A stretch of 64,000 nt of DNA. Origin: Flavobacterium sp. GTDB taxonomy: Bacteria > Bacteroidota > Bacteroidia > Flavobacteriales > Flavobacteriaceae. The notes beneath the pieces were generated by a model. The model searched no databases. It was not told where the DNA came from and worked only from the letters and a program-made list of their open reading frames with translations. Positions within the stretch are counted from its first letter, which is position 1; each line of letters opens with the position of its first letter. Below, piece after piece: positions 1 to 64,000 of the stretch. The stretch covers positions 62,001-126,000 of the forward strand of contig NZ_JAIXYH010000040.1 in NCBI RefSeq assembly GCF_027490375.1, in the 5' to 3' direction. Both the position numbers and the translations under genes were made by a program.

Positions 1-370
1 GAGGTAGGCGTGCTGGCCGTAGCTACAATGGCAAACGAAAGCTGGTCTGGTTCAGTTGAAGTAAACGAACCTGAAACGATACCCGCAGCAGTAATGGGTA
101 ATCGAAGCTGCGGGCAGACGTTATCGAGGAAGCGTTGGCAACAATTTTTCAAAACACGGATTGCACCCGAGCCTCCAGCCGAACAGACGAAGTAAATCCG
201 CGCTATCGAATCAATAAAACAGCTGTGTTTTTCTCAAAAAGACGCATCTTGTTTTATCTGTGCATTTTAGATAACTTTAGACCCTATTAATTATTGAGCT
301 ACATAGTAGTAAAAACATAAAGCGTAGTAGGAAATATAAAGAGTTTTAGCAACAATTTATATCCGCACTC

Positions 371-659
371 ATGGTTATGACCTATGCTAATTATTCGAGA
401 GTTGAAACAAGTGATAGCAGGTTAACTATTGAAGCTTTAGGTAAAATGGCTAAGCATTTAAGTACGATCAATTACTAATTAGTGAATTTTGAAGGAGAAA
501 CTCCTAAAGAAATAGCTTTTGAAGATAAAAACCTTACTGAACGAGTTAAGCTCATGCACGAACTAGAATAAGAAAGAATGCGGATTTTAAACGGGTAAAC
601 ACTTTTCTAAAATAGAAAAATTTAAAGACTTTTTTCAAAAACACACAGCTAAACTTTAA
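371..659 (+). pseudogene. decayed XRE-family HTH regulator, C-terminal part
   Basis: Conceptual translation reads ..SRLTIEALGKMAKHLSTINY*LVNFEGETPKEIAFEDKNLTERVKLMHELE*ERMRILNG*.. then, after a frameshift, ..SKIEKFKDFFQKHTAKL*. This resembles the C-terminal part of Bacteroidota XRE regulators, interrupted by several stops and a frameshift. Confidence 0.6.
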
Positions 660-669
660 TTGTAAAAAG

Positions 670-915
670 ATGAACGCACACCAATTACAAGACGATAAAT
701 TAAAGATTATCAATTGGATTAGCCAATTGCAAGATTCTAGCCTTGTGGATAAATTAAAAGCAATAATGAGTAGTGCCGAAGATTCTACCTTAACAAACGA
801 GCAAAAAGCTTTGATAGACCAAGCTTTTGAATCAATTCAACAAGAGGGAACAATTTCGCACAATACCGTAATGGAAGAAACAAAAAAACGTTTTCCTCAT
901 TTATACGACCGATAA
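670..915 (+). CDS. putative antitoxin of a ParE/RelE-type toxin-antitoxin pair
   Basis: 81-aa ORF immediately upstream (3 nt gap) of a RelE/ParE-like ORF; typical flavobacterial antitoxin layout (..LKIINWISQLQDSSLVDKLKAI..). Confidence 0.65.
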   Translation: MNAHQLQDDKLKIINWISQLQDSSLVDKLKAIMSSAEDSTLTNEQKALIDQAFESIQQEGTISHNTVMEETKKRFPHLYDR

Positions 916-918
916 ACG

Positions 919-1212
919 ATGAGGTCAATTTTATGGTCTGAACCATCTAAATTCGATTATTGGGATAATATTGATTATTTACAACGTGAATGGACGCTTA
1001 CAGAAGTGTATGCTTTCATAGATAAAACCAACGAAGTTTTAGACTTATTAGCCAAAGAAAACCTAACTTTTCAACCTACCAATTACAAAGACACTTTTCA
1101 AGTGCCTATTATAAAACAGATAACACTTTACTACCACATAAATCAAAATAAAGATATCGAACTCTTGCGTTTTTGGAACAATTACCAAAACCCTTCTAAA
1201 TTGAGATTATAA
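919..1212 (+). CDS. RelE/ParE superfamily toxin
   Basis: 97 aa; SKFDYWDNIDYLQREWTLTEVYAFIDKTNEVLDLL and C-terminal ELLRFWNNYQNPSKL match the general pattern of ParE/RelE toxins in Bacteroidota. Confidence 0.75.
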   Translation: MRSILWSEPSKFDYWDNIDYLQREWTLTEVYAFIDKTNEVLDLLAKENLTFQPTNYKDTFQVPIIKQITLYYHINQNKDIELLRFWNNYQNPSKLRL

Positions 1213-1336
1213 AATACAAAGCCATTAAACACTTGGTTTTATATTTCATAATCGATCAAATTGCATGCAAGCTTAAAAAGTATCGAAGGAAATCTGTACA
1301 CGCAGGAATTGATAGAGAACTAAGAACGTCGCAAAA

Positions 1337-2053
1337 TTAAATCGCCTGAAACCCCATTTTATTCAAGATAAAATTATACAGAGGTATCCTGGAGTTTTTG
1401 GGGTTCTTTAGCTTTTCTTCCATCATTGTTCTATTGCAAATTTCAACAAGCTCCGCGATTCTCGGATTGTTATTGAAATACCCAAACAATAGACTTCTAA
1501 TACATTGATTATCAAAATCAGCCCAATTAATATTATGTTTTTTTACAAAACCATTGGATAATATTTCGTCATTAATGGTTTTATCCGCTTTTTCAATTGT
1601 GCCATACTTTTCCTCAATATCTAAAAGACACTTTTCATAATATTCCCTCTGTAAATAAGCCGATACAAGATCGGGGGTTTCTTCTACTTGTTGTCTAGTG
1701 AAGATACTGTAAATTCCATCAGGATAGCTATTTTCGCCGTAAAGATTCTGAACATAAAATAGGCCAAAACCAGAAATAACGTTAACTTTTTTATCATCAC
1801 TGTCGTAAAACAAAAAAACGTCTTTTTCAAAACAATCAACAAAAAATGTATTAATCGATGTAAAACTAATATTAAAGTTACAAGAAGTGTTATAAACGTT
1901 GGCTTTTGAAACATAAAAACAACCGAAACTAAATACAATTTCAGCATCAATATTAGTTTGTTTGAACACTATGTTTTTATCTTTTTTTAGAAAACCTACG
2001 CTAACTAGAAAATTAAAAAATGTGTGTTCAATATTGTTAACGAAACTTTTCAC
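1337..2053 (-). CDS. hypothetical protein
   Basis: 238-aa intact ORF on the same strand as, and 107 nt downstream of, the SLATT-protease gene; no family recognised. Confidence 0.6.
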   Translation of the reverse strand: MKSFVNNIEHTFFNFLVSVGFLKKDKNIVFKQTNIDAEIVFSFGCFYVSKANVYNTSCNFNISFTSINTFFVDCFEKDVFLFYDSDDKKVNVISGFGLFYVQNLYGENSYPDGIYSIFTRQQVEETPDLVSAYLQREYYEKCLLDIEEKYGTIEKADKTINDEILSNGFVKKHNINWADFDNQCIRSLLFGYFNNNPRIAELVEICNRTMMEEKLKNPKNSRIPLYNFILNKMGFQAI

Positions 2054-2160
2054 TTTCTTCTTTTTTTGAGGTTAACTAAATGTTCTTTCCGCTTTCTTAG
2101 GCAGCATTTCCCCCTTTCATTACAAACATCTTTCCATCAAACCATCCCAAACATCCTTCC

Positions 2161-3633
2161 CTAAACCAACGAAATCGCAAACCGATCTACAATACTCGAA
2201 AACGGAATTACAAACGAACAACGTTCGGCATCGCCACCCACAACAATTCCTATAGGCGTGCCACTCGGAGTGAAAACCAGCGAACCCGAATCGCCTTTCT
2301 TTGAAAACGGTTCCGTACTTATGCCGTGAACCAGCAACATGCCATCGAGATCTTTGTAATCGGGCTCGGCAGCAGTGCCGTAGTTCAAGGTAATAGGTTT
2401 GTCGACTTCCGCAAGACGACCGTAAATTTTCTTGTAACCGCGCGTTCGACTGATTATACAAACCTCTTGGTAATTCTCGAAATTTTCGGCATCCAAGTAA
2501 ACCGGTTGCGCACTTATTTTCAAATGGTTAGGAAATAGCGACTCAAATTGGATCTTATCCGAAATCTGTACCAAAGCAACATCCATAGTATCCGATTTCT
2601 CGGCCTCCAATATGGTGCCCACAATCGTAGAGTCGGTTGTGATTATTTTATCGAATCCATCGGCGGTTGAAAACGAATTCCAACTCTGCGCCGGATGTTT
2701 AACGCTGTGGTAGCACGTTATAAAAACAAACGCATCGCCTTTTTTGCAAAAACAGCCCGCACTTCCAAAATCGGCAGTAGGTACATCGGCATTTTTCACG
2801 CCTGCCGACGGGCTGAAAATACCGTGCAGTTCAGCTTCCGACTTTTCCGTTCGAATACGGTACGCGATGCCTTCCAAATCCTCATGAGCAAATTTGAGTT
2901 TTTCTGGAAGATCGTGTAGCGCTGCGTGTAAATACAATGTTATGAGTCGGCGTTGATGGTCGGTTTCGCTGTATGATACTTCGGTTTTACTTTTTACAAA
3001 GGCATTAATCTCTTTGTTGATGAGCTTAATTTTAGACGGTTCGCCCACAAATTCCGTAGAAGCTATTGTTTTTGAAGTAACAACGGTTTCGGTGCGCGGC
3101 CCAAGATCGGCTTCGCTGTCTGAGACGATTTCCTTTTTGTAATTGTTTAGCTGGTTGAGGCGCAAATTGCCGATGTTCGCAATAAAAGTGGCAAAGGCGT
3201 CATCGTGCGACGGATATTTGAGATACTTCCCCGAAAGGGAAAAGAAATGTTGTCCTTCGATAAGCAGGAGTTCGGCGGTATGCTTGTAGCTGATCCACTT
3301 TTCTCGAAATTTATACGACTGCCGTAAAGCATTGCCAATAGCCAAAAGCACACTACAAATAGTTGCTATACCCAAATATTTGTCGTTTTCCTTATCTGGG
3401 CCCGTTGAAAAGTTAATAAGCACCGGAACTAAGGCGCTGAGTATGATTACGATTACATTCGACCAGTCGTTGGCGAGTAAATTCCGGTTGGCCAGTGTTT
3501 CCATTAACCGAACGCTAACAATAAAATCGGTTTGAATTTGTTTGCGCCTAATCTCGCTTATCGGTAAGGTTGCGAGTGCTTCTTCATAGCCGGTAATACG
3601 CTGATTGAGTAATTGGTCGAGATTCCGATTCAT
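2161..3633 (-). CDS. SLATT/DUF4231-like 2TM domain fused to trypsin-like serine protease domain
   Basis: 490 aa. N-terminal NRNLLANDWSNVIVIILSALVPVLINFS / IATICSVLLAIGNA / FREKWISYKHTAELLLIEGQHFFSLSGKY resembles the DUF4231/SLATT pattern. C-terminal TCYHSVK (His), DTMDVALVQI (Asp) and KKGDSGSLVF (Ser) fit a chymotrypsin-fold triad. Confidence 0.7.
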   Translation of the reverse strand: MNRNLDQLLNQRITGYEEALATLPISEIRRKQIQTDFIVSVRLMETLANRNLLANDWSNVIVIILSALVPVLINFSTGPDKENDKYLGIATICSVLLAIGNALRQSYKFREKWISYKHTAELLLIEGQHFFSLSGKYLKYPSHDDAFATFIANIGNLRLNQLNNYKKEIVSDSEADLGPRTETVVTSKTIASTEFVGEPSKIKLINKEINAFVKSKTEVSYSETDHQRRLITLYLHAALHDLPEKLKFAHEDLEGIAYRIRTEKSEAELHGIFSPSAGVKNADVPTADFGSAGCFCKKGDAFVFITCYHSVKHPAQSWNSFSTADGFDKIITTDSTIVGTILEAEKSDTMDVALVQISDKIQFESLFPNHLKISAQPVYLDAENFENYQEVCIISRTRGYKKIYGRLAEVDKPITLNYGTAAEPDYKDLDGMLLVHGISTEPFSKKGDSGSLVFTPSGTPIGIVVGGDAERCSFVIPFSSIVDRFAISLV

Positions 3634-3945
3634 AATGGGGAAGTGTAAAGCTGCTACGACAAATACAAACAGTAAAGACTTGTCGATTTACCTGTATTCG
3701 AATCAAAAATTGAGGTCAGAAATCAATCAAAATAATTGCTCAAAACTTTTGTAATTCAGGTTTCATGTACCAAAATAAACAGCTCATTTTGAGTAATCTG
3801 AACGTGGTTTTTGTCGAATTCAGCTGATTTGCAAATTGATATAACAATACTACTCAATTTCTCAGAGAAATACTACGTCCAAAATTGGTAATTTAATTCG
3901 AATGTGGAATATTAGCTTCCATTGTGAGCCGAAAAGCTAAGTTTT

Positions 3946-5313
3946 CTACCCTACCACGTGCCGCTGCGCATCCAAACTCTCGTCGTGCTGCGATAAATCC
4001 AGTCCAATTTTCTCGGATTGTTCGCTTACACGAAGCGGAATTATAGCGTTTGTAATGCGGTACAAAGCCAACGAACCTAGAAACGTAAACCCCGCAACCA
4101 AGCCCAAAGCCGCCATGTGGTGCGCAAAAACGCCCCAGCCTCCGTGCAACAAACTAGCCGATTCGCCTTGCGCAAATACTGCAGTAAGTATCATGCCCAT
4201 AATGCCGCCTACACCGTGGCACGCAAACACATCTAAAGTGTCGTCTATGCGTTTCATCACCCGCCAATACAAAATCGAGTTCGATACAATTGCCGTGATA
4301 AATCCAAAAAACATACTTTCAGGAATGCTCACAAATCCAGCGGCAGGCGTAATAGCCACCAAACCAACCACGGCACCAATACAAGCCCCTAAAGCCGAGA
4401 CTTTTCTACCAAACAACCGATCGTAAAAAACCCAAGTCATCATCGCTGCAGCCGACGCTGTTATCGTAGTTCCAAACGCCATAACTGCCGTTCCGTTTGC
4501 AGCCAAGGCCGAACCCGCATTAAAGCCAAACCAACCAAACCAAAGCATGCCCGTTCCTAAAATTACAAACGGAATATTTGTTGGTATATGTAAACTGTCT
4601 TTGCGTTTTCCCAAAACCAAAACGCCTGCAAGTGCAGCAAATCCGGCGCTCATGTGTACAACGGTTCCGCCGGCAAAATCTTTTACGCCAAAAAAGCTGC
4701 CCAATAAGCCCGTCGGATACCAAACCATGTGGCATAAAGGCGCGTAAATCAGCAAAGTAAACAAGCAAATAAAGAGCAAATACGAGATAAATCGCACGCG
4801 CTCAGCAAACGAACCGGTGATAATAGCAGGTGTAATCACCGCAAATTTCATCTGAAAGAGCGCAAAAAGCATAAACGGAATCGTCGAAGCCATTTTGCTG
4901 TGCGGCAAGATACTCACGTGATCAAAAAAGGCGTAGGTAAACGGATTTCCAACAACGCTGTAAAATTTCCCCGAAATCTCAAAACCTAAAGGTTCGCCAA
5001 ATGCTAACGAAAAAGCGCAAATCACCCACAGTAAACTCACTACACCTAAGCAAACAAAGCTCTGCAGCATCGTACTAATGATGTTCTTTTTGCCAACCAT
5101 TCCGCCATAAAAGAACGACAAACCGGGCGTCATCAATAAAACCAAACACGATGCGGTAAGTAACCACGCTACATCTGCAAACGACACGGCTTCTTCTGTT
5201 AAAAAGTTGTTGCGAATAGCCGATGGATCCGATTTCCAAAACAATCCTACCAAACTAAACAAACTGATTAGCGAAAACGAAACAATCCATCTTTTTTCAA
5301 TTTTTCTCATCAC
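3946..5313 (-). CDS. amt: ammonium transporter (Amt family)
   Basis: 455 aa; SFFYGGMVGKKNIISTMLQSF, HMSAGFAALAGVLVLGKR, FNAGSALAANG, CHGVGGIMGMILTAVFA. Confidence 0.95.
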   Translation of the reverse strand: MMRKIEKRWIVSFSLISLFSLVGLFWKSDPSAIRNNFLTEEAVSFADVAWLLTASCLVLLMTPGLSFFYGGMVGKKNIISTMLQSFVCLGVVSLLWVICAFSLAFGEPLGFEISGKFYSVVGNPFTYAFFDHVSILPHSKMASTIPFMLFALFQMKFAVITPAIITGSFAERVRFISYLLFICLFTLLIYAPLCHMVWYPTGLLGSFFGVKDFAGGTVVHMSAGFAALAGVLVLGKRKDSLHIPTNIPFVILGTGMLWFGWFGFNAGSALAANGTAVMAFGTTITASAAAMMTWVFYDRLFGRKVSALGACIGAVVGLVAITPAAGFVSIPESMFFGFITAIVSNSILYWRVMKRIDDTLDVFACHGVGGIMGMILTAVFAQGESASLLHGGWGVFAHHMAALGLVAGFTFLGSLALYRITNAIIPLRVSEQSEKIGLDLSQHDESLDAQRHVVG

Positions 5314-5640
5314 AACCCTAGTTTTATACGGGTCAAATCTAAAAAAGTTATTTTATAATTCAAACAAACCCTATTTTTGAAAGGGATTAATTTTTAAAAC
5401 TAATTTTTGAAGCTATTCCCGCTTTCCCTCCAAGTCCGCTTTTTCGCCGCCGTTTTTTAATGGCTTTCCCGCCGGCTTCCGTTGGGCGCCGCCGCAAAGC
5501 CTTAAAAAATCGCCACTCAAAATGCGGGCTTTCCGTCCAATCGGGGCTAAGAACGAACCGTTCAGCGATTTTCTACCTATAAAAGTGTGTGCGTTTGCGA
5601 AAAATTTTACTTTTACCCGTTGGTACACTAAAAACGGATT

Positions 5641-8589
5641 TTGAAAGTTTATATCCCAAAGAAAATTTACGTGAAGGCACATACGAAAGGTCTGTTGATT
5701 TTAGCCTTAACTGTTTTGATCGTTGCTTGTTCAACGCGAAAAAACAAGTTTGTAAATCGTCAATTCCAGGCACTCAACACCAAATATAACGCGCTTTACA
5801 ACGGCGAACTGGCTTTAGATAAAGGTCTCGAAGAAGTCAAACAAAAATACCAAGACAATTACTGGGATATTCTTCCCATCGAACGCATGCAAGGTGATGC
5901 GGCCGCCGGCGAGTCCGATAAAGCCAAACCAAAAAACACCAACTTCGAACGCGCCGAGCTTAAAGCCACAAAGGCCATTCAAAAACGCTCCATGAATATC
6001 GAAGGTAAAGAGCGTAACCCGCAAATCGACGAAGCGCACCTCATGCTCGGACAAGCGCGCTACTACGACCAACGCTACATTCCGGCTCTAGAAGCCTTTA
6101 ACTACATCTTGTACAAATACCCCGAAAGCGACAAAATTTATATCGCAAAAATCTGGCGCGAACGCACCAATATGCGACTCGGAAACGACGCACTCGCCGT
6201 TAAAAATCTAAAACAGCTCTTATCCGAAATAAAATTTAAAGACCAAGTCTTTGCCGACGCTAATGCTACTATCGCACAAGCCTTCGTAAACCTAAATCAA
6301 ATTGATAGCGCAACCGTACGTTTGGCAAAAGCTATCGAGTTTTCTAAAAACGACGAAGAAAAAGCGCGCTACCACTTTATTTTAGGTCAGTTGTACGAAC
6401 GTCAAGGCAAACCCGAATTGGCAGCAAACGAGTTCAGAACGGTAATCGACATGAAACGAAAATCGCCGCGTGTGTACATCATTCAAGCCGAAGCGAAACT
6501 CGCACAGCAATTCGATTACAAGTCGGGCGATACAATTGCGTTCATCAAACATATGGATGCCTTGATAAAAGATCGCGAAAACCGACCGTTTCTCGATGTT
6601 TTATACCACCAAAAGGCACTTTTCTACACCAAGCGCAAAAAGTACAAACCGGCAATCGAAAATTACAACAAGTCCCTGCAAATCGAATCAAACGACGATT
6701 ATCTGGTGGCCAGCAACTACCGTAATCTCGCAGGGATATACTTCGATTCAGCGAAATATCAAACTGCTGGTCAGTATTACGACAGTACTTTAACAAAACT
6801 AAAGCCCAGAACACGCGAGTACAAAGCCATCGAGAAAAAGCGCAATAATCTAGACGATGTCATTAAATACGAAGGCATTGCACAGCGAAACGACAGTATT
6901 TTAAATGTAGCCGCACTTTCGCCTTCCGACAGAAAAGAATTCTACGAAGCATACATCGAAAAACTTAAAAAATCCGACGCCGAAAAAGCGAAGAAAGAAA
7001 AAGAAGCAGCCGAGAAAGCCGAACGTTTAGCCGCACGAGACGGAGATAACTCCGACGATACTGCTTCGGAAATTCGCGCTGAATTACGACGCAACGATGC
7101 CCCAGGTCAAAACCTAAAAGACGTATCCGATAACAAAGGTGCGTCGTCAGAAAAACGACCCCGATCAACCGCAGGTGCAAGTGCAGGCGGCAAAGACGGA
7201 TTCTATTTCTACAACACCGTAAATGTTTCCCAAGGGAAAATCGATTTTAAAAAGATTTGGGGAAACAGAACTTTGCGCGACAACTGGCGTTTAACTTCGC
7301 TTACACAAAACAAATCGGAAATCGAAAAAGTTGATAAAAAGTCGGATTCGATTAGCGAAAAAGCCCAAGTCAAAGAAGTTGAAAAACCACAATACACCGC
7401 CGATTTTTATCTAAAAGGCGTTCCTACTTCTAAAACGGTGCTCGACAGTTTGGCCAAAGAACGCAATTTTGCCTACTTTCAATTAGGAGCCATTTATAAA
7501 GACAAGTTCAAAGAATATCAGCTTTCGGCAGATAAATACGAGAGTTTACTCAAGCAAAATCCAGAAGAACGCTACATTTTACCGGCGCTTTACAATCTGT
7601 ACAAAGATTATATGGAAATTAATCCATCCAAAGCGCAAGCCATTAAAGACCGCATTATTGCCAGCTATCCGAACAGCAGATATGCGCAAATTCTTCAAAA
7701 TCCGGAATTAGCTACCGGAAACGAAGCCATGACGGGCGAGGAAGTGTATAATGAACTTTTCGAGCAGTTCAGAAACGGCGATTACATCCGTTTGGCGCCA
7801 AAGATTGATGCAGCTATTTCGCAATTTACAGGTGAGGAAATCATTCCGAAGCTCGAGTTATTAAAGGCAACCAATGCCGGAAAACTCAACGGAGTTACAG
7901 CGTACAAAGCTGGGTTGAATTTCGTAGCACTCAATTTTCCAACAACAGGCGAGGGCAAAGAAGCCGAAGAATTGTTGCGTGCCGACATTCCGATTTTGGA
8001 AGATATGGAGTACGATGATTTTAAGCCAACAACCTATAAAATTTTATACAAAGTCGACGATCCCGAAGCCGAGTCGGTTAAAGCAGTTCGAACGATTTTA
8101 GAGACATTTGTAAAAGAACGAACCACAGACGCATTAAAGTTATCGGTTGACATTTACACACCAACCTCGTATTTTCTCGTGCTTCACAATTTTGAAAATG
8201 AAACAGCAGCAAAAGATGTTGCAACGATTTTAAAAGAGTACAAAGACTATCAGATTAAGTTACCAGCCACAGTAATGTCGTCGGAGAATTATAAGGTTAC
8301 GCAAGTGAAAAAGAACTTCGAAACGTATCACTTGCCAAGACAGCCACGAGTGAAAAAGCCCGTGGTTATCAAACCTAAGCCTGAAGAGAAAAAAGCAGCG
8401 GCTGCTGCGCCAAAACCAAAGCAAGCCAAGCCGCAAACTAATCCGAGACAAAATCCAGGTATGCCGCCCGGCTTGGGTAACGCACCCAACCAAAAGCAAG
8501 CCGACAAAGGTTCTCGCAGCATTAGTCCTTCTCCAGACATGACCGACGATCCAGCAGGAGGAAATACGAGAACCCAGAAACCAAAATAG
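5641..8589 (+). CDS. sprE: SprE/PorW-like TPR lipoprotein (gliding motility / type IX secretion)
   Basis: 982 aa; lipoprotein-like ALTVLIVACSTRKN, many TPR-like segments, K/A/P-rich C-terminus; sits just upstream of ATP synthase genes as sprE does in Flavobacterium. Exact start (TTG/GTG) uncertain. Confidence 0.8.
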   Translation: MKVYIPKKIYVKAHTKGLLILALTVLIVACSTRKNKFVNRQFQALNTKYNALYNGELALDKGLEEVKQKYQDNYWDILPIERMQGDAAAGESDKAKPKNTNFERAELKATKAIQKRSMNIEGKERNPQIDEAHLMLGQARYYDQRYIPALEAFNYILYKYPESDKIYIAKIWRERTNMRLGNDALAVKNLKQLLSEIKFKDQVFADANATIAQAFVNLNQIDSATVRLAKAIEFSKNDEEKARYHFILGQLYERQGKPELAANEFRTVIDMKRKSPRVYIIQAEAKLAQQFDYKSGDTIAFIKHMDALIKDRENRPFLDVLYHQKALFYTKRKKYKPAIENYNKSLQIESNDDYLVASNYRNLAGIYFDSAKYQTAGQYYDSTLTKLKPRTREYKAIEKKRNNLDDVIKYEGIAQRNDSILNVAALSPSDRKEFYEAYIEKLKKSDAEKAKKEKEAAEKAERLAARDGDNSDDTASEIRAELRRNDAPGQNLKDVSDNKGASSEKRPRSTAGASAGGKDGFYFYNTVNVSQGKIDFKKIWGNRTLRDNWRLTSLTQNKSEIEKVDKKSDSISEKAQVKEVEKPQYTADFYLKGVPTSKTVLDSLAKERNFAYFQLGAIYKDKFKEYQLSADKYESLLKQNPEERYILPALYNLYKDYMEINPSKAQAIKDRIIASYPNSRYAQILQNPELATGNEAMTGEEVYNELFEQFRNGDYIRLAPKIDAAISQFTGEEIIPKLELLKATNAGKLNGVTAYKAGLNFVALNFPTTGEGKEAEELLRADIPILEDMEYDDFKPTTYKILYKVDDPEAESVKAVRTILETFVKERTTDALKLSVDIYTPTSYFLVLHNFENETAAKDVATILKEYKDYQIKLPATVMSSENYKVTQVKKNFETYHLPRQPRVKKPVVIKPKPEEKKAAAAAPKPKQAKPQTNPRQNPGMPPGLGNAPNQKQADKGSRSISPSPDMTDDPAGGNTRTQKPK

Positions 8590-8731
8590 TTTTCAATCCG
8601 TCGATGTTTGACGACATTTTAACACTAAAAAACAGAGAGCAAGACTAGGTTTCGTATCCCAGAAATAGCTGAGGCTTAATACCGGTTGTTCGGTTAAAAA
8701 GCGCTTGTCACATTGCTAACATACTTTCAAA

Positions 8732-8950
8732 ATGCAGCAGAATTCAAATAACAATCCCAATAAATGGCTTTTGCTCTCGACCATGGGAATCGAAATGTTT
8801 GCTTGGATTTTTGCGGGTCATAAGTTAGGCGAGTATGTAAACCAGCAATATCCGGAGAGTCCGGCCGATTATCACGTAATCTTCTTATTGGTCGGAATAG
8901 CACTCGCATTTTATTCCGTATTCAGAAAATTGAAAGATTTAAACAGCTGA
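8732..8950 (+). CDS. AtpZ/AtpI-family small membrane protein
   Basis: 72 aa; FAGHKLGEYVNQQYPE...HVIFLLVGIALAFYSVFRKLK; directly upstream of ATP synthase genes. Confidence 0.75.
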   Translation: MQQNSNNNPNKWLLLSTMGIEMFAWIFAGHKLGEYVNQQYPESPADYHVIFLLVGIALAFYSVFRKLKDLNS

Positions 8951-9336
8951 TGAAGTCACTTTTATTTAAATCACTAGGGATTGCTATTCTTTTAACGGCG
9001 GCTGCTTGGAGCGTACTGCTCGGGTACCACAGTGTAGCTTTCGCAGAAGTGGAAATCGTTGTTTGGCAGTATTTGGCTTTTTTTGTGTTAGCCGCGGCAA
9101 TTTGTATGAGTATCGTTTTATTGGTATCTCAGAAAAACTTTGATCAAACGGGCATGAGCTTTCTGGCAGTAACCACAGTAAAAATGATTCCTGCTTTTGT
9201 GGTAATTAAATTCGCGCGGGAGCAGATAAACGAAACCCTTGCTATTCAAATGGGTTACAGCGGTTTTCTTTTATTTTTGGCAATTGAGGTTTATTTTACT
9301 TACAGATTATTGAACAATAAACAAAAAAAAGACTGA
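8950..9336 (+). CDS. AtpI-like membrane protein
   Basis: 128-aa 4TM ORF whose start overlaps the previous stop (TGATGA); position preceding atpB. Confidence 0.6.
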   Translation: MKSLLFKSLGIAILLTAAAWSVLLGYHSVAFAEVEIVVWQYLAFFVLAAAICMSIVLLVSQKNFDQTGMSFLAVTTVKMIPAFVVIKFAREQINETLAIQMGYSGFLLFLAIEVYFTYRLLNNKQKKD

Positions 9337-9397
9337 AAGCTTACTTTATCAGCACAAAAAATAATTTTTAAAGCGTTTGTCGTTCTAATAAATAATG

Positions 9398-9405
9398 TAC
9401 CTTTG
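9398..9405 (+). promoter_or_regulatory. Bacteroidota sigmaA promoter -7 element for atpB
   Basis: TACCTTTG preceded by TTG with 18-nt spacer; 40 nt upstream of the atpB start. Confidence 0.55.
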
Positions 9406-9444
9406 CGCCAAATTTGAGAACCCTTAAAATTTGTTCCAAAACGT

Positions 9445-10596
9445 ATGGTTATTTTTAAAAAACCAATCCTATCAGTTTTATTAGCAATAGCTTGCAGCTT
9501 TACTGCTGTGGCTACTTCTGTTAACGACACTATTAAAACAAGTGAAGCCAATCACAGCGAGGCTCCAGAAGCACATGCTGCAAAAGGCGAACATCATGAA
9601 AGCGGCGATATCAAATCAGAAATCAAAGCCCACATCAATCACCACGTTCTAGATTCGCATGACTTCACATTGTTTTCAGACGATGAAGCTGGGACGCATT
9701 TCGGTTTTCCTTTGCCGGTGATATTGTGGGATAATGGGGTTCATATCTTTTCTTCTGCAAAATTTGATCACGGACATGCTGTCGCTGAATCGAACGGAAA
9801 TTACTACGCGATCGGTCATCACGACGGAAAGATTTATAAAACTGACGCGAAAGGCACTTTGAACGAAGATGCTACAGGGCATATCACGAATGAACGACCT
9901 TTAGATTTTTCAATCACTAAAAGTGTATTGTCGATAATACTCGTAGCGTTGATTATGTTCTTGCTGTTTCGTTCTTTAGCGAAATCTTACGCAAGAAACG
10001 GCGGCGTTGCAGCCGGTGCAGGAAGAATTTTTGAGCCGCTAGTATTATACGTTCGCGATGAGATTGCAATTCCAAATATTGGTCATAAACACCACAGGAA
10101 GTATATGGGCTATTTGTTAACCATATTTTTCTTCATTCTCTTCTTGAATTTATTTGGATTAACTCCTCTGGGAATTAATGTGACGGGTAACATCACTATC
10201 ACTTTTTCCCTAGCAATTTTAACGTTCCTAATTACCAATCTTACAGCTAATAAATACTATTGGGGACATATCTTCTGGATGCCAGGTGTGCCTTATGCAA
10301 TGCGAATTGTCTTAGCGCCAATTGAATTGTTGGGAGTAGTTATTAAACCGTTTTCATTAATGATCCGGCTCTATGCAAACATTTTTGCGGGTCACATCGT
10401 ATTAATGTCGATCATCGGATTAATGTTTATTTTCAAAAGTTGGATCGGAAGTTCGCTCTCGTTGGCTCTAGCTTTTGTATTGTCTATTCTTGAAATTTTG
10501 GTTGCCTTTCTACAAGCATATATCTTCACCATGTTGTCTGCCCTTTATTTCGGAGCAGCAGTGGAAGAACATCATCACGAAGAAGGTCATCACTAA
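9445..10596 (+). CDS. atpB: ATP synthase F0 subunit a
   Basis: 383 aa; C-terminal a-subunit motif PFSLMIRLYANIFAGHIVL; His-rich N- and C-termini. Confidence 0.95.
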   Translation: MVIFKKPILSVLLAIACSFTAVATSVNDTIKTSEANHSEAPEAHAAKGEHHESGDIKSEIKAHINHHVLDSHDFTLFSDDEAGTHFGFPLPVILWDNGVHIFSSAKFDHGHAVAESNGNYYAIGHHDGKIYKTDAKGTLNEDATGHITNERPLDFSITKSVLSIILVALIMFLLFRSLAKSYARNGGVAAGAGRIFEPLVLYVRDEIAIPNIGHKHHRKYMGYLLTIFFFILFLNLFGLTPLGINVTGNITITFSLAILTFLITNLTANKYYWGHIFWMPGVPYAMRIVLAPIELLGVVIKPFSLMIRLYANIFAGHIVLMSIIGLMFIFKSWIGSSLSLALAFVLSILEILVAFLQAYIFTMLSALYFGAAVEEHHHEEGHH

Positions 10597-10628
10597 TAAT
10601 TTGAACGTTTAATTTTAATATACATTTT

Positions 10629-10820
10629 ATGCAAATTCCAACTATTGTAGGAGCAGGTTTGATCGTAATCGGTGCTGGTTTAGGTATCGGTAAAATTGGT
10701 GGGTCAGCTATGGATGCTATCGCTCGTCAGCCTGAAGCTTCAGGTAAAATTCAAACAGCTATGCTTATCGCAGCAGCTCTTATTGAAGGTATTGGTTTCG
10801 CTGCACTTTTCGCGGCTTAA
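10629..10820 (+). CDS. atpE: ATP synthase F0 subunit c
   Basis: 63 aa; GAGLGIGKIGGSAMDAIARQPEA, AALIEGIGFAALF. Confidence 0.95.
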   Translation: MQIPTIVGAGLIVIGAGLGIGKIGGSAMDAIARQPEASGKIQTAMLIAAALIEGIGFAALFAA

Positions 10821-10889
10821 TTAAACAATCTAACCTTTGTTAGAACGGTTGGTTTTAACAAAGGTTTAAATTAGAATTAATCACCCAAC

Positions 10890-11390
10890 ATGGAAAAATT
10901 AATAAATCAGTTTGAATTAGGCTTGTTCTTTTGGCAAGTAATCATTTTTGTAGGATTAATTTTACTTCTCAGAAAATTCGCTTGGAAACCCATTCTCGAT
11001 GCGGTTAATCAGCGTGAAGAAGGTATTAAAAATGCGTTGCAATCTGCAGAGAATGCTCGTAAAGAAATGCAGTTGTTGCAAGCCGATAACGAGCGTATCT
11101 TACAAGAAGCCCGTATCGAGCGCGATGCACTTTTAAAAGAAGCTCGTGAAATGCGTGAAAAGATGATCGCTGATTCAAAACAAGACGCTCAAGCAGAAGG
11201 TGCTCGCATGATCGAACAAGCGAAATCCGCTATTGCTGCTGAGAAAAATGCCGCTATGGCCGAGCTTAAAAATCAAGTTTCAGCTTTGTCTATCGAAATC
11301 GCTGAAAAATTGGTGAAGCAAGAACTTACCGATAAAGCAGCACAAACAAAGCTTATCGAGAAATTACTAACTGAAGTAAAAGCTAACTAA
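10890..11390 (+). CDS. atpF: ATP synthase F0 subunit b
   Basis: 166 aa; N-terminal TM plus coiled coil, LRKFAWKPILDAVNQREEGIKNAL. Confidence 0.95.
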   Translation: MEKLINQFELGLFFWQVIIFVGLILLLRKFAWKPILDAVNQREEGIKNALQSAENARKEMQLLQADNERILQEARIERDALLKEAREMREKMIADSKQDAQAEGARMIEQAKSAIAAEKNAAMAELKNQVSALSIEIAEKLVKQELTDKAAQTKLIEKLLTEVKAN

Positions 11391-11392
11391 TA

Positions 11393-11926
11393 ATGTCTGT
11401 ATCAAGAGCAGGTTTGAGATACGCTAAAGCAATTCTAGATATTGCATTAGATAAAAACGAAGCCGACGCGGTTGCTGTCGATATGCAATCTATTGCAGAT
11501 ACCTTGCACGCAAACGCCGAGCTTTCGAATTTCTTAACCAATCCCGTGCTTCCAGGTGCAAATAAGTTAAGTGCGCTTGAAGCAATCTTTTCGAATACGA
11601 GCGGTACCACGAAGAACGTTTTCAGATTACTCCTCGAAAACAAGCGTTTCGCAATTTTGGGAGATATCGCAACAGCTTATTTACAGCTTAACGATCAAAG
11701 AAATGGTATCGAAACAGCATTGGTAACTACGGCGCAACCTCTAGATGCAGCCTTGGAAACTGCTGTTTTAAATAGTGTGAAAGCACTTACTTCGGCAAAA
11801 GTAACCCTGAAAAATATTGTAGATCCTTCAATCATCGGAGGATTCATCTTACGCATAGGCGACAAGCAGTTCAACGCTTCCGTTGCACAACGCATTCAAA
11901 ATTTAAAAAGAGAACTTAGCAACTAA
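11393..11926 (+). CDS. atpH: ATP synthase F1 subunit delta
   Basis: 177 aa; RYAKAILDIA..., DPSIIGGFILRIGDKQFNASVAQRIQNLKREL. Confidence 0.95.
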   Translation: MSVSRAGLRYAKAILDIALDKNEADAVAVDMQSIADTLHANAELSNFLTNPVLPGANKLSALEAIFSNTSGTTKNVFRLLLENKRFAILGDIATAYLQLNDQRNGIETALVTTAQPLDAALETAVLNSVKALTSAKVTLKNIVDPSIIGGFILRIGDKQFNASVAQRIQNLKRELSN

Positions 11927-11943
11927 TTATTCAATAATAAGTT

Positions 11944-13521
11944 ATGGCAGAAATTAATGCTGCTGAAATATCAGCAATTCTTAGAAAACAAGTTGAAGGC
12001 TTCGAATCAGGTGCTACTTTGGAAGAAGTAGGGTCTGTAATTGAAGTAGGAGACGGTATTGCCCGTGTGTACGGGTTGTCTAATGCGCAATATGGCGAAT
12101 TAGTACAGTTCGAAAACGGTCTCGAGGCCATCGTACTTAACCTAGAAGAAGATAATGTTGGGGTGGTACTTTTGGGTCCTTCAACGGGTATTAAAGAAGG
12201 TTCTACTGTTAAGAGAACTCAAAGAATTGCTTCGCTTCGCGTAGGTGAAGAAATGGTTGGTCGTGTGGTGAATACACTCGGACAGCCAATCGATGGTAAA
12301 GGACCAATCGGTGGACAATTATACGAAATGCCACTTGAGCGTAAAGCGCCAGGTGTAATTTTCCGTCAGCCAGTTACCGAGCCTTTACAAACAGGTATCA
12401 AAGCTGTTGATGCGATGATTCCAGTAGGTCGTGGTCAACGTGAGTTGGTTATTGGCGACCGTCAGACAGGTAAGTCGACTGTTTGTATCGATACCATCTT
12501 GAATCAAAAAGAATTTTACGATGCAGGACAACCTGTATTTTGTATCTACGTAGCTGTAGGTCAGAAAGCTTCAACCGTTGCAGGTATTGCGAAAACCTTG
12601 GAGGAAAAAGGTGCAATGGCTTATACCATCATCGTAGCAGCTAATGCTTCTGATCCAGCTCCAATGCAAGTTTATGCACCATTTGCGGGTGCCGCTATTG
12701 GCGAGTACTTCCGCGATACAGGTCGTCCGGCGTTGATCGTATACGATGATTTGTCGAAACAAGCGGTTGCTTATCGTGAGGTATCTCTTTTGCTAAGACG
12801 TCCACCAGGACGTGAGGCGTACCCTGGAGACGTTTTCTACTTGCACTCACGTTTGTTAGAGCGTGCGGCAAAAGTAATTGCCGACGATTCGATTGCAAAA
12901 AACATGAACGATTTACCAGAATCACTTAAACCAATCGTTAAAGGTGGTGGTTCGTTAACGGCTTTACCAATTATCGAAACACAAGCGGGCGACGTTTCTG
13001 CGTACATCCCAACTAACGTAATTTCGATTACCGACGGGCAGATTTTCTTGGAATCAGATTTATTTAACTCGGGTGTTCGTCCGGCTATTAACGTAGGTAT
13101 TTCGGTATCGCGTGTAGGTGGTAACGCTCAAATTAAATCGATGAAGAAAGTATCGGGTACGTTAAAACTGGATCAAGCGCAGTTCCGTGAATTGGAAGCT
13201 TTCGCGAAATTCGGATCGGATTTGGATGCTGTAACGTTAAACGTAATCGAAAAAGGACGTAGAAACGTTGAAATCTTGAAGCAAGGTTTGAACAGTCCGT
13301 TTACTGTTGAAGATCAGGTTGCAATTATCTATGCAGGTTCTAAAAACTTATTGAGAAATGTTCCTGTGAACAAAGTAAAAGAGTTTGAAAAAGATTATTT
13401 AGACTATTTGAATAACAAGCACCGCGCTACATTAGATGCTTTGAAAGCGGGTAAATTAGACGACAGCATTACCGATGTATTGGAAGCTGCCGCTAAAGAA
13501 ATCGCTGCGAAGTATAACTAA
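11944..13521 (+). CDS. atpA: ATP synthase F1 subunit alpha
   Basis: 525 aa; Walker [32 protein letters not shown]. Confidence 0.98.
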
Positions 13522-13548
13522 GAAAACCGGTAAAACGAACAATTCTAA

Positions 13549-14406
13549 ATGGCAAATCTTAAAGAAATACGCAACAGGATAACCTCGGTTTCATCGACGA
13601 TGCAAATTACGTCGGCGATGAAGATGGTTTCTGCGGCAAAGCTTAAGAAAGCGCAAGATGCTATTACGGCTATGCGTCCGTATGCTGAAAAGCTAACGGA
13701 GTTGTTGCAAAACCTTTCGGCAAGTATCGAAGATGGTGATAATGGTGTGTACACAACACAGCGCGATGTAAAACGCGTGTTGGTAGTTGCCATTACGTCG
13801 AACAGAGGTTTGTGCGGCGCCTTTAATACAAACGTTATTAAAGAAGTAAAAAATCGTATAGATTTTTACAGCGGTAAGCAAGTTGCTGTTTTTGCGATTG
13901 GCAAGAAAGGAAACGACGTATTGTCGAAAAACAGTTCGGTTGTTGCAAACAAGAGTCAGGTTTTTGACCAACTCACTTTCGACAATGTAGCACAGATTGC
14001 CGAAGAAATTATGGCTTTTTATGCTGCTGGCGATTACGATCGCGTGGAATTGGTGTACAACCAATTTAAGAATGCAGCTACGCAAATAGTGCGCACGGAG
14101 CAGTTTTTGCCACTCGTTTCTTCTGGTGCAAAACAGAACAATTCGGTTGATTACTTGTTCGAGCCAGAGAAAGAGAGCATCATCGAAACCTTGATTCCGA
14201 AAAGCTTAAAAACACAATTGTACAAAGCAATTCGCGATTCGTTTGCTGCAGAGCACGGCGCACGTATGACAGCTATGCACAAAGCAACTGACAATGCTAC
14301 TGAACTTCGAAACCAATTGAAGTTAACATACAACAAAGCACGTCAGGCGGCGATTACTAACGAGATTTTAGAGATTGTTGGTGGAGCAGAGGCTTTGAAA
14401 GGATAA
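13549..14406 (+). CDS. atpG: ATP synthase F1 subunit gamma
   Basis: 285 aa; MANLKEIRNRITSVSSTMQITSAMKMVSAAKL; C-terminal TNEILEIVGGAEAL. Confidence 0.97.
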   Translation: MANLKEIRNRITSVSSTMQITSAMKMVSAAKLKKAQDAITAMRPYAEKLTELLQNLSASIEDGDNGVYTTQRDVKRVLVVAITSNRGLCGAFNTNVIKEVKNRIDFYSGKQVAVFAIGKKGNDVLSKNSSVVANKSQVFDQLTFDNVAQIAEEIMAFYAAGDYDRVELVYNQFKNAATQIVRTEQFLPLVSSGAKQNNSVDYLFEPEKESIIETLIPKSLKTQLYKAIRDSFAAEHGARMTAMHKATDNATELRNQLKLTYNKARQAAITNEILEIVGGAEALKG

Positions 14407-14429
14407 TAAAAAATAGTTTTAGATTTATA

Positions 14430-14461
14430 AAGCTGCATTGTAATGATGCAGCTTTTTTTTG
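14430..14461 (+). terminator. intrinsic terminator after atpG
   Basis: AAGCTGCATTGTAATGATGCAGCTTTTTTTT. Confidence 0.85.
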
Positions 14462-14480
14462 TGGATTTGTGAACGATTTT

Positions 14481-14560
14481 CCGCGTGAGTGACCGCAGCG
14501 GCATCCTTTTGTGAGTGCCTTTAGGCCGAATAAAAGATACAGCGGAGGGCACGACCCGAG
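14481..14560. repeat. flavobacterial-type GC-rich intergenic repeat with imperfect dyad
   Basis: GCAGCGGCATCCTTTTGTG...AATAAAAGATACAGCGGAGGGCAC; related to the element at 59108-59207. Confidence 0.55.
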
Positions 14561-14822
14561 GTTGCACTTACGTCTTTTAGCACACACAAAAACCGAGGGG
14601 CACGCCCAAAAGTTTAACAAGATTCTAACTAAATCTCAAAAACCCTCAACATTTTACAATGATTTAACAAAACCTCCTCTGATTGTTAAGAAATCATTAA
14701 TTTGTGATGATATGGTGAAATCTGAAAATTTTGTAAAACTTTTTGCGAATCGTGAAAATAATAGTTCGGAAAATTATGAGGATTTGAAATTATTTGTACT
14801 TTGGCATTATAAACTAACAAAA

Positions 14823-17624
14823 ATGAACCAAATGAAAGTGTACTTTTTAGTGCTGTCTTTGTTCTTTTCGGTGGGTCTTGCTGTTGCGCAAAACACCGTT
14901 ACAGGAAAAGTGACAGATGCAAATGGCTTGCCTCTGCCAGGAGCTACGATTTCGGTAGTAGACAACGAATCGAGCACAGTTACGGATGAAAGCGGAAGTT
15001 TTTCGTTGACCACTTCGAAGAAGCCGCCTTTTCAAATTACGGTGAGTATGGTAGGATTTACCTCACAAACCGTGAGTGTTGCTGGAAATAAAGTAACAGT
15101 ACGTTTGATAGAGGAGGAAACGTTGCTCAATGAAGTTGTAGTATCTGCCTCCAGAACGCCGGAGCGAATTTTAGAGTCGCCTGTTACGGTAGAGCGCATG
15201 AGTTCAGCTGATATTAAAGCTACAACTGCTGCCACTTTTTACGACGGCTTGGAGAACTTGAAAGAAGTTCACTTTAATACGAGCTCCCTATCGTTTAAAT
15301 CGATTAACACACGCGGTTTTGCGACGGTTGCGAACACGCGATTCTTGCAATTGGTAGATGGTATGGACAACTCATCTCCGGCCTTGAACTTTGTTTTAGG
15401 AAACCTAATTGGGGTAAGTGATATCGACGTTGCTAGCGTGGAATTACTTCCTGGAGCGTCGTCGGCACTATATGGAGCAAACGCTTTCAATGGTATTATG
15501 TTTATGAATAGCAAGAATCCGTTTAATTCTCCGGGTATTAGTGCTTATTATAAGCGAGGCGAAACAATTCAAGATGCGGCTGGAATCAACCCGTTTTTTG
15601 ATTTTGGAATTCGCGCCGCTTACGTATTTACCGACTGGTTTGCAGCGAAAGCTAATGTTTCTTATATGGAGGCTACAGAGTGGATCGCAAACGATCGTCG
15701 TGATGTAGGAACAAATTTGCAGAGCCTTGATCCGAATCCAAATTACGACGGACTAAACTTGTACGGCGATGAGGTTTCAACAAACATTAAAGACGTTGGT
15801 CGTTCTTTAGCGGCACTTGGTGTTATTTCGCCCGCAGCTGTTAACTTGTTGCCAAGCTACAATGTGGCGCGAACAGGATATGAAGAGCGCGATTTGAATG
15901 ACTCGGACATTAAGAGTGTTAAGGCCGATTTCTCTTTGCATTTCAGACCGTTTAAAAACGACTTTGAGATCATTTTACAACACAAACTCGGTTTCGGTAA
16001 CACCGTTTACCAAGGAGCTAACCGCTATGCACTTCGAAACTTTGAAATGAGTCAGACGAAAATAGAAGTAAAAGCAAATAATTTCTTCTGGCGTGCATAC
16101 ATGACCACTGAAGATGCTGGAGATTCGTACGATATGCGATTTGCAGCATGGAATGTTAACCGCGCTTGGAAAGCGGATAATGTATGGTTTGGGCAATACG
16201 CTGGAGCTTACATTCAAAGTACGTTAGCGGGTGCTACACCAGCACAGGCTCATGCTGCCGGTAGAGCTACAGCAGATTCAGGACGTTTTTTACCGGGATC
16301 ATCTGAGTTCAATGAGGCTTTAGCACGTGTTACTGCAGATCCAAATTTAACGACAGGTGCAAAATTCCAAGATCAATCTAAATTGTATCACAGTGATTTG
16401 AATTACAACTTCAAAGACATGATCAAATTTGGTGAATTGATGGTAGGAGGTTCTTTTAGAAGATATGAGATGAATTCAAACGGAACCATCTTTACCGATT
16501 TTGACGGCCCAATCACCTACGACGAGTACGGTGCTTACACCCAATTTAGCAAAAAATTATTGAAAGAGGAGCGTTTGAAATTTACCGGTTCGGTTCGCTA
16601 TGATAAGAGCCAGAATTTTGATGGGTTTGTTTCGCCACGTGTAGCGTTTGTGTATTCTGCGGGCGCCACCAAAAAGCACAATTTCCGCTTGTCTTATCAA
16701 ACTGGTTTCAGAAACCCAACAACTCAAGATCAGTATATCGGTTTAGATTTAGGTCCGTTTGCATTAATCGGATCTGCTCCAGACAACTTAAATCGATATA
16801 CCGAAACGCGTACAGTAAGTGCTGCGGGTCAAGCAGCTGGACAGCCAGCTACAGTTACTTTAGACGGTAACGATGCCTACAATAATTCGTTCACGCTTGC
16901 ATCTGTGCAGCAGTTTTCGGCAACGGGCGACGTTTCCGTTTTGCAGGTAGCTAACGTAGATTTAGTAAAACCAGAACGCGTAACTGCTTTTGAATTAGGC
17001 TATCGTACAGTAGTTGGTGATGATTTTGCGATTGATATCAACGGTTATTACAACATTTATAATGACTTCTTGAATCAAGCTCGTGTAATTACTCCGTTAT
17101 ATGGTTCCGTTACAGATTTAGGACCTACTAGCCAATCGCTTTTAGCACTTATCAACGGCGACCGTCGCGTATTCCAAGTGTATACCAATTCAAAAACAGA
17201 AGTTACTTCGCTAGGTTTTGGTATTGGTGCTAGCAAAAAGATCTATAAAGATTATGAAATAGGTGTGAATTATAACCATGCACAATTTGAGTTTGATCAA
17301 GCAGAAGACCCAAGTTTTATCCCTGGATTTAATACACCAAAGCACAGAATCAAAGGTTCGTTTGGCAATCCAAAAGCATTTAAAAACTTTGGTTTCAATA
17401 TGAATGTAAGATGGAATAGTGAATACTTATGGCAGTCTTCATTTGCTGATGGTATGGTTCCAGAAAACACAGTGTTTGATGCACAAATCAATTACGCGAT
17501 CCCAAGCCTGAAAGCTGTACTAAAAGTAGGTGGCACGAATCTTTTCGGAAGCGACTATATCCAGGTAATCGGTGCGGGAGAAATCGGTAAGCAGTGGTAT
17601 GCTTCAGTTACAATCAATCCATAA
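14823..17624 (+). CDS. TonB-dependent outer membrane receptor with carboxypeptidase-regulatory-like N-terminal domain
   Basis: Signal peptide MNQMKVYFLVLSLFFSVGLAVAQ, NTVTGKVTDANGLPLPGATISVV, plug and barrel to C-terminus; the longer listed ORF start (14511) runs through an intergenic repeat. Confidence 0.88.
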   Translation: MNQMKVYFLVLSLFFSVGLAVAQNTVTGKVTDANGLPLPGATISVVDNESSTVTDESGSFSLTTSKKPPFQITVSMVGFTSQTVSVAGNKVTVRLIEEETLLNEVVVSASRTPERILESPVTVERMSSADIKATTAATFYDGLENLKEVHFNTSSLSFKSINTRGFATVANTRFLQLVDGMDNSSPALNFVLGNLIGVSDIDVASVELLPGASSALYGANAFNGIMFMNSKNPFNSPGISAYYKRGETIQDAAGINPFFDFGIRAAYVFTDWFAAKANVSYMEATEWIANDRRDVGTNLQSLDPNPNYDGLNLYGDEVSTNIKDVGRSLAALGVISPAAVNLLPSYNVARTGYEERDLNDSDIKSVKADFSLHFRPFKNDFEIILQHKLGFGNTVYQGANRYALRNFEMSQTKIEVKANNFFWRAYMTTEDAGDSYDMRFAAWNVNRAWKADNVWFGQYAGAYIQSTLAGATPAQAHAAGRATADSGRFLPGSSEFNEALARVTADPNLTTGAKFQDQSKLYHSDLNYNFKDMIKFGELMVGGSFRRYEMNSNGTIFTDFDGPITYDEYGAYTQFSKKLLKEERLKFTGSVRYDKSQNFDGFVSPRVAFVYSAGATKKHNFRLSYQTGFRNPTTQDQYIGLDLGPFALIGSAPDNLNRYTETRTVSAAGQAAGQPATVTLDGNDAYNNSFTLASVQQFSATGDVSVLQVANVDLVKPERVTAFELGYRTVVGDDFAIDINGYYNIYNDFLNQARVITPLYGSVTDLGPTSQSLLALINGDRRVFQVYTNSKTEVTSLGFGIGASKKIYKDYEIGVNYNHAQFEFDQAEDPSFIPGFNTPKHRIKGSFGNPKAFKNFGFNMNVRWNSEYLWQSSFADGMVPENTVFDAQINYAIPSLKAVLKVGGTNLFGSDYIQVIGAGEIGKQWYASVTINP

Positions 17625-17641
17625 TTCTAAAATAAGTTATT

Positions 17642-19111
17642 ATGATTAAAAGTTTTAAATATTTGTTTGTAGCTGCATTAGCGCTTACCGCTTGTAGCGA
17701 AGACGATACTACCGAAGAGGTAGTAGTAATTACCCCGGGTGAAGCCAATTTTGCAAAATACGTGGCTTTAGGCGACTCATTTGCAGCAGGATTTAGTGAC
17801 GGAGCTTTATTTAAATCCGGACAAGAAAATGCATATCCTAACATTCTAGCGGAGCAATTCACTCTTGCAGGCGGAGGCGCATTTACGACTCCCTTTATGT
17901 TAGATGATATTGGAGGATTTAGTTTAGGTGGATCGCAAGTTCCTGGATTTGGTACCCGATTGGTACTTAACGGGACAACTCCAGTTTCTTTAGCTGGAAT
18001 TGCTAGCACTCAAATTACGGATCAACTTTCGGGAGCTTTCAACAATCTTGGTGTTCCTGGGGCAAAGAGTTTCCATTTAGTGGCACCCGGTTACGGACAA
18101 TTGAATCCGTATTTTGGTCGATTTGATTCTTCTGCAACAGCAACAGTTTTGGGCGATGCTATAGCGCAATCACCAACATTCTTTTCTCTTTGGATTGGCG
18201 GCAATGACGTTTTGGGTTTTGCAACCTCAGGAGGTACCGGTACGAATCAAACAGGTAACCTAAATCCTGCTACTTATGGTCAGAGCGACATTACCGATCC
18301 AACGGTATTTGCCGCAACCTATTCTAACCTTGTTGATGCACTTACAGCAGGTGGTGCAAAAGGTGTAGTTGCAAATTTACCTTACATAAATGCACTTCCC
18401 TACTTTACTACTGTACCTCATAATCCGGTTCCTTTAAATGCACAAACAGCAGCAACCTTAATGAGTGCACAAGCTTTTGGAGCATACAATGCTGGCTTGC
18501 AGTTTGCAGCAACTAATGGTTTAATTTCACAAGCAGAGGCACAAAGAAGAACAATAAGCTATACTGCTGGGAATAATAATGCCGTGTTGTTAACAGATAG
18601 TTACTTAACAAACTTGACCTCCTTTGGTATTCCATCGATTCGTCAGGCTACTAACGAAGATTTTATTGTTTTACCAGCTCGTGCGGTAATCGGTACAGCG
18701 GTTAACAATAATCCACAGCAAATCAATGGGGTTTCTGTCCCGTTGGCAGATCAGTGGGTTCTAACTAAAGATGAAGTGGCAGAAATCAAGACTGCCACCG
18801 ATGCTTACAATGCCGCAATCGAACAAATTGCAACAGCCAAAGGTTTAGCTTTAGTGGATGTCCGCGGAATCTTAGAGCAATTGAAAACAACTGGGATCGT
18901 GCGCGATGGTTTTACTCTTCGCAGCGATTATGTAACAGGAAATACGTTCTCATTAGACGGTATTCATCCCGGGCCACGTGGATATGCATTTATCGCCAAT
19001 CTTTTCTTAGATGCTATAAATACCAAATACGGTTCGAACATTCCTAATGTAAAAATGGGTGATTATAATATCTTGTACGGACCACAAATACCGTTTGGTT
19101 CCGGAAACTAA
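17642..19111 (+). CDS. SGNH/GDSL-family hydrolase, lipoprotein
   Basis: 489 aa; lipobox LALTACSED, block I ALGDSFAAG, GGNDV, block V DGIHPGPRGY. Confidence 0.88.
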   Translation: MIKSFKYLFVAALALTACSEDDTTEEVVVITPGEANFAKYVALGDSFAAGFSDGALFKSGQENAYPNILAEQFTLAGGGAFTTPFMLDDIGGFSLGGSQVPGFGTRLVLNGTTPVSLAGIASTQITDQLSGAFNNLGVPGAKSFHLVAPGYGQLNPYFGRFDSSATATVLGDAIAQSPTFFSLWIGGNDVLGFATSGGTGTNQTGNLNPATYGQSDITDPTVFAATYSNLVDALTAGGAKGVVANLPYINALPYFTTVPHNPVPLNAQTAATLMSAQAFGAYNAGLQFAATNGLISQAEAQRRTISYTAGNNNAVLLTDSYLTNLTSFGIPSIRQATNEDFIVLPARAVIGTAVNNNPQQINGVSVPLADQWVLTKDEVAEIKTATDAYNAAIEQIATAKGLALVDVRGILEQLKTTGIVRDGFTLRSDYVTGNTFSLDGIHPGPRGYAFIANLFLDAINTKYGSNIPNVKMGDYNILYGPQIPFGSGN

Positions 19112-19129
19112 AAAAACTAGAATTTAATC

Positions 19130-19158
19130 AACCGCCGACCAACATCGGCGGTTTTTTT
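19130..19158 (+). terminator. intrinsic terminator after SGNH hydrolase gene
   Basis: AACCGCCGACCAACATCGGCGGTTTTTTT; identical 29-mer at 23334-23362. Confidence 0.85.
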
Positions 19159-19576
19159 ATTCTCAATAGTGAAGGTTTTGCTTTAACAAGCTATATTTTC
19201 TTAAATGGAGGTTAACTCTTCTAAAAGGTGCTTGTTTTTGATAACTGCACGTTCTTTTTTAAATCTTAAAATTTAAAAATTAACAATTACTCACCGATAA
19301 TAATAGCTAACTTTATGTTCGTAAAAAAAAACGGTTGAGAAGTATTCTAAAAAATAATAATAAAACTATTTTTTTTTAAAGCATTAATATTTAAAGGAGT
19401 GTTTACTCGAAAATTTAGAACTGTAGTTGTAAATACGTCAGGCTAGTGTATTGTAAGCTTTTTTCCTATCAAGTAACGTTCAGCTAGTTCTACTTTTTTC
19501 AAGAATGATTTCACTGCGGCAAAGGGTACAACAAAAGTTTTTATAACCCGCGAATCGCCCATCTAAAGAATAAACA

Positions 19577-21385
19577 ATGGAGAGAAAAACAAAAAAATAT
19601 ACCCAAGTTAAATTGCTCTATGCGTTCACTTCTTTTTTTTATTTGGGACTTTACCTGGCTCTGGCGCAATCTCAAAATGTAACCCGTGTTTGGGGAACGT
19701 ACTTCGGTGATGAGCGGTTTTATTTGCAAGATTCTCGGGTAGATAATTCGGGTAATTTATACATTGTAGGTGTCTTTATTGGCAACAAAAATTCTGCACC
19801 TACATTCAACACAAACGCGTATCAAGCTAATTTTGGGGGCGGTGAATCAGATGGGTTTATAGCAAAATTTAGCGCGGAAGGTTCCTTAATCACATGCAGT
19901 TATTTTGGCGGAGAGGGAATAGACGGTTTGTCGGCTATTGATGTGGACCCTAATAATAATGTTTATATTTCGGGTTTTACTACAAGTGAAACGCAAATAG
20001 CCACTCAAGGATCCTATCAGCAAGTGAAAAGCCTTGGAACCGATTTATTTGTTGCAAAATTCAATGAGAGTGGTTCTCTAGTTTGGTCGACCTATTTTGG
20101 TGGTGAAGGAGACGATGGGGAAGGACTTAACACCATCTTATCGACAGGTGTTTCAACAAAACGGACGCACATATCGCACGATAAAGAATCTCATTGCTAT
20201 TTGTTGTTACAGACCAATAGCCAAGATTTAGGTACTGATGATACCTTTCAGCCAAACAAGGAAAATTCTAATTATTTAATCGCAAAATTTTCAGAAACGG
20301 GTTTTTTAGTTTGGAGTACTTATTATGGAATAAATCTTCAAAATCAGGCGAACTCATTAAAATCAGGTAATGATGCCGTTTATGTTAGCGGAGTAATCAA
20401 CGAATGTACACCAGGTCAAATACCAAACAACTATTTTGGTACAGCCAACGCTTTTCAGGAGGTAAAAGGTAGTTGTAGAGATACCTTTCTTTCGAAATTT
20501 GATACTACCGGACAGCGACTTTGGAGCACGTATTATGGTGGAACAAGTTCCGAATTGACCTCAGATAATGCTCTGAGTATTGTAGATGGACATGTTTACT
20601 TTTCTGGTATAGGCTCAAGCTCCATGCTAGCTACGGCAGGGACATTTCAATCGCAATCAGGGCAAGTATCTTCGCCATTTTTAGCAAAGTTCACCAGTGA
20701 GGGCGAGCGCGTTTGGGCTTCATTTAACGGACTTAGTCAAAATCAAGCAGAAACTTATTTATCAAATAACACAGCTGTTGAAGCCGACCTAAATGGAAAT
20801 ATACTCTTAAGTGGCACAATCGGCTTAAACGCGAACATCTCATCGGCACAAGCTTGGCAAGAGGATTTATATGGAATAAACGATGCTTATATGGCAAAGT
20901 TCACTAGTACAGGTCAGAAATTATGGGGTACCTATTACGGAGGAAGCAATTTTGAGCTCAGAGCAATTGCACACTCCTATGGCGAAAATGTCTTTTTGGT
21001 CGGAAGCTCGTTGAGTACAGACGGCCTCTCTACTTCCGGCGCGCTTCAAGAAAATTTGATCCTTTTTGATGAGAGTACCACGCTAAAAAAAAACATTTTT
21101 ATCGCTTATTTTATCCCTATACCTTTGTCTGTTGCAGACAATCATGAGTTAACTTTTGAAATTTTTCCCAACCCAAGCACAGGAGCATTCACGCTCGCTT
21201 CGGTAAGTAGTGAACAATTGCCTTTCGAAATCAGCATATTTGATCTCACGGGTAAACAAATTTTTAACCAACATGCTACTGAACAAAATACTGTCATTAA
21301 CTTACAAGGTATTGCACGAGGAATATATATGGTAGTAGTTAAATCAAAAAATACAAGCCAGGTTTCAAAATTAGTTGTTCAATAA
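19577..21385 (+). CDS. SBBP-repeat-like secreted protein with T9SS type A sorting domain
   Basis: 602 aa; repeated WSTYFGGEGDD / VYVSGxT motifs; C-terminal FEIFPNPSTGAFTL...GIARGIYMVVVKSKN..SKLVVQ. Confidence 0.82.
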   Translation: MERKTKKYTQVKLLYAFTSFFYLGLYLALAQSQNVTRVWGTYFGDERFYLQDSRVDNSGNLYIVGVFIGNKNSAPTFNTNAYQANFGGGESDGFIAKFSAEGSLITCSYFGGEGIDGLSAIDVDPNNNVYISGFTTSETQIATQGSYQQVKSLGTDLFVAKFNESGSLVWSTYFGGEGDDGEGLNTILSTGVSTKRTHISHDKESHCYLLLQTNSQDLGTDDTFQPNKENSNYLIAKFSETGFLVWSTYYGINLQNQANSLKSGNDAVYVSGVINECTPGQIPNNYFGTANAFQEVKGSCRDTFLSKFDTTGQRLWSTYYGGTSSELTSDNALSIVDGHVYFSGIGSSSMLATAGTFQSQSGQVSSPFLAKFTSEGERVWASFNGLSQNQAETYLSNNTAVEADLNGNILLSGTIGLNANISSAQAWQEDLYGINDAYMAKFTSTGQKLWGTYYGGSNFELRAIAHSYGENVFLVGSSLSTDGLSTSGALQENLILFDESTTLKKNIFIAYFIPIPLSVADNHELTFEIFPNPSTGAFTLASVSSEQLPFEISIFDLTGKQIFNQHATEQNTVINLQGIARGIYMVVVKSKNTSQVSKLVVQ

Positions 21386-21534
21386 AATAGAAAACGAATT
21401 TTCAGTAGCGCAAGTACTTTCAATCGAATTTATGCAGACTTTTTTGCAAAGGTTTTAACAGCTGCGCGTATGGTTAACTACCCGCTGTTCGAAAATTCCA
21501 AAAGTTCTCAGCTACAATTCTTAGTCCTACATTC

Positions 21535-23313
21535 ATGAAAAAAATTGTTTTTTACACCTTACTTGCTCCACTGCTGTGTTTTTCTCAGCAACAATCCTTG
21601 CAGCGTGTATGGGGAACCTATTTTGGTGATGAGCGTTACAAACTCGAAGATTCAGTTGTTGATAGGGCTGGAAATTTATATTTAGTAGGATTGATAACCA
21701 GTAACGTCGATACAGCGCCCGTGTTTGCGTCTGATGTTTACCAATCTAATTACGGCGGCGGTTTTTCCGACGGATTTATTGCAAAATTCAACAACCAAGG
21801 TCAACTGTTATACATTACTTATTTTGGCGGAGTTGGCGATGACGTAGTTTCTTGTATCGATTTTGATAACAGCAATAACATATATGTAGCCGGCTTCACG
21901 GATAGTGAAACACAGATTGCAACGGCAACGGCTTTTCAAACTAATAAGAGCGCATTGAACGACCTATTTGTTGCAAAATTCAATGAAGAAGGATTGTTGC
22001 AATGGAGTACTTATTACGGCGGAAATGGAAACGACGGCAGCAGTCTTTTTCTTACCTTATCGATGGGAATAGATTCTAATCGAATTCAACTCGCGCACGA
22101 CGGAGCTAATCATTTTTATGCTTTTTGTGAAACAACGAGTTCCAACATGGGAACTGCCAATACTTTTCAACCCACAAAGGAAAATGCAAATTTTTTAATT
22201 GTAAAGTTTTCAAATGATGGCATCCCACAGTGGTCAACTTATCATGGTTTTAACGAAAACAATCAGCTCACTGCAATTAAGGCTAACGAGGAAGCAGTTT
22301 ATCTAAGTGGCCAGATAAGAGAATGCGTGCCAGATAATATTCCAAACACCTATTATGCTACACCTAATGCTTTTCAGCCGACTAGAGCTAGTTGTCAAGA
22401 TTTATTTCTAACTAAGTTTGACACCAATGGCCAACGCCTTTGGAGTACATATTATGGCGGTAATTCACTCGACTTAGTATCAGATCGTTCAATTGATGTA
22501 AGAAACAATGCCATTTACTTTGCAGGCCAAGGTTTAGATCAAGCACTCGCCACATCTGATACCTTTCAAGAAACTCCAAGTGTTGATTTGCTTACTCCTT
22601 TTCTGGTGAGATTTAACGAGCTGGGAGAAAGAATCTGGGGAACTTTTAACGGAACAACTTTCAATCAGACAGGCGCAACAGCTTCTAATTCAGGACACGT
22701 AAAAATCGATAATGAAAACAATTTAATTTTCAGCGGAACGGTTGGTTTGAATGCAAACGTTGCTCAAGGCCAAGCATTTCAGACGTCTCTAAATGGAACT
22801 CTTGACGGATTTTTAGCAAAGTTCGACGAAACAGGTCAGAAAATTTGGGGCACGTATTATGGCGGAAATAATACTGAAATTGCAATGATTGCCCATCCAT
22901 TCGGCGAAAATGTATTCGTTGTCGGTGAATCAAATAGTATCACAGGTTTAGCAACAACGGGCGCAATGCAACCCAATCTAACCCTTTTTGATCCAAGTAG
23001 TTCAGAAACCAATTTTAATATTTTCATCGGTTATTTAACACCAATTCCACTGTCCACCAACGAAAATCAAGAGCTGTCCTTTGAAATGATACCTAATCCC
23101 AGTGCTGGGAATACGATTATCCGTTTGCCCTCCAACGTAATCAATTCAGCGAATGTGACGATTTTTGACATATCAGGAAAAACAATCTACGAAAGTACAA
23201 CCCAAAACGAAGAACTGCGCGTGCAGCTTGATGGCCTTTCTAGTGGTGTTTATTTTGTGAAAGTAGCTACTGATAATACTGCGGTAGTCAAAAAATGGAT
23301 TGTAAAAAATTAA
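21535..23313 (+). CDS. SBBP-repeat-like secreted protein with T9SS type A sorting domain (paralogue of preceding gene)
   Basis: 592 aa; colinear similarity with 19577-21385 from RVWGTYFGDER to C-terminal FEMIPNPSAG...VKKWIVKN. Confidence 0.82.
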   Translation: MKKIVFYTLLAPLLCFSQQQSLQRVWGTYFGDERYKLEDSVVDRAGNLYLVGLITSNVDTAPVFASDVYQSNYGGGFSDGFIAKFNNQGQLLYITYFGGVGDDVVSCIDFDNSNNIYVAGFTDSETQIATATAFQTNKSALNDLFVAKFNEEGLLQWSTYYGGNGNDGSSLFLTLSMGIDSNRIQLAHDGANHFYAFCETTSSNMGTANTFQPTKENANFLIVKFSNDGIPQWSTYHGFNENNQLTAIKANEEAVYLSGQIRECVPDNIPNTYYATPNAFQPTRASCQDLFLTKFDTNGQRLWSTYYGGNSLDLVSDRSIDVRNNAIYFAGQGLDQALATSDTFQETPSVDLLTPFLVRFNELGERIWGTFNGTTFNQTGATASNSGHVKIDNENNLIFSGTVGLNANVAQGQAFQTSLNGTLDGFLAKFDETGQKIWGTYYGGNNTEIAMIAHPFGENVFVVGESNSITGLATTGAMQPNLTLFDPSSSETNFNIFIGYLTPIPLSTNENQELSFEMIPNPSAGNTIIRLPSNVINSANVTIFDISGKTIYESTTQNEELRVQLDGLSSGVYFVKVATDNTAVVKKWIVKN

Positions 23314-23333
23314 AAAGCGACCGCTTACCGACA

Positions 23334-23362
23334 AACCGCCGACCAACATCGGCGGTTTTTTT
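23334..23362 (+). terminator. intrinsic terminator after second SBBP-like gene
   Basis: AACCGCCGACCAACATCGGCGGTTTTTTT. Confidence 0.85.
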
Positions 23363-23458
23363 GTGCGTATTTCCGACATTTCAAATCATTCTTTAATAAA
23401 TTGCCAAAAACGATTCGTTTTTTTATGCAACTATTGTTGATTATGTATTTTAAAAAAT

Positions 23459-23466
23459 TATCTTTG
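23459..23466 (+). promoter_or_regulatory. Bacteroidota sigmaA promoter -7 element for atpD
   Basis: TATCTTTG preceded by TTG at 23437-23439 (19-nt spacer); 70 nt upstream of atpD. Confidence 0.65.
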
Positions 23467-23526
23467 CACTCGAAAATTTAGGGCAATTGCGCCTTCTTTT
23501 TTCGAACATAACAGACTAAAAATTAA

Positions 23527-25047
<1,521 letters not shown>

Positions 25048-25058
25048 TCTATAGATTC

Positions 25059-25340
25059 ATGCATATAGAAATCGTATCTCCTGAAGCTACATTATTCACC
25101 GGCGAAGCAAATTCAGTTACGCTTCCAGGTGTCGATGGTTCGTTTCAGATTTTGAATAACCACGCGCCAATCGTAGCCGTGTTGCAAAGCGGGCAGGTAA
25201 AAATCGCCGCGCCTAGTTTTGCACTTTCAAAAGAAGCAGAATCAAAAGTCACGAAGTTAGACGCGCAAACACTTGGTTTGCAAATCAACAGCGGAACAAT
25301 CGAAATGAACAACAACAAGGTTATAATCTTAGTCGACTAA
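25059..25340 (+). CDS. atpC: ATP synthase F1 subunit epsilon
   Basis: 93 aa; MHIEIVSPEATLFTGEANSVTLPGVDGSFQILNNHAPIVAVLQSG. Confidence 0.95.
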   Translation: MHIEIVSPEATLFTGEANSVTLPGVDGSFQILNNHAPIVAVLQSGQVKIAAPSFALSKEAESKVTKLDAQTLGLQINSGTIEMNNNKVIILVD

Positions 25341-25363
25341 AACCTCAACGTTCGTCAAATACC

Positions 25364-25392
25364 AAAGCCGTGAGAAATCGCGGCTTTTTTTG
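25364..25392 (+). terminator. intrinsic terminator after atpC
   Basis: AAGCCGTGAGAAATCGCGGCTTTTTTT. Confidence 0.75.
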
Positions 25393-25522
25393 TGTCTACA
25401 CCGCACTGGATTTTCGGCTATTTATACTTTAACACGACTTCTTTGTGCCTATTTAACCCAGGTTTGGAATATAGTTTTACGCTGATTATAAACGGCATTC
25501 AAGCAACTGAGCTTCATGTCTA

Positions 25523-26335
25523 TCAAAGCCTATAAACCGCACGCGCATTTTGAGTTGTTATGGATGCAATTTCCTCCAAAGAAAGCGCATAAATAAATGC
25601 GAGCTTTTCAGCAATTAAGCGTAAAAAAGCTGGATCGTTGCGTTTACCACGATGCGGAACAGGCGCTAAATACGGCCCATCAGTTTCCAGTACTATTTCC
25701 GACAAAGGTATTTCAGCTAAGAACTGATCAATTTTTCCGTTCTTAAACGTGGCCACACCGCCAATTCCCAACTTCAAACCTAAATCAACGGCTTGTTGCG
25801 CCTGCTGAAGATCGCCAGTAAAACAGTGGAAAATGCCGTGCAAACCGCGATTTCGATACGATTCTAAAACCTCGAAAATTTCGTTAAACGCTTCGCGGCA
25901 ATGAATGTTTATGGGCAAATCGAATTCTAAAGCCCAATCGATCTGCGTGCGAAACGCCTCGAGCTGCCAGTTGAGTGTCGACTTATCCCAGTACAAATCC
26001 ACGCCAATTTCGCCCACGGCCACGTAGCCGCCCTGTTGCAATTCGGAGAAAACGATGGCGAGTTCTTCGCGGTAATTTTCTTTCACGTAACACGGATGTA
26101 AGCCCATCATTAGCGAAACGTGTTCGGGATACAATTGCTTCAGACGTTTCATTCCTGCGTGCGAGGAAGCGTCGATTGCGGGTAAGACAAACTGCGAAAC
26201 ACCGGAAGAAAAGGCTTGTTCAATCAATTCAGATCGTTGATTTTCATATTCTTGACTGTAAAGATGAATGTGCGTATCAATTAACATGCTCGTGCGATAA
26301 GTGCTGCAAAAATAGCCTATAAAAAGCGAATGCAC
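25523..26335 (-). CDS. TatD family hydrolase
   Basis: IDTHIHLYSQEYE, GLHPCYVKE, GEIGVDLYWDKST, IHCREAFNE, GIFHCFTGD, ETDGPYLAPVPHRGKRN. Confidence 0.93.
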   Translation of the reverse strand: MHSLFIGYFCSTYRTSMLIDTHIHLYSQEYENQRSELIEQAFSSGVSQFVLPAIDASSHAGMKRLKQLYPEHVSLMMGLHPCYVKENYREELAIVFSELQQGGYVAVGEIGVDLYWDKSTLNWQLEAFRTQIDWALEFDLPINIHCREAFNEIFEVLESYRNRGLHGIFHCFTGDLQQAQQAVDLGLKLGIGGVATFKNGKIDQFLAEIPLSEIVLETDGPYLAPVPHRGKRNDPAFLRLIAEKLAFIYALSLEEIASITTQNARAVYRL

Positions 26336-26385
26336 GTATTTGAAAGAATTGCATAAAGTTTAGTTGGTTGAAAAGTAGAAAGTTG

Positions 26386-26393
26386 TATATTTG
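26386..26393 (+). promoter_or_regulatory. Bacteroidota sigmaA promoter -7 element for rplU
   Basis: TATATTTG with TTG at 26364-26366 (19-nt spacer). Confidence 0.6.
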
Positions 26394-26429
26394 CCGACAT
26401 TTTATAAACAATTTCATAAACACATTGTT

Positions 26430-26846
26430 ATGTACGCAATCGTAGAGATAGCAGGGCAACAATTTAAAGTAAGCAAAGACTTAAAGGTTTATGTACACAG
26501 ATTGGCAACTGAGGAAGGTTCGAAAGTTACTTTCGATAAAGTTCTTTTAGTTGACGATAACGGTACAATCACTTTAGGCGCCCCGGCTGTAGAAGGTGCT
26601 TCAGTAGAAGCCAAAGTGTTACAACACTTAAAAGGAGACAAGGTAATTGTTTTCAAAAAGAAACGCAGAAAAGGTTTCAAAAAGAAAAATGGTCACAGAC
26701 AATCGTTAACACAGATTGTTATTGAGGGCATTACTTTAGGAGCTGTTAAGAAAGCTGCTAAAAAAGAAGCTGCTCCTGTAGCTGATGAGGCTGAAGCGCC
26801 AAAGAAAGCGCAAAAAGCTAAAAAAGAAGAAACAACTGAAGAGTAA
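26430..26846 (+). CDS. rplU: 50S ribosomal protein L21 with Lys/Ala-rich C-terminal extension
   Basis: [25 protein letters not shown]...[26 protein letters not shown]. Confidence 0.96.
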
Positions 26847-26868
26847 TAATATTTAAAACCTATAAACG

Positions 26869-27129
26869 ATGGCTCACAAGAAAGGTGTCGGTAGTTCGAA
26901 AAACGGTAGAGAATCAGAAAGTAAGCGTTTAGGCGTGAAAATTTTTGGTGGCCAGGCAGCAACTGCAGGTAACATTATCGTAAGACAACGCGGTTCTAAA
27001 CACAATCCAGGTGCAAATGTGTACATCTCTAAAGATCACACATTACACGCACAAGTTGATGGTGTTGTAAAGTTCCAAAAGAAAAAAGACAACAAGTCGT
27101 ACGTTTCAATCATTCCTTTCGAGGCATAA
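26869..27129 (+). CDS. rpmA: 50S ribosomal protein L27
   Basis: [48 protein letters not shown]. Confidence 0.97.
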
Positions 27130-27150
27130 TTAAACGAGATTTCAAAAGAC

Positions 27151-27182
27151 AAACCCAATCAGTATTGATTGGGTTTTTTTTT
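27151..27182 (+). terminator. intrinsic terminator after rpmA
   Basis: AAACCCAATCAGTATTGATTGGGTTTTTTTTT. Confidence 0.85.
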
Positions 27183-27183
27183 G

Positions 27184-27247
27184 GGAGATTAAGAGATTTC
27201 GAGATTAAGAGATTTCGAGATTGAAAGATTAAAAGATTAGAGATTTG
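27184..27247. repeat. low-complexity GAGATTAAGAGATTTC tandem repeat
   Basis: gagattaagagatttcgagattaagagatttcgagattgaaagattaaaagattagagattt. Confidence 0.7.
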
Positions 27248-27408
27248 GGTTGAGGTACTTGGTTTCTGGGCAATCCGCTGCGGCAAACGTTTGCTGGAAA
27301 TTTGTCGCGCCGCATCGTCACGCCTTTCACTGCAACAAAACGCCCGAAAAAGCACAAAAACGGGTCGCCAAAAAGCTTCTGAGGTCGCTTTTTCGCTTGG
27401 GTTTTTGT

Positions 27409-27629
27409 AAACCTGAACTCGGTTTAAAAGTTAAAGTCAGAAAATATTTAAATGGTTGATTACAAGGCGCACTTTATTTGGGATACTGTAGTATCGCAAA
27501 TAAATGCAACGAAGTAAGCGACCGTTTAAATGTTTAGCGGCCGCGATTTACACAGATTTTGTGTTAGTCTAAATCTCAATGTATTGTGAAACCGCGATCT
27601 GACAGAGATTTTTAATCGAGTTCAGGTTT
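27409..27629. repeat. structured dispersed non-coding element, copy A (MITE-like, terminal inverted repeats)
   Basis: Ends AAACCTGAACTCGGTTTAAAA / TTTTTAATCGAGTTCAGGTTT; nested internal stems; homologous to 47839-48034. Confidence 0.75.
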
Positions 27630-27779
27630 TAGGCATTTTCAGGCGTTTTGGTTTCCGTTGCAGTCGTTATTGCGGGGAACGTGCTAACCGTGTAGTTGCA
27701 ACTCTATCATTCTAGTTATAATGTTTTTTAAACGACATCTTCGATCCGAAAGCACAGATTTGAAATCCGCAGAATCAAT

Positions 27780-28003
27780 GCCTTCGAGCAAAGACACAGG
27801 GATTACATAAATGAGATCCCGAAATGGGGTTCGTGGTCGAGTAGCATAAAAAACGCAGCTATCGCCGCTACTTTTTACTTCCCAATCTCAAGCCTTCGAG
27901 CAAAGACACAGCGATTACATAAATGTGATCCCAAAATGGGGTCTGTGCCCGAGTAGCACAAAAAACGCAGCTATCGCCGCTACTTTTTATTTCCCAATCT
28001 CAA
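27780..28003. repeat. 112-bp tandem duplication with internal hairpins
   Basis: Two units (27780-27891, 27892-28003), each ..GCCTTCGAGCAAAGACACAG.GATTACATAAATG.GATCCC.AAATGGGGT...GAGTAGCA.AAAAAACGCAGCTATCGCCGCTACTTTTTA.TTCCCAATCTCAA. Confidence 0.85.
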
Positions 28004-28039
28004 GCCTTCGAGCAGAGCTCGAGCTTGGGATTGGGAAAT
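27989..28039. repeat. 51-bp inverted repeat (large hairpin) at end of tandem array
   Basis: ATTTCCCAATCTCAAGC ... GCTTGGGATTGGGAAAT with inner GAGC-AGA-GCTC. Confidence 0.8.
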
Positions 28040-28068
28040 AAAAAAACCGACTACCGTCGGCTTTTTTT
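28040..28068. terminator. bidirectional intrinsic terminator (tRNA-Ser side on - strand)
   Basis: AAAAAAACCGACTACCGTCGGCTTTTTTT. Confidence 0.75.
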
Positions 28069-28076
28069 ACTACTCG

Positions 28077-28163
28077 CAGAGAGGAAGGGATTCGAACCCT
28101 CGATGCAGTTACCCACATACAAACTTTCCAGGCTTGCTCCTTCAACCACTCGGACACCTCTCT
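28077..28163 (-). tRNA. tRNA-Ser (GGA)
   Basis: Reverse complement AGAGAGGTGTCCGAGTGGTTGAAGGAGCAAGCCTGGAAAGTTTGTATGTGGGTAACTGCATCGAGGGTTCGAATCCCTTCCTCTCTG: 7-bp acceptor, anticodon GGA, long variable arm, T-loop GGTTCGAATCC. Confidence 0.95.
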
Positions 28164-28188
28164 ATTTCTGCAGCAAATATACTTTTTC

Positions 28189-29235
28189 TTACGAACTAAA
28201 AGTCATTTCCCCGCAAATTGGCGTTTCAAAAGCCGTTTTAAAATCGGCAAACTCCGTTTCGTTACCCAACAAAAACATCAACTTGCAAACGGCCGCCTCT
28301 GTCGTAATATCCTTACCCGAAATCACGCCAATTTCCTTTAATGCACTACTGGTTTCGTACTGACCCATTTGTACACTCCCGGCAATACACTGCGTAACAT
28401 TTACGATGTGTAAGCCGCGTCTGATGGCTTGTTTCAATAAATCGATAAACCACGCCTCGCTCGGAGCATTGCCCGCACCGTAGGTTTCTAAAACGATTGC
28501 TTTTAAATCTCTAATCTCTAATATCGCATTCAAAACCGTTGCGTTTATGCCCGGAAACATCTTGATAATGGCAATATGCGAATCCAATAATTTACGGACC
28601 TTGAAGGGAGCACCCGTCAAATCGCGTCTAAGCAAGTTCTCGTGGACGATATTTAGATGAACGCCACTCTCTGCCAGCGCTGGGTAATTAGGCGATGTAA
28701 AGGCTTTAAAATGCTCGGCATTCACTTTCGTAGTTCGGTTGCCTCGATATAATTTGTATTCAAAATACAAACACACCTCGCGAACAACCGGTCTGCCTTC
28801 TTCCAACTGCGAGGCAATTTGAATGGCCGTAATTAAATTCTCCTTAGCATCCGTGCGCAAATCCCCAATCGGTAGTTGCGAACCTGTAAAAACTACCGGC
28901 TTTTGTAAATGTTCTAGCATAAAACTCAAAGCCGAAGCCGAGTACGACATAGTGTCCGACCCGTGTAAAACCACAAATCCGTCGAATTGCTCGTAATTGC
29001 TTTCAATAATTTCGGCCATGCTGATCCACTGCGCCGGATTCATATTCGACGAATCAATCGGAGTTTCAAACGAAATCGTTTCAATATCGCAATCCAACTG
29101 TTTCAATTCCGGTATGCGCTGCAAAAGCTTTTTAAAATTAAAGGCTTTCAGGGCTTTGGTTTCAAAATCCTTAACCATACCAATCGTTCCACCGGTATAA
29201 ATCAATAAAATACGCGCTTTATTCGATGGTTCCAT
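28189..29235 (-). CDS. ansA: type I L-asparaginase
   Basis: 348 aa; IYTGGTIGMV, VVLHGSDTMSYSASALSFML, ETYGAGNAP. Confidence 0.93.
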   Translation of the reverse strand: MEPSNKARILLIYTGGTIGMVKDFETKALKAFNFKKLLQRIPELKQLDCDIETISFETPIDSSNMNPAQWISMAEIIESNYEQFDGFVVLHGSDTMSYSASALSFMLEHLQKPVVFTGSQLPIGDLRTDAKENLITAIQIASQLEEGRPVVREVCLYFEYKLYRGNRTTKVNAEHFKAFTSPNYPALAESGVHLNIVHENLLRRDLTGAPFKVRKLLDSHIAIIKMFPGINATVLNAILEIRDLKAIVLETYGAGNAPSEAWFIDLLKQAIRRGLHIVNVTQCIAGSVQMGQYETSSALKEIGVISGKDITTEAAVCKLMFLLGNETEFADFKTAFETPICGEMTFSS

Positions 29236-30379
29236 ACTTCAATTTATTGAAAACAGGGTTGGCGTACATGGCTAAGAAACTCTGTAGCTGGTTCGGATCG
29301 TTAGCATCAATACGCAATTCCAAACGACGTTCAAACAGCTGCTTCTCACTATCGGTGTATTTGTGTGTAAATGCAGCCGACTGATTCAGCAAATCGTACG
29401 CAATAAAATTGGTCGGCCACAAGCGGTAATTGCTAATAATCGAATCGTCGATTTTTTGCGCCAATGCCTGAATTTGCTTGTTAGTATTATCGGTTTCTGC
29501 CAGAATATCGTCGATCTCTGTATCCAAAGTTTTTCCGATATGTATGTGAATGCGTTTCTTCTGACCCATAATGCCGCTAAGCAAGGTCATAAAATCTTCG
29601 TTCTTTTCTTTTATATACTTTTCATTGTTGGCTTCGGCCAGTAATTGCGGCATTTTCAATGCGTCGGTCGGGTCGTACTCGTACGAAATAGCCACAGGAA
29701 CAATTCGTGCTTTCTTGAAATAGTGCAGCTGATGATCGTCGCCTGCACCCATCGCCAACATCTTTAAAACGCCCGGATGAGTAGCGTCGTTGCCGTCTTT
29801 GGTGCGTCCTTCGCGTTGGGCAATCCAAACCGAACGATTTTCTCTGCGCAGTAAACGTGCAATGTATTCCGACATTAATTTCGAGCTTTGCAGCAATTCG
29901 CGTGGCGGCAAACCGCGTTGTACCAAAAAGTTTCGGTTCATCCGCGAAAGCGATTTCAAAAACGACTTCTTCACTAAATTATCCCCAATCGCCGAAGCCG
30001 TCATCACTAAACCATGTTCAAACAAGGCAGCATTTAGCAGCGAAGTGTCTAGAATAATGTCGCGGTGATTCGAAATAAACAAATATGCCGTATTGGGTTC
30101 GAGCTTTTCAAATCCCGAGGTACTCAATCCTTCAGCGCTGTTTCGCAGCACTTGTTGCACCGAATGGTAAATAAAATTGCACTGAAAATCGCGAATACTA
30201 TGCGTTTTCTTCAACTGCTCTTTCCACACCTCGTCGGCAACGTCTGGAAACGTAAAATTCATCAAAGCCTTCATCATCGGATGATGCAATACCTCGCAAA
30301 TAGCGGCATTAATCTCCGTATCGTAATAAGGTCTAATGGCGTCAAATTTTTGCATTATTCTCAAATTGTGTCGGCACAA
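29219..30379 (-). CDS. 1-acyl-sn-glycerol-3-phosphate acyltransferase family protein
   Basis: ISNHRDIILDTSLLN (NHxxxxD-like motif), IAQREGRTKDGND; C-terminus overlaps asparaginase start by 17 nt. Confidence 0.8.
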   Translation of the reverse strand: MCRHNLRIMQKFDAIRPYYDTEINAAICEVLHHPMMKALMNFTFPDVADEVWKEQLKKTHSIRDFQCNFIYHSVQQVLRNSAEGLSTSGFEKLEPNTAYLFISNHRDIILDTSLLNAALFEHGLVMTASAIGDNLVKKSFLKSLSRMNRNFLVQRGLPPRELLQSSKLMSEYIARLLRRENRSVWIAQREGRTKDGNDATHPGVLKMLAMGAGDDHQLHYFKKARIVPVAISYEYDPTDALKMPQLLAEANNEKYIKEKNEDFMTLLSGIMGQKKRIHIHIGKTLDTEIDDILAETDNTNKQIQALAQKIDDSIISNYRLWPTNFIAYDLLNQSAAFTHKYTDSEKQLFERRLELRIDANDPNQLQSFLAMYANPVFNKLKYGTIE

Positions 30380-30844
30380 AAGAACGAAAATTTAACCGAA
30401 AGCCGTTTACCTAAGCGTTAATTCGCGTGTTCGAATTTTTTGGCCGTTGCGGCGCAGCAAACTTCTTCCCAACCAACGTTCTGTTAGGCGCCGCCGCGCT
30501 TTCCGCTTTAGCACCAATTACCGGCAGCGGGCGTCAGGGGCTTTCAACGGGCTCTCGGTGTCGCCGTTTTCAGCCACTTCCGCCAACGCCGCCAACAATC
30601 GGTGCTGCCGCTTCAATCGCTAACGGATTGGCCTCCCAAACCCAAAATCGTGCAAAGCAATCGCTTCTATATTTCTTCGTCAAAAACATACAAGTGTCAT
30701 TAACTTGTAATTTTTGAAACTATTCTTACTCTTAAAATTCATTCTTAAAGCTATTTTTTACCTCAACATTTCCTTTACAACAGCAAAATTCAAACGCAAC
30801 CGTTGCTCGTTGCCAAATCGCCGAAAATCAGCAGTAATAAGGCG

Positions 30845-30856
30845 TTCGCAAACGTT
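30845..30856 (+). promoter_or_regulatory. candidate operator TTCGCAAACGTT upstream of the four-module protein
   Basis: Same 12-mer (rc) upstream of susC at 36455-36466, each followed in the same relative orientation by TGTATAG after 13-17 nt. Confidence 0.45.
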
Positions 30857-30930
30857 TTCGCCTGCAAAAAACCTGTATAGTTTTTATATAGGAATGCCTT
30901 AGATCGTAAAACTCCTTTTGTATTCTACAT

Positions 30931-33345
30931 TTGTTTCAAACATCAAAACAACATTCTATGAAAAAAATTACCCTTTATTTTACTGGATTGTTAATTTCTT
31001 GTGGCTTTTCTGCGCAAGCTGTTAACTTTCCTGTTAAATCGAGCGCTCCTCTAGACGGAACGCCCACGCAAGCTGCTCCAACTCCTGAGTTTCCAGCTGC
31101 AAACGTAATTTCTCTTTTTAGCAACGCCTATACAAACGTACCAGTAGATACCTGGCAAACATCGTGGTCGGTTGGTGTGCTCACTGAAACGCAAATTGCT
31201 GGGAACGACACCAAACAATACAACAACGTATCGTTTGTGGGTATCGAAACCATTGCCAGCCAAATCAACATTAACAACATGTTGTATTTACACATGGATA
31301 TTTGGACACCAAACATGACTACGTTCCGTGTGAAATTAGTCGACTTCGGTCCAAATGCCATTTTTGGCGGCGGCGACGATACCGAGCACGAACTTATCTT
31401 TAATCCAACCTTAAACGGCTGGAATACTTTAAACATTGATCTAGCAAATTTCACAGGATTGCAAAACCGCAACAATATCGCACAGTTGATTATTTCGGGC
31501 TTGCCTGCTGGACAAGGAACTGTTTTTGTAGACAATGTTTTCTTTCACAACGTTGCTACTAGCACGCCACAAGAACCAACAGTTGCCGCAGCAACTCCTA
31601 CACGTTTGGCGGAAAATGTCATTTCACTTTTCAGCAACACGTATAACAATGTACCTGTAGACACGTGGCAAACGTCTTGGTCGGCTGGCGTTGTATCAAA
31701 CTTTGCTGTGGAAGGAAACGACATTAAAAAGTACGAAAGTTTAAATTTCGTTGGCATCGAAACCGTAGCAAATCAGATCGACGCAACAGAAATGCTCTTC
31801 TTCCACATGGATATTTGGACACCAAACATGACGACATTTCGCGTCAAACTCGTAGATTTTGGTGCCGATGCTGCTTTTGGTGGAGGAAACGACACAGAAC
31901 ATGAGCTTACTTTTACCCCAAATCAGTCGGGTTGGGTAGCTCTAGAAATTCCGATGGCCGATTTCGTTGGGCTTACCACCAGAGAACACATCGCACAGAT
32001 AATTTTATCGGGAACTCCGGTAGGACAAGGAATTGTTTTCGTAGACAACGTTTATTTCCATAAAGAAGGTGTTGTGGTTCCGGTAGAACCTACCGTTGCA
32101 GCACCTACACCAACACGTCCGGCACAAAACGTAATTTCAATGTTTAGCAACGCATACACAAACGTCCCGGTTGATACGTGGCAAACCTCTTGGTCGGTTG
32201 GAACCGTTTCCGATGTACAAATCGAAGGAAACGATACCAAAAAATACGACAACTTAAACTTTGTAGGTATTGAGACTGTTAACAACCAAATCAACGCCAC
32301 ATCTATGTTGTACTTCCACATGGATATCTGGACACCTAACATGACATCTTTCCGTATTAAATTAGTTGATTTTGGTGCAGATGGTGCGTTTGGTGGCGGT
32401 AACGATACGGAACACGAAATTACTTTCACACCAGCACAAGCAGGTTGGGTGAGCTACGAAATTCCGTTAAGCGACTTTTCTGGACTCATCAATAGAGCAA
32501 ACATTGCACAATTAATCTTGTCGGGAACACCGTCTGGAAGCGGAATTGTCTTTGTAGACAACGTATATTTCCACAACGTAGCTGTTGTCGATCCGAATGT
32601 ACCTGCAGTGGCAGCAAACACTCCTGATGTTGATCCAGCTTTAGTACAATCTATGTTCTCAGAAAGCTACACAAATCTTTCTGTAGATACTTGGAAAACC
32701 TCGTGGTCGGCAGCTAATTTTCAGGATGTTGAAATCGCTGGAAATCCAACCAAAAGATATACTTCACTAGATTTTGTAGGTATTGAAGCTACAACAGATC
32801 CGATCGATGCTTCGCAAATGAATTACTTCCACATCGATGTATGGACACCAAACATGACGGCTTTCCGCATCAAGTTAGTAGATTTCGGTGCAAACGGTAC
32901 TTTTGGTGGTGGCGACGACGTTGAGCACGAATTGAGCTTCACACCGACACAATCACAATGGAATACGTACACTATTCCGCTAAGCGACTTTACTGGTCTG
33001 GTAACTCGTTCGAATATTGCACAACTAATCTTGTCGGGTAATCCAACTGGACAAGGTATTTTGTTTGTAGATAACGTATTCTTCTCTGCTATTCCGTTAA
33101 GCGTTAACGCTCCTGAACAAACCAGACTTTCGCTTTATCCAAATCCGGTTAACGACGTGCTTCAAATTTCGACAGCAGAGCCAGTAACACGTATGGAAGT
33201 GTACAACAGTCTTGGTCAATTAGTTTTCGAGAACAAAGGCGCTGCACTTACACAAATTAACACAGCAGCTTGGACTGTAGGAACGTACATTGCAAAAATT
33301 CAGATTGCAGATCAAACGATTACGCGTAAAATCGTAAAAAAATAA
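30931..33345 (+). CDS. secreted protein with four tandem ~150-aa putative carbohydrate-binding modules and T9SS type A sorting domain
   Basis: Four repeats of VISLFSNxYxNVPVDTWQTSWS...VGIET...FHMDIWTPNMTTFRVKLVDFGxxxxFGGGxDTEHELxF...RxxIAQLILSGxPxGxGIVFVDNVYFHN; C-terminal LSLYPNPVNDVLQI...TRKIVKK. ORF start may be 30958 (ATGAAAAAAATTACC). Confidence 0.88.
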   Translation: MFQTSKQHSMKKITLYFTGLLISCGFSAQAVNFPVKSSAPLDGTPTQAAPTPEFPAANVISLFSNAYTNVPVDTWQTSWSVGVLTETQIAGNDTKQYNNVSFVGIETIASQININNMLYLHMDIWTPNMTTFRVKLVDFGPNAIFGGGDDTEHELIFNPTLNGWNTLNIDLANFTGLQNRNNIAQLIISGLPAGQGTVFVDNVFFHNVATSTPQEPTVAAATPTRLAENVISLFSNTYNNVPVDTWQTSWSAGVVSNFAVEGNDIKKYESLNFVGIETVANQIDATEMLFFHMDIWTPNMTTFRVKLVDFGADAAFGGGNDTEHELTFTPNQSGWVALEIPMADFVGLTTREHIAQIILSGTPVGQGIVFVDNVYFHKEGVVVPVEPTVAAPTPTRPAQNVISMFSNAYTNVPVDTWQTSWSVGTVSDVQIEGNDTKKYDNLNFVGIETVNNQINATSMLYFHMDIWTPNMTSFRIKLVDFGADGAFGGGNDTEHEITFTPAQAGWVSYEIPLSDFSGLINRANIAQLILSGTPSGSGIVFVDNVYFHNVAVVDPNVPAVAANTPDVDPALVQSMFSESYTNLSVDTWKTSWSAANFQDVEIAGNPTKRYTSLDFVGIEATTDPIDASQMNYFHIDVWTPNMTAFRIKLVDFGANGTFGGGDDVEHELSFTPTQSQWNTYTIPLSDFTGLVTRSNIAQLILSGNPTGQGILFVDNVFFSAIPLSVNAPEQTRLSLYPNPVNDVLQISTAEPVTRMEVYNSLGQLVFENKGAALTQINTAAWTVGTYIAKIQIADQTITRKIVKK

Positions 33346-33369
33346 AATAGTTTTTTGTAGTTGATTGTT

Positions 33370-33402
33370 AAAGCTGCACCCCAAAACGGTGCAGCTTTTT
33401 TT
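33370..33402 (+). terminator. intrinsic terminator after four-module protein
   Basis: AAAGCTGCACCCCAAAACGGTGCAGCTTTTTTT. Confidence 0.85.
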
Positions 33403-33560
33403 ATAAAAGCACTTATAATCAAACATTTGAATTTTAATTAGTGTCTTTTTCTTACAATTTTTTATAGTCTCGTTTTAACTGTCGAACTTTAATTGTTGTG
33501 TGCAGTACGAAATCGCTGTAGTTGCTGTATTTTTATCACAAGCTTTCTTTAATTTGCACT

Positions 33561-36410
33561 ATGCCCAGAATAAAAATTTCGCTGAATTCAAATAGCCATG
33601 TTCAAAAAAGCCTAATCGGGCTTTTGCTTTTTGGACTGTTTTCGTGTACTGTATTTGCGCAAGAATTACCACCAATTGTTCCGTATAGCCCGAAGTTATA
33701 CAACGCCGGGAATCAAAACTGGATGATCGATCAAGATGCGCAGAAGCGTTTATTCTTCGCAAATAACGAAGGCTTGCTGGAGTTTACGGGCGCTTCTTGG
33801 AATTTGTATCCTTCGCCAAACGAAACCATAATTCGTTCAGTAAAAGTAATCGACGGACTCATATACACGGGCTGTTATATGGAATTTGGGTATTGGAAAC
33901 GAGAAGCAACCGGAATATTAAAATACCACTCGTTAAGCGCACCAATCCGAAAATACCTTCTCGACGACGAGCAATTCTGGAATATTTTACAATATCAAGA
34001 CTTTGTGCTGTTCCAGTCGTTAAGTCGGATTTACATCTATCAAAAATCGACGCGCAAGTTTAAAATCATTGCACCTAAAGAACAAATATTAAAGGCTTTC
34101 AATACCGGAAGCAATCTGTATTATCAAACCACTACAGGGAATTTATACGAAATCGAAAACGCCAAAAGCAAGCTTATTTCGAACGACCCGAAAATTAAAA
34201 CCAATAAAATTGTTCGTATCGAGAAGAAAGGCGAAGCGCTGGTTATTCTTACACAACTAAACGGGTTTTTAACGCTGTATCAAGGAAAAGTATTTGCCAG
34301 TAATTTTCCGGTAAATGCGCTACTGCAAGCCAGCAGTGTGTACAGTTCGCAACATTTGAAAAACGGCGGCTCGGTTATTGGCACCGTATCCGATGGGATT
34401 ATTATTCTAAATCCGGATTACAGTGTACAATTTCACATCACACAAGCACTCGGCTTGAGCAATAATACCGCTTTATCACTCTTTGAAGATCACGACAAAA
34501 ATGTATGGGTAGGTTTAGATAACGGAATTAACTGTATTAATTTACAGTCGCCGGTAAAAAGTTATAGCGACCGGTCAGGATTGTTAGGAACGGTTTATAC
34601 TTCCGAGCTGTATCAAGGAATTCTCTACGTAGGAACCAACCAAGGATTGTTCTGCAAGAAATGGAACAGTGGCGAATCATTCCGCTTTGTGGCAGGAACG
34701 AAAGGCCAAGTCTGGAACTTGTTTGCCTACGCCGGAAGTTTGTTTTGCGGTCATGATTCAGGGACGTTTCTTATAAAAGATGCGGTGGCTACTCCCATTT
34801 TTAGCCAATCGGGTACATGGAAGTTTGCTGCCGTTCCCAATAACCCCAATCTGCTGCTGCAAGGTAACTACTATGGTTTATCTGTTCTAGAAAAGACCAC
34901 TACCGGCTGGCGATTTCGTAATAAAATTGCCAAGTTCGATTATTCTTCTAAAAATTTCGAACTCGCCGGACCAAACCAAATCTATGTCTCACACGAATAC
35001 AAGGGAATTTTTAGACTAGAAGTAGATGCTGCTTTGACAAAATCTACAAACGTATTCACCTACGATCAACCAAAAAAGGGAAAGAACGCGGGTTTGATAA
35101 AATACCAGAATCAAATTTATTACGCGAGTAAAAACGGTATTTATAAGTTAAATCCGCAAACAAAGAGCTTTGCTCGAGATCCATTTTTTAGTCAGATTTT
35201 AGATAAAGACGAGTATACATCGGGAAAGTTAATCGTTGATAAAACCAACAAACTTTGGATGTTTACAAAAAATTACATCCATTACTTTACCGTCGGAAAA
35301 TTGAGTAATAAGTTGGAATTTAATTTTATTCCGATTTCAGCAACGCTTACCAATTCGATGTTGGGATACGAAAATGTCACACAAATTTCGCCTTCTTCGT
35401 ACCTAATTGGAACTACCGACGGATATTACACCTTAAACATTGATGATTTAAGTTTCAGCAATCATCCGGTGGCAATTACCTATGTTTCGAATTACAAGCA
35501 AAACGAACGCGAACAATTTGTTTCGGTAACGGAGGAAGGTTCCTTTTCTCACGATCAAAATAATCTGATGTTTAGTTATGCCGTTCCGGAATTCAATAAG
35601 TATATAAATGCAGAATACCAATTTGCGCTTAAAGGATTTCAAGACAATTGGAGTAAGTGGAGCAGCAAATCGGCTACTGGTTTTAAAAACCTGGAGCCAG
35701 GAACCTACACATTTATGGTTCGAGCAAAAATTGCTAATTCAAAACCTGCTAACGTGGCTCGGTATACCTTTACCATCTTAAAACCTTGGTACGCCACCAA
35801 TCTAGCATTGTTTATTTACTTGATACTAGGCATTTATTTAGGATTCTTTATTCACAAAAAGTACAAACGTTATTACCAAAACCAGCGTGAAAAACTCATT
35901 GAAGAAAACAATTTATTGCTAGAAATCAAAGAGTTAGAAAACGAGCAACAGCTCATGAAGCTTCGTAACGAGCAATTGGCAAAGGACGTAGACAACAAAA
36001 GTAAAGAGCTTGCCGTATCTACGCTTACTCTGATTCAAAAGAATGAACTCTTGGCATTAATAAAGGAAGATTTGAATAAAACTTCTGCAGGCGATGCCAC
36101 TCGTGGTGTAAAGAATGTAATTTCTAAAATCTCTAAGAATATTTCTGAAGACGACAATTGGAACGTTTTCAGAGAGGCATTCGACAGTGCTGATAAAGAT
36201 TTCTTAAAGAAAATAAAGCAGGCTCATCCAGCACTTACACCAAACGATCTACGCTTATGTGCGTACTTACGATTGAATTTATCGTCGAAAGAGATTGCTC
36301 CTTTGCTGAATATTTCGGTTCGCAGTGTAGAGATAAAGCGATATCGTTTGCGTAAAAAAATGGATTTGCCGCATGAGCAAGGCTTGGTGGAGTACATATT
36401 GTCGATTTAA
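33561..36410 (+). CDS. transmembrane one-component regulator: periplasmic beta-propeller + Y_Y_Y domain, TM, coiled coil, LuxR-type HTH
   Basis: LSLFEDHDKNVWVGLDNGIN (Reg_prop), YQFALKGFQDNWSKWS...LEPGTYTFMVRA (Y_Y_Y), one TM, C-terminal LSSKEIAPLLNISVRSVEIKRYRLRKKM; no histidine kinase domain. Confidence 0.88.
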   Translation: MPRIKISLNSNSHVQKSLIGLLLFGLFSCTVFAQELPPIVPYSPKLYNAGNQNWMIDQDAQKRLFFANNEGLLEFTGASWNLYPSPNETIIRSVKVIDGLIYTGCYMEFGYWKREATGILKYHSLSAPIRKYLLDDEQFWNILQYQDFVLFQSLSRIYIYQKSTRKFKIIAPKEQILKAFNTGSNLYYQTTTGNLYEIENAKSKLISNDPKIKTNKIVRIEKKGEALVILTQLNGFLTLYQGKVFASNFPVNALLQASSVYSSQHLKNGGSVIGTVSDGIIILNPDYSVQFHITQALGLSNNTALSLFEDHDKNVWVGLDNGINCINLQSPVKSYSDRSGLLGTVYTSELYQGILYVGTNQGLFCKKWNSGESFRFVAGTKGQVWNLFAYAGSLFCGHDSGTFLIKDAVATPIFSQSGTWKFAAVPNNPNLLLQGNYYGLSVLEKTTTGWRFRNKIAKFDYSSKNFELAGPNQIYVSHEYKGIFRLEVDAALTKSTNVFTYDQPKKGKNAGLIKYQNQIYYASKNGIYKLNPQTKSFARDPFFSQILDKDEYTSGKLIVDKTNKLWMFTKNYIHYFTVGKLSNKLEFNFIPISATLTNSMLGYENVTQISPSSYLIGTTDGYYTLNIDDLSFSNHPVAITYVSNYKQNEREQFVSVTEEGSFSHDQNNLMFSYAVPEFNKYINAEYQFALKGFQDNWSKWSSKSATGFKNLEPGTYTFMVRAKIANSKPANVARYTFTILKPWYATNLALFIYLILGIYLGFFIHKKYKRYYQNQREKLIEENNLLLEIKELENEQQLMKLRNEQLAKDVDNKSKELAVSTLTLIQKNELLALIKEDLNKTSAGDATRGVKNVISKISKNISEDDNWNVFREAFDSADKDFLKKIKQAHPALTPNDLRLCAYLRLNLSSKEIAPLLNISVRSVEIKRYRLRKKMDLPHEQGLVEYILSI

Positions 36411-36454
36411 AGCGTTAATTTTTCATAAAAGTTCCTATACATCGCCACAACAAC

Positions 36455-36466
36455 AACGTTTGCGAA
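36455..36466 (-). promoter_or_regulatory. candidate operator TTCGCAAACGTT upstream of susC
   Basis: Reverse complement AACGTTTGCGAA on + strand; same motif at 30845-30856. Confidence 0.45.
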
Positions 36467-36488
36467 ACGGGGTTTTTGTAGAGTTTTT

Positions 36489-36504
36489 AGCGATGTACAT
36501 CGCT
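36489..36504. promoter_or_regulatory. perfect 16-bp palindrome AGCGATGTACATCGCT upstream of susC
   Basis: Perfect dyad; half-site TACATCGC also occurs at 36438-36445. Confidence 0.5.
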
Positions 36505-36650
36505 GCAAATCCGCGTAAATCCTTAAATATTTATCGATTTCGGAATTTTAAACGCTTTTTTTTCTGTTGTATATTTTTTGTTGTGGTTGCTATTTCGAAA
36601 TATGCAAGTTTATCCAACTATTTTCGTAAACGATAACAGCAAAACCAAAT

Positions 36651-39600
36651 ATGAAATCAAGAATCTATTTATTCGCACTAGTCTTATGGGCTTTTGGTTT
36701 ACAGGCGCAGAATATCAATATTCAGGGTACTGTAAGCGAAGCGTCATCTGGGCTGCCTCTTCCGGGTGTTAGTATCTCGGTTGGAGGAACCGCTACCGCA
36801 GCAACTGATCTCGACGGAAAGTATCAACTTAATAATCTTGCAGCAGGGCAAACTGTTCAATTTAGCTATGTAGGATTTCAAAACTTTTCAATAACGGTAA
36901 GTAAGAGCGGAACTTTTGACATTAAACTTCAGGAGGCGGTGAATGCACTTGAAGAAATCGTAGTTATTGGATACGGTGAAAAGAAACGAAAAAATGTGAC
37001 GGGTTCAGTAGCAGTAATAAGCGCTAAAACCATCGAAGATTTAACGCCTTTTAAAACGGAACAGGCATTGCAGGGAACCGTTGCTGGTGTAACTGTTACA
37101 CAACAATCGGGTGCACCGGGCGCGGGCTTGGACATTCGAATTCGAGGTGTAGCAACGAACGGTAATGGTGCACCTATTGCTATTATTGATGGGTATCAGG
37201 GCGACTTGAGCTTGCTTAATCCGTCCGATATTGAATCGTTGACGGTTTTGAAAGATGCGGCAGCGGCAATTTACGGAACTATTGGTGCAAATGGTATTAT
37301 CTTAGTAACCACTAAGAAAGGAAAGAAAAATGCCAAACCAACTTTATCGCTGAATACTTTTACAGGTTTTCAGGAGACAACAAGAAAGCTGCCGTTATTA
37401 AATGCAACTGAGTATGCACTTTTAACAAACGAAAGTTATGCAAACGGGGGGCAACCAGTACCTTTTCCAAACGTAAGTAATTTAGGGACTGGTACCAATT
37501 GGCAAGACCAAGTATTCGATACTTCACCTATTCGAAATACCGATTTCTCAATTAAAGGAGGTAGTGAAAAAATATCATACATGTTTAGCGCCTCCGATTT
37601 TACACAAGAAGGTATAGTGGGTCGCGAAAAGTCTGATTTTAAAAGAAATACAGCTCGCCTACAACTCAGTGCAGACTTATCTTCGAAGCTAAAGTTAAGC
37701 ACCAACGTAATATACACGTACATCGACCGAGACTCATTCAATGAAAACGGTCTTGGTTCTGTTTTATTTAATGCGGTTAACGCAGATCCTACTTTGTCTG
37801 TATTCAACGCAAACGGCGATTTCAATCCAATTCCGAGCACTCCCGGCTATGGCATCGAAGTCATAAACCCTGTTCAACAACTCGCAAACACATTCAACGA
37901 TTATAAGCTTAAAAAACTAAATGGAAATTTTGAACTTAATTATTCGATTATAGACAACCTTCTTTTAACAGGACGAGTTGGTTTTAATACTGTAAACAGC
38001 CGTGGCCGTGTCTTCAATAAAGAGGTCGATTACGGCGGGAAAGTCTTTGACATTGAAAGAAGCAGCGTCAATCAAAATGCTATAGAAGATAACGACTATA
38101 CATTCGACTTCTTTGGAGCTTATAATTTTAACATCAACTCTGAGCACAATTTCAAAGCAACAGTTGGCACAACTATTTTTAAACAATACGGAAACGGATT
38201 ATTCGCAACCGGCTTCGATGTGCCAAACAACAGTTGGGAGTTTGCAGATATTTCTTTAGCTATTGGAACCAGTCCAGATGGCGGGCGAGATGTAGGATCG
38301 TATGCATACGACGAAAGACGTCTTTCTTACATTGGGCGTTTAGAGTACGATTACAAAGACAGATACCTTTTTTCTATGATGTTTAGAAGAGATTTATCGT
38401 CAAGATTTGGAAGAAGTAATCAAGTAGCGAACTTCCCATCTGTTACAGCGGGCTGGAAAATCTCCGAAGAGTCTTTCTTTCCTAAAGAAGGAAAAATTAA
38501 CTTCTTGAAAATGAGAATAAGTTACGGAGAACTAGGGAACGACGCCATAGGTAGTAACTTGTTTGCAGGTTCGCTGTCGGGCGAAGCAACTTACGTTATC
38601 AATGGTGTATTGGTGAATGGACGAGCCGTTGGAACGCTTCCAAACCCAAATGTTGCTTGGGAAGAAGCGAGAAAGTTCGACGTTGGTTTCGATATAGAAG
38701 CTTTTAAGAACAGACTTCAAATAACAACAGATTATTTTATTGACACACGCGCAAATTTATTAATTGGAAATATTCCGGTTTCGGGTATTACCGGTATTTA
38801 TGCGCCAGGATCGGGATCTCCAACGGTAAACGCCGGTTCTGTTCGCAATTCAGGTTTTGAATTCGCGTTTAATTATAATTCTTCCTCGGATAAGGCATTT
38901 CGATATAATTTCGGATACAATGTAGCTTTTATCAAAAACGAGGTCTTGGAAGTGAATAACCAAACTAGATTTTTAGAAACGGGTTCATTCGGAGTAGGAC
39001 AACCATTTATTTCGAGAATGCAAGAAGGGCAAGTATTAGGCGCGTTTTTTGGATACCAAACCGACGGAATTTTCCAAAATCAAGCTGAAGTAGATGCACA
39101 TCCATCACAACTCGCTTTAGGAGCAGAAGCGGCGCCTGGAGATCTTCGATACAAAGATTTAAACGGCGATGGCGTTATCAATTTAGAAGACCGTACGTTT
39201 ATAGGAGACCCAATTCCAGACGTTACAATGGGTTTCAATGTGGGATTCAATTATAAAAACTTCGATTTCACAGCAAATGCCTTTGCGTCAATCGGACACG
39301 ATATGGTAAGAAACTATGAAAGAGTTCTAGCTAATATGAACCGTTTAGATTACGTTTTAGATCGTTGGACTGGCGAAGGAACCAGCAACACCGTGCCTCG
39401 GGTAACCACTGGAGCATCAGGAAACAATGTGTTCTCCGACTATTTCGTAGAAGATGCTTCATTTTTGAGAATTCAAGCTATCCAATTAGGTTATTCACTC
39501 CCTCCAAAATTTGCTGAAAGTATCGGATTTACAAAATTTAGACTCTACGGAGCTGTAAACAATGTATACACCTTTACTAAATATAAAGGGTTTGATCCTG

Positions 39601-39695
39601 GTGCAAGTTCAGGTGCGCCTATTGGAGGAGGAATTGACAACGGCTTCTATCCTGTACCACGTACGTATATGCTAGGTTTAAATCTTAATTTTTAA
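36651..39695 (+). CDS. SusC-like TonB-dependent receptor
   Basis: NIQGTVSEASSGLPLPGVSISVGGTATAATDLDGKYQL, EEIVVIGYGEKKRKNVTGSVAVIS, RIRGVATNGNGAPIAIIDG. Confidence 0.96.
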   Translation: MKSRIYLFALVLWAFGLQAQNINIQGTVSEASSGLPLPGVSISVGGTATAATDLDGKYQLNNLAAGQTVQFSYVGFQNFSITVSKSGTFDIKLQEAVNALEEIVVIGYGEKKRKNVTGSVAVISAKTIEDLTPFKTEQALQGTVAGVTVTQQSGAPGAGLDIRIRGVATNGNGAPIAIIDGYQGDLSLLNPSDIESLTVLKDAAAAIYGTIGANGIILVTTKKGKKNAKPTLSLNTFTGFQETTRKLPLLNATEYALLTNESYANGGQPVPFPNVSNLGTGTNWQDQVFDTSPIRNTDFSIKGGSEKISYMFSASDFTQEGIVGREKSDFKRNTARLQLSADLSSKLKLSTNVIYTYIDRDSFNENGLGSVLFNAVNADPTLSVFNANGDFNPIPSTPGYGIEVINPVQQLANTFNDYKLKKLNGNFELNYSIIDNLLLTGRVGFNTVNSRGRVFNKEVDYGGKVFDIERSSVNQNAIEDNDYTFDFFGAYNFNINSEHNFKATVGTTIFKQYGNGLFATGFDVPNNSWEFADISLAIGTSPDGGRDVGSYAYDERRLSYIGRLEYDYKDRYLFSMMFRRDLSSRFGRSNQVANFPSVTAGWKISEESFFPKEGKINFLKMRISYGELGNDAIGSNLFAGSLSGEATYVINGVLVNGRAVGTLPNPNVAWEEARKFDVGFDIEAFKNRLQITTDYFIDTRANLLIGNIPVSGITGIYAPGSGSPTVNAGSVRNSGFEFAFNYNSSSDKAFRYNFGYNVAFIKNEVLEVNNQTRFLETGSFGVGQPFISRMQEGQVLGAFFGYQTDGIFQNQAEVDAHPSQLALGAEAAPGDLRYKDLNGDGVINLEDRTFIGDPIPDVTMGFNVGFNYKNFDFTANAFASIGHDMVRNYERVLANMNRLDYVLDRWTGEGTSNTVPRVTTGASGNNVFSDYFVEDASFLRIQAIQLGYSLPPKFAESIGFTKFRLYGAVNNVYTFTKYKGFDPGASSGAPIGGGIDNGFYPVPRTYMLGLNLNF

Positions 39696-39700
39696 TACGA

Positions 39701-41182
39701 ATGATCATGAAAAACAACATAATCTTCCGATCTCTTTTATTCGTCTTGTTGCTTGGAACGATACATTCTTGCAGCGACGACTTCGTTGACCGTAAACCGG
39801 TTTATAATATTGATTCTGAAAATTACTTCAACTCCGAACAAGATTACTATGACGCACTAATTGCGGCATACGACATGCTGCAAAGCACCTACATCAATGT
39901 TATGTTGGGAGAAATCGCCTCAGATAATACCCTATCCGGTGGAGAATCTGCTAACGACGTGATTGGTATTCAGCAAATCGATGAAATGATTCACACACCT
40001 ACTAACAGCAACCTACGCGATATTTGGAATTGGATGTTTGCAGGTGTTAACAGAGCAAGTTATATCCTTGAATTTAAAGACAAAACAGATTTTGAAGGTA
40101 AAGAGCAAATCATTGCAGAAGCTCGATTTTTAAGAGCGTATTACCACTTCGAATTGGTAAAATGGTTTGGTCCGATTCCGTTAAAAGGAGATGCTCGATT
40201 TAGATTAAACGACGAAAAAACAATTCCGCGTTCGCCTGTTGCAGATGTTTATGCTTCGATTGAAGCCGACTTGCAGTATGCCGTGGAGAATTTAAATCCA
40301 GTTGCCCCTCAAGTTGGTCGTGCATCAAAAGGAGCGGCGCAAGCACTTCTCGGAAAAGTATACCTATTCCAAGAAAAATTTGTGGACGCTGCTAATGTTT
40401 TGGATGATCTAATCAGCAGCAACCAATACCAGCTAGTTGCAAACTACAATACAATTTTTGAAAACAACAACGAAAACAACAGCGAATCGGTTTTTGAAGT
40501 ACAGTATTCTGATGCTGAAGGCGCAGGCTTTGGTTGCTTGCAGTGTAGCGAAGGAAACGTAGCAGTAGGATTTAATGGAATCCGAAACTACAGCGGACCT
40601 CTTTTCGATTCAGGATTTAGCTTCAATGTTCCAACACAAGAAGCGTATCAAAGTTATGAAGTGGGCGACAATCGCCGAGATGTGGCTATCTTAAATATTG
40701 TCACTTTTGCTGCTGCAAATAATGCCACCTACGGAACGGGATACAAACACACCGGTTATTTCAACAGAAAATACCTTCCCCGTAAAGGCGATGCAAATAT
40801 CGGCGACCAAAATCTGACAAATCCAAACAATTACAGAGCGATTCGGTACGCAGATGTACTTCTAATGGCTGCTGAAGCCTACAGTAGAGGAGGCATTAAC
40901 GACGCAACGGCTCGTGAATATTTGAATCGTGTAAGAAGAAGAGCTTTTGGTGATAACAACCACGATATTAGCGCTTCAGGTGCAGCATTAACCGATTTTA
41001 TCCTTGCTGAAAGAAGGTATGAACTAATGGGTGAAGGACACCGCTTCTTTGACTTAGTGCGTACTGGAAAAGCTGCCGGAACCATACCCGGATTCGTAGC
41101 AGGTAAGCATGAAATTTTCCCAATTCCGATCGAAGAAATACAATTCGCTAACGGTAATTGGCAGCAAAATCCAGAATACTAA
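39701..41182 (+). CDS. SusD/RagB-like lipoprotein
   Basis: 493 aa; lipobox GTIHSCSDDF, AEARFLRAYYHFELVKWFGPIPL, AILAERRYELMGEGHRFFDLVRTG-type C-terminus. Confidence 0.96.
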   Translation: MIMKNNIIFRSLLFVLLLGTIHSCSDDFVDRKPVYNIDSENYFNSEQDYYDALIAAYDMLQSTYINVMLGEIASDNTLSGGESANDVIGIQQIDEMIHTPTNSNLRDIWNWMFAGVNRASYILEFKDKTDFEGKEQIIAEARFLRAYYHFELVKWFGPIPLKGDARFRLNDEKTIPRSPVADVYASIEADLQYAVENLNPVAPQVGRASKGAAQALLGKVYLFQEKFVDAANVLDDLISSNQYQLVANYNTIFENNNENNSESVFEVQYSDAEGAGFGCLQCSEGNVAVGFNGIRNYSGPLFDSGFSFNVPTQEAYQSYEVGDNRRDVAILNIVTFAAANNATYGTGYKHTGYFNRKYLPRKGDANIGDQNLTNPNNYRAIRYADVLLMAAEAYSRGGINDATAREYLNRVRRRAFGDNNHDISASGAALTDFILAERRYELMGEGHRFFDLVRTGKAAGTIPGFVAGKHEIFPIPIEEIQFANGNWQQNPEY

Positions 41183-41195
41183 AAAAAAAAAGAAT

Positions 41196-42797
41196 ATGAA
41201 AAAAATAGCATCTTTCTTCCTTGTCTTCGCTAGCTTGCTCTTTTGGGCTTGTAGCGATGATTCCGATGTGAATATCGACCAGCTCGATGCACCAAAAGAC
41301 ATTTCTGCGTTGGTAACTATTTCGCAAGACAATTCCGGAAATGTAACTTTCTTGCCGAAAGGAACCGGTGTCAGTCAGTACGAAATTTACTTCGGCGACG
41401 ATTCGACAGAACCCGCTCTCGTGAGCCCAGGTAATACTACAGAGCACACTTATGCCGAGGGAACCTATCAGGCACGAATTGTCGGAGTGGCGCTCAATGG
41501 TAAAAGAACCGAAGTAACTCAAGAAGTTACCGTGTCTTTCGTACAACCCACAAACCTAAACGTAACAATTACTACCGGAGCCAATCTATCGATTACGGTT
41601 CAGGCAGAAGCCGAATTGGAGACTTTCTTTGAAGTAACCTTTGGCGATAATCCTGCTGCAGAGCCGGTTGCTTTCAATCAAGGAGAGACGGTAAGTTACA
41701 CCTATGCCCAAGCAGGAAGCTACACGGTTACTGTAACCGCATTAAGCGGCGGCGCAGCTACAACAACCTATACTCAAACTGTAGTAATTGTTGATATAGG
41801 TACTGCCCCAACGCCAACTCAAGCACAATCGAGTGTAATTTCACTATTCAGTAATACATACACAAATGTACCAGTTGATACCTGGAGAACATCGTGGTCG
41901 CAAGCAAATCTAGAAGAGTTTCAAGTGGATGGTGACGATATTAAGAAATACAGCGCATTGAATTTCGTTGGTATAGAAACCGTTAACAACCAAATCAACG
42001 CTACGGGAATGACGCATTTCCACACGGACATTTGGTCGTCCGACTTTACACAGTTTCGTGTTAAATTAGTTGACTTTGGAGCAAACGCAGCTTTTGGCGG
42101 CGGAGACGATGTGGAACACGAAATAGTAATCGATAATCCAGCTCGCAATCAGTGGGTGAGTTTAGATATTCCATTAAGTTCGTTTACCGGACTCACAACT
42201 AGAGCACACATTGCGCAACTTATTTATGTGGGTCAGCCTGCCGGAAATACAACCGTTTACATTGATAATGTTTATTTCTACAATCAAGGCGGACCATCAA
42301 ATGTTCCTCTAGTAGCTGCTCCAAACCCAACACTGCCGCAAGCAAACGTAATATCCATGTTTAGCGGAGTTTATAACAATGTTCCAGTAGACACTTGGCA
42401 AACTCCGTGGTCACAAGGAACTCTAACCGATGTAACTATCGCTGGAAATGCTGTTAAGCGCTACACGAATCTAAATTTTGTAGGTGTAGAGACCATTGCA
42501 TCGCAAATTAATGCCACTTCAATGACGCACTTTCACGTAGATGTCTGGACACCAAACATGACCACCGTGCGAATCAAACTAGTTGATTTTGGAGCGAACG
42601 GCGCATTCCAAGGTGGCGACGACGTTGAGCACGAGTTAACTTTCACACCAACACAAGCCGGTTGGAACAGTTACGACATTCCGCTATCGCAATTCACAGG
42701 CTTAATCAATCGTGCGCATATTGCTCAATTAATTTTTTCGGGAACGCCTGCGGGCTCCGGAACGCTTTTCGTTGACAACGTTTATTTCCACAACTAA
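41196..42797 (+). CDS. PKD-containing surface lipoprotein with two putative carbohydrate-binding modules (SGBP-like)
   Basis: Lipoprotein signal MKKIASFFLVFASLLFWACSDD, PKD-like domains (VSYTYAQAGSYTVTVTA), two copies of the VPVDTWxTxWS...FVDNVYFHN module. Confidence 0.85.
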   Translation: MKKIASFFLVFASLLFWACSDDSDVNIDQLDAPKDISALVTISQDNSGNVTFLPKGTGVSQYEIYFGDDSTEPALVSPGNTTEHTYAEGTYQARIVGVALNGKRTEVTQEVTVSFVQPTNLNVTITTGANLSITVQAEAELETFFEVTFGDNPAAEPVAFNQGETVSYTYAQAGSYTVTVTALSGGAATTTYTQTVVIVDIGTAPTPTQAQSSVISLFSNTYTNVPVDTWRTSWSQANLEEFQVDGDDIKKYSALNFVGIETVNNQINATGMTHFHTDIWSSDFTQFRVKLVDFGANAAFGGGDDVEHEIVIDNPARNQWVSLDIPLSSFTGLTTRAHIAQLIYVGQPAGNTTVYIDNVYFYNQGGPSNVPLVAAPNPTLPQANVISMFSGVYNNVPVDTWQTPWSQGTLTDVTIAGNAVKRYTNLNFVGVETIASQINATSMTHFHVDVWTPNMTTVRIKLVDFGANGAFQGGDDVEHELTFTPTQAGWNSYDIPLSQFTGLINRAHIAQLIFSGTPAGSGTLFVDNVYFHN

Positions 42798-42808
42798 GAA
42801 TAAAAATT

Positions 42809-44446
42809 ATGAAAAAGTTACTTTTTAAAAGCTTTACCATTCTCGGCCTATTTTTGTTTTTAGGATGCGAAGAAAATAACAGTTTCGGCGAGTTGACCTC
42901 TCCTGAAAATTTAGCTGTGACGGTAGAAATTATCGGCCAAGACGCTGAAAATCCGAATGGCGACGGTAGTGGATTGGTTAAATTTACCGCAACGGCCGAT
43001 AATGCAATCTCTTATCAATTTGACTACGGAGATGGAGTCAGAGGAACCGTGCCCAGCGGAAGTGTAACTCACGGATATTTTCAACCGGGTGTAAACACTT
43101 ATACAGTAACAATTACTGCCACAGGAACTGCTGGTATTGCTTCTACGATTACCACAGAAGTTACTGTATTTAGTAATTTCCGTGACGATGAAGCAGTTGC
43201 ATTCCTTACAGGTGGAACGCAAAAAACCTGGTATTGGGCAGCGGGAGAACCCGGACATTTAGGTGTAGGACCAAATAACAGCGATGCAACTCAAAACTAC
43301 TTCCCTGTTTACTATGCTGCTGCACCTTTCGAAAAGGCAGGCTCTCCAGACAGTAGCTGTTTGTACGACAACGAATTAACTTTCCGTAAAGACGGCGACA
43401 ACCTTTATTTTAAACTAGACAATGGGGGTAGTACATTTTTCCACGTCTCGTACCAAGGAGTTGGAGGAGGTAGTGCAGGAACCGATTTTTGTTATCCATA
43501 TGCAGTTGTTGACGAAAGAGTTGTGGGTTTGAGTCCATCAAATTCAGCTGTAGTTGCTAATAATGTACCGGGACAAACTCGAGGTACCATGCTTAATTTC
43601 ACAGATGGAGGGTTTATGGGATATTACATAGGTCAAAGCTCCTATGAAATCTTGTCTATAACTGAAAACCGCATGGTAGTACGAGCCGTTATGGGTAATG
43701 ATTCTGGTTTAGCTTGGTATCATATCTTCACGACAACACCGCCCGTACAAGATCCTGTAACAGATTATACAAACCTTGTTTGGTCTGATGAATTTGATGT
43801 TGCAGGAGCACCCGACGCAACCAAATGGGGCTACGACTTAGGTGGTGGCGGTTGGGGTAATAACGAGGTGCAAAGCTACACCAACAACGCGGCAAACGTT
43901 GCAGTTAGCAACGGTACCCTGAAAATCAATGCCTTAAAAACAGGCAACAACTGGACATCAGCACGCCTAAAATCACAAGATAAATTCGAATTTACGTACG
44001 GAAAAGTAGAAGCACGTGCTAAACTTCCCGTAGGCGGAGGTACTTGGCCCGCTATTTGGATGCTTGGCGCAAATTTCCCCGAAGTAGGGTGGCCAAATTG
44101 CGGCGAAATAGATATCATGGAACACCGCGGAAATAGCCCCGGCGTCATCCACGGATCGCTGCACTACCCCGGAAACTTCGGCGGAAACGCAAACACCAAC
44201 ACAACCAACGTAGCCAACGTAAGCTCAGAATTTCACCTCTACAAAGTAATTTGGAGCCCATCTGCGATACGTTTCTATGTAGACGATGTCTTGTTCCATT
44301 CCTTCGCAAACAACAACAGCGTACCGTTTAATAGCGATTTCTTCCTAATCATGAACGTGGCTATGGGAGGAACCTTCGGAGGAACTGTTGCGAACGACTT
44401 CCAAACGGCAACCATGGAAGTAGATTACATCCGCGTTTACCAATAA
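42809..44446 (+). CDS. GH16 family beta-glucanase (laminarinase-like) lipoprotein with PKD domain
   Basis: Catalytic motif GEIDIMEHRG; YGKVEARAKLPVGGGTWPAIWMLG; PKD YQFDYGDGVRG...HGYFQPGVNTYTVTITA. Confidence 0.93.
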   Translation: MKKLLFKSFTILGLFLFLGCEENNSFGELTSPENLAVTVEIIGQDAENPNGDGSGLVKFTATADNAISYQFDYGDGVRGTVPSGSVTHGYFQPGVNTYTVTITATGTAGIASTITTEVTVFSNFRDDEAVAFLTGGTQKTWYWAAGEPGHLGVGPNNSDATQNYFPVYYAAAPFEKAGSPDSSCLYDNELTFRKDGDNLYFKLDNGGSTFFHVSYQGVGGGSAGTDFCYPYAVVDERVVGLSPSNSAVVANNVPGQTRGTMLNFTDGGFMGYYIGQSSYEILSITENRMVVRAVMGNDSGLAWYHIFTTTPPVQDPVTDYTNLVWSDEFDVAGAPDATKWGYDLGGGGWGNNEVQSYTNNAANVAVSNGTLKINALKTGNNWTSARLKSQDKFEFTYGKVEARAKLPVGGGTWPAIWMLGANFPEVGWPNCGEIDIMEHRGNSPGVIHGSLHYPGNFGGNANTNTTNVANVSSEFHLYKVIWSPSAIRFYVDDVLFHSFANNNSVPFNSDFFLIMNVAMGGTFGGTVANDFQTATMEVDYIRVYQ

Positions 44447-44462
44447 AATCCTTTTTAATTAT

Positions 44463-44505
44463 GGCAGACATCGCATTCCAAAAGAATGCTGTCTGCCTTA
44501 TTTTT
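44463..44505 (+). terminator. hairpin plus U-rich tract between gh16 and gh3 (attenuator or mRNA processing site)
   Basis: GGCAGACA-TC-GCATTC-CAAAA-GAATGC-TGTCTGCC followed by TTATTTTT. Confidence 0.7.
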
Positions 44506-44512
44506 AAGCAAA

Positions 44513-46804
44513 ATGAAAATAGTAAAATCCGTCATTTGCCTTTCTCTTGCCTTGGGCATGGCCTGCAGTAGTACAGCTCCTGTGGGAACAACGCCAACCG
44601 CAGCGAAAAGTGCAATAGATATAAAAGTTGATTCAGTTTTGAAACTGATGACGCTCCAAGAAAAAGGTGGACAGCTCAATCAGTACAACGGCTTTTACGA
44701 CGTAACAGGTCCAGAACCCAAATCTGGGCAAGCAGCCGAGAAATTAGAACATCTAAAAAAAGGACTTGTAGGTTCAGTTCTAAACATTACCGGCGCCGAA
44801 CAAGTTCGCAACATCCAAAAAATAGTGATGGACAATTCCCGTTTGAAAATTCCTCTTATTTTTGGATTCGATGTCATTCACGGCTTTAAAACTATTTCCC
44901 CCATTCCGCTGGCCGAAGCTGCTAGTTGGGATCTGAGAACCATTGAAAAATCGGCACGAATGGCCGCGGAAGAAGCCTCAGCTGCCGGAATCAACTGGAC
45001 GTTCGCTCCGATGGTCGACGTTTCCAGAGACGCGCGGTGGGGCAGAGTCATGGAAGGATCCGGCGAAGATCCGTATCTCGGAAGTCAAATTGCCGTTGCG
45101 CGCATCAAAGGTTTTCAAGGAACCGATCTCGCCGCAAATAACACCATACTCGCCTGCGCCAAACACTTTGTGGGCTACGGTTTTGCCGAAGCCGGACGCG
45201 ATTATAACAGCGTTGATGTGAGCGAAGCTACACTCGAAAACGTACTCTTTCCCCCATTCAAAGCTTCTGTCGATGCCGGCGTTCGAACCTTTATGAATGC
45301 CTTTAACGACCTGAACGGAGTGCCCGCAACAGCAAGTTCGTATTTGCAACGCGACGTTCTTAAGAATCGTTGGAATTTCTCAGGCGCCGTGGTTTCCGAT
45401 TGGGGCTCGATTATGGAAATGATTCCACACGGATACGCCTCAAACTTATCTCATGCCGCCGAAATAGCCTTAAATGCCGGAAACGATATCGATATGGAAT
45501 CCTACGCCTACGTGAATCATCTCGAAGATTTGGTTAGATCCGGTAAGGTTTCCGAAGAAAACTTAAACGATGCCGTACGACGTGTTTTAAAACTGAAATT
45601 CGAACTTGGCTTGTTCGACGATCCATACAAATACTGCGATGCCAAGCGTGAGAAAGAAGTAACCTTCTCGGAACCCTTGCAGATAATCGCTTTAGACATG
45701 GCTCTGAAATCGGTCGTATTGCTTAAGAACGAACAAAATTTACTTCCCTTACCAAAATCAGGGAAAAGAATTGCAGTGATTGGCGCACTTGCAGCAGATA
45801 AAACCAGTCCGCTCGGAAGCTGGAGAATAGGTGCCAGCGACAATACCGCCGTTTCGTTACTCGAAGGCTTGAAAAACTATCCCAACGCCCAAATTACATA
45901 CGCAAAAGGGGCTGATGTTGCGCTTGGCGAAACCAAATTCGTTTCGGAACTCACCATCAATACGACCGATAAAAGCGGATTTGCAGCAGCAATCGAAACC
46001 GCCAAAAATGCCGATATTGTAGTAATGATGCTCGGCGAACATGGCCTGCAATCGGGAGAAGGACGCAGCCGTTCCGAACTTGGATTGCCCGGAGTTCAAC
46101 AAGAATTACTAGAAGCTGTTTTCGCAGTAAACAAAAGCATTGTGCTGGTATTGCAAAACGGACGTCCTCTAACCATTCCTTGGGCAGCCGAAAATATTCC
46201 AGCAATAGTGGAAGCTTGGCATTTGGGTACGCAAAGCGGAAATGCCATTGCACAAATCTTGTTCGGCGATTTTAACCCGCAAGGAAAACTTCCGATGAGC
46301 TTCCCGCGATCGGTCGGACAACTGCCTTTGTATTACAACGCTAAAAGCACCGGACGTCCGGCTGCTAATGAACCCAACAGCGTATTCTGGTCGCATTACG
46401 GCGATGTTCCCAATACGCCGCAATTTCCTTTTGGATACGGACTCAGTTACACCACGTTCTCGTACAACAACCTCCGCTTAAGCAGCGCCAAATTGACCGA
46501 TTCGCAAAAAATTACTGCCAGTATCGATCTTACAAATACGGGAAAAGTAAGCGGAACTGAAGTCGTACAACTGTACATCCAAGACGAAGTAGCAACCGGA
46601 ACGCGCCCCGTTAAAGAACTTAAAGGTTTTGAATTGGTTACGCTAGCTGCTGGCGAAACCAAATCGGTAACGTTTACCATCGACAAAAAAATGCTTGAAT
46701 TCTTTTCCGCAAACCGCAAATGGGAAACCGAAGACGGCACTTTTAAAATTTATATCGGCACAAATGCACAAACCAATTCGTTTAAAGTTTTAACCGTAGA
46801 ATAA
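44513..46804 (+). CDS. bglX: GH3 beta-glucosidase (BglX-like)
   Basis: GFDVIHGFKTISPIPLAEAASWD, GRVMEGSGEDPYLG, ACAKHFVGYG, GAVVSDWGSI; C-terminal fibronectin-III-like domain. Confidence 0.93.
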   Translation: MKIVKSVICLSLALGMACSSTAPVGTTPTAAKSAIDIKVDSVLKLMTLQEKGGQLNQYNGFYDVTGPEPKSGQAAEKLEHLKKGLVGSVLNITGAEQVRNIQKIVMDNSRLKIPLIFGFDVIHGFKTISPIPLAEAASWDLRTIEKSARMAAEEASAAGINWTFAPMVDVSRDARWGRVMEGSGEDPYLGSQIAVARIKGFQGTDLAANNTILACAKHFVGYGFAEAGRDYNSVDVSEATLENVLFPPFKASVDAGVRTFMNAFNDLNGVPATASSYLQRDVLKNRWNFSGAVVSDWGSIMEMIPHGYASNLSHAAEIALNAGNDIDMESYAYVNHLEDLVRSGKVSEENLNDAVRRVLKLKFELGLFDDPYKYCDAKREKEVTFSEPLQIIALDMALKSVVLLKNEQNLLPLPKSGKRIAVIGALAADKTSPLGSWRIGASDNTAVSLLEGLKNYPNAQITYAKGADVALGETKFVSELTINTTDKSGFAAAIETAKNADIVVMMLGEHGLQSGEGRSRSELGLPGVQQELLEAVFAVNKSIVLVLQNGRPLTIPWAAENIPAIVEAWHLGTQSGNAIAQILFGDFNPQGKLPMSFPRSVGQLPLYYNAKSTGRPAANEPNSVFWSHYGDVPNTPQFPFGYGLSYTTFSYNNLRLSSAKLTDSQKITASIDLTNTGKVSGTEVVQLYIQDEVATGTRPVKELKGFELVTLAAGETKSVTFTIDKKMLEFFSANRKWETEDGTFKIYIGTNAQTNSFKVLTVE

Positions 46805-47562
46805 TGAAAACTAAAATTGCAATCTTGATTCTCGCGTGCAGCCTGTCGAGCTTCGCGCAAAAGCGAAAATTAGTTTGGTCGGAAGAATTTAACGGCAAGA
46901 CACTAAACGAAAAAGTTTGGAATTTCGAGCTTGGCGACGGCTGCCCGAACATCTGCGGCTGGGGAAATAACGAAAAACAGTTGTACACCCGCGACAACCA
47001 CGAACTGCGCGACGGAAAACTTGTGATAAACGTAACCAAGAAAGACGACAAATTTTACTCGACCCGAATTACAACGGCTTCTAAAAAGGAGTTCAAGTAC
47101 GGCCGTATGGAAGCGCGCGCAAAAGTGCCTACAGCCATTGGAACTTGGCCTGCTTTCTGGATGTTGGGTGCAAACATTAAACAAGTGGGCTGGCCCAAAT
47201 GTGGAGAGATTGATATTTTGGAGTACGTCGGACGCGCTCCCGGCGAAGTGTTTACTTCTCTGCACACACAGTCGAGCCACGGAAACACCATCAATACTAA
47301 AATTTCAAAAATTGCCGGAATCGATCAAGGTTTTCACGAATATGCTATTGAATGGAACGAAGAATCGATTGCATTTTTCGTCGACGGAAACCACGTGTAT
47401 ACGTATAACCCAGCTGTTAAAAATGAAGATACCTGGCCTTATAATCAGCCATTTTATTTCATTTTAAATGTGGCTGTCGGAGGCAATTTTGGCGGTCCGA
47501 CCATCGATGAAACGGCATTTCCACAAACATTCGAAATTGATTATATTCGGGTATATCAATAA
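46804..47562 (+). CDS. GH16 family beta-glucanase (laminarinase-like), signal peptide
   Basis: GEIDILEYVGRAPGEV; YGRMEARAKVPTAIGTWPAFWMLG; start overlaps GH3 stop (TAATG). Confidence 0.93.
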   Translation: MKTKIAILILACSLSSFAQKRKLVWSEEFNGKTLNEKVWNFELGDGCPNICGWGNNEKQLYTRDNHELRDGKLVINVTKKDDKFYSTRITTASKKEFKYGRMEARAKVPTAIGTWPAFWMLGANIKQVGWPKCGEIDILEYVGRAPGEVFTSLHTQSSHGNTINTKISKIAGIDQGFHEYAIEWNEESIAFFVDGNHVYTYNPAVKNEDTWPYNQPFYFILNVAVGGNFGGPTIDETAFPQTFEIDYIRVYQ

Positions 47563-47568
47563 TCTGAC

Positions 47569-47690
47569 TTGCGTTCGACGTAGAAATTGAAGTTAGGAAT
47601 CTTTAAAACGGTGTAACAGGCGTATTTTCTTTGCGATACTGAGGTATCTCAAAAAAGTATACCGACGAAACCGACGAATGGAATCGCTAA
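47569..47690. repeat. divergent partial copy C of the structured dispersed element
   Basis: TTGCGTTCGACGTAGAAATTGAAGTTAGGAAT aligns with the left end of copy B; central GATACTGAGGTATC hairpin aligns with GATACTGTAGTATC. Confidence 0.5.
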
Positions 47691-47788
47691 CTTTTAAAAA
47701 TTTTTCCTCGATCTTTTAAAGCATACACTACAAGTGCTGTAACCAAGATTTTTGTATTGAACTTACTTTGTTGTTTTTTAGGGCAAGC

Positions 47789-47824
47789 CCTGCCGCTGTC
47801 TGTGGAAACTAATGAAGCGGCAGG
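47789..47824. repeat. 9-bp perfect inverted repeat CCTGCCGCT...AGCGGCAGG
   Basis: Arms at 47789-47797 and 47816-47824. Confidence 0.6.
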
Positions 47825-47838
47825 TCGCGTCTTTGCTG

Positions 47839-48034
47839 CCTGAGTTCGATTTAAAAATTGCAGTCAGAAAGCAGATAAATGGTTGATTACAAGGCAGATT
47901 TTTTTGGGATACTGTAGTATCGCAAAAAAATCTAACGAAGTAGGCAGCCGTTTATCTGTTTAGTGTGCAAGTTGTTATTTTCCATTGCTATTTGATTTCA
48001 AGCGATCTGACAAAGATTTTTAATCGAACTCAGG
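47839..48034. repeat. structured dispersed non-coding element, copy B (MITE-like, terminal inverted repeats)
   Basis: Ends CCTGAGTTCGATTTAAAAATTGCAGTCAG / CTGACAAAGATTTTTAATCGAACTCAGG; internal stems AGATAAATGG/CCGTTTATCT and AGATTTTTTTG/CAAAAAAATCT. Confidence 0.75.
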
Positions 48035-48633
48035 TTTGCAGCAATACCGCTTACAAAAAGCAGCTGCGGCTGGCGTTTTTCTGGCTCATGAAATCGCCCC
48101 AAAAACACCGCCTACGCAAGCTTTTTGTACAGCTATATTTCCGCGTCAACCGCTCTTGCAGAAAAGTACTTCGTCAAGAATAAGTCGCTGAAAAGTTGTG
48201 CAAGATAAGTTACCTCTATTCACTGGAGCGCATCAAAACTACAGTTAAACACCAATTATAGCCATAGTAAACATGCTTTCTAGAGCATTCCGTGGTGTGC
48301 AAAATCCGAGCTGCGTATTGTGTTTAAAGCGCTCAAGCAGTAGTGTTATGAGGATAAGATCGGAAAAATCGATTTGAGATTATCGTACAACGAACTTTTT
48401 TGTAACTACCTACATTCAAACATTCTGAATAAAAGTGGTATTCGAATTCAAGCTTTTTTATGTTTCCACTACTTTAGCGCAAAAGCACGCTTGTGCCCCA
48501 TTCGGCATTTTCTTCGATCGCGGATAGGAAAGCAATTATCTTAAGCATGCAATTTTGAAAAAAAATCAGTAATTCGAACAGCAGAAAACAAACGTTTTAC
48601 GAAATTGTTTTTACTTTGTGAAAATTATGATTT

Positions 48634-48891
48634 ATGAAACAAAAGCATATAGCAGCAGTACTTTTAATATTAGCGAGTTTCATTCTGTTTTTAAGGCAGT
48701 CTTTTATAGCTATCGAGATCCGTGCGATTATAGCTGTAGTTTCTGCTATTGTTGGAACGCTGTTGTTTTATTTTTATAAAATCAGAAACAACGAACAAAA
48801 CACGCCTGCCGATAAAATCAGATTAGAGGTGTTTTACTTTTTCATGGCAATTACGTTTTTAATTGGAGTTTATAGTTTTTTCGCTGTGTAA
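48634..48891 (+). CDS. small membrane protein (2-3 TM)
   Basis: 85-aa hydrophobic ORF, intact. Confidence 0.55.
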   Translation: MKQKHIAAVLLILASFILFLRQSFIAIEIRAIIAVVSAIVGTLLFYFYKIRNNEQNTPADKIRLEVFYFFMAITFLIGVYSFFAV

Positions 48892-48895
48892 TCGC

Positions 48896-50011
48896 TTATT
48901 CAAATTCGTTTAGTCCGTATAAGATTTCCTTCATTTTGCTGCCGTTTATCTCTACAGGTTTGTAGGCTACATTAAACTTGTTGATCGCTACATCAATATC
49001 GGCGCGCATTTTCTGAAACTCCGACGGCAATTTGGTTTCGCAACGTTGGGCATTTTCGTAACTGTTTAAGATAATCCGAAACTTCTCGTAAAACTTGCCG
49101 CCCTGATCAATAAAGACATTGTACTGATTGATGAATTGCAACAGTCGATCAACCGGAAATTCGATGTTTACTTGCATTTTGTATTGTGCACTTCCTTGCG
49201 CCGATTTCATCTTACCGAGATATTCCTCCATTTTTTGGGTTAGCGTGTCCCAGTCGTCGTTGGCGCGACATTTTTCGAGTGTTTCGCTGTAGTTTACGGG
49301 TTTGGTGTAGTCTTTAAAAAGCACTTCAATTTCTTGCTTAATACGCGAATTCGATGTAGTTAAATAGGCCGTTTCGAAATAAATCGTGTTTAAATCGTTT
49401 TGCATGCGCAACGTAAAATCGAGTATGCATTCGATGTTGGCGAGTTCCTTTTCTTTTTCCTCTTTGTTGAGGTTCGAACTAATCATGTTTGTAAAGGTAT
49501 TTACCAGAGAAACCAACGGATTAGTTGCTAAAACTGTGCTCAAATCGACATTGTTTTTCTTGTCGCGCTTCGAGCTGATGTAATCGCGTAGTTTTTGATA
49601 CTCGGCGTACTGCGTCGGATTCGATATTTTATGAATTTCGCCCAAGGTTCGTACTGACGCGAAATGATGGTCGAGACTCAGCACTTTCTCGTACAACAAA
49701 CGGATGATTTGAACGCCTTTCAAATAGCGTATTTTGGAAATATCGAATTGCAATTCGGCAAGCAAGCGCTTTTTTTTAAGTCGCAATAATTCGTTGGCTT
49801 TTAAGTATTGAATAATCGTTTGGTTATTGGTTTCCACAACGAGCTGTCTCGAAATATAATCGATTTCTAAATTTATCCTTTTGAGTTCGAAAGCACTTTG
49901 TTGCAAACGTTGTTCGACTGTGAGATTGAGTTCGGCAACAGCTGTATGAAGCTCGTTTGCGGCTCCAGGAAGCAAGTAAAATAGAGCGGCGGCAAACAGC
50001 AGCGGTTTCAT
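48896..50011 (-). CDS. hypothetical exported protein
   Basis: 371 aa with signal-like N-terminus, coiled-coil-rich; translationally coupled (4-nt overlap) to the upstream gene. Confidence 0.65.
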   Translation of the reverse strand: MKPLLFAAALFYLLPGAANELHTAVAELNLTVEQRLQQSAFELKRINLEIDYISRQLVVETNNQTIIQYLKANELLRLKKKRLLAELQFDISKIRYLKGVQIIRLLYEKVLSLDHHFASVRTLGEIHKISNPTQYAEYQKLRDYISSKRDKKNNVDLSTVLATNPLVSLVNTFTNMISSNLNKEEKEKELANIECILDFTLRMQNDLNTIYFETAYLTTSNSRIKQEIEVLFKDYTKPVNYSETLEKCRANDDWDTLTQKMEEYLGKMKSAQGSAQYKMQVNIEFPVDRLLQFINQYNVFIDQGGKFYEKFRIILNSYENAQRCETKLPSEFQKMRADIDVAINKFNVAYKPVEINGSKMKEILYGLNEFE

Positions 50012-50475
50012 GGCGCAGTTGTTCTAATGGGTTTGAAATCGATGGTAATCTTGCTGCTACTAGATTGCATCGGATAGTTACCTGCGGGTACTAGCAAATC
50101 TCTGCTGCTGCTTCGGTTTTTATCGAATAGAATCGCAGGAACGGTTATTTTTTCTTCTTGAACAAACAGATTTACATCTTTTGTAAACAAGTTGATTTGC
50201 CTGTAAATGCTTTGTTTCTCGATATCGGGAAGGGTTTCAAGGTCAATTACGAGTCGAATGGTGCCGTTTTCGAGTTCGTACAGCACAGCGTTTTTTGTTG
50301 CAATTGTAGCTGCCGAAAAGCTGCAAATACCGCGACCGCCCAAACATCCGCCGTTTTCACTGGCATAACGACCAAAACTTACGTTTACGGGCACTCCGGA
50401 ATCTTGTGCAGAGCTATAATGGTAAAGAATTGAGAAAAAGAGCAAGAGAATCCTTGCAAGAGCAGGTGTTTTCAT
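50008..50475 (-). CDS. hypothetical exported protein
   Basis: 155 aa with signal peptide (ARILLLFFSILYHYSSAQ). Confidence 0.65.
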   Translation of the reverse strand: MKTPALARILLLFFSILYHYSSAQDSGVPVNVSFGRYASENGGCLGGRGICSFSAATIATKNAVLYELENGTIRLVIDLETLPDIEKQSIYRQINLFTKDVNLFVQEEKITVPAILFDKNRSSSRDLLVPAGNYPMQSSSSKITIDFKPIRTTAP

Positions 50476-50579
50476 GGCGTATAAAATTAAATTGGCTTAT
50501 ATTCGGGTAAAGTTAATGGCTTTTTTGCAGTTGCGATTACGGAAAAACCGTAATTTTTGCACTAATTTTCGGTAACGAT

Positions 50580-50715
50580 TGCCCGCGTTAGGGGGCGGCA
50601 GCGGTAGCCCACAGCTGCGGAGCCATAGCGGAGCAGCGAGGACTAAAGCAGAGCACCCGGCGCCGCAGTTACTTATTTTATTGTATCAACGAAACGTCGG
50701 CGGCGCAACGCCCAA
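50580..50715. repeat. GC-rich intergenic repeat
   Basis: gcccgcgttagggggcggcagcggtagcccacagctgcggagccatagcggagcagcgaggactaaagcagagcacccggcgccgc. Confidence 0.45.
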
Positions 50716-50723
50716 CTAAAAAA

Positions 50724-51191
50724 ATGATTGAAATAGAACGAAAATTTCGAGTTACTCACTTAGATTGTTTGCAATTTGCGGAGCGTTCGTATCGTATTTC
50801 GCAGGGTTATTTAAGTACCGATCCGGCGCGTACTGTGCGCGTTCGAACCAAAGATGACAAAGGATTTCTGACCATTAAAGGCAGTTCGTCAGGCGATGGA
50901 TCGAGTAGGTACGAGTGGGAAAAGGAAATTCCGGTAGACGATGCGCTGGAGCTTTTGAAACTTTGCCTTCCGGAGCCAATTTATAAGGTTCGGCATTTAA
51001 TTCATGCGGGAAAACACACCTATGAAATAGATGTTTTTGAAGGTGCGAATACTGGTTTGGTGATTGCAGAAATTGAGTTGGAACGTGCCGATGAGCCTTT
51101 TGATCGTCCCGATTGGTTGGGTGAAGAAGTTACCGGCGATGCACGGTTTTACAATGCTTTTATTGCTGAAAACCCGTTTAATACTTGGTAA
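50724..51191 (+). CDS. CYTH domain protein (triphosphate tunnel metalloenzyme family)
   Basis: MIEIERKFRV (ExExK), RVRTKDDKGFLTIKG, YEIDVFEG..LVIAEIELE. Confidence 0.92.
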   Translation: MIEIERKFRVTHLDCLQFAERSYRISQGYLSTDPARTVRVRTKDDKGFLTIKGSSSGDGSSRYEWEKEIPVDDALELLKLCLPEPIYKVRHLIHAGKHTYEIDVFEGANTGLVIAEIELERADEPFDRPDWLGEEVTGDARFYNAFIAENPFNTW

Positions 51192-51206
51192 ATTCTTCTC
51201 AGTTTT

Positions 51207-51584
51207 TTAGTTGAGAATGTAAATGTCGGCTTTAAGAATGCCGATAGACGTTGATTCGGCAATTTCTAGGAACGCGCTTTTAGACAAATCGAGTTCGCGA
51301 CTTTTTTTAGCGGGTCCGCGATCGGTAATTGTTACCACAACCGATTTTCCGTTTTTGGTATTAACTACTTTAAGTTTGGTTCCGAACGCGAGTGTGCGGT
51401 GTGCGGCGGTTTTTTCTTTTTGGCGAAATGTGCTGCCGGAAGCGGTTCGTTTTCCTTCGAAAGAATCGGCATAATAACTAATTTCTGCTTGTGATTTCAG
51501 TAGGTTTTGTTTGCTTTTGGAAGCTCCACAACCAAAAAGCAGCAAAGCAAGACTGCAAGATAGAAGCCATTGCGCGCTGCGCAT
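51207..51584 (-). CDS. RlpA-like double-psi beta-barrel lipoprotein
   Basis: ISYYADSFEGKRTASGSTF, AAHRTLAFGTKLKVVNTKNGKSVVVTITDRGP; lipobox LLLFGCGAS. Confidence 0.9.
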   Translation of the reverse strand: MRSAQWLLSCSLALLLFGCGASKSKQNLLKSQAEISYYADSFEGKRTASGSTFRQKEKTAAHRTLAFGTKLKVVNTKNGKSVVVTITDRGPAKKSRELDLSKSAFLEIAESTSIGILKADIYILN

Positions 51585-52051
51585 TATTCGATTATTTCTT
51601 CGATGGTTACTTTAAGCGATCCGCCGTAACGTGAGGACGCGATATCCATGAATGCGCGTTTGGATAGGTCGATGTCGCGTCCGCGGGTGAAAGGTCCGCG
51701 GTCGTTAACCACCACGACAACTGATTTTTTGTTGACCTCGTTAGTAACGCGTAGTTTAGTTCCGAAAGGTAATTTTCGGTGTGCCGCCGTGTATTTGTTG
51801 TTGTCGAATCGTTTTCCACTAGCGGTTCGTCGGCCGTTAAACTTATCGGCGTAGTACGAAGCGTGTGCGTTTTTCTTGAACAACTTGTATTTCACTTTTT
51901 TCGAAAGTGAATCTGCTTTCTTGATCGTGTCTTGTTGTACGCGAGTTTGCGTCACGACTTTTTTAGGCTTAGGAGCCGGTTTGTCGAAGCTAGCCATCGC
52001 AAATAGTGTAGCAGCCGTGGTGAGCAATAGGTATACTAGTTTTAATTTCAT
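51584..52051 (-). CDS. RlpA-like double-psi beta-barrel protein
   Basis: HASYYADKFNGRRTASGKRF, AAHRKLPFGTKLRVTNEVNKKSVVVVVNDRGP. Confidence 0.9.
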   Translation of the reverse strand: MKLKLVYLLLTTAATLFAMASFDKPAPKPKKVVTQTRVQQDTIKKADSLSKKVKYKLFKKNAHASYYADKFNGRRTASGKRFDNNKYTAAHRKLPFGTKLRVTNEVNKKSVVVVVNDRGPFTRGRDIDLSKRAFMDIASSRYGGSLKVTIEEIIE

Positions 52052-52078
52052 AAAATACAGGTTAGTGCAGGCAGGGTT

Positions 52079-52501
52079 TTAAAACCAAAGTTGCCAAGGG
52101 ATTCTTGTTAAAATCAGCACTAAACCTAATCCGTAGAAAAGCAAGAAATTTTTGAAGATAGCTCCACTGTCAGTCATCTTTTTGTGTCTCGACCAGCCTA
52201 TGGTAATCAAAACAATAGCGATAATATTTGTTAGCGGATGTTCTAGTGCTGTTAATCGTAAGCTGGCATCTTGCATTTGGCTAAGTGCTGCTTTTCCGAT
52301 TGGCGAAACAAACCAAAGTACTAATCCTAAAAGCAATTGCACATGTGAAGCAATTAAAGCAAAGAGTGCTAATTTGCGGTCTTTGTCTGAAAAAGCTTTA
52401 GCGTTTGCGGTACTCATAACCGCGTTTAAAACGGTGAAGAATAAAACAATAAGGACGATGTAAGCCCAACCAGAATGTGCGTTTTGCAAAAAATTATACA
52501 T
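52079..52501 (-). CDS. 4TM membrane protein, cytochrome b-like
   Basis: 140 aa; conserved-looking His in TMs (NAHSGWAYI, ASHVQLLLGLVLW, ALEHPLTNI). Confidence 0.6.
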   Translation of the reverse strand: MYNFLQNAHSGWAYIVLIVLFFTVLNAVMSTANAKAFSDKDRKLALFALIASHVQLLLGLVLWFVSPIGKAALSQMQDASLRLTALEHPLTNIIAIVLITIGWSRHKKMTDSGAIFKNFLLFYGLGLVLILTRIPWQLWF

Positions 52502-52558
52502 AGTTGTTTCGATGTTTATAAGGGTAAATATATAGAAAATGTCGCTTAAAACCTAAGT

Positions 52559-54202
52559 TTACCTTTTGTCGAGGTAGTATGAAACGAGCGAAGCTGTCGA
52601 TCCGTCGTGTTTTTTCGATGATTTTCCGTCGAATTCGTCTAGAATTGAATTGGCGAGTTGCTTCCCTAATTCAACGCCCCATTGGTCGTAGCTGAAGATG
52701 TTCCAAATCACGCCTTGAACAAAAATTTTGTGTTCGTAAAGGGCTATTAAGGCACCTAGCGCATGTGGCGTAAGTTGGTCGATGAGAATGGTATTGGTAG
52801 GGCGGTTGCCTGAAAACACTTTGAAAGGCTTTAAGAACGCCGCCTTTTCTGGATTCATTTGCGCTTGATCGAATTCGTCTTGAACCGTTTCAGCCGTTTT
52901 CCCATTCAGTAGTGCTTCGGTTTGTGCAAAGAAATTCGACATGAGTTTATCGTGGTGATCTTGCAGACCGTGACAGGATTTAACGAAGCCGATAAAGTCT
53001 GTTGGAATGAGTTTCGTTCCTTGATGCAACAATTGAAAGAAAGCGTGTTGCGAGTTTGTACCCGGCTCGCCCCAAATGATGGTTCCGGTTTGATAGTCGA
53101 TTGGGTTTCCGGAACGATCAACGCTTTTTCCGTTACTTTCCATGATTCCTTGCTGTAAATATGGCGCTAATTTTTGCAAGTATTGGGTGTACGGAATCAG
53201 CGCTTCGGATTCGGCGCCGTAAAAGTTGTTGTACCAAACGGTTAACAAGGCTAGTACAACGGGAATGTTTTCATGGAAATCGCTGTCGCGGAAATGTTTG
53301 TCCATTTCGCCCGCGCCCGTTAGCAACTCTCCGAAATTATCGAAACCAACGGCAAGTGCAATGGTAAGTCCGACAGCACTCCACAAGGAGAATCGGCCAC
53401 CAACCCAGTCCCACATGGGGAAGATGTTTTCGGAGGAAATTCCGAATGCCGTTACTTTTTCGATGTTGGTGGAAACCGCTACGAAATGTTTAGCAATATC
53501 CGCAGCTGTGCCGTGGTTTAAGAACCAATTTTGTGCTGTGGTTGCATTTGCGAGTGTTTCCTGCGTGGTAAATGTTTTTGAAACTATTACAAAAAGTGTG
53601 GTTTCTGGATTTAGTTTTTTGAGCACTTCCTGCACATGATCTCCATCAACGTTAGAGATAAAATGCGTGTTTAGGTGGTTTTTGTAGTACGCGAGTGCAT
53701 CGACAACCATTGCCGGCCCAAGGTCGGAACCTCCAATACCGATATTAACTACGTCTGTAAAGGTTTTTCCGGTGTATCCGCGCGCTTCGCCAGAAATAAT
53801 CGATTGGCAGAAACGAGCCATTTGATCTTTTACTTGTTGAATTTCAGGAAGGATATCCACACCATTTAGAAGAACGGGCTTCTTGTCTATGCTTCGCAAC
53901 GCCGTGTGTAATACGGCTCTATTTTCGGTTTCATTGATGGCCTCTCCATTGAAATACGATTTAATTGCATCGGAAAGTTTGCACGATTTAGCTAAGTCGA
54001 GTAGCAAAGTCATGGTTTCGAGCGTGATTCGATTTTTAGAATAATCAACTAAAAATTCTTTCCAGTGAATGCGAAACTTGGCAGCGCGATCGGCATCGGA
54101 TTCAAATAATCCTTTGATATTGTGCGTATTTCCTTCGTTGAAATGATTTTGAAGGTTCGACCAAGCTTGCGTAGTTAATGGATTAACTTTATGAAGTGCC
54201 AT
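52559..54202 (-). CDS. pgi: glucose-6-phosphate isomerase
   Basis: 547 aa; [51 protein letters not shown]-type region [24 protein letters not shown]. Confidence 0.97.
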
Positions 54203-54279
54203 TTTAAAAAATTTTGTCGCAAATTTAGAATATTAACATCTATAAAAGATTTTAAATTCGCAGCTTTAACGAGTGATTT

Positions 54280-54723
54280 ATGAAATTTAAACAACTGTTT
54301 ATCGTTTTGGTGCTGTTGTTGTTCGTAACGAACAGCTTCGGACAGAAAATTGGATTTATCCAGCGCGCCCAACACCGTATTTCGGCAGATTTAACGCCCT
54401 TGAAAAAAGCGTGGGAGTTAGCATTAACAAACCAAAATCGATTTGCAGAATTGGTTCATTTTGAAATCGAATCTGGATTAGACCCAACTGTAAACAAAAC
54501 TTTTTACGTGCTCACAGCTCTGAGTAAAGACCGTAAAATTAAAGTTTATGCCCCACTTAAAAATGTCGGTGGAAATTTATCAATCGCGGGTAAAGACATG
54601 CCGTTATCTACCGTAGTTTTTATTGAAACCGAACAAACTTTGAAGGTTAAAATCGACAACAATACTTGGCAATGCGAGCGTGTCGATCAGGCGGCTTGTT
54701 CTCCAACGCTTCTTATCGAGTAG
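54280..54723 (+). CDS. hypothetical exported protein
   Basis: 147 aa with signal peptide; convergent 11-nt overlap with M23 gene. Confidence 0.6.
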   Translation: MKFKQLFIVLVLLLFVTNSFGQKIGFIQRAQHRISADLTPLKKAWELALTNQNRFAELVHFEIESGLDPTVNKTFYVLTALSKDRKIKVYAPLKNVGGNLSIAGKDMPLSTVVFIETEQTLKVKIDNNTWQCERVDQAACSPTLLIE

Positions 54724-55951
54724 CGATTTTAACTTTAGCAACGCTGTCGAGTTCGCGTTTTAGTGGTGCGATGGTTTTTAGGAAACGTTCGCGGTATTTT
54801 TTATCCATTGGTTCTGCGTTGGGTAGTCGTAAGCGAAGCGGATCGACTTGAACATTGTTAACCCAAAAGCGGTAACACACGTGCGGTCCTGTGGCCAAGC
54901 CCGTACTTCCTACCTTTCCGATAATCTGACCTTGCGAGACAGATTGTCCGCGACGAACTAATATCTTCGACATGTGCAGATACTGCGTACTGTACGTTCG
55001 GTTGTGACGTACTTTTACAAAGTTACCGTTACCGGCAGTATATCCCGTTTTTTCTACAACTCCAGCTGCTGTCGACATAATCGGAGTTCCGTGAGGCGCA
55101 GCGTAATCGGTACCTTTATGTGCTTTCCAGGTTAATTGAACGGGGTGAAACCTACTTTTCGCGAATCGGCTTGTTATGTTAATGAACTTTAACGGCGCTT
55201 TTAAGAACATGTTTTTGAGCGGTTTTCCTTCTTCGTCGTAGTACTCCACTTTCGTGGAAAGGGAATCGCGCTTAAACGGAAAGGCATAAATTAATTTTCC
55301 TTTGTATTCGAAAAACGCAGCGTCGAGTGAAGCCACACCGTCGTAGATGGAATCGTTGATGTAGCGTTCTTTGAAGGTTATGGCAAAACGGTCGCCTTTT
55401 TGAAGTTTAAAGAAGTCGATCGACCAGGCATATACTTGCGAAATTTCGGTTGCCAGTGCGGGATTCACCTTTTCTTTGGCAAGCATTTCAGACAGAGAAC
55501 CGTTTAATTCTGCGGCAATTGTACGGCGTTTGATGGTAACTGGACGTTTTTTACGTTCGGCGTAAACCGAATCACCGAAGTGGACTACAAAATATTCAGA
55601 TGGGTCGGGTTCGTAAATCAAAGCTCGTACTTTTTTAGTACTGTCTTTTGTGCGGAGAATGGTGTATGTTTTTCCGAAACGGATTTTCCGAATATCGAAG
55701 GAGTCTTTAATTTTTTCGACGATTTCGTGGATTTTCAACGTGCCAATATTTTCTTTTTCGAGAATAGAGCCAAAGTTATCTCCCGGTTTTAAGGTGTCGC
55801 GGGTGATGTTGTAATCGTTGAGTTTAAACCCGTAATCGAAAATGGGTTTTTCAGGTTTGGGTGCTGCTTTTTTGGCAGATACCTCGTCTTTACAAGACAC
55901 GAGTAGTGCCGCAAAAAGTGCGGATAACCATATTACGAATTTGAATTTCAT
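54713..55951 (-). CDS. M23 family metallopeptidase lipoprotein
   Basis: HKGTDYAAPHGTPIMSTAAGVVEKTGYTAGNGNFVKVRHNRTYSTQYLHMSKIL...VGSTGLATGPHVCYRF; start at 55951 overlaps the tryptophan dioxygenase stop. Confidence 0.92.
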   Translation of the reverse strand: MKFKFVIWLSALFAALLVSCKDEVSAKKAAPKPEKPIFDYGFKLNDYNITRDTLKPGDNFGSILEKENIGTLKIHEIVEKIKDSFDIRKIRFGKTYTILRTKDSTKKVRALIYEPDPSEYFVVHFGDSVYAERKKRPVTIKRRTIAAELNGSLSEMLAKEKVNPALATEISQVYAWSIDFFKLQKGDRFAITFKERYINDSIYDGVASLDAAFFEYKGKLIYAFPFKRDSLSTKVEYYDEEGKPLKNMFLKAPLKFINITSRFAKSRFHPVQLTWKAHKGTDYAAPHGTPIMSTAAGVVEKTGYTAGNGNFVKVRHNRTYSTQYLHMSKILVRRGQSVSQGQIIGKVGSTGLATGPHVCYRFWVNNVQVDPLRLRLPNAEPMDKKYRERFLKTIAPLKRELDSVAKVKIATR

Positions 55952-56877
55952 GCGCCAACTCCCCAGTTTTCTAATTCTTCTGCCGACCACAATTCGGGGA
56001 AGAAAATACGACGTTGATGTTTTGGGTGCATGTATTTTTTCCAATCACTACCGCCTGTGGCTTCGGTTCGTCCTTGCCCGCTGTCGATGTATTTCATTGC
56101 GGTTCGCAAGTGCCCCATAGTCCATTTGATGTTTACGGTGGAGTCGTAATGGCGCATAGCTGCGATTAGTTCCGGATTTTTGCGATCTTCTTCAGGCAGA
56201 AGTGTGAAACGTTTCCAGATGTTTCGTTGGTTATAGTATTCCATTTTTTCAAGAAATAGCGATTTGTACTTTCTCTCGAATTCTTGAATTAAATACGACT
56301 TTTTATTTGTGGAATAATCTTTACCTGCAGCTTGCCAATACAAATGTTCGAGTGCGTGTTCGTAAGGTGTGTTTCGGTTTATGGAAACGCGAAAACGGTC
56401 GTCGATTAGATTGATTAAGTCGGTAGATCCGAATTCAATAATGCGGTATTGTGCACTTTGGAAACCACTTGCTGGTGCGAGCGTGTTTCTGAATTTCATG
56501 TATTGGCTAACTTCCATGCCATCGCCCATGATGGTAAATGACGTGGTGAGCATATCGAAATAGCGGCTGATTCGCATCAGACGTTCGGTAAAAAACGAAG
56601 TGGTAAGCGATTCTGCGGCAGCGAGCTGATCTATTTCCCAGAGAATCATTTTGAACAGCAACTCATTAACTTGATGATACATGATAAAAACCATCTCGTC
56701 GGGTAGCGAGGTGCGTTGAGTTTGCAGGGAAAGTAAGGCGTCGGTTTGAATGTAATCCCAGTAGGTTAAAGGCTTGGAGTAGAGTAAACCTTCGAGATGC
56801 ATTTCGGGTTTAAGTCCGAGTGCTTCAAAGCGGTCTTCTATGCTTTTGTGTAGTGGGTCGGTATCTGTTTGGTTCAT
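55948..56877 (-). CDS. tryptophan 2,3-dioxygenase family protein
   Basis: 309 aa; FIMYHQVNELLFKMILWEIDQL, GMEVSQYMKFRNTLAPASGFQSAQYR, TGGSDWKKYM. Confidence 0.9.
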   Translation of the reverse strand: MNQTDTDPLHKSIEDRFEALGLKPEMHLEGLLYSKPLTYWDYIQTDALLSLQTQRTSLPDEMVFIMYHQVNELLFKMILWEIDQLAAAESLTTSFFTERLMRISRYFDMLTTSFTIMGDGMEVSQYMKFRNTLAPASGFQSAQYRIIEFGSTDLINLIDDRFRVSINRNTPYEHALEHLYWQAAGKDYSTNKKSYLIQEFERKYKSLFLEKMEYYNQRNIWKRFTLLPEEDRKNPELIAAMRHYDSTVNIKWTMGHLRTAMKYIDSGQGRTEATGGSDWKKYMHPKHQRRIFFPELWSAEELENWGVGA

Positions 56878-57653
56878 TCAGCTTTAACTTTAACTTTAAA
56901 AGGATGTTTAAGTCCTCTATACCCTTCCAAATCTGCTTTTAAAGAACCCACTGCCAAGCTTGCTTTGATCCGAACGGGAATTTTATTGGCATCGTCTGAA
57001 ATCCAGACAGTTAAGCTTTCTTGTTCTTTAAATACACGACCGGCTTGAACGAACGGTCGGAAGATCATGGTTGGAATCGTGCCAAATTTAGTCTTAATAT
57101 CTTCCCGACCCATAAATTTCAGCTTAAATTTCGTGGTTTCGTCGTCGAAGAACATATCGATAGCTATGTATTCGCCCACTTTTAGGCGATTTATTGATGG
57201 ATGGTTTCGCAAATAATAGAACGTCGATAGAATATCTTGTGCGTTTTCAGGAACAGCAAATGTTTTTTCTGTTTTTTTACGATAATCCTTTACCAGTACT
57301 TTATCTGTGTTGCGATTGAAGAAGCCTTCTTGATCTTTTTTGTAACCACCTTCGTCAATTTTACGCACAAATTGATACGGATTTCCGGTTACTTTATCCA
57401 TGTAGGTTTCGTAATTATCTTCTACTTTAAAGAACAATTTCGATAATCCTGTTGTATAACCTTTGCCAACAGCGTGATATACTTTTTTATTGTTGATAAC
57501 GGCATCTTTTACTTCTAAAGTTGCATAGCCAGCAGTTACAAAGCCGTAATGAACGTGGAATTTGAAATACTCGCCCGTTTCAAATGCTCCGTCGGGTTGG
57601 CCTTTAAAGCTCGTTAGTGCGAGTAGTACAAGTAAAGCAATCACTTTTTTCAT
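56874..57653 (-). CDS. DUF3108 domain-containing exported protein
   Basis: Signal peptide MKKVIALLVLLALTSFKG; FKFHVHYGFVTAGYATLEV...; TVWISDDANKIPVRIKASLAVGSLKADLEGY. Confidence 0.8.
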   Translation of the reverse strand: MKKVIALLVLLALTSFKGQPDGAFETGEYFKFHVHYGFVTAGYATLEVKDAVINNKKVYHAVGKGYTTGLSKLFFKVEDNYETYMDKVTGNPYQFVRKIDEGGYKKDQEGFFNRNTDKVLVKDYRKKTEKTFAVPENAQDILSTFYYLRNHPSINRLKVGEYIAIDMFFDDETTKFKLKFMGREDIKTKFGTIPTMIFRPFVQAGRVFKEQESLTVWISDDANKIPVRIKASLAVGSLKADLEGYRGLKHPFKVKVKAE

Positions 57654-57697
57654 AATCGTCTGTTTAGTTTTGAAGCAAAACTTTACAAAAGTTATTC

Positions 57698-57705
57698 CAA
57701 ACTTA
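57698..57705 (-). promoter_or_regulatory. promoter -7 element for the DUF3108 gene
   Basis: rc TAAGTTTG with TTTGG about 20 nt upstream, the latter inside the terminator stem of the candidate ncRNA. Confidence 0.45.
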
Positions 57706-57712
57706 CTAAAAC

Positions 57713-57815
57713 AAAAAAACCCAGCCAAAGAGACTGAGTTTTAATGCTATTAACCAACCAAAACTATAAATTATGAAATTTATATAAAACTCCGGGAACC
57801 ACCCCATCGTTTTCA
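57713..57815 (-). ncRNA. candidate ~100-nt small RNA with own promoter and intrinsic terminator
   Basis: Minus strand TTG-N19-TATCTTTG (-7 box at 57820-57827), TATAAATT-TCAT-AATTTATA hairpin (57765-57784), terminator AACTCAGTCTCTTTGGCTGGGTTTTTTT (57713-57740); no ORF of useful length starts inside. Confidence 0.55.
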
Positions 57816-57924
57816 GGTACAAAGATACGGTGCGGTTCGCCATAACCAAAACATTTTGGAGGTTTAACAAATAATTGACAATAAATCAATCTAAAAACCT
57901 TGTTTTTTTAAGAATTTGTTAAAG

Positions 57925-59085
57925 TTACAGCGTTCCTCTTTTAGCTTGTTCACGCTCAATGGATTCAAACAGTGCTTTAAAATTTCCTGCACCAAATCCT
58001 CTTGCACCCATTCTTTGAATGATTTCAAAAAATAGAGTCGGACGGTCTTGAACTGGTTTTGTGAATATTTGCAGAAGATATCCTTCTTCGTCGGCATCGA
58101 TCATAATGGCCAAGCTTTCCAGCGTGTTGATGTCTTCTTTCATCACATTCATATGCTCGCCTAAACGTTCTGGTATAGCTTCGTAGTAAGCTTTTGGCGG
58201 TGGCGATAAGAATTCGACGCCGCGTTTTCTCAATTCGCTTACCGTGGAAATGATATCGTCGGTAGCGATGGCAATGTGTTGTACGCCGGGACCTCCGTAA
58301 AAGTCTAAATATTCTTCGATTTGCGAACGTTTTTTGCCTTCGGCTGGTTCGTTGATTGGGAATTTGATGCGTCCGTTGCCATTCGACATTACTTTACTCA
58401 TCAAAGCACTGTATTCGGTATTGATTTGCTTGTCGTCGAACGAAAGGAAATTCACGAATCCCATGACGTCTTCGTACCATTTAACCCAAGTGTTCATTTC
58501 GCCCCAGCCCACGTTTCCAACCATGTGATCGATGTATTTTAGGCCGGTTGACTCTGGTTTGTAATCGGATTCCCAGGTTTGATAACCGGGCAAGAAAATA
58601 CCTTTGTAGTTCTTGCGCTCCACGAAAATGTGAACGGTTTCGCCGTAAGTATAAATTCCGGAGCGAATTACAGTTCCGAATTCGTCTTCTTCAACGGTGG
58701 GTTCCATAAAGGGTTTTGCACCTCGTTTTGTTGTTTCGTTGTATGCTGAAGTGGCATCATCCACCCAAAGAGCCACGACCTTCACACCGTCGCCGTGCTT
58801 ACGTAGGTGATCGTTTATGGGAGAATCGGCGGTGAGTGGCGTTGTTAACACCAATCTAATTTTGTCTTGTTTAAGCACGTACGACGCTCGGTCTTTGACG
58901 CCGGTTTCTAAGCCCGCATATGCCAACGATTGGTATCCGAAAGCAGTTTTGTAGTAGTGCGCAGCTTGTTTTGCATTTCCTACATAAAGTTCCACGTAAT
59001 CGGTACCAAGAAGAGGTAAAAAGTCTTGTGCGCCTTCAAATATTTTTTCGAGTCCGTATTCTACGGATTTAATTTCTTTACTCAT
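57925..59085 (-). CDS. hppD: 4-hydroxyphenylpyruvate dioxygenase
   Basis: 386 aa; YIDHMVGNVGWGEMNTWVKWYEDVMGF, GGPGVQHIAIATDDI, LLQIFTKPVQDRPTLFFEIIQRMGARGFGAGNFKALFESIEREQ. Confidence 0.96.
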   Translation of the reverse strand: MSKEIKSVEYGLEKIFEGAQDFLPLLGTDYVELYVGNAKQAAHYYKTAFGYQSLAYAGLETGVKDRASYVLKQDKIRLVLTTPLTADSPINDHLRKHGDGVKVVALWVDDATSAYNETTKRGAKPFMEPTVEEDEFGTVIRSGIYTYGETVHIFVERKNYKGIFLPGYQTWESDYKPESTGLKYIDHMVGNVGWGEMNTWVKWYEDVMGFVNFLSFDDKQINTEYSALMSKVMSNGNGRIKFPINEPAEGKKRSQIEEYLDFYGGPGVQHIAIATDDIISTVSELRKRGVEFLSPPPKAYYEAIPERLGEHMNVMKEDINTLESLAIMIDADEEGYLLQIFTKPVQDRPTLFFEIIQRMGARGFGAGNFKALFESIEREQAKRGTL

Positions 59086-59107
59086 GTTTATTCGGTTTTG
59101 GTGCCCT

Positions 59108-59207
59108 AGCCCGGATTGCAGCGGCTATCCTTTTTGGGCTAAGGCGAAATTTTTAATTATAGCGGGCTGTTGCCCAAAAAGATAATAGCGGAAAGCCGGA
59201 TTAGCTC
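59108..59207. repeat. flavobacterial-type intergenic inverted repeat
   Basis: AGCCCGGATTGCAGCGGCTATCCTTTTTGGGC ... GCCCAAAAAGATAATAGCGGAAAGCCGGATTAGCT. Confidence 0.75.
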
Positions 59208-60365
59208 CTAATCAACCCAACTTTTATAATACTTTCCGTCGTCTATTCCCATAGCTTCTTCGGTAACCATTAATGGCCTGAAAGTATCAACCATTACTGC
59301 TAATTCGGCGGTTTCGGTTTGTCCGATGCTGCGTTCCATAGCGCCTGGTGCGGGTCCGTGCGGAATTCCTTTCGGGTGCAAGGTAATGTGTCCTTGTTCG
59401 ATATTATTTCGGCTCATAAAGTCGCCATCCACGTAATACAAAACTTCATCCGAGTCGATGTTACTGTGGTTGTAAGGTGCGGGAATGGCTTGCGGATGGT
59501 AGTCGTACAAACGCGGGCAAAACGAGCAAACCACAAAAGTTGCAGTTTCGAAAGTTTGGTGTACTGGTGGCGGTTGGTGTACGCGTCCGGTAATTGGTTC
59601 GAAGTTGTGAATGCTGAAGGCGTACGGAAAATTGTAGCCGTCCCAGCCAACTACATCAAAGGGATGAGTGGCGTAAACCAATTCGTGCATCATGCCTTCT
59701 TTTTTGATTTTCACGATGAAATCGCCTTTTTGATCGTACGATTCAAGCTCGGTTGGGAGTTTGAAGTCGCGTTCGCAAAACGGACTGTGCTCAAGGTGTT
59801 GTCCCGACTCGTTTTTATAGCGTTTCGGAGTGTAGAAAGGTGTGTACGATTCGACATAGAACAAGCGATTGTCGGTGGTGTCGAATTGTATTTGGTAAAT
59901 CATGCCTCTCGGAATGATGAGGTAATCGCCGTATTCAAAAGGGATATTTCCCATCATGGTGCGTAAAGTGCCTTTTCCTTTGTGGATGAAAATCATTTCA
60001 TCGGCGTCGGCATTTTTGTAGAAGTATGAGGTAAGTGATTCTTGCGGAGCGGCAAGTCCGATGATGCAATCTCTGTTGAGGAGCATGGCTTTTCGGCTCT
60101 CGAGGAAATCGGCGGTTGGTTTCAGGTCGAAACCTTTAAGCAAGAGCGATTTGATGTTTTTTTCGATGGCGATTTTAGGTTGGACATCGTATGATTTCAG
60201 GATTTCCTTTACTTGCGTTGGTCTGTGAATGTGATAGAGTAGGGAGGAATGTCCGTGAAATCCTTCGGTTCCGAACAATTGTTCGTAGTAGTAGCCGCCA
60301 GTAGGTTTCTCGAAAGTTACGTGGCGTTTTTGTGGAAAAGTTCCGAGTTTGTGATAAATAGGCAT
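59208..60365 (-). CDS. hmgA: homogentisate 1,2-dioxygenase
   Basis: 385 aa; FIHKGKGTLRTMMGNIPFEYGDYLIIPRGMIYQI, VVGWDGYNFPYAFSIHNFEPITGRVHQPPPVHQTF, HPKGIPHGPAPGAMERSIG. Confidence 0.95.
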   Translation of the reverse strand: MPIYHKLGTFPQKRHVTFEKPTGGYYYEQLFGTEGFHGHSSLLYHIHRPTQVKEILKSYDVQPKIAIEKNIKSLLLKGFDLKPTADFLESRKAMLLNRDCIIGLAAPQESLTSYFYKNADADEMIFIHKGKGTLRTMMGNIPFEYGDYLIIPRGMIYQIQFDTTDNRLFYVESYTPFYTPKRYKNESGQHLEHSPFCERDFKLPTELESYDQKGDFIVKIKKEGMMHELVYATHPFDVVGWDGYNFPYAFSIHNFEPITGRVHQPPPVHQTFETATFVVCSFCPRLYDYHPQAIPAPYNHSNIDSDEVLYYVDGDFMSRNNIEQGHITLHPKGIPHGPAPGAMERSIGQTETAELAVMVDTFRPLMVTEEAMGIDDGKYYKSWVD

Positions 60366-60532
60366 AGTGATGAAATTTTAATTCTGTAAATAAGTAACGA
60401 ACAGAAAAAAAACATCATTCCGGATTTCGCTTAATCAGGAATTTGAGTAAAATCGGTAAACAAAGCCATTGATTCATCAATACAAATATCTAAAAAAAAT
60501 CCGGGCGAAATACGACCCGGATTCTTAAGTTT

Positions 60533-62017
60533 TTATTCAATTTGGTTGAGGTTTGATTTTCGTTTGCCGTAAGCGAAGTAAACCAATATTCCGATTGTTC
60601 CCCAAATGATGAAGGCGATCCAGGTTTCTGGACGCACGAAGTACATTAGAAATAAGTTGAAAGCAACGCCTAATGTGCCTACTAGGTAAACAAAAGGAGT
60701 TTTGTATGGGCGTTCTAATTCTGGTTTTTTAACGCGTAAAATCATTACGGCAACACAAACCATGGCAAAAGCAAGAAGAGTTCCCATAGAGCACATTTCG
60801 CTTACTTTGTTAATTGGTGTTAGCGCTGCTGTTACAGATATGATTAAACCAACTAAAATGGTTGATTTGTGTGGTGTTTTGAAAATCGGGTGAAGCGTTT
60901 TGAAGAAGTTTGGCAACAGGCCATCTTTAGCCATTCCTAAGAAAATACGGGTCTGCCCGAGCATCATTACCAACATTACGCTTGTTAATCCGGCAGTTGC
61001 AGCGAGGGTAATGATAAATACCGCCCAGGTGATACCGTTTTCGCTAAATGCAGAAGCTACTGGTGCCGCTTTATCGAGTTGGTCGTATTTCACCATTCCT
61101 GTTAAAACTAGGGAAACTAGAATGTACAATACGGTACAAATAAGTAAAGATGCAACTATGGCGAACGGAACGTCTTTTTTCGGATTGATAGCTTCTCCAG
61201 CTTGTGTAGATACGGCGTCGAATCCGATATATGCGAAGAAAACGATAGTTGCGGCGGTAAGTACGCCACCAAATCCGAAGCTTACTTTTTCGACACCATC
61301 GATTAATGTTGTTGTTTCAGTTGGAATGAAAGGATCCCAATTCGCAGGTTCTATGTAGAAAGCACCACAAATGATTACGAAAAGAACAACCGCTACTTTT
61401 ATTATCACGATAATGTTGTTGGTTTTAGCAGCTTCTTTGATGCCTTTTACCAAGATATACGTTACAACCCAAGTAATTAAAAATGCAGGTAAATTGAATG
61501 CAAAACTAGGTTCGGCAATCAGATTACTCGGATTTTCTGCGTTGTGTTCAGCGACTTTAGCTACGGCAGTTGCATAATCGTTGCACAACCAAATTGGAAA
61601 ATCGATACCAAACAAATGAAGTAGTTTTACAAAGTATCCACTCCACGCCACCGCTACTGTGGTAGCACCCATCATGTATTCTAGAATGAGGTTCCATCCG
61701 ATAAACCAAGCGAAGATTTCCCCGACAGTACCGTAAGCGTAGGCATAAGCACTTCCTTCAACAGGCAAAACCGACGCAAATTCGGCGTAACACAATGAAG
61801 CGAATAAACAACCAATTCCTGCAATAACAAATGAAAGGGCAAGTGCTGGTCCGGCATAATCGTGGGCAGCAATTCCGGTCAAGGTGAAAATACCACCTCC
61901 GATAATTGCGCCTATTCCCAGTGAGGTAAGTCCCCATTTTGTTAGCACGCGCTTGAGGTCGTTTTTCTTCATATCGGCTTCAAAGGCCGAAACAGGTTTA
62001 ACTCTCCAAATTGACAT
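60533..62017 (-). CDS. APC family amino acid permease
   Basis: 494 aa; SLGIGAIIGGGIFTLTGIAAHDYAGPALALSFVIAGIGCLFASLCYAEFAS, FFAYIGFDAVSTQAGEAINPKKDVPFAI. Confidence 0.93.
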   Translation of the reverse strand: MSIWRVKPVSAFEADMKKNDLKRVLTKWGLTSLGIGAIIGGGIFTLTGIAAHDYAGPALALSFVIAGIGCLFASLCYAEFASVLPVEGSAYAYAYGTVGEIFAWFIGWNLILEYMMGATTVAVAWSGYFVKLLHLFGIDFPIWLCNDYATAVAKVAEHNAENPSNLIAEPSFAFNLPAFLITWVVTYILVKGIKEAAKTNNIIVIIKVAVVLFVIICGAFYIEPANWDPFIPTETTTLIDGVEKVSFGFGGVLTAATIVFFAYIGFDAVSTQAGEAINPKKDVPFAIVASLLICTVLYILVSLVLTGMVKYDQLDKAAPVASAFSENGITWAVFIITLAATAGLTSVMLVMMLGQTRIFLGMAKDGLLPNFFKTLHPIFKTPHKSTILVGLIISVTAALTPINKVSEMCSMGTLLAFAMVCVAVMILRVKKPELERPYKTPFVYLVGTLGVAFNLFLMYFVRPETWIAFIIWGTIGILVYFAYGKRKSNLNQIE

Positions 62018-62119
62018 AAAAATTGTTTTGTGACGTATTAATAGATGCCAAATATATCTTTTTTACGGATATGTCGAACAATTCATCTTATTGCGCTGAG
62101 TAAAATGCCTCAGTACAAA

Positions 62120-64000
62120 TCAAAATACAAATCCGATGCTGAACCAAGTGAAACCATTACCGGTTTCCGGCGACCAAGAATACTTGATTTCGGCGGGTCC
62201 GATTATGGTTTCGAGGCCGTAACCTATTGCATAACCTGAAAGTCGGGGTCTTGATATCCAATCAGAAGTCTGAAACAATCGATTTCCTAAATTCATAAAA
62301 TTAGCCGCAAGGTTGATGTGGTGCTTGCGGTAAAATTCGTAATCGAAAGTACCAGCAGCTCTGATGTAACTGTCGGCACTCAGACTCACAAAATTATATC
62401 CGTAAAATGGTTTGATGTTCAAAATCTCGGTAAATCCATATCCGCCGAAAGTGAAGTTAAAGAAATCTATTGTTCGTTCACCAATAGCAAAACCAGCATC
62501 AGATTCAAGCTTTAAAGTTGTTCGTGGAAAAAACTTCGTTGCAAAGGCCACGTGTCCTTTAGCTAACGAAAATGGTTCGAATTCTTGTGTGTAATTCGTC
62601 GAGTAAAACAAGTGTTGAACATCTGCACCAAACATCCAGCCCGACTTTGGAAAATACCGATTATCAAAACTGTCGAATTTTAAGTAACTAAAAACGCTGT
62701 AGTAATTGCTTTGCTCGAAAAGTGGCGCCGTATCTTCTAAAGTTTCCGACTTGATTCGAATATTCTGATGTTCGAGCCCACCACCCAGCATGAGCCGTTC
62801 TAGAAATAATGTTTGAACATATATCTGATTCTGCCAATTTTCCACATCGAGATTGAGAGAAGAAACCCCCAGCAATTCTAAGATACGCCCATCGTTGAAG
62901 TCGGTCTTTGCGTTTCGATTAAACGAATTGAATCGACTCCTAAATCCGTAACTCCAATAAAAACCGTTATCGATGTAATAGTCTAAATTGTATCGTAACT
63001 GGTCTCCCAGCATGGCATCAACTGAAAGGACATCGTTTTTAAAAAGCGTTTTTTTATTGGTAACATTTAGAAGTACCGCGCTTTTAAAAAGACCGTCGTA
63101 ATGTGCACCAATTTTAAAAAAAGTTCTATTCGGATTTTCAACTAGTTGCAAAATCAAATCGTCGCGATCGCCATTATCTTCAAATTCGTAAGAAATGCCA
63201 CTAAAGTTTTGAGTAGCATTTAGGTTGTTAATTCCTGTTCGAATCTGATCGTAAGTAACTTGCGTGTCGGGTTTAATCTTTAGCTTACCTAGAACGTAAG
63301 CACGGGTGTAGTTTTTAAGTTTACCGGTCTGAATTCTGCCAATAAACAAAGAGTCTGGAGCTGCTTTGAGTTCTTTTTTATGATTATATAAGGTATCGCC
63401 TAAAGCTTTAATTTTTTCATAAACCGTAAACGCTGCTTCTTCTCCAGCTCGAATAATTGCAGCACCATCGTCGAACGAAATAACGGTATATCCCGACACA
63501 TCAGGTTTTATGTAAACATCTGTTTGTTCGGCTTTTTCTTTCATGCGTTCCAACATTCCCATATTGGAGATTTGCACCAAGATACGTGTTGCATCGCGCA
63601 ATGCATTGCGGTCTTTTAATCCGTCTTGAACGTCAACACCAATGATAAAATCAGCTCCCATGTTGCGAACTTCTTGAATGGGATAGTTATTCACCACACC
63701 TCCGTCAATCAACAAGCGCCCGTTGCGTTCCACAGGAGCAAACAAACTCGGAAACGAGCTACTAGCAAGCATTGCCTGTGGTAAGGAACCGTCTTTCATA
63801 ATTACTTGCTGACCAGTTTCTATATCGGTTGCAATACATATAAACGGAATCGGCAAGTCGGAGAATTTTTTGATGTGCCTAACATTTGCCGTCAAGCGCG
63901 AAAGTAAATTGTAGTTGTACATGCCTTTTGATAAAGCAGTGGGAATCCCAATTTTAAATTTATTGAAAGGTAAAGTAAGCGCGTACATTTCGTCGTTACG
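62120..64000 (-). CDS. patatin-like phospholipase with C-terminal surface-antigen (BamA-like) barrel; N-terminus truncated by window edge
   Basis: ASSSFPSLFAPVERNGRLLIDGGVVNNYPIQEVRNMGADFIIGVDV (patatin DGG); POTRA-like and beta-barrel C-terminus; frame stays open to the window end (RNDEMYAL..). Confidence 0.88.
   Translation of the reverse strand, partial: RNDEMYALTLPFNKFKIGIPTALSKGMYNYNLLSRLTANVRHIKKFSDLPIPFICIATDIETGQQVIMKDGSLPQAMLASSSFPSLFAPVERNGRLLIDGGVVNNYPIQEVRNMGADFIIGVDVQDGLKDRNALRDATRILVQISNMGMLERMKEKAEQTDVYIKPDVSGYTVISFDDGAAIIRAGEEAAFTVYEKIKALGDTLYNHKKELKAAPDSLFIGRIQTGKLKNYTRAYVLGKLKIKPDTQVTYDQIRTGINNLNATQNFSGISYEFEDNGDRDDLILQLVENPNRTFFKIGAHYDGLFKSAVLLNVTNKKTLFKNDVLSVDAMLGDQLRYNLDYYIDNGFYWSYGFRSRFNSFNRNAKTDFNDGRILELLGVSSLNLDVENWQNQIYVQTLFLERLMLGGGLEHQNIRIKSETLEDTAPLFEQSNYYSVFSYLKFDSFDNRYFPKSGWMFGADVQHLFYSTNYTQEFEPFSLAKGHVAFATKFFPRTTLKLESDAGFAIGERTIDFFNFTFGGYGFTEILNIKPFYGYNFVSLSADSYIRAAGTFDYEFYRKHHINLAANFMNLGNRLFQTSDWISRPRLSGYAIGYGLETIIGPAEIKYSWSPETGNGFTWFSIGFVF

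Follow-up and report, generated by a model that had tools for sequence, protein, structure and literature searches.

What does a presumed pore-forming immune domain do when it is joined to a protease in one chain? The question is raised by a 490-aa protein encoded on the minus strand (2161..3633) of the 64,000 nucleotides of Flavobacterium sp. DNA analysed here (hereafter, "the window"), in which a SLATT region is followed by a trypsin-like protease. We find that this fusion appears to be a SLATT-anchored form of a Bacteroidota module, itself apparently undescribed, that is composed of a protease and a putatively exported partner. It fits this module by its protease domain and not by its downstream partner gene, which the window clade seems to be without.

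Domain architecture of the fusion protein

The N-terminal region of the protein (residues 42-165; 3139..3510, minus strand) is matched by the profiles of both SLATT_1 (NCBIfam NF033634, 8e-17, 61.4 bits against a cut-off of 41) and DUF4231 (Pfam PF14015, 3.4e-13, 50.4 bits against a cut-off of 24.7). A preliminary description of this DNA had assigned two transmembrane (TM) helices to the region. TM1 (residues 60-78) is clear by simple hydropathy, but TM2 (about 86-104) was missed by the hydropathy threshold and follows from the match to the 2TM profile.

The C-terminal domain (residues 255-490; 2161..2871, minus strand) is of the NAL1/trypsin-like type. The Trypsin_2 profile of Pfam scores it at 25.1, just under the gathering cut-off of 27.6; the orthologue from Flavobacterium G806 (L026) scores 33.3, over that cut-off. 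When a profile of the protease family was compared with the PDB, the plant protein NARROW LEAF 1 was retrieved at 2.4e-9 with the triad-region motifs aligned, which places it, Trypsin_2 and the fusion in one protease family; the fusion differs in its N-terminal SLATT membrane anchor, and its relatives differ in their bacterial gene pairing. The motifs CYHS, MDVAL and GDSGS, which had already been read as those of a protease, correspond to H309, D351 and S449, and this triad is invariant in all ten aligned family members. The catalytic domain thus looks like an intact trypsin-like (S1/NAL1-type) serine protease with predicted activity, and the claim that a SLATT/DUF4231 region and a trypsin-like protease share a single chain is borne out by profiles on both sides.

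Between the two domains lies a segment (residues 176-254; 2872..3108, minus strand) that is conserved in part among the SLATT-fused orthologues. It had been suggested that this linker of about 100 aa could be an adaptor or a sensor. The segment need not have so special a role, because relatives without SLATT also have a pre-protease segment. An AlphaFold2 model of the fusion, built from only three near-identical sequences, had a pLDDT of 32 and was uninformative.

A rare fusion under purifying selection

Full-length fusions were found in 4 of the 400 Flavobacterium genomes searched, and searches of relatives, phylum and genus placed them solely in the window genome, two sister genomes and G806, all Flavobacterium. 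No full-length relative was present in the viral contigs, phages or plasmids searched. The sister-genome orthologues (F. aurantiibacter TH167 and a MAG) are 94% identical to the window protein, and that of G806 is 52% identical; in the protease tree, the SLATT-fused proteases form one clade (support 100/99). The dN/dS of the fusion gene is 0.06-0.08 and is low in each of three segments, as is expected under purifying selection. The gene is therefore not decaying, and the existence of three orthologues (94, 94 and 52%) together with this dN/dS means that the 490-aa reading frame is not a product of chance. The fusion is real, conserved, rare and unusual.

The downstream ORF belongs to a variable region

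The preliminary description had placed a 238-aa ORF on the same strand, 107 nt downstream of the fusion gene, and had offered it as a possible partner. Both ORFs are present on the minus strand with that gap, but the proposed partnership is contradicted by several results. The ORF (1337..2053, minus strand, GTG start) has no family match in the Pfam, NCBIfam or PADLOC scans, and searches of 201 genomes of the family, ten close genomes, viral contigs and plasmids gave no homologue. Its GC content is 29.8%, versus 44.6% in the fusion gene. Synteny between the window and L013, the locus of another fusion orthologue, stops at window position 2085, that is, between the two genes; behind the L013 orthologue the ORF is absent, and an Rhs-like C-terminal cassette is found instead. 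The F. aurantiibacter contig (L012) stops 326 nt past the fusion gene and is silent on both this ORF and a downstream partner. We thus reject the ORF as the partner of the fusion and consider it a lineage-specific gene of a variable region, outside the system. Its AlphaFold2 model (pLDDT 36, from one sequence) was uninformative.

The Rhs-like C-terminal cassettes at L011 18037-19694, on the window's own contig, and at L013 8694-9674 have a common core end, MLIPNRHDETGNYRYGF, and differing tips. They were named from their sequence pattern, and the L011 counterpart is without a Pfam match. Their presence marks the stretch downstream of the fusion gene as a variable hotspot. Since one of them (L011 18708-19694) lies about 1.6 kb beyond the 238-aa ORF, the latter may itself be hotspot cargo, such as an orphan immunity gene. 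One L011 cassette overlaps a downstream lipoprotein-like gene, possibly that of an immunity protein. Elsewhere in the window, two small adjoining genes of 81 and 97 aa (670-1212, plus strand) could be a toxin-antitoxin pair; the 97-aa product has a weak match to ParE toxins (0.051, Pfam).

Chromosomal position and defence neighbours

An ammonium-transporter-like gene, named amtB from its sequence (3946..5313, minus strand), is beside or near the fusion gene in all three clade genomes and marks a stable chromosomal position. In F. aurantiibacter, two unrelated genes (765 and 352 aa; L012 4115-7394) separate the two, and the G806 fusion does not adjoin amtB. A link between fusion and transporter was rejected, the shared position being confined to the window clade.

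At about 3.6-8.6 kb from the fusion of G806, PADLOC places SspBC and AbiE genes. In the window's contig, a type IV restriction enzyme is encoded about 6 kb from the fusion; it is a helicase-type, methyl-directed enzyme (L011 12530-16056, C48:54530-58056; PADLOC mREase_IV, 6e-232), and a gene that appears by eye to be Nudix-like adjoins it. The context of the G806 and window copies is thus suggestive of defence, and such a function for the fusion is plausible. PADLOC returned no strong match for the fusion itself, only weak matches to the SLATT region (0.002-0.009), and no nucleotide-signal synthase, SLOG sensor or reverse transcriptase was recognised among the fusion-adjacent genes read in the window, L011, L012 and L013. 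Most of the homologous protease/partner pairs lie outside obvious defence islands.

A recurrent pairing of protease and partner

Outside the window clade, each of the 13 protease relatives is followed on its own strand by a gene that starts no more than 19 nt away or overlaps. These genes, one of which follows the full-length fusion orthologue of G806, encode proteins of 455-888 aa that fall into three homology groups: the A4 type, the A5 type and a third type. The recurrent downstream partner that emerged from the neighbourhood survey is thus a different, putatively exported protein, and not the 238-aa ORF. The N-termini of the proteases are swapped among relatives: about three TM helices are found in six (L027, L029, L031, L032, L096 and L104), other TM regions in three (L033, L083 and L103), and none in L028, L030 and L084.

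Because nine of the pairs (L026-L033 and L096) had been found via the protease, the test was reversed and the partner profiles were searched alone. With the A4 profile, all four matches at E<=1e-10 in 280 Flavobacterium genomes lay directly behind a trypsin-like protease, and two of these pairs (L103 and L104) were new. With the A5 profile, all six partners above 300 bits in 247 genomes of the class lay directly behind a protease. Two of these six proteases are trypsins and four are subtilisins (S8), none with an evident signal peptide. The subtilisin-like proteases are those of L081, L082, L085 and L087, and in L085 and L087 separate TM-anchor-like genes precede them.

The partners appear by eye to carry a signal peptide at the N-terminus and a barrel-like region at the C-terminus, and they matched no Pfam barrel family; for these reasons, we call them only putatively exported. 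Profile comparison did not show a common origin of the A4 and A5 types. Peptidoglycan hydrolases recur close to some of the loci (L027, L030, L033, L088 and L093). In the short stretches read around the wider soluble and lipoprotein trypsins (L037-L059), no such partner was recognised, and we therefore do not file these proteins in the module. The partner is likewise absent downstream of the fusion in the window and L013; a search around the fusion in the window clade showed no remnant of one, and the window genome yielded no A4-type partner.

A proposed role for the fusion and its alternatives

We propose, at roughly even odds, that the fusion is an anchored, cytoplasm-facing protease of an envelope-linked conflict or stress module with an exported partner, and that the window lineage seems to lack an adjoining partner. 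The SLATT 2TM module would anchor the protein in the inner membrane and probably oligomerise it, with the C-terminal NAL1/trypsin-type domain as the effector on the cytoplasmic side. By the positive-inside rule, applied by eye, the SLATT and three-TM versions both place the protease in the cytoplasm, and the soluble members and the subtilisins without signal peptides agree with this placement. The family would then comprise Bacteroidota proteases without signal peptides (S1, and S8 subtilisins at some loci), normally in a tight gene pair with an exported partner that may report on the outer envelope, across the membrane from the protease. The state of the partner would control the tethered protease; once released, the protease could cut cytoplasmic or membrane-proximal targets and so arrest or kill the cell. 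In the window lineage, the protease is under selection with no partner gene beside it, so that there it would act alone or with a partner encoded elsewhere.

A model after the preliminary description would instead make the SLATT region a pore that the fused protease gates, with the 238-aa ORF as regulator or partner, and the whole an abortive-infection effector. The domain fusion is real, as this model holds; pore formation is predicted for SLATT proteins, and DRT10 defence depends on one of them (PMC12632851). Yet the ORF is absent behind the L013 orthologue, homologue-less and deviant in composition, and relatives replace SLATT by other TM modules or by none, so that the family can do without a pore. 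We consider this model improbable. The preliminary reading does hold in placing SLATT and a trypsin-like protease in one chain and in regarding the fusion as a candidate conflict-type protein.

Two other explanations would remove the module from immunity. The tight coupling of the protease gene to that of an exported partner, and the peptidoglycan hydrolases nearby, might mean that the protease processes or controls the partner or its export, in the service of surface biogenesis. We regard this as unlikely, given that the predicted cytoplasmic protease and its partner would occupy different compartments, that the window clade keeps the protease without an adjoining partner, and that the pairs are sporadic (four strong A4 matches in 280 genomes of the genus). 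Alternatively, the low dN/dS and the proximity to amtB in all three clade genomes could befit a housekeeping protease for membrane quality control or regulation, perhaps tied to the ammonium transporter. The restriction of the full-length fusion to 4 of 400 genomes, the lack of an adjacent amtB in G806 and the intervening genes in F. aurantiibacter make this a poor explanation in our judgement.

Relation to known systems

The fusion resembles SLATT_1/DUF4231 proteins in its 2TM domain, which exceeds the curated cut-offs. The other SLATT hits read are short and apparently stand-alone (L002 and L003, with short open frames in L004, L005, L008 and L009), unlike the fusion, beside which no nucleotide-signal gene was seen. 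In DRT10, a system of reverse transcriptase, ncRNA and SLATT, the SLATT gene is required for phage defence (PMC12632851); no reverse transcriptase was recognised here, and the SLATT of the fusion is joined to a protease. Trypsin-like peptidases are among the listed effectors of conflict systems (PMC7159879), and the ternary, EACC1 and NucA-type systems use trypsin or other peptidases, some of them TM-fused, as effectors or activators (PMC7159879, PMC8195603). No STAND, vWA, MoxR, EAD or caspase component was recognised beside the fusion, whose relatives have a putatively exported partner instead.

A search of the literature turned up no description of the recurrent Bacteroidota gene pair to which the fusion leads. 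Should this pair prove to be a conflict system, a putative protein of the outer envelope would be linked through it to a protease effector in the cytoplasm. It is a tentative extension of our proposal that these pairs make up an undescribed modular trans-envelope system, in which an exported protein of outer-membrane type signals to a protease on interchangeable anchors, killing or arresting the cell upon envelope attack, with the window protein as its partner-less SLATT variant.

Distant relatives of the A5-type partner

The weaker A5 matches are mostly without a protease neighbour (L086, L089-L095 and L080). That at L080 is from the window genome itself (contig C38) and is a 641-aa exported-type protein of the A5 family (10403-12328). 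The distant A5-type proteins of L089 (5100-9419) and L091 (5466-9781) are each followed by a similar-looking protein of about 490 aa, and could represent another conserved pair.

Follow-up and report, generated by a model that had tools for sequence, protein, structure and literature searches.

Structured repeats in a Flavobacterium contig

The window, i.e., the whole stretch of 64,000 nucleotides that was analysed, is part of contig C48 in a genome of 3.38 Mb, from a genus that includes Flavobacterium aurantiibacter. It contains two copies, A and B, of a non-coding element of the MITE type in which terminal inverted repeats enclose a hairpin, together with the remains of others:

3690..3825, plus strand: relic with left end ACCTGTATTCGAATCAAAAATTGAGGTCAGAAATCA and a decayed right end, the latter judged by eye
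27411..27627, plus strand: MITE copy A, subfamily A, ACCTGA...TCAGGT, 217 bp (nhmmer profile of copies)
27411..27440, plus strand: left terminal inverted repeat of copy A, ACCTGAACTCGGTTTAAAAGTTAAAGTCAG, aligned in about 45 copies
27441..27536, plus strand: conserved hairpin of copy A (stem I, internal loop, stem II, apex)
27464..27468, plus strand: left strand of the internal loop of copy A, AAGGC, kept across elements with different ends
27482..27495, plus strand: apex of copy A, GATAC-TGTA-GTATC (ATAGC...GCTAT in the majority of distant members)
27508..27513, plus strand: right strand of the internal loop of copy A, AACGAA, kept across elements with different ends
27537..27598, plus strand: variable linker of copy A, the fastest-changing part (substitutions per column)
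27599..27627, plus strand: right terminal inverted repeat of copy A
47597..47685, plus strand: degraded third hairpin, just upstream of copy B
47838..48035, plus strand: MITE copy B, subfamily B, with left end GCCTGA and not ACCTGA
47868..47962, plus strand: hairpin of copy B

The original prediction, made from the sequence alone, had placed the two copies at 27409-27629 and 47839-48034, which proved accurate to 2-3 bases, and had described seven paired differences between them. All seven are present: two in the ends (AC/GT in A vs GT/AC in B), two in stem I (TT/AA vs GA/TC) and three in stem II, and the apex is the same in both copies, as claimed. The overlapping ORFs had been considered short and unconvincing, and this also held, as no ORF of at least 100 aa overlaps A or B.

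Three covariance models were used for scoring: R1, built from the window family; R2, from seven distant hairpins only; and R3, from 17 diverse hairpins. The hairpin of copy A scored 108.8, 80.4 and 88.5 bits with R1, R2 and R3, respectively, and that of copy B, in which the linker is 16-19 bp shorter, 107.6, 85.0 and 89.9 bits. The fold z against dinucleotide shuffles (−8.7 for copy A and −11.0 for copy B), together with the about 45 full-length copies in the genome, allowed us to exclude that the hairpins arose by chance.

No clear target duplication was found at copies A and B themselves. Several A-type copies (L002, L003, L005 and L011) have flanks in common with copy A (27241-27410 and 27628-27700), and are therefore parts of a larger segment that is repeated or duplicated, and not independent insertions. 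The degraded third hairpin (30.5 bits with R3) has AACAGGCG, typical of the copies with a nested element described below, yet it lacks the nested element, and could possibly be a deletion derivative of such a copy. Two Flavo-1 RNAs (RF01705) also occur in the window, at 14475-14560 (plus strand, 45 bits) and 59104-59206 (plus strand, 69 bits), and a below-threshold Flavo-1 RNA adjoins a MITE copy in L024.

Copy number and spread of the family

A DNA search of the genome listed 50 matches, and a profile search gave about 45 full-length copies of 205-220 bp, with a unit size of 215-220 bp. All copies have the same layout, namely a 30-bp terminal repeat, a hairpin of ~96 nt, a variable linker of ~60 nt and the second terminal repeat, and fall into three subfamilies, A (ACCTGAACTCG), B (ACCTGAGTTCG) and C (ACGTGAGTTCGATATAAAAATC). 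Matching exact patterns against 85,462 species genomes, from which the window's own genome was perhaps left out, located the family in 2 further genomes, those of F. aurantiibacter TH167 and of a Flavobacterium MAG from a pond. When 60 more genomes of Flavobacterium were searched directly at the DNA level, only one 52-bp end-like match was obtained. The strict A/B/C hairpin pattern had 0 matches in viral contigs, and plasmids searched with a GC-rich member of the hairpin gave no match.

Terminal repeats and target sites

Two of the checks proposed with the original prediction, for a cognate transposase and for target-site duplications, gave positive results. The genome holds one intact IS982-family transposase (NCBIfam NF033520, 255 bits), and no IS982 copies beyond this one were found in it. 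The element, of about 1.03 kb and with a transposase of 301 aa (C66:40836-41865), has ACGTGAGTTCGATATAA on both sides, which are the ends of subfamily C (17-20 identical bases); the same element occurs in the pond Flavobacterium MAG, flanked by the 6-bp duplication TATTTA. The end ACCTGAACTCGATT of the left repeat of copy A is also found in an IS982 element of another Flavobacterium genome (L192, genome G788), which matches the A-type ends over 14-16 bases and whose transposase is 55% identical to that of the window's own genome. A third IS982 element (L207, genome G427), with ends ACCTGAGTTCGAC, matches the B-type ends. No IS with A or B ends was found in the window's own genome, and the helpers for these two types are present in other genomes only. 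Candidate parental IS ends at C4/C37 were rejected, being one decayed locus and not an IS.

Exact target duplications of 5-7 bp flanked 15 of the 34 elements having both ACCTGA/ACGTGA... ends (33 MITE copies and one IS), compared to 1.3 expected by chance with shuffled flanks (maximum 7 in 5000); one of the 15 is the IS itself, with the 6 bp TATTTA. Beyond the ends, the inner sequence of the MITE has nothing in common with the IS982 elements examined, which lack the hairpin. Thus, as far as these elements are concerned, it is not derived from the parent IS, a derivation that is not required of every MITE. Since the ends match those of IS982 elements and are accompanied by 5-7 bp duplications, the repeat is likely a non-autonomous MITE of an IS982 system, carrying a hairpin maintained by selection; its mobilisation in trans is inferred, and no transposition was observed.

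Stem I of MITE copies has also received IS982 and another MITE, both at one and the same ATTTAAATA site, and TAAATA stands at either junction (C58 end, L084; C60 start, L082; L099:4779-5042). These nested insertions show past movement of both the IS and the MITE.

Pairing is retained while the stems change

To follow base pairs through the family, 60 distinct copies were placed on a maximum-likelihood tree with parsimony states. Pair-keeping double changes numbered 18.1 in the hairpin and 8.7 in the terminal repeats; permuting the partners gave 0.8 (at most 7 in 5000 permutations) and 0.66, respectively. On inner branches 18 changes kept a pair and 3 broke one, whereas on terminal branches 28 kept and 36 broke (Fisher P 0.0009 between the two classes), suggesting that the lineages which multiplied kept the fold and that single copies lose it. 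Across 34 distinct hairpins, 96% of cells pair, and changes on both sides were found at 15 of 35 pairs (90 cells, compared to 5-14 cells in slid register). The linker accumulates substitutions several times faster than the hairpin. We consider it very likely that the hairpin is under selection for pairing.

The test named in advance as able to refute this view counts against it: when all column pairs were scanned in the manner of R-scape, with a null based on the tree, none was significant. The three deep subfamilies leave correlated columns everywhere, which explains the null result of the blind scan; this is a real limit of single-genome data. Tests on the named structure and models across genomes decided instead.

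One hairpin between several kinds of ends

With R1, weaker matches were found in other genomes. In these distant hairpins the stems differ from the window family at almost every letter, and the internal loop AAGGC / AACGAAG is the same. R2, trained without the window family, nevertheless recovered both window copies (80.4 and 85.0 bits, plus strand) and gave the family overall 75-91 bits on the plus strand and at most 32 bits on the minus strand. Over 396 genomes of the phylum, it found new members in G788, G427, G459, G746, G822 and G939, the genomes G822 and G939 being GC-rich and from another class; for the order, 398 genomes were searched with R3, and 10 of them had members at E 1e-4. Among the 17 diverse hairpins, changes on both sides were seen at 31 of 35 pairs; pairing held in 88% of cells, compared to 36-47% in slid register, and the covariation score reached 0.74 (0.11-0.20 in slid controls). 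As the alignment of these 17 was fitted to the model, more weight belongs to the blind recovery by R2; orthologous copies from sister genomes do not count as independent.

The signature of this superfamily is an AAGGC / AACGMAG internal loop between two covarying stems, closed by an ATAGC-GCTAT-like apex. The window family fits it, its apex GATAC/GTATC differing from the ATAGC-GCTAT found elsewhere by a paired change. The hairpin core sits in elements of 160-300 bp with at least five other terminal repeats, hosted by several families and two classes of Bacteroidota:

Ends AGAGCCTGTTTAAATTTTAT: genome G788, 162 bp, TNA-type duplication in 5 of 6 copies; paired with an IS5-family transposase (NF033580, L196)
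Ends GAACTCATCTTGACTTTTT: genome G427, 160 bp, 3-bp duplication in 5 of 5 copies; the partner is likely an IS5-type element with similar ends (L220)
Ends GGTGGGTTCT / GGGCAGCTCTAAAAA: genomes G021, G137 and G594
Ends GCGTGTTGAAAAACCATCG: genomes G822 and G939
Ends ATACCAAATGCACT: genome G986
Ends GGGTTTGATATAAAATAA: genome G343
IS982-type ends: two more genomes (L161, L226)

The pairing with a transposase is shown for IS982 and for the first IS5 only, the other end types being without an identified transposase, and the IS982 and IS5 elements examined have no hairpin inside. Profile cross-matches indicate that IS982 and IS5 are remote relatives, so that an ancient co-descent of element and transposase cannot be excluded.

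The window's own genome has a second MITE, of 161 bp and with ends ATACCAATT, which carries the hairpin and scored 54 bits with R3 despite being outside the training set. Eight of its nine copies (L122, L124, L125, L127, L128, L129, L130 and C60:105-264) lie inside the hairpin of the first MITE, all at one single site, between GATTA and (C)AAGG beside the internal loop, in host copies of all three subfamilies; the remaining copy is free (L126:1501-1661). Either a site-specific insertion or a composite element that spread could account for this arrangement.

Further arrangements were observed. In the 264-295 bp elements with GGGCAGCTC / GGTGGGTTC ends (L162, L163, L164, L134 and L135), an apparent second, different hairpin stands behind the conserved one, and one scored 33 bits with R2. 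In G427, tandem hairpin elements (L200:2584-2676 and 2768-2860) are located beside an insertion sequence with ends CAGGGCAAACTCACACT. A viral contig (IMGVR_UViG_3300009536_000011, L190:1774-1867) has a hairpin that shares the loop and apex (GCAAGGC, GCATAGCAGCGCTATGC, AACGCAG); it is flanked by two phage genes, has no terminal repeats and reaches only 20 bits with R3. Looser patterns gave 1, 9 and 0 matches in viral contigs; only L190 folds, and the other matches were rejected as chance coding sequence.

Three options, a MITE, a REP-like element and a multi-copy structured RNA, had been left side by side in the original prediction. That of a MITE held, the ends being those of co-resident IS982 elements with target duplications of 5-7 bp; in addition, the inner hairpin is kept by compensatory change and is part of a wider structured family. 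A REP-like repeat is not supported, as long terminal repeats and target duplications speak against it. The inference of selection on a folded form, or of a transposition mechanism needing paired ends, is supported in both its halves.

Orientation and neighbouring genes

On the plus strand of the diverse set, 38 cells are G-T and 15 A-C (P 0.002), whereas the branch origins within the window family gave 15 G-T and 6 A-C, with P 0.08 only. G-U pairs were allowed by the model with which the diverse hairpins had been collected, and the argument drawn from wobble pairs is of moderate strength. The plus strand folds at −38.8 and −45.6 kcal/mol, compared to −24.1 and −29.9 kcal/mol, respectively, for the minus strand. 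Between co-directional genes, the plus strand was in sense in 34 cases and antisense in 15, a count resting on heuristic gene calls and on copies that are not fully independent, some being orthologous. The excess of G-U over A-C pairs on one strand makes a folded RNA, or a single DNA strand, likelier than a cruciform.

In the window family, the neighbouring genes converge at 24 copies and diverge at 1, whereas the element-free gaps number 12 and 23, respectively (Fisher P 7e-7). The hairpin elements of other genomes do not show this bias (2 convergent, 12 divergent), and we therefore put it down to the target choice of IS982 or to avoidance of harm. A general role as intrinsic terminator was rejected, as a T run follows the hairpin in some members (G427, G459) and an A run in others. 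In the compact members, of about 160 bp, the terminal repeats continue into the hairpin, so that the whole element forms one long stem.

Alternative explanations and a model

The reading that we regard as possible besides our own is that the hairpin acts as DNA, with no role as RNA, in the form of a cruciform or of a lagging-strand hairpin that joins the ends or times transposition to replication. The selection, which seems linked to propagation and not to single copies, and the one long stem of the compact members are in favour of it. On the other hand, a cruciform should accept G-T and A-C equally, whereas the plus strand has a G-T excess and folds far more strongly than the minus, and the sense orientation between co-directional genes (34 to 15, with the reservation made above on independence) also counts against a DNA role; a single DNA strand is still not excluded by the strand evidence. 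A host function at gene 3' ends, such as transcript ending, mRNA stability or insulation of convergent genes in the manner of REP/BIME, finds support in the convergent position of the window family (24 to 1). We judge it unlikely: the bias is not general (2 to 12 in the other genomes) and may reflect a choice by IS982 of T-rich sites behind terminators, or avoidance of harm, individual copies of the hairpin decay, and no constant T run follows it.

Two further readings appear very unlikely. The paired changes could be a by-product of replication, in which template switching between the arms of an imperfect palindrome produces them without any selected fold, and several compensated changes do occur in single copies (L105, L115, L021), as a one-step correction would leave them. 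However, such correction should have spared neither the mismatched internal loop nor the bulge nor the G-G mismatch, all of which are kept across elements; a mutational bias does not predict that uncompensated breaks are common on terminal and rare on inner branches; and the strand asymmetry, in both wobble pairs and folding, is also opposed to it. It might also be argued that elements with other ends are unrelated and that long AT-rich hairpins merely resemble each other to covariance models. In fact, the models give the wrong strand of any long hairpin about 28-54 bits, and some distant matches, e.g., L190, are weak. Against this stand the scores given by R2 to the unseen window family (75-91 bits on the plus strand against at most 32 on the minus), the finding by R3 of the untrained ATACCAATT element, the letters of loop and apex, kept even in GC-rich genomes, and the rejection by R3 of eight chance viral pattern matches that fold otherwise.

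We return to the reading of a MITE with a selected hairpin. The sequences themselves establish the matching ends, the target duplications, the covariation and the fact that elements with other ends contain this hairpin as well. In the model that we propose, an IS982-family DDE transposase would bind the terminal repeats ACCTGA/ACGTGA...TCAGGT/TCACGT, a binding that was not observed, and would cut out or copy the MITE and insert it with a target duplication of 5-7 bp. The cargo would be the hairpin of ~96 nt, with the internal loop AAGGC / AACGAAG fixed, the apex nearly so and the stems free to change if paired. Its plus strand would fold, most probably as RNA transcribed from an adjacent gene; RNA is inferred to be likelier than single-stranded DNA as the folded form, and no transcription was observed. 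A host factor common across Bacteroidota may recognise loop and apex, again by inference and without any protein binding observed, and this recognition would aid the multiplication of the element and not the host, an inference made because pairing is kept on inner branches and decays in individual copies. The function of the hairpin itself in the spread of the element is thus only inferred, in the absence of transposition, transcription or binding data. A bolder reading, which we hold tentatively and to which we would assign slightly less than an equal chance, is that the hairpin represents a class of structured nucleic acid that has not been described before, is probably RNA and does not depend on a particular transposase, and which rides in MITEs of IS982, IS5 and several other types across Bacteroidota, keeps loop and apex while its stems change, and would help its carrier to spread by means of a common host factor.

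Relation to known elements

A search of Rfam 15 with the window and eight loci, in E-value mode, found no family that matches the element. The open-access literature searched, which leaves most subscription journals outside its scope, held no such element in Flavobacterium, no description of the hairpin and no sequence-string match. On the basis of Rfam and of this literature, and without a comparison with ISfinder, a hairpin common to MITEs with different ends is likely undescribed. If it holds that the inside is conserved and the ends vary, a functional module belongs to the bacterial MITEs themselves, and it can be asked what recognises the module, whether it raises transposition and how it changes ends. 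A covariance model, which Rfam does not have, is now ready for finding such elements.

The closest known case is MITECca01, an IS982-derived MITE of a Cardinium endosymbiont (PMC9769881). It resembles the window MITE in its Bacteroidota host, its length of about 240 bp, the lack of a transposase, the ends of a co-resident IS982 and the many copies. It keeps short inner stretches of the parent IS, whereas the inside of the window MITE matches no IS982 examined, and a hairpin or secondary structure is unmentioned in the text searched. IS982-derived MITEs being known from Cardinium, the window MITE alone is not a new kind. QMITE2 of Coxiella, MITEAba12, BOX, SPRITE and other bacterial MITEs are similarly short and non-coding, with terminal repeats, target duplications and predicted folded transcripts, the latter mentioned in a 2024 review of prokaryotic MITEs and in the MITEAba12 paper (PMC10969869, PMC6382973). 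They differ in that the passages searched in these two papers describe neither a hairpin common to MITEs with different ends nor covariation.

REP/BIME repeats, which depend on RAYT (Y1) transposases, are also intergenic hairpins in many copies, but the long terminal repeats and 5-7 bp duplications of the window MITE indicate a DDE transposase. The structured RNAs of Rfam, those of mobile-element types included, likewise combine fixed loops and stems that covary. The IS982 of the same genome has the same ACGTGAGTTCGATATAA ends and the 6-bp type of duplication, and differs from the MITE in having a transposase and no hairpin. MITEs are usually taken as empty, consisting of two transposase ends and whatever lies between them; here it is the inside that is conserved, and the ends vary from element to element.
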